Shown here piece after piece: positions 1-14,035 of a stretch of 14,035 nt of DNA. Each line of letters starts with the position of its first letter. The first letter of the stretch is position 1. This stretch comes from an uncultured bacterium (GTDB lineage: Bacteria; Planctomycetota; UBA1135; GCA-002686595): contig CADEGS010000054.1 in assembly GCA_902826945.1 (NCBI GenBank), positions 1 through 14,035 on the forward strand. Reading direction: 5' to 3'. Made by a program: the position numbers and the translations under genes. The notes under the pieces were generated by a model. The model saw only the letters and a list, made by a program, of their open reading frames with translations, was not told the origin of the DNA and did not search any database.

Positions 1-1952
1 GCCACCTGGCGGATGTAGGTCGACTTGCCCGACATGTTCGGGCCGGTCAGGATCGAGAGACGCCGCTCGCGCGCGTCGAGGTGCGCGTCGTTCGGCACGA
101 AGCTCTCGACGGCCGTCGAGCGCTCGAGCACCGGGTGGCGGCCCTCGACGATCGCGATCGCGTCGCCCTCGTCGATCGTCGGCGCGACGTAGCGCTGCTC
201 GGCCGCGACCTGCGCCAGGCCGACCAGGCAGTCGAGGCGCGCCAGCGCGCGCGCGGTGGCCAGGATGCCCTCGAGCTCGCCGGCGAGGAAGTCGCGCAGC
301 GCGCAGAAGAGGTCGTACTCGAGCTGGTGCGCGAGCTCCTCGGACTTGAGCACCCTCGTCTCGAACTCCTTGAGCTCGGGCGTGATGTAGCGCTCGGCGT
401 TCTTGATCGTCTGCTTGCGCACGTAGCTCGCCGGCACGCGCTCGAGCTGCCCGCGCGGCACCTCGAGGAAGTAGCCGAAGACCGAGTTGAAGCCGATCTT
501 CAGGCCGGGCAGCCCGGCGCGCACGCTCTCCTCGGCCTGGAAGCGCGCCATCCAGCCCTTCGCGTCGCCGGCGATCTGGCGCAGCTCGTCGAGCTCGGCC
601 GAGAAGCCGGCGCGCACGATGCCGCCCTCGCGCAAGGTCAGCGGCGGGTCGTCGGCGAGCGTCGCCAGCGCGCGCGCCGTCGCGTCCTCGAGCGGGTCGA
701 GCGCGCAGGCGACGTCGGCCAGCTCCGCCGACGCGCACGCGCCGAGCGTCGCGAGCAGCGCCGGCACGCGCGCGAGCGAGCGCGAGAGCGCCACGAGGTC
801 GCGCGCGTTCGCGCGGCCGGTGGCGAGCTTGCCCGCCAGGCGCTCGAGGTCGAGCACGCGCTCGAGCTCCTCCGCCAGCGCCTCGCGCCGCTCGGGCGCG
901 GCCACGAGCTCGGCCACGCCGCCCTGGCGCGCGCGGATCGCCGCGACGTCGCGCAGCGGCGCCAGCACCCACTCGCGCAGCAGGCGCGCGCCCATCGCCG
1001 TGCGCGTGGCGTCGATCGCGTCGAGCAGCGTGCCCTCGCGCCGGCCCTCGCGCTGCGTCGCGACGAGCTCCAGGCACGCGCGCGTCGCGGCGTCGAGCAC
1101 GAGGTGCGCGGAGCGCTCGACCTTCTCGATCCCGAGCACGTGCTGGCAGGTCGCCTTCTGCGTCTCGGCCGCGTACTCGAGCAGCGCGCCCGCGGCGGGC
1201 ACGATCGGCGAGCCGGCCTCGATCCCGAAGCCCTCCAGCCCCTTCGTGCGGAACTGGCGCACGAGCGCGCGCTCGGCGCCCTCGCGCGCGAAGCGCCACG
1301 GCTCGCGCGGCGTGAGAAGGGTCCCGAGCTTCGCGCACAGATCGCGCAGGCCGGCGCGCGCCTCGAGCAGGTCCTCCGCGACGAGCAGCTCGGCCGGCCG
1401 CACGCGCGCCAGCTCGTCGGCCAGCTCGCCTTCGGCGAGCTCGCTCGCCTGCAGCCGCCCGGTCGAGAGGTCGAGCCAGGCCAGCGCGCCGCCGTCTTTC
1501 GCCAGCACCAGCGCGCCGAGGAAGGCGCTCGCGCGCGCGTCGAGCGCGTCCTCCTCGGTCAGCGTGCCCGGCGTCACGATGCGCACGATGCCGCGCTCGA
1601 CGATGCCCTTCGCCTCGCGCGGGTCCTGGAGCTGCTCGCAGATCGCGACCTTGAAGCCCATGCGCACGAGCCGCACCAGGTAGCCCTCGGCCGCCTTGAC
1701 CGGCACGCCGGCCATCGGGATCGGCTCCTCGGAGCCCTTCGAGCGCGAGGTGAGCGTCAGCCCGAGCGCGCGCGACGCCTCGACCGCGTCCTGGTGGAAG
1801 AGCTCGTAGAAGTCGCCCATGCGGAAGAAGAGCAGGGCGCCGGGCGCCTCCTTCTTCGCGCGCCAGAACTGCTCCATCATCGGCGTCTCCTGGCCGACGG
1901 TGCGCTGCTGCGGCGCGCGCGCGCCGCGGGCGACGATGCGGGAGCGGGCCAT
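1..1952 (-). CDS. mutS: DNA mismatch repair protein MutS (C-terminus outside window)
   Basis: MutS binds mismatches and small loops in DNA and, through its ATPase, recruits MutL to start strand-directed repair. The visible part is 650 residues. It opens with the mismatch-recognition domain, containing the GDFYELF motif whose Phe48-x-Glu50 is the mismatch-contacting pair. The connector and lever region follows (a TAMGARLLREW stretch is typical), then the clamp. The ATPase domain begins near residue 585 (EGRHPVLE) and the window ends just after Walker A (GPNMSGKST, about residues 637-645). Walker B and the dimerisation tail lie outside. The start at 1952 is chosen because it leaves a short leader before the conserved TPMM, as in known MutS. 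An internal ATG at 1880 has a better ribosome site (AGGAG at 1887-1891, 6 nt away) and would still keep the FYE motif. The gene is divergent from the channel gene at 2134. Family assignment is essentially certain; the start is less so. Confidence 0.97.
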   Translation of the reverse strand, partial: MARSRIVARGARAPQQRTVGQETPMMEQFWRAKKEAPGALLFFRMGDFYELFHQDAVEASRALGLTLTSRSKGSEEPIPMAGVPVKAAEGYLVRLVRMGFKVAICEQLQDPREAKGIVERGIVRIVTPGTLTEEDALDARASAFLGALVLAKDGGALAWLDLSTGRLQASELAEGELADELARVRPAELLVAEDLLEARAGLRDLCAKLGTLLTPREPWRFAREGAERALVRQFRTKGLEGFGIEAGSPIVPAAGALLEYAAETQKATCQHVLGIEKVERSAHLVLDAATRACLELVATQREGRREGTLLDAIDATRTAMGARLLREWVLAPLRDVAAIRARQGGVAELVAAPERREALAEELERVLDLERLAGKLATGRANARDLVALSRSLARVPALLATLGACASAELADVACALDPLEDATARALATLADDPPLTLREGGIVRAGFSAELDELRQIAGDAKGWMARFQAEESVRAGLPGLKIGFNSVFGYFLEVPRGQLERVPASYVRKQTIKNAERYITPELKEFETRVLKSEELAHQLEYDLFCALRDFLAGELEGILATARALARLDCLVGLAQVAAEQRYVAPTIDEGDAIAIVEGRHPVLERSTAVESFVPNDAHLDARERRLSILTGPNMSGKSTYIRQV

Positions 1953-2133
1953 GGCGGGGGGAGTGTAGCCCTCGCCGCGCGGAGGCGCCCGCGGCGGAGC
2001 GAGAACGCCGCGCGTGCGAGGCGCGAGGAGTGGCCGTCCGCGCGTCCGCGCGGTAGAACGCCCGCGAGGACGCGCCCGGGCGTGCGCTCGTCGGCGGTCC
2101 GTGGCGGCGCGGTCGGGCGGGAGGGCGCGAGCG
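1953..2133. other. divergent intergenic region between mutS and the channel gene
   Basis: These 181 bases separate the two divergent starts and should hold promoters for both. They are extremely GC-rich, and I see no convincing -35/-10 pair, operator or RNA. The only clear signal is GGAGG at 2120-2124, 9 nt before the ATG at 2134. An open frame in the channel gene's register extends back to 2014, but its arginine-rich translation looks like non-coding sequence. Confidence 0.5.
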
Positions 2134-3156
2134 ATGGCGGGAGCGGGCGGTACGCGTGCGGGACTCCGGGCGAGCGGCCGGGCGGCCCTCGCGGCGGCGG
2201 CGCGGGCGCTCACGCTCGGCGCGGCGCTCGCCGGCGGCGCGGCGGCGCAGGGCAAGCTCCCGCTGCCGGTCGAGGTCGGCGTGTGGATCAGCGACATCCA
2301 CACGCTGGACCTGCTGGACGGCAGCTTCGGGGCCGAGCTCTACCTGTGGTTCGTCGCGCGCGACGAGGACTTCCCGCCCGACGAGCCGTTCCGGCCGCTC
2401 GAGACGATGCAGATCCTGAACGGCCGCGACTGGAGCGTGCGCGCCGCGAGCCGCCGCGTGCTGGCCGATGGCTCGGTGCACGCCTCGGGCTACGTCTCGG
2501 TCACGCTGAACCACGACTGGGACGTGCGCGCCTACCCCTACGACCGTCAGGAGCTGCGCGTCGTCCTCGAGACGCCCCTCACCGCCTCCGAGCTGCGCTT
2601 GGTCCCTGACCGCGCCGCGAGCGGCGTGAGCGACCTGGCCTCGGTCGAGGGCTTCCGCATCGGCGCCCTGCGCCTGGACGAGCACGTCCAGCGCTACGCG
2701 AGCGACTTCGGCTTCCGCGACGGCGCCGGGAACGAGTTCTCGCGGCTGGTCGTGACGCTCGACCTGGAGCGCGCCAGCGAGCGCATCGTGGTCGAGCTCC
2801 TGGTCGGCTTCTTCGTCGCGAACCTGGTCGCGCTGCTCTCGTACGCGGTGCACGTCTCCGAGCTCGGGATCCGCTGCTCGCTCGCCGCCGGCGCGATCTT
2901 CGGCGCGGTGGGCAACATGTACTCGCTGCGCGGCGCGGTGAACCCGGCCGCGGGCTCGCTGCTCGTGGACCGCGTCGCGCTGGTCACCTTCTCGGGGATC
3001 GTCGTCGCGCTCCTGACCGGCATCGTCGTGGACCGCCTGCACCGCGCCTACCGCACGCGCCTCGCGCGCAGCGTGAACTGGAGCGTGTTCGCCCTGGCGC
3101 TGTGCGGCTCGACCTTGATCCTGCGGCAGGCCTTCCTGGAGGCCTCCGCGGGGTGA
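2134..3156 (+). CDS. pentameric ligand-gated ion channel-like (Cys-loop superfamily type) membrane protein
   Basis: This 340-residue protein is probably a prokaryotic relative of the pentameric ligand-gated ion channels (the GLIC/ELIC superfamily). Residues 1-39 form a signal peptide with an Ala-rich core and likely cleavage near AAA-QG. Residues 45-215 form a beta-rich ectodomain, with the early strand PVEVGVWISDIHTLD and the signature AYPYDRQ at 133-139, matching the family's F/Y-P-F/Y-D-x-Q. Four hydrophobic segments follow, near 217-239, 244-262, 278-300 and 314-332. The only cysteines (248 and 324) lie in the membrane part, so there is no disulfide Cys-loop, as is normal in bacteria. The TM2 region carries GAIFGAVGNMYSL rather than a classical pore-lining helix, so gating and ion selectivity cannot be inferred. 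The start at 2134 is preferred over 2014 because of its ribosome site and because the signal peptide directly follows. The ligand is unknown. Confidence 0.72.
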   Translation: MAGAGGTRAGLRASGRAALAAAARALTLGAALAGGAAAQGKLPLPVEVGVWISDIHTLDLLDGSFGAELYLWFVARDEDFPPDEPFRPLETMQILNGRDWSVRAASRRVLADGSVHASGYVSVTLNHDWDVRAYPYDRQELRVVLETPLTASELRLVPDRAASGVSDLASVEGFRIGALRLDEHVQRYASDFGFRDGAGNEFSRLVVTLDLERASERIVVELLVGFFVANLVALLSYAVHVSELGIRCSLAAGAIFGAVGNMYSLRGAVNPAAGSLLVDRVALVTFSGIVVALLTGIVVDRLHRAYRTRLARSVNWSVFALALCGSTLILRQAFLEASAG

Positions 3157-3543
3157 GGGGGCACGGCGCCGCCGTTGCTCGCTTCGGCCGAGCACGAGCC
3201 GCTGCCGCTCCTCGCGCCGACGGGCGTGCTGCCCGCGCTCGACGCGACCGGTCACGCCGCGCTCTCCTTCCCCGTCCCGAACGTCGGCGCGCACCAGCGC
3301 TGACGCTCTACGCGCAGGCGGCCTTCCTCGCGCCGAGCGGGGTCTGGCTGGGCGCGGGCACGACGCTCGTGCTGCTCGGCGAGGGTCCCTGAGCGAGGGG
3401 CGAAGGACGGCTCGTCGCGTGGGGGAACCGTCGTAACGGCAGCGGAACCCGGGCCCCAGCCGGACAGGGCGCCGCGAGCAGGAGGCCCGCTGGCACGCGG
3501 GTTGTGAGAACGACGGCCGTCCCCGAACCTGGAGGCTCCTGCC
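3157..3543. other. 387-bp gap without an intact gene
   Basis: The first 236 bases hold a decayed protein remnant, listed separately. The rest (3393-3543) shows two small inverted repeats. One is CCGT-CGTA-ACGG near 3429-3440. The other is CCCGC (3486-3490) against GCGGG (3497-3501) with a 6-nt loop. The ribosome site GGAGG for the next gene is at 3531-3535. I see no recognisable promoter, tRNA or small RNA. Confidence 0.5.
3169..3392 (+). pseudogene. frameshifted C-terminal remnant of a surface/exported protein
   Basis: The plus strand reads as one protein tail if a single missing base is allowed. From 3169 to 3300 one frame gives a stretch ending LDATGHAALSFPVPNVGAHQR and then TGA at 3301. 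Stepping back one base, the frame starting at 3300 continues LTLYAQAAFLAPSGVWLGAG and ends at TGA 3390-3392. The combined pattern (D-x-x-G-x-A, alternating hydrophobics, P-x-P-N, then LTLYAQAAFL-x-P-x-G, then a final short strand) resembles a C-terminal beta module I associate with many exported planctomycete proteins. There is no start codon, signal peptide or upstream body, so this is a truncated and frameshifted relic, or a tail whose gene was deleted between the channel gene and here. A sequencing error could explain the frameshift but not the missing N-terminus. Confidence 0.5.
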
Positions 3544-5769
3544 ATGCTCTGCGCCCTCGTGCTCGCCGCGTCCGTCCTGGCCGTTCCCCGCTCGCCGACC
3601 GTCCAGGCCGTTCCGCGGCAGCCCGCCGTCGCCCCCGCTCCGGCCGGGGTCGCGGCGAGCGCTCCTCCGACGGCTTCGCCTTCTCCGCTCCTCCCGGCCG
3701 CCGCGGGCCGCGCCGCGCGCGCGATCGCCGGTGCGGGCGCCGCGCGCGGCGCGGGCGTCGCGCCCCCCGCGGTCCACGCCGCCGCGGGCTTCGCGCTGAC
3801 CGACGTCACGGGCGACGGCGTGCTCGACGTGGTCGGGGTCGCGAGCGGCGCGGACGTGGAGGGCGCCAAGGACGCCGGCGCGCTCTACGTGTGGGACGGC
3901 ACGAGCCCGAGCGGCGCGCCGCGCGCCCGGCTGCGCGCGCAGCGGCCGCGGGCGGGCGAGCGGCTGGGCAGCGCGGCGCTCGCGCGCGGTCCGCTGCTGC
4001 TCGACCTCGATCTGGACGGCGTGCTCGACGTGCTGGCGTCGGGCGCGGCGCCGGGAGCGGCCGGGAGCCTGCGCCCGGTCCTGCGCGCCTGGCGCGGCGG
4101 CGCGGCGCTGCAGGGCGACCGCGCGCCCGATGCGACGCTCGTCGCGCCGCTCGCCGGCACCGCCGATCCCGACCTGCTCGACCTGGACGGGGACGGGGTG
4201 CCCGAGGTCCTCGTCGAGGACCTCGTCGCTTGCCCCGCGTACGCCTATCCCGTGGCCGAGCGCGCGTTCGTCTGGACGAGCGCGCCGGGCGCGAGCGGCG
4301 CGCTGCCGCCGGCGGCGACGCTCGCGGTCGAGCCCGCCGGAGCGCGGCCCTCGTGCGCGCTGGGCTTCCTCGCCGCCTTCGAGCACGACCTGACCGGCGA
4401 CGGCCTCTCCGACGTCGCGTACGTGGCGCCCGAGCACGGCCCCACGCCGGCGAGCACCCGGCACACGCTGCGCGTGTGGGACGGCGGCGCGCTCGCGGGC
4501 ACGCCGGCGCCGGCGCGCACGCTCTCCGTGCTCGGGTTCGAGTCGCTGTGGGTCGTGGACGACGTGACCGGCGACGGGATCGCGGACGTGGTCGGCCTGC
4601 AGCGCACGACCGGCTCGGCGCTCGTCGCGAGCGTCTTCGCGGGCGGCCCCGGCCTGGGCACGGAGCCCGCGCGCGCGCGCCTCTTCGCGCCGGCGCCCTG
4701 GACCGCGGCGCAGTCCTTCTTCTTCGCGCCGGGCGCGCGCGACCTCGACGGCGACGGCGTGCGCGACGTGCTCCTGCCCGTCGAGAGCGCGGGCAACGGG
4801 CTCGTCGTGTGGAGCGGCGGCGCGGGGCTCGCGGGCGACGTCACGGGCTCGGCCCTGCTCGAGGTCGCGCCGCAGACGCTCGTCGTCGATCTCGACGGCG
4901 ACGGCCGGCTGGATCTGCTCGCCGCGTACGAGCAGGCGCTCGGGCTGCGCGACGCCAGGGCCAGCGGAACCGGACCGACGACGACGCTCACGGCAGAGAT
5001 CGCGGGCGCCGGGCGCAGCCTGGATCCCCTGGTGTGGATCGCGGACGTGACCGGCGACGGCCTCGAGGACGTCGTGGCGCAGGAGACGATCTCGGTGCTC
5101 TTGCCCGGGCCGCCGGTGAGCCCGACGCGCCTGCACGTGTGGGCCGCGCCCTTCGCGCCCGGCCAGCAGGCGGAGACCGCCGTCCTGCGCATCGCCTCCG
5201 GCCCCTTCCCGGTGCTCGAGGCGGAGCTGCGCGTCGCCGCGGTCGCCGACGTCAGCGGCGACGGCGTGGCGGACGTCGTCGCGCACCGGCGCGGCTCGGA
5301 CGAGTCCTTCGTCTGGCTCGGCGGCGCGAGCCTCGGGCCGCTGCCCGACGCGCGCCTCACGCCGAGCGGGGAGGAGCTCGCGCTCGCCGAGCTGACCGGC
5401 GACGGCGTGCTCGACCTGCTCGAGGTCGATCCCGGCGCCACGGTCGCCGGCGTGGCGCAGGCCGGGGCGGTGCGCGTGTGGGCGGGCGGAGCCGCGCTCG
5501 CGGGCGAGGTCGCGCCGCTCGTGGTGCTCGTCTCGCCGCGGCCCGAGGCGGGGGACGCGCTCGGCGCTCCCGGCCGGTCCGCGACGGTCGTGGCCGACCT
5601 CGACGGCGACGGAGCGCCGGAGCTCCTCGCCGCCGCCGCCGCCGCCGACCCCGGCGGCGTGCCCGACGCCGGCGCGCTCGTGCTGTGGAAGGGGCCGATC
5701 GGCCCCGGCGCGGCGGGCGCGCTGCTCTTCGTGCCGGGCGCGCGGCCGGGCGACGGGCTCGGAGGCTAG
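3544..5769 (+). CDS. exported FG-GAP/VCBS repeat protein (beta-propeller type)
   Basis: This is a 741-residue secreted protein of unknown specific role. It opens with a short hydrophobic leader (MLCALVLAASVLAV) and a Pro/Ala-rich linker to about residue 75. Eleven repeats follow, each centred on a calcium-binding loop of the D-x-T/D-G-D-G-x-x-D type, starting near residues 87, 154, 213, 282, 340, 400, 449, 501, 569, 616 and 685. Between loops a strand ending in VW-x-G or VW-x-GG recurs. This is the FG-GAP/VCBS organisation of integrin-alpha-like propellers. Loops 2 (D-L-D-L-D-G), 3 and 11 (final Glu) and 10 (initial Glu) are variants. No enzymatic domain, cell-wall anchor or membrane segment is seen at the C-terminus. 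The start is supported by GGAGG at 3531-3535, 8 nt upstream. Such proteins usually bind ligands or act in adhesion; neither can be shown here. Confidence 0.88.
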   Translation: MLCALVLAASVLAVPRSPTVQAVPRQPAVAPAPAGVAASAPPTASPSPLLPAAAGRAARAIAGAGAARGAGVAPPAVHAAAGFALTDVTGDGVLDVVGVASGADVEGAKDAGALYVWDGTSPSGAPRARLRAQRPRAGERLGSAALARGPLLLDLDLDGVLDVLASGAAPGAAGSLRPVLRAWRGGAALQGDRAPDATLVAPLAGTADPDLLDLDGDGVPEVLVEDLVACPAYAYPVAERAFVWTSAPGASGALPPAATLAVEPAGARPSCALGFLAAFEHDLTGDGLSDVAYVAPEHGPTPASTRHTLRVWDGGALAGTPAPARTLSVLGFESLWVVDDVTGDGIADVVGLQRTTGSALVASVFAGGPGLGTEPARARLFAPAPWTAAQSFFFAPGARDLDGDGVRDVLLPVESAGNGLVVWSGGAGLAGDVTGSALLEVAPQTLVVDLDGDGRLDLLAAYEQALGLRDARASGTGPTTTLTAEIAGAGRSLDPLVWIADVTGDGLEDVVAQETISVLLPGPPVSPTRLHVWAAPFAPGQQAETAVLRIASGPFPVLEAELRVAAVADVSGDGVADVVAHRRGSDESFVWLGGASLGPLPDARLTPSGEELALAELTGDGVLDLLEVDPGATVAGVAQAGAVRVWAGGAALAGEVAPLVVLVSPRPEAGDALGAPGRSATVVADLDGDGAPELLAAAAAADPGGVPDAGALVLWKGPIGPGAAGALLFVPGARPGDGLGG

Positions 5770-5782
5770 AGAAGGCTCGGAG

Positions 5783-5810
5783 CGGCGGGGGGGAGCGGCT
5801 CTCCCCGCCG
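5783..5810 (+). terminator. GC-rich hairpin after the FG-GAP gene
   Basis: CGGCGGGG (5783-5790) pairs with CCCCGCCG (5803-5810) as a perfect 8-bp stem, and the arms can extend inward with wobble pairs. It lies 14 bases after the stop codon at 5769. There is no T-run behind it, so intrinsic termination is uncertain; in such a GC-rich genome it could equally stabilise the mRNA 3' end. Confidence 0.4.
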
Positions 5811-5891
5811 CGGCCACCTGGCGCGCGCTTTGCGTCCTGGCCCTCCGGCCACCGGGCGCATCGCTTGCATGGCGCTCGCGGCGGCCCGAGC

Positions 5892-7250
5892 ATGCTCTGC
5901 GCCGTGCCGCCCCTCTTCCCCTCGCCGCGCTCCCTCGTGGCCTCCGGCGCCCTCGTCCTTGCCGCCGGCTGCGCCGGCTACCCGGGGCGCACGGCGGCCG
6001 CGCTGCGTGACTTCCAGGAAGGACACCTCGAGCGCTCGCTGACCGCCTACGAGGACCCCGAGCTGACCGGCACGCCCTTCCTGCAAGGGGCGGAGGCGGG
6101 CACCGTGGCGCTGGCGATGGGGGCCTGGGACCGGGCGCGCGCGAGCCTCGACCTCGCCGTGACGGCCTCCGAGGAGGCCGGCGGGCGCGGCGCGCTGGAG
6201 CCGACGCGGCTGGTCGAGACGCTCGGCTCGTTCGGGCTGAACGACACCACCAAGGCCTACGAGGGCGAGGGCTTCGAGCGCGTCTACCTGCACGCCTGCC
6301 TGGCGCTCACCTACCTCGCGATCGGCCGGCTCGACGACGTCGGGGTCGAGGTGCGGCGCGCGAACCAGATCCTCGAGGGCGAGGAGGAGCTCTACGACAA
6401 GAAGTACCAGGCGGGGGGCTTCGGCCACCTGCTCTCGGCGCTCTCGTACGAGCTGAAGGGCGAGCTCGACCAGGCCTACGTCGACTACCAGCGCATGGAG
6501 GAGAAGGGGCTCGGCACGGAGCTCGCAGGGCGAGCGCTCGTGCGCATCGCGAGCCAGCTCGGACGCGAGGACGAGGTCCAGCGCTGGACCGAGCGCTACG
6601 GCGCCCCCGCCGCGCTGCCCGACGGCGCGGCCAGCGTCGTCGTCTTGGCCGGCGTCGGGCTCGCGCCGTTCAAGGTCGAGGCGAGCCTGGTGCTGCCGCT
6701 GCCCGGCGGCGCGTTCTCGATGGCGGTGCCCGGCTACCGCGAGCGGCCGCAGCCGGTCTCGGGGCTGGCGCTGACGCTCGCGGGCGGCGAGGGCGCGCGC
6801 ACGACGGTGGTCGAGAGCGTCTCGTCGGTCGCGCAGCAGAACCTGGCCGACCGGCTGGCCTGGGTCGCCGCCAAGTCGATCGGGCGCGGCCTCCTGAAGC
6901 GCGAGCTGACGAAGCAGCTCGAGGACGAGTACGGCCTCGGCGGGCGCGTCGCGGGCGACCTCTTCTCGATCGTCTCCGAGCGCGCCGACCTGCGCGGCTG
7001 GCAGACGCTGCCCGACTCGTGGCAGGCGGCGCGCCTGTTCGTGGCGCCCGGCGTGCACACGCTCGCGCTGGAGGCGCTGGGCGGCGAGAGCGTCCCGCTC
7101 GGCTCGTACGAGCTCGATCCGGGCGAGACGATGGTCGTGCTCGCGCGCACCGTCGGCGCCCGGCTCTACGCGTATCCGATCGGCGGCCGGCCGCTGGCGG
7201 CGGACGGCGCCCTTGCGACCGGCCCGCCCGCGGGCGAGGCGATCCCCTGA
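5892..7250 (+). CDS. COG3014-type lipoprotein, first gene of the ycfL-lpoB operon
   Basis: This 452-residue lipoprotein is of unknown biochemical function. The signal peptide ends in the lipobox LAAGC with lipidated Cys27. Residues 35-235 are helical and TPR-like, with small-residue and aromatic spacing such as YLHACLALTYLAIGRLDD (132-149) and LSALSYELKGELDQAYVDYQ (181-200). Then comes a beta-rich part starting at VVVLAGVGLAPFKVEASLVLPLP (249-271). Near the C-terminus are a helix with KSIGRGLLKRELTKQ and the segment ADLRGWQTLP (365-374), which I recognise from COG3014 proteins. It heads a tight operon: 35 bp to the YcfL-type gene and then 22 bp to the LpoB-type gene. That neighbourhood suggests an outer-membrane-associated partner of the LpoB system. 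The start has no good Shine-Dalgarno, but it places the signal peptide at the N-terminus; the frame stays open far upstream with implausible Arg-rich sequence. Confidence 0.8.
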   Translation: MLCAVPPLFPSPRSLVASGALVLAAGCAGYPGRTAAALRDFQEGHLERSLTAYEDPELTGTPFLQGAEAGTVALAMGAWDRARASLDLAVTASEEAGGRGALEPTRLVETLGSFGLNDTTKAYEGEGFERVYLHACLALTYLAIGRLDDVGVEVRRANQILEGEEELYDKKYQAGGFGHLLSALSYELKGELDQAYVDYQRMEEKGLGTELAGRALVRIASQLGREDEVQRWTERYGAPAALPDGAASVVVLAGVGLAPFKVEASLVLPLPGGAFSMAVPGYRERPQPVSGLALTLAGGEGARTTVVESVSSVAQQNLADRLAWVAAKSIGRGLLKRELTKQLEDEYGLGGRVAGDLFSIVSERADLRGWQTLPDSWQAARLFVAPGVHTLALEALGGESVPLGSYELDPGETMVVLARTVGARLYAYPIGGRPLAADGALATGPPAGEAIP

Positions 7251-7260
7251 CCGAGGAGGC

Positions 7261-7275
7261 GGGGCCCAGCGCCCC
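7261..7275 (+). promoter_or_regulatory. small hairpin in the gap before the ycfL-type gene
   Basis: GGGGC (7261-7265) and GCCCC (7271-7275) form a perfect 5-bp stem with a 5-nt loop, between the stop at 7250 and the ATG at 7286. It lies just before the region where a ribosome would bind, and the YcfL-type gene lacks a clear Shine-Dalgarno. It may be a local mRNA structure with little function. Confidence 0.2.
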
Positions 7276-7285
7276 GTCCTGATCC

Positions 7286-7729
7286 ATGAAGAACCACGTC
7301 ACGCATCCCGTCCTCTCCGCGCGGCTCGCGCCGGCCCTCGCCTGCCTGGCGCTCGTGTGCGCCTGCGTCTCCAAGCCCAGGGGGCAGGCCCAGAACACCT
7401 ACGTGGGCGGCGAGGGCCAGGAGATGGAGGCGCGCGTGGGCAACCGCGGCCTCGAGCGCGACCTCGACATCCTGCGCCCGATGTCGCGCCGCGACGAGAG
7501 CGGCCGCCTGCAGGTGCAGTTCGAGCTGCACAACAAGAAGACGAGCGACTTCGCCTTCGAGTACGCCGTCGTCTGGCGCGACGCCGCCGGCTTCGTCGTC
7601 CCCACGCCCTGGCACTGGACGCCGATGTCGATCGCAGGCCAGGGCTACCGCACCGTCTCCGTCACCGGCCCGACCCCCGAAGCGTGCCAGTGGGAGCTCC
7701 ACGTCCAGAAGCCCAGCGCCGTGCGCTGA
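7286..7729 (+). CDS. YcfL-type (DUF1425) lipoprotein
   Basis: This 147-residue predicted lipoprotein has an N-terminal hydrophobic stretch ending in the lipobox V24-C-A-C27. The mature part has one immunoglobulin-like beta domain: strands around LQVQFELHNKKTSDFAFEYAVVWRDAAGF, then WHWTPMSIAGQGYRTVSV and a final strand near QWELHVQKP. The N-terminal half of the domain, with its HNKKTSDFAFEYAVVWRD pattern, and the conserved position directly before an LpoB homologue both match YcfL, which precedes lpoB in Escherichia coli. Molecular function of YcfL is not established. The gene is 35 bp after the COG3014-type gene and 22 bp before the LpoB-type gene, so the three are very likely co-transcribed. 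No strong ribosome site precedes the ATG. The family call rests on order plus fold-like pattern, and is less certain than the LpoB call. Confidence 0.75.
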   Translation: MKNHVTHPVLSARLAPALACLALVCACVSKPRGQAQNTYVGGEGQEMEARVGNRGLERDLDILRPMSRRDESGRLQVQFELHNKKTSDFAFEYAVVWRDAAGFVVPTPWHWTPMSIAGQGYRTVSVTGPTPEACQWELHVQKPSAVR

Positions 7730-7751
7730 ACCCCGACCCCATCCAGAACCC

Positions 7752-8384
7752 ATGAACGCCAAGATCCCGCTCCTCCTCGCCACGATCCTGGGCTCGGCCG
7801 CGTGCAGCAGCATCGGCTACGAGGACCCCGGCAAGACCGAGACGATCAACATCGACTACGGCTCGACCGACCTGCAGTCGTTCGCCGCGGAGATGGTGAA
7901 CTCGCTCGTCAGCGCGCCGCAGCTCAACTACCTCGACAGCTCCGGCAAGGGCGAGGACAAGCGCATCATCGCCTACGTCGGCGACGTCGAGAACCGCACG
8001 GCCGAGCACATCGACACGCAGGGGATCACCGACAAGATCGAGACGCAGCTCCTGAAGAGCGGCAAGTTCCGCTTCGTCGCCGCCGACGCCGGCCAGAAGG
8101 AGATCGGCGACCAGGTGCGCTTCCAGCAGGAGTCCGGCCGCGTGCGCGAGGACATGATGCGCTCCTTCGGCAAGCAGCTCGGCGCGGACGTGATCCTGTA
8201 CGGCACGCTGCGCTCGATCGAGAAGAAGAAGGGCTCGTCGATCGAGTCGGGCGGCACCCGCAAGCAGGACGTCTACTACCAGTTCGTGCTGCGCTGCGTG
8301 AACATCGACACCGCCGAGACGATCTGGATCGAGGAGAAGGAGCTGCGCAAGACCGAGCGCACGGGCATCTTCGGGCGCACCTGA
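7752..8384 (+). CDS. lpoB: LpoB-type penicillin-binding-protein activator lipoprotein
   Basis: This 210-residue outer-membrane-type lipoprotein has a lipobox ending at Cys18 (GSAAC), although Ser at -3 is not ideal. In Escherichia coli LpoB reaches through the periplasm to activate the bifunctional peptidoglycan synthase PBP1b. Here a short linker (residues 20-65) leads into the globular domain. It has the family strand and helix KRIIAYVGDVENRTAEHIDT (70-89), then ITDKIETQLLKSGKFRFV and GADVILYGTLRSIEKK. The final strand pair (YYQFVLRCVNIDTAETIWIEEKELRKT) is typical of the CsgG/LpoB-like fold. It is the last gene of the three-gene operon and is followed 12 bases later by a strong hairpin. No PBP1b gene is in the window, so the partner is unknown; if the host is a planctomycete, the target could differ from the enterobacterial one. 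The symbol is given by homology only. Confidence 0.85.
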   Translation: MNAKIPLLLATILGSAACSSIGYEDPGKTETINIDYGSTDLQSFAAEMVNSLVSAPQLNYLDSSGKGEDKRIIAYVGDVENRTAEHIDTQGITDKIETQLLKSGKFRFVAADAGQKEIGDQVRFQQESGRVREDMMRSFGKQLGADVILYGTLRSIEKKKGSSIESGGTRKQDVYYQFVLRCVNIDTAETIWIEEKELRKTERTGIFGRT

Positions 8385-8395
8385 GCGGACGGGCC

Positions 8396-8429
8396 GGAGG
8401 ACTCCGCGCGCCTCGCGCGGGTCCTCTTG
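8396..8429 (+). terminator. strong terminator hairpin after the lipoprotein operon
   Basis: The left arm is GAGGAC (8397-8402), a single unpaired T (8403) and CCGCGCG (8404-8410). A CCT loop (8411-8413) separates it from the right arm CGCGCGG (8414-8420) and GTCCTC (8421-8426). All 13 pairs are Watson-Crick, and the stem sits 12 bases after the LpoB stop. The tail is only TT then GCCCC, so it is a stem without a good U-tract. It most likely separates this operon from the satD unit. Confidence 0.65.
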
Positions 8430-8448
8430 CCCCCGCGCAGGGCCTCGA

Positions 8449-8528
8449 GATCGGCTCTCCCGCCGAACTGTCAATGGATTCGGCAATCGAGCCGAACTAC
8501 GATCCGATTCGGCCTCAGAGCCGAATCG
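8449..8528 (+). promoter_or_regulatory. three tandem palindromic operator candidates with 29-bp period before satD
   Basis: Three inverted repeats share the form TTCGGC-N6-GCCGAA. Site 1 is TCGGC (8451-8455) and GCCGA (8462-8466). Site 2 is TTCGGC (8479-8484) and GCCGAA (8491-8496). Site 3 is CGATTCGGC (8505-8513) and GCCGAATCG (8520-8528), a perfect 9-bp arm pair. Their centres lie at 8458.5, 8487.5 and 8516.5, exactly 29 bp apart. The block starts after the upstream terminator and ends 2 bases before the satD ATG, in sequence visibly richer in A/T than its surroundings. This is what a multi-site operator looks like. The C-terminal helix-turn-helix of SatD itself is the obvious candidate reader. 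A weak -10-like TACGAT at 8498-8503 lies between sites 2 and 3, with no convincing -35. Confidence 0.7.
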
Positions 8529-8530
8529 CC

Positions 8531-9220
8531 ATGGCCGCATCGCTCCCCGTCGCCCTGATCGGAGACCTGGTCGGCTCCCGCGAGGAGCCGCCCGCGGTGC
8601 GCCAGGAGCTCCAGCGCACGGTCGCCGCGCTCGTGCGCGAGGAGGTCGAGCGCCTCGGGCCCGCCCGGCTCGCCGGCCCGCTGGTCCAGACGGCGGGGGA
8701 CGAGATCCAGGCGCTCTTCCGCGGCCCCGACGGCGTGGTCGAGCTCGTCTCCCGGGCGACCGAGCGCCTGCTCGGCCGGGCGGCCGACCGGCCGATCGCC
8801 TTCGGCATCGGGCTCGGCGCGCTCACGACGCCGCCGCTGCCGGAGCCGCCCGGCCAGATCGAGAACGTGGCGCTGGCCGACGGCCCGGCCTTCCATCGCG
8901 CGCGTGCGGCCCTCGAGCGCGCCCGCAAGCGGCGCGAGTGGGCCGTGTTCGAGGGCTTCGGCGCGACGGGCGACCTGGTGCTCGACGCGCTCTTCCAGTC
9001 GATGTGGGCGCTGCGCGGGCGCTGGACCGCGGTCCAGGGGCTCTATGCGCGCGAGATGCGCCGGCTCGGCGTGCAGAAGGAGGTCGCGCGCGAGCACGGG
9101 ATCAGCCCCTCGGTCGTGAGCGAGAGCCTCAAGGCCGCCTCCTTCGACGTCGTCCTGGCCTCCGAGGAGGCGGCGCGCCGCGCGCTCGCGCACTTCGCGG
9201 CGCTCGCGGAGAGGCCATGA
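8531..9220 (+). CDS. SatD-family protein: cyclase/GGDEF-like palm plus C-terminal helix-turn-helix
   Basis: This 229-residue soluble protein matches the SatD family, named after an acid-tolerance locus in Streptococcus mutans; its biochemical activity is not known to me. Residues 7-17 read VALIGDLVGSR and residues 53-63 read QTAGDEIQALF. They are followed by FGIGLGAL (91-98) and DGPAFHRAR (117-125). The order D-L-V-G-S, G-D-E, hydrophobic-G-x-G and a late A-x-R resembles class III nucleotidyl cyclases and GGDEF domains, with Asp12 and Asp57 as possible metal ligands; this is inference. Residues 175-205 form a helix-turn-helix (KEVAREHGISPSVVSESLK). An in-frame ATG at 8474 exists, but the 19 intervening codons have far more A/T at third positions than the gene and lie inside the operator repeats, so 8531 is chosen. 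No Shine-Dalgarno precedes it. The stop overlaps the next start (ATGA). Confidence 0.8.
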   Translation: MAASLPVALIGDLVGSREEPPAVRQELQRTVAALVREEVERLGPARLAGPLVQTAGDEIQALFRGPDGVVELVSRATERLLGRAADRPIAFGIGLGALTTPPLPEPPGQIENVALADGPAFHRARAALERARKRREWAVFEGFGATGDLVLDALFQSMWALRGRWTAVQGLYAREMRRLGVQKEVAREHGISPSVVSESLKAASFDVVLASEEAARRALAHFAALAERP

Positions 9221-9978
9221 GCGCGCTCCCGCCCTCCGACCTTCCGGGCGCCACCGCCACGCTCGGCGCGCTGCTCGTGTGCGGCCACCTGCTGTCCGAC
9301 TTCGCCCTGCAGAGCGCGTGGATGGTGCGCCACAAGGCGCGCCGCCCCGCCGCGCTCCTCGCGCACGCCGCGGTCGTCTTCGCCGCGCAGGCGGCCTGCG
9401 TGCTGCCCGCCTTCCGCCACCCCTTCGGCCTCGTCCTCGCGGCCGGGATCGCGGCGCTGCACGCGGCGATCGACCTGGCCAAGGGGCGCGCGGTCCCGCG
9501 CTTCGCGCTGGCGCCGTTCCTGGTGGACCAGCTCCTGCACCTGGCGACCCTCGCCCTGGCGCTGCGCCTGTGGCTGTGGCGCTTCGGCGGGCCGCCGCCG
9601 ACCCCGCTCGGGCCCGACGCGCTCGCCGCGGCCTACCGCGCCGCCGTCTTCGTCGGGGCCTACGCCTTCAACTGGAACGGCGCCTCGGCGATCGTCACGA
9701 GCGTGCTGGCCTCCGTCGGCGCGGACGCCTCCGAGCCGACCGGCGCGCGCCCGGCGCGGGTCGGGCGCGTGATCGGGATCCTCGAGCGCATGCTGGTCCT
9801 GACGGCGGTGGCGCTCGGGCAGTGGGGGGCGGTGGGCTTCGTCGTCGCGGCCAAGTCGATCGCGCGCTTCAAGCAGCTCGAGCAGCAGGACTTCGCGGAG
9901 AAGTATCTGGTCGGCACGATGACCAGCGTCCTCGTCGCCGTGGCGAGCGGCTGGCTGGTCGGCGCGCTCACCGCGTAG
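9217..9978 (+). CDS. DUF3307-family integral membrane protein, partner of SatD
   Basis: This 253-residue membrane protein has about six hydrophobic segments. It carries the residues I associate with DUF3307. These are GHLLSDFALQ with His24 and Asp28 in the first segment, His50 in the second, HAAIDLAKG with His82 and Asp86, and VDQLLH with Asp104 and His108. Near the C-terminus are GRVIGILERMLVL, the lysine motif AAKSIARF (211-218) and EKYLVGTMTS (228-237). Conserved His and Asp within or beside membrane segments suggest metal binding or catalysis, but no activity is established. The start ATG overlaps the satD stop by four bases, with GGAG at 9208-9211 as ribosome site, so the two should be translationally coupled. 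SatD and DUF3307 genes are commonly adjacent in other genomes, as far as I recall, which supports a shared job, for example SatD signalling to, or controlling, the membrane protein. Confidence 0.82.
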   Translation: MSALPPSDLPGATATLGALLVCGHLLSDFALQSAWMVRHKARRPAALLAHAAVVFAAQAACVLPAFRHPFGLVLAAGIAALHAAIDLAKGRAVPRFALAPFLVDQLLHLATLALALRLWLWRFGGPPPTPLGPDALAAAYRAAVFVGAYAFNWNGASAIVTSVLASVGADASEPTGARPARVGRVIGILERMLVLTAVALGQWGAVGFVVAAKSIARFKQLEQQDFAEKYLVGTMTSVLVAVASGWLVGALTA

Positions 9979-9979
9979 C

Positions 9980-10013
9980 CGGAAGCGTTTTCCGCCCCGC
10001 GCGCGACGCGCGC
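9980..10013 (+). terminator. two small hairpins after the DUF3307 gene
   Basis: CGGAA (9980-9984) pairs with TTCCG (9990-9994) around a 5-nt loop directly after the stop codon. GCGCGC (9999-10004) then pairs with GCGCGC (10008-10013) around GAC. Neither is followed by a T-run. They may end the satD transcript, or simply reflect GC-rich sequence. Confidence 0.3.
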
Positions 10014-10043
10014 CCGCGACCGCGGCCGCCGCGGCCGGCTAGG

Positions 10044-12353
10044 ATGTCGCCGGGAGTTCCGGAGAACGCAGGCGGCTGCGGGGCCCGGACCGGACGCCTC
10101 ACCCCCCGCATGCACTGGTTCTTCGGCTTCTTCCTGGTCTCGGGCTTCTGCAGCCTCGTCTACCAGGTCGTCTGGCTGCGTCTGGCGATGGCGAGCTTCG
10201 GCGTGACGACGCCGATCGTCTCGCTCGTCCTTTCCTTGTTCATGGCGGGGCTGGGGCTGGGCTCCTGGTGGAGCGGGCGGCTCGTGCGCCGCCTGGCCGC
10301 CGCGCCGGGCTCGCGGCCGCTCGCGCTGTACGCGGGCGTCGAGGCGCTGATCGGGCTCTCGGCGCTGGCCGCGCCGCGCACGATGGCCTTCGGGCGCGCG
10401 ACGATGGAGCGCCTGGAGGGCCTGGGCACGTTCTCGAGCTACGCGCTCGCCGCGCTCTGGCTGGCGCTCGCCATCCTGCCCTGGACGCTGTGCATGGGGG
10501 CGACCTTTCCCTTCGCGATGGCTGCCATCCGCCGCGCGCACGCGGCGCGCTCGGCCTCGTCGTTCAGCTACCTGTACGTCGCGAACCTGGTCGGCGCGCT
10601 CTTCGGGACGCTCGTGTCGGCCTTCGTGATGATCGAGCTCCTGGGCTTCCGCGGGACGCTCCTCGTCGCGCTGGGCGGGAACGCGTGCCTGGCGCTGGGA
10701 GCGCTGGCGCTCGCGCGCACGCGCGCGTTCGCGAGCGCCGCCGCGCCGGTCGCCGCCGCGGCGGCGCGCCCGGCGCCCGAGGAGACCGGCGGCGCGCTCG
10801 CGCTCGCGCTGCTCTTCACGACCGGCCTCGCCAGCCTGGCGATGGAGGTCGTGTGGGTGCGCCAGTTCACGGCCTACCTCGGCACGGTCGTGTACGCCTT
10901 CGCGGCCATCCTCGCGATCTACCTGGTCGCGACCTGGTGCGGCTCGTTCCTCTACCGCCGGCGGCTGCGCCGCGGCGCGCCGGCGGCGCTCGGGATCGGC
11001 TGGGCGCTGGTGGGGCTGTTCGGGCTCCTGCCGCTGGCGGCCGCCGACCCGCGCTGGGCGCCGGGCATCGCGCAGCCGGGCGCGTACGACTCGGCGCTGG
11101 CCGTGCTGCCCTCGGGCCTCTTCGACGGGCTCCTGCGCGTGCTCTTCGGGATCGCGCCGTTCTGCGCGACCTTGGGCTTCCTCACGCCGCTCCTGGTGGA
11201 CCGCTGGTCGAAGGGCGACCCCGACCGCGCCGGCGCGGCCTACGCGCTCAACGTGCTCGGCAGCCTGATCGGGCCGCTCGTCGCGGGCTTCGTGCTGCTG
11301 CCGCTGGTCGGCGAGCGCGGGGCGCTCCTCCTGCTCGCGCTGCCGCTCTTCGGCGCCGGCCTCCTGGCCGCCGCGCGCTCGGGCGCGGCGCGCGCCGCCC
11401 TGGCCGTGGCGCTCGCGGGCGGCGCGGCGTGCCTCCTCGGCACGCGCCTCTACGAGGACCAGTTCGAGCACAAGGAGGTGCGCCACGACGCGACCGCCAC
11501 GGTCGTCGCCACGGGCGAGGGCATGCAGCGCCACCTGCTGGTGAACGGCATCGGCATCACGCACCTCACGCCGGTGACGAAGATGATGGCGCACGTGCCG
11601 ATGGCCTGGCGCGAGCGCCCGCCGCGCCGCTCGCTCGTGATCTGCTTCGGGATGGGCACGACCTTCCGCTCGCTCGCCTCGTGGGGGGCGGAGACGGTCG
11701 GCGTCGAGCTCGTGCCGAGCGTGCCGGAGCTCTTCGGCTTCTTCCACGACGACGCGCAGGCCGTCCTGGACGATCCGCGCGCACGCGTCGTGGTGGACGA
11801 CGGCCGGCGCTTCCTCGAGCGCACCGACGAGACCTTCGACGTGATCACGCTCGACCCGCCGCCGCCGCCGGAGGCGGCCGGCTCGAGCCTGCTCTACTCG
11901 GTCGAGTTCAACCGCGTCGCGAAGCGCCGCCTGGCGCCCGGCGGCATCCTGCAGCAGTGGTGCCCGACCGACGAGGCCGACGTCCAGCTCGCGATCTGGA
12001 AGGGCCTGTCCGATGTCTTCGCGCACGTGCTCGTGTTCCGCGGGCTGGACGGCTGGGGCTTCCACTTCCTGGCCAGCGACGAGCCGCTCCCCCTGCCGGC
12101 CGCGGCCGAGCTGGCCGCGCGCACGCCGCCCGCCGCGCGCGCCGACCTGGTCGAGTGGGGGCCCGAGGCGAGCGCCGAGGCGATGTACCAGCGCTTCCTC
12201 GACTTCCGCGTGGACGCCTTCTCGGAGTACGCCGAGCGTCTCTTCCACCCGCGCCCGATCGAGGACGACCGCCCGCTGAACGAGTACTTCTTCCTGCGCC
12301 GCCTCGGCCACGCCTGGGACGCGCGCAAGGCCGCCCGGGAAGCGGCCCGTTAG
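10044..12353 (+). CDS. polytopic membrane protein fused to a spermidine-synthase-like domain
   Basis: This 769-residue protein belongs to the fused transporter-like/spermidine-synthase-like group. Residues 24-225 hold six or seven membrane helices (starting WFFGFFLVSGFCSLVYQVVW). After a Pro/Ala linker (226-249), residues 250-466 hold a second set that repeats the first (GLASLAMEVVW). From about 480 there is a cytosolic Rossmann domain: Gly-rich loop CFGMG (534-538), VGVELV with Glu555, DDGRRFL (585-591), FDVITLD with Asp604, and RLAPGGILQQW. These are the nucleotide-substrate positions of aminopropyltransferases. The catalytic D-x-T-D-P-x-G-P motif is reduced to D604-P-P-P-P-P, so polyamine synthesis should not be assumed. 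The start may instead be the ATG at 10110 (747 residues): codons 1-22 are less GC-biased at third positions, and neither start has a clear ribosome site. The stop overlaps that of the convergent symporter. Confidence 0.85.
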   Translation: MSPGVPENAGGCGARTGRLTPRMHWFFGFFLVSGFCSLVYQVVWLRLAMASFGVTTPIVSLVLSLFMAGLGLGSWWSGRLVRRLAAAPGSRPLALYAGVEALIGLSALAAPRTMAFGRATMERLEGLGTFSSYALAALWLALAILPWTLCMGATFPFAMAAIRRAHAARSASSFSYLYVANLVGALFGTLVSAFVMIELLGFRGTLLVALGGNACLALGALALARTRAFASAAAPVAAAAARPAPEETGGALALALLFTTGLASLAMEVVWVRQFTAYLGTVVYAFAAILAIYLVATWCGSFLYRRRLRRGAPAALGIGWALVGLFGLLPLAAADPRWAPGIAQPGAYDSALAVLPSGLFDGLLRVLFGIAPFCATLGFLTPLLVDRWSKGDPDRAGAAYALNVLGSLIGPLVAGFVLLPLVGERGALLLLALPLFGAGLLAAARSGAARAALAVALAGGAACLLGTRLYEDQFEHKEVRHDATATVVATGEGMQRHLLVNGIGITHLTPVTKMMAHVPMAWRERPPRRSLVICFGMGTTFRSLASWGAETVGVELVPSVPELFGFFHDDAQAVLDDPRARVVVDDGRRFLERTDETFDVITLDPPPPPEAAGSSLLYSVEFNRVAKRRLAPGGILQQWCPTDEADVQLAIWKGLSDVFAHVLVFRGLDGWGFHFLASDEPLPLPAAAELAARTPPAARADLVEWGPEASAEAMYQRFLDFRVDAFSEYAERLFHPRPIEDDRPLNEYFFLRRLGHAWDARKAAREAAR

Positions 12354-13984
12354 CGCACGACGCGCGCCAGGTAGTCGCGGTAGGCGCGCATCGCCTGGCG
12401 GCCGAAGACGAGCATGATAGGGATGTTCGTCACGAGCATCACGCCGGTGCCGAGCGTGGAGACGACGTCGAGCTCCTCCTCGGTCGAGATCAGGGGCGTG
12501 GTCGAGACCAGCACCAGCGCACAGTAGACGACGCGGTAGGGGAGCACGGCGCGCTCGCCGAGCAGGTAGACGATCCCCTGCTCGCCGTAGTAGCTCCACG
12601 AGATCATCGTCGAGATCGCGAACAGCCACACGGTCAGCGGCACGACCCAGCCGCCCAGCCCGCCGATCACGCGGTCGAAGGCGCGCGCCGTCAGCGTGGC
12701 GCCGGTGGCCTCGAGGAAGAGGCCGGGCTCGACGAGCGCGGGCGCGGCGGGGGCGGAGGGCGCCTCCCACGCGACGCGCGCCGCGCCCTCTGCGTCGCGC
12801 TGGATGCGGCCGTGCAGGCGGCGCGGCACGGAGGCCGGGTCGTCGGCGTCGCGCACGACGGCGAAGACCGGCTGGTCGTCGGCGAGGTCGGCGGCGGCCT
12901 CCAGCGTCTCGCCCTCCAGGCCCCAGAGGCCGGCGGCGTCGCGCGCGGCGTGCGGCTCGACCGCGAAGCGCACGTCGGGCGGGCGGTTCCAGACGCCGCT
13001 GGAGAGGATCACGAGCGCGGTGATCGTGCACACCACCAGCGTGTCGACGAAGGGCTCGAGGCCCGCGACGATGCCCTCGCTGACCGGCTCGGAGGTGCGC
13101 GCCGCGCTGTGCGCGATCGGCGAGCTGCCCTGGCCGGCCTCGTTGGAGAAGAGCGCGCGCTGCATGCCCTTCAGGAATGCCCAGCCGACGGTGCCGCCCA
13201 GGAAGGCGCCGCCGGCCTCGCTGGGGCGGAAGGCGCTCGCGAAGATCAGTCCGAGGACGTGCGGGATGCGCTCGCGCGTGAGCGCCAGGACCGCCAGCCC
13301 CGCCAGCAGGTAGAGCAGGCACATGAACGGCACCAGCCGCTCGGTCACGCTCCCGATGCGCCGGATGCCGCCCAGGATCACCAGGCCCACGACGACGGTC
13401 ATGACCAGGCCCGAGACCGTGCGCGCCACGCCGAAGTACGACCAGGTGACGTCGGCCACGTTCCAGGCCTGGAACATGTTCCCGCCCGTGATCGTGGAGA
13501 CGAGCAGCGTCACGCAGAACACGGCCGCGAGCAGCCGACCGAGCCAGGCCAGACGCGGCGAGAGCCGCGCGAAGCCGCGGCTCGCCACCCACATCGCGCC
13601 GCCTCGCGGCTCGCCGGGGCGGTCGAGGTTGCGGTAGAGCATGGCCTGCACGACCTCGGTCGTCTTGAGCGCCATGCCGACGAAGCCGGTCACCCACATC
13701 CAGAACACCGCGCCCGGCCCGCCCAGCGAGACCGCGATCGACACGCCGGCGATGTTGCCGAGCCCGACCGTCGCGGAGAGCGCCGTCGAGAGCGCCTGGA
13801 AATGGCTGATCGCGCCCGGCTCGCCCCCGCGGTCGTAGCGGCCGGTGACGAGCGCGACGCCGTGCGTCAGCGCGCGGAACTGGCAGAAGCCGCTCCAGAG
13901 CGTGAAGAGCACGCCCACCGCCAGCACGGCGTAGAGGACGTTCTCGTGCCAGAGCAGGTCGTTGATCGCGATCAGCGCGTCCAT
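12350..13984 (-). CDS. AGCS-family sodium:alanine/glycine symporter with a central insert
   Basis: This 544-residue inner-membrane protein is of the alanine-or-glycine:cation symporter family, which takes up small neutral amino acids with Na+. Signatures include VGLGNIAGVSIAVSLGGPG (73-91) followed by FWMW, and LFSNEAGQGSSPIAHSAAR (278-296), followed by FVDTLVVCTITALVIL (312-327). Downstream are STMISWSYYGEQG (458-470) and LGTGVMLVTNIPIML. Family members are usually about 450-480 residues. The excess is an insert at roughly 333-432, hydrophilic and beta-like, between the helix ending ALVILSSG and the one starting near AFDRVIGG. It looks like an extramembrane domain. The ATG at 13984 gives a normal amphipathic N-terminus. 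GGGAG lies about 13 nt upstream, too far for a strong ribosome site. The gene converges on the synthase-like gene with overlapping stops. Family call is firm; the precise substrate is not. Confidence 0.93.
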   Translation of the reverse strand: MDALIAINDLLWHENVLYAVLAVGVLFTLWSGFCQFRALTHGVALVTGRYDRGGEPGAISHFQALSTALSATVGLGNIAGVSIAVSLGGPGAVFWMWVTGFVGMALKTTEVVQAMLYRNLDRPGEPRGGAMWVASRGFARLSPRLAWLGRLLAAVFCVTLLVSTITGGNMFQAWNVADVTWSYFGVARTVSGLVMTVVVGLVILGGIRRIGSVTERLVPFMCLLYLLAGLAVLALTRERIPHVLGLIFASAFRPSEAGGAFLGGTVGWAFLKGMQRALFSNEAGQGSSPIAHSAARTSEPVSEGIVAGLEPFVDTLVVCTITALVILSSGVWNRPPDVRFAVEPHAARDAAGLWGLEGETLEAAADLADDQPVFAVVRDADDPASVPRRLHGRIQRDAEGAARVAWEAPSAPAAPALVEPGLFLEATGATLTARAFDRVIGGLGGWVVPLTVWLFAISTMISWSYYGEQGIVYLLGERAVLPYRVVYCALVLVSTTPLISTEEELDVVSTLGTGVMLVTNIPIMLVFGRQAMRAYRDYLARVVR

Positions 13985-14026
13985 CGATCGCGATGCGCTC
14001 CCGCGCGACCCGCCTCGACGCGCGGG

Positions 14027-14032
14027 ATTCTA
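14027..14032 (-). promoter_or_regulatory. candidate -10 box for the symporter gene
   Basis: Read on the minus strand, TAGAAT matches TATAAT at five of six positions and lies about 42 bases upstream of the symporter ATG. It stands out in otherwise GC-dominated sequence. The -35 position would fall beyond the right edge of the window, so the call rests on the -10 alone. Confidence 0.35.
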
Positions 14033-14035
14033 TCC

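Follow-up and report, generated by a model that had tools for sequence, protein, structure and literature searches.

Palindromes in a 29-bp phase in front of satD genes: candidate operators for autoregulation by SatD

INTRODUCTION

Three palindromes spaced at exactly 29 bp precede satD in the stretch of DNA analysed here (14,035 bp, called the window throughout), and pairs of palindromes in the same phase recur in front of satD genes of bacteria and archaea. The array is real and general. Judged from sequence comparison, its best reading would be that SatD itself binds these sites and autoregulates its own gene, most likely by repression. What the computation shows is the array with its recurrence and phase, how the sites covary with the SatD recognition helix, the fold predicted for SatD and the order of the genes.

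The SatD family (PF16264) takes its name from secretion and acid tolerance D of streptococci, and the window protein scores above the family cut-off. Published work gives its context. In S. mutans, SatCDE is encoded with Ffh, YlxM and ABC transporters, and the satCDE cluster is two- to threefold up on fructose (PMC12077213). In S. pyogenes, satD is carried by 178 of 249 genomes and is the only accessory gene whose essentiality score falls within the top quarter (PMC11323703). A Fusobacterium SatD is assigned to acid resistance by annotation (PMC10326533), SatD appears among the changed proteins or transcripts of streptococci (PMC10210942, PMC5786311), and a further report cites the sat operon in its reference list only (PMC4408037). 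In contrast to the S. mutans sat genes, satD of the window is followed by a membrane protein gene. The preliminary description of this DNA knew of no operator for SatD proteins; likewise, the available text of the openly licensed literature on SatD, the sat operon, PF16264 and DUF3307 gave no description of SatD as a DNA-binding protein or with an operator.

RESULTS

Three dyads in phase in front of satD

Copies of TTCGGC-N6-GCCGAA start at 8450, 8479 and 8508, both steps being exactly 29 bp (Table 1). The three palindromes with 6-nt spacers and a 29-bp phase before satD, as well as the shorter arms of the first copy, are thereby confirmed as the preliminary description gave them. The last copy, whose core TTCGGC-CTCAGA-GCCGAA occupies 8508-8525, does have the perfect 9-bp arms ascribed to it, but it abuts the start codon only nearly: two bases separate the end of the dyad from the ATG at 8531. 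The slight rotation proposed for proteins on neighbouring sites has to be corrected. At 10.5 bp per turn, 29 bp make about 2.76 helical turns, which turns adjacent sites by about 85 degrees against each other.

Table 1. Coordinates of the candidate SatD operators and of the two genes that follow them in the window
Feature	Position	Strand	Characteristics
Distal candidate SatD operator dyad	8450..8467	.	ATCGGC-TCTCCC-GCCGAA; one mismatch to consensus; 5-bp inner arms
Middle candidate operator dyad	8479..8496	.	TTCGGC-AATCGA-GCCGAA; 29 bp past distal dyad; in the best pair of the window
Proximal candidate operator dyad	8505..8528	.	Perfect 9-bp arms CGATTCGGC-N6-GCCGAATCG; 29 bp past middle dyad
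satD	8531..9220	+	PF16264, 43.4 bits (cut-off 29), residues 7-216; proposed regulator binding the three dyads
DUF3307 membrane protein gene	9217..9978	+	PF11750, 58.7 bits (cut-off 23); 4-bp overlap with the satD stop; partner proposed to be co-regulated

These three places are the only ones in the whole window with at most one mismatch to TTCGGC-N6-GCCGAA; with up to three mismatches there are 25 matches against 14.05 expected. An array score that leaves half-site and spacing free was compared with that of 100 simulated first-order Markov windows over 43 spacings. The best three-site array of the window (35/36) was reached by none of the simulated windows, and its best pair (24/24) by two of them.

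A scan of positions 8370-8600 gave neither a sigma-70-like promoter nor a terminator. An inverted repeat, GAGGAC/GTCCTC with a GC-rich interior, lies at 8397-8426 between the LpoB gene and the distal dyad; it might be a terminator, although the scan gave none. On the same strand, 5' of the candidate operator region, genes for DUF1425 and LpoB lipoproteins (penicillin-binding protein activator family) occupy 7286-8384.

The array recurs in front of satD in several phyla

A protein collection provided 87 SatD relatives, 45 of which were aligned, and a scan of a viral-contig collection gave no relatives in viral contigs. The first locus set holds the best 80 of 198 loci found, from named genomes, or 81 loci with the window; the DNA of the closest SatD relatives, P0002-P0004 (73-56% identity), lies outside the locus sets. 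The second set was obtained by whole-genome searches in four groups, with a SatD match in 16 of 294, 69 of 398, 33 of 246 and 52 of 247 genomes, and by a fifth search of two genomes, both with a match; at most 30 loci were taken per search. From its 108 loci, 101 were used after dropping six from genomes already in the first set and one whose upstream sequence is shorter than 150 bp. L103 of this set duplicates L006, and the set counts 100 loci without it. Four pairs with near-identical satD DNA are also present in the second set, and clustering at 50% identity merges such pairs.

Matched at 10 or more of its 12 positions in the 280 bp before satD, the motif of the window occurs at 72 sites in 25 of the 80 other loci; 1,963 control windows drawn from these loci contain 78, spread over 71 windows. 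The enrichment per base is 23-fold at this threshold, 64-fold at 11 or more and 160-fold at 12. Among 47 spacings between neighbouring sites, 31 are of 29 bp, one of 28 bp and two of 30 bp; a spacing of 47 bp was seen five times, in haloarchaea. The carriers include Planctomycetota, an Acidobacteria MAG, a Gemmatimonadetes MAG, Candidatus Eisenbacteria, a Pseudomonadales MAG, a Thermoplasmatales MAG and six haloarchaeal genomes. The motif search in front of satD orthologues, which had been proposed as a check, thus found the array in several phyla with the same 29-bp spacing.

The phase is kept without fixing any base

Plain counts of 6-N6-6 dyads barely separate upstream from control sequences when one mismatch is permitted (1.3-fold); exact arms give 3.2-fold. 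We therefore used pairs of dyads that share one half-site, with no bases fixed and with score thresholds of our own choice. Odd spacer lengths score too in the dyad counts, which we read as adjacent sites mirroring one another over the 11-bp linker.

With 6-bp arms, 29-bp pairs were found in 35 of the 81 first-set loci, window included, where 1,746 control windows predict 0.65; without the window the count is 34 of 80. Pairs at 28 bp were found in seven of the 81, and no other distance between 20 and 45 bp gave pairs in more than one locus. With 8-bp arms, the first set without the window gave 29-bp pairs in 36 of 80 loci (0.75 expected). The second set gave, with 6-bp arms, 29-bp pairs in 29 of 101 loci (29 of 100 without L103; 1.09 expected in either case) and 28-bp pairs in nine (2.3 expected); with 8-bp arms the corresponding counts are 40 of 101 (40 of 100 without L103; 0.97 expected in either case) and 12 (2.54 expected). 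At the remaining distances, 8-bp arms gave 0 to 5 second-set loci, several exceeding expectation, and arrays of alike A+T-rich sites might produce this excess.

All 182 loci were then reduced to 105 clusters at 50% SatD identity, the first member of each being scored for distances of 24-35 bp. A 29-bp pair is present in 45 clusters (1.14 expected) and a 28-bp pair in 12 (1.21 expected), with five clusters at 27 bp (2.1 expected) and five at 30 bp (1.7 expected). The 28-bp distance is a minor second peak and the remaining distances are near background. One locus, L029, has a 30-bp spacing both before satD and at the satD 3' end.

Absence of the palindromes from satD orthologues had been named as an argument against protein binding. 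Here, 40 of the 81 loci in the first set score at or beyond the 99th percentile of the controls; the other 41, about half, stay below it, a main limit of the binding model. Loci without a phased pair include those of Sporomusa and Pelosinus (L042, L045, L053) as well as L006, L022, L033, L037, L054, L055, L062 and L070. Some satD genes without a pair may sit within longer operons.

Paired sites are concentrated at satD

Twenty genomes, chosen since their satD carries TTCG-type sites, were searched for the paired pattern. With up to three mismatches it has 38 places in 19 genomes, one to three in each, and none in the remaining genome; the reversed control pattern has two places, in two genomes. 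A similar density of the motif in unrelated places had been named as a second argument against protein binding. Instead, 30 of the 38 places in these chosen genomes are at satD, and so are 27 of the 29 with at most two mismatches. The eight places off satD comprise G017:C37 (one mismatch, locus L082), G008:C17 (two mismatches) and six with three mismatches. None of the paired places listed for G015 and G020 is at satD, the reasons at these satD genes being the 30-bp spacing of L029 and, in L046, the half-site TTCGCC.

The L082 place (L082:1501-1547, in a Halolamina genome) is a paired operator-like site whose neighbours are genes other than satD. An ORF near it (402-1394, minus strand) contains a HExxH stretch, which we take to be the motif of zinc peptidases.

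Half-sites covary with the recognition helix of SatD

Half-sites are clade-specific, with an unchanged phase. The half-site TTCGG is found with the recognition helix SPSVVSESL or KSTVSESL, TTGGC with DESTVSKAL, TTAGC with SEATVSKSL or AESTVSRSL, TCACC with QNVEKRC, GTTTAAA-like half-sites with AVYKNI or PAFYKN, TATAAG with SQPAV and TGAAACA with RDQIWKRRKTL.

Correlations were calculated for loci scoring at least 29 only, i.e. 40 of the 81 loci of the first set and 80 of the 182 of both sets. Over the 40 loci, half-site difference correlates with recognition-helix difference (r 0.66), a value reached by none of 2,000 permutations; the partial correlation is 0.56 for the helix when the cyclase domain is controlled for, and -0.01 in the reverse case. 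Over the 80 loci, r is 0.65 (none of 1,000 permutations) and the partial correlations are 0.48 for the helix and 0.19 for the cyclase domain. Among distant pairs of these 80 loci, the half-site difference is 0.43 for the six pairs whose helices are most alike, 0.40 for the 60 pairs that follow, and then 0.52 and 0.60. The trend is imperfect, and the correlation does not fully remove shared ancestry. As a correlation among related sequences the covariation falls short of proof that SatD binds, and it is mainly because of this covariation that SatD itself is the likely binder.

In some loci, sites lie over the start codon or a promoter-like sequence, or near the satD stop

Twelve loci have the downstream member of the pair in frame over the first satD codons, and in 11 of these it keeps the same distance (-27) to a conserved position of the SatD protein. 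The start codon is upstream of the site in eight of the 12, so that the site encodes the N-terminal peptide of SatD, e.g. MKQFGKNAES; TTC GGC NNN NNN GCC GAA reads in frame as Phe-Gly-x-x-Ala-Glu or a variant. Such an operator-encoded N-terminal peptide, Phe-Gly-x-x-Ala/Thr-Glu-like, was observed in L007, L008, L011, L014, L018, L027, L028 and L031.

Promoter-like sequences were checked in 16 relatives and the window, with no shuffled control, and overlap the dyads in seven of the 16 relatives. A -10-like box fills the N6 of a paired dyad in L018, L031 and L039, with TTGACA or TTGACG 17 bp earlier; the box is one base off in L011, and L007, L008 and L027 have weaker versions. No comparable -10-like box with a -35 was found in the dyad N6 of the other nine of the 16 relatives. 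Were the -10-like boxes true promoters, the transcript would have almost no leader, and SatD would occupy the polymerase site.

For the 80 loci with pairs, sites of matching half-site number 18 in the 14.4 kb that lie within 90 bp of satD stops (12 loci), compared to 38 in 399 kb elsewhere. A second 29-bp pair with the same half-site is present at the satD 3' end in L008, L027, L028, L067 and L113, and L018 has a 29-bp pair there by the fixed motif. The two pairs are about 660 bp apart in L008 and L028. For the window, the same-half-site search around the satD stop (within 90 bp) gave no further site.

SatD and its membrane partner

The predicted model of SatD (pLDDT 95.6) consists of a nucleotidyl-cyclase-fold domain (about residues 1-160) and a C-terminal helix-turn-helix with helices at residues 167-202, and matches the cyclase palm fold. 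D12 and D57, which we take to be the metal-site motifs of class III nucleotidyl cyclases, are invariant in 45 sequences and aligned with Rv1900c. The profile match of SatD to Rv1900c alone is not significant (E 0.19) and Foldseek gives low TM-scores (query-based, 0.36 and 0.38 for the two best hits). Few of the 45 members are matched by known helix-turn-helix models: LacI two, sigma-70 region 4 two, HTH_10 three, and other models one to three. From class III nucleotidyl cyclases and GGDEF domains, SatD would differ by the C-terminal helix-turn-helix joined to the predicted cyclase fold.

Downstream proteins were scanned with Pfam for 59 of 76 locus picks (17 were left out) and for the window gene, and 41 of these 60 match DUF3307 at E ≤0.01. 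A 4-bp overlap of the downstream gene with the end of satD was counted in 28 of 77 picks; several GC-rich picks in this count, the window among them, are in the wrong frame. In several of the loci L190-L201 (same phylum as a Rhodohalobacter genome), the partner position is taken by a smaller hydrophobic protein (about 105-115 aa). The short partners of L191 and L193 show the stretches GVLERLFL and AFGALKIGT, like the C-terminal part of DUF3307-type partners. A Foldseek search of the DUF3307 model against the PDB gave no convincing match (best E 0.93). PADLOC defence models gave no match among four proteins scanned, a result that holds for the systems in this library.

DISCUSSION

SatD is very probably a sequence-specific DNA-binding regulator of its own operon, autoregulating satD and its partner through paired palindromes. 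That the array serves protein binding, as initially suggested for the window, is supported at the level of sequence by recurrence at 29 bp, covariation with the helix, concentration at satD in the 20 chosen genomes and arms devoid of a G-U preference. In the mechanism that we infer, a dimer of the C-terminal helix-turn-helix would bind one 18-bp palindrome, and two dimers (three in the window) on palindromes 29 bp apart would contact each other, perhaps via their cyclase-fold domains. Such a contact between neighbouring dimers is indicated by the phase of 28-29 bp, which is kept across different half-sites; we propose that the phase is fixed and the bases free because neighbouring dimers touch. 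Bound SatD would most likely repress satD and the membrane protein gene downstream, since in some of the relatives a promoter-like sequence or the start codon lies beneath the pair. Where a second 29-bp pair exists at the satD 3' end, it could allow looping or act as a roadblock.

Control of satD in each clade by a transcription factor other than SatD, bound to these sites, is improbable. Binding by SatD is something we infer, and a neighbouring regulator would be a conceivable binder; however, the half-site tracks the recognition helix of SatD. Moreover, in the 20 chosen genomes 27 of the 29 paired places with at most two mismatches are at satD, so that a separate regulator would need to serve satD specifically and to vary together with the helix of SatD.

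Still less probable is an action of the palindromes as RNA, in which leader hairpins of the satD transcript would block translation or protect the message. The sites are situated at the start codon, the window region folds better than its shuffles on both strands (z -3.27; other strand -4.44), and three further hand-picked upstream regions give z values of -2.83, -2.38 and -2.92, but the minus strand folds no worse. Arm mismatches do not prefer wobbles either: the innermost position has 12 T-G against 15 C-A in 67 sites, the outer arms have 0 wobbles in 31 mismatches, and all half-site types together have 66 wobbles against 60 C-A. The symmetry is therefore that of a DNA dyad, not of an RNA hairpin. 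With a -10-like box in the dyad N6 (L018, L031, L039), much of that site would moreover lie upstream of the transcript, and hairpins leave the fixed phase of 28-29 bp and the covariation with the SatD helix unexplained.

Repeats arisen by chance, or a mobile or REP-like repeat spread through the genome, are hardly credible: GC symmetry is common in a GC-rich window, loose matches (up to three mismatches) number 25 for 14 expected and the best pair score was reached in 2 of 100 simulated windows, but the three-site score was reached in none of the 100, paired sites are not spread (one to three places each in 19 of 20 genomes, none in one), and relatives already contradict these origins, the spacing alone being common to loci with different half-sites.

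Autoregulation by SatD can be compared with known autoregulated or paired-operator systems, such as toxin-antitoxin operons and the looping repressors lac and gal. As in these systems, the putative regulator gene satD comes first and the partner second, often overlapping, and the palindromes lie over promoter-like sequence or the start, with a second pair downstream in some loci. Unlike these systems, the satD sites keep a phase of 28-29 bp while their half-sites vary, in bacteria and archaea.

More speculatively, and less likely than not, satD and its partner might form a two-gene module, widespread in bacteria and archaea, in which the cyclase-fold domain senses or makes a nucleotide, its presumed ligand, upon which SatD leaves the 29-bp-phased operators; the membrane protein, harmful in this view, would then be produced only when a signal calls for it. 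A published hint that the partner may be toxic without satD comes from S. pyogenes, where satD is accessory yet essential (PMC11323703). If the module exists, loss of SatD would derepress the partner and an accessory gene would be essential wherever it is present. The autoregulation model could in this way account for the status of satD in the S. pyogenes transposon data (PMC11323703), and it predicts that satD would be dispensable where the membrane partner is absent.

Autoregulation would provide a function open to experiment for a family whose Pfam name derives solely from an operon and which is usually accompanied by a protein domain without known function; the genomes with satD range from Planctomycetota to haloarchaea. 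With a fixed phase and clade-specific half-sites matching the helix, rules that lead from helix to site may become readable over many natural pairs.
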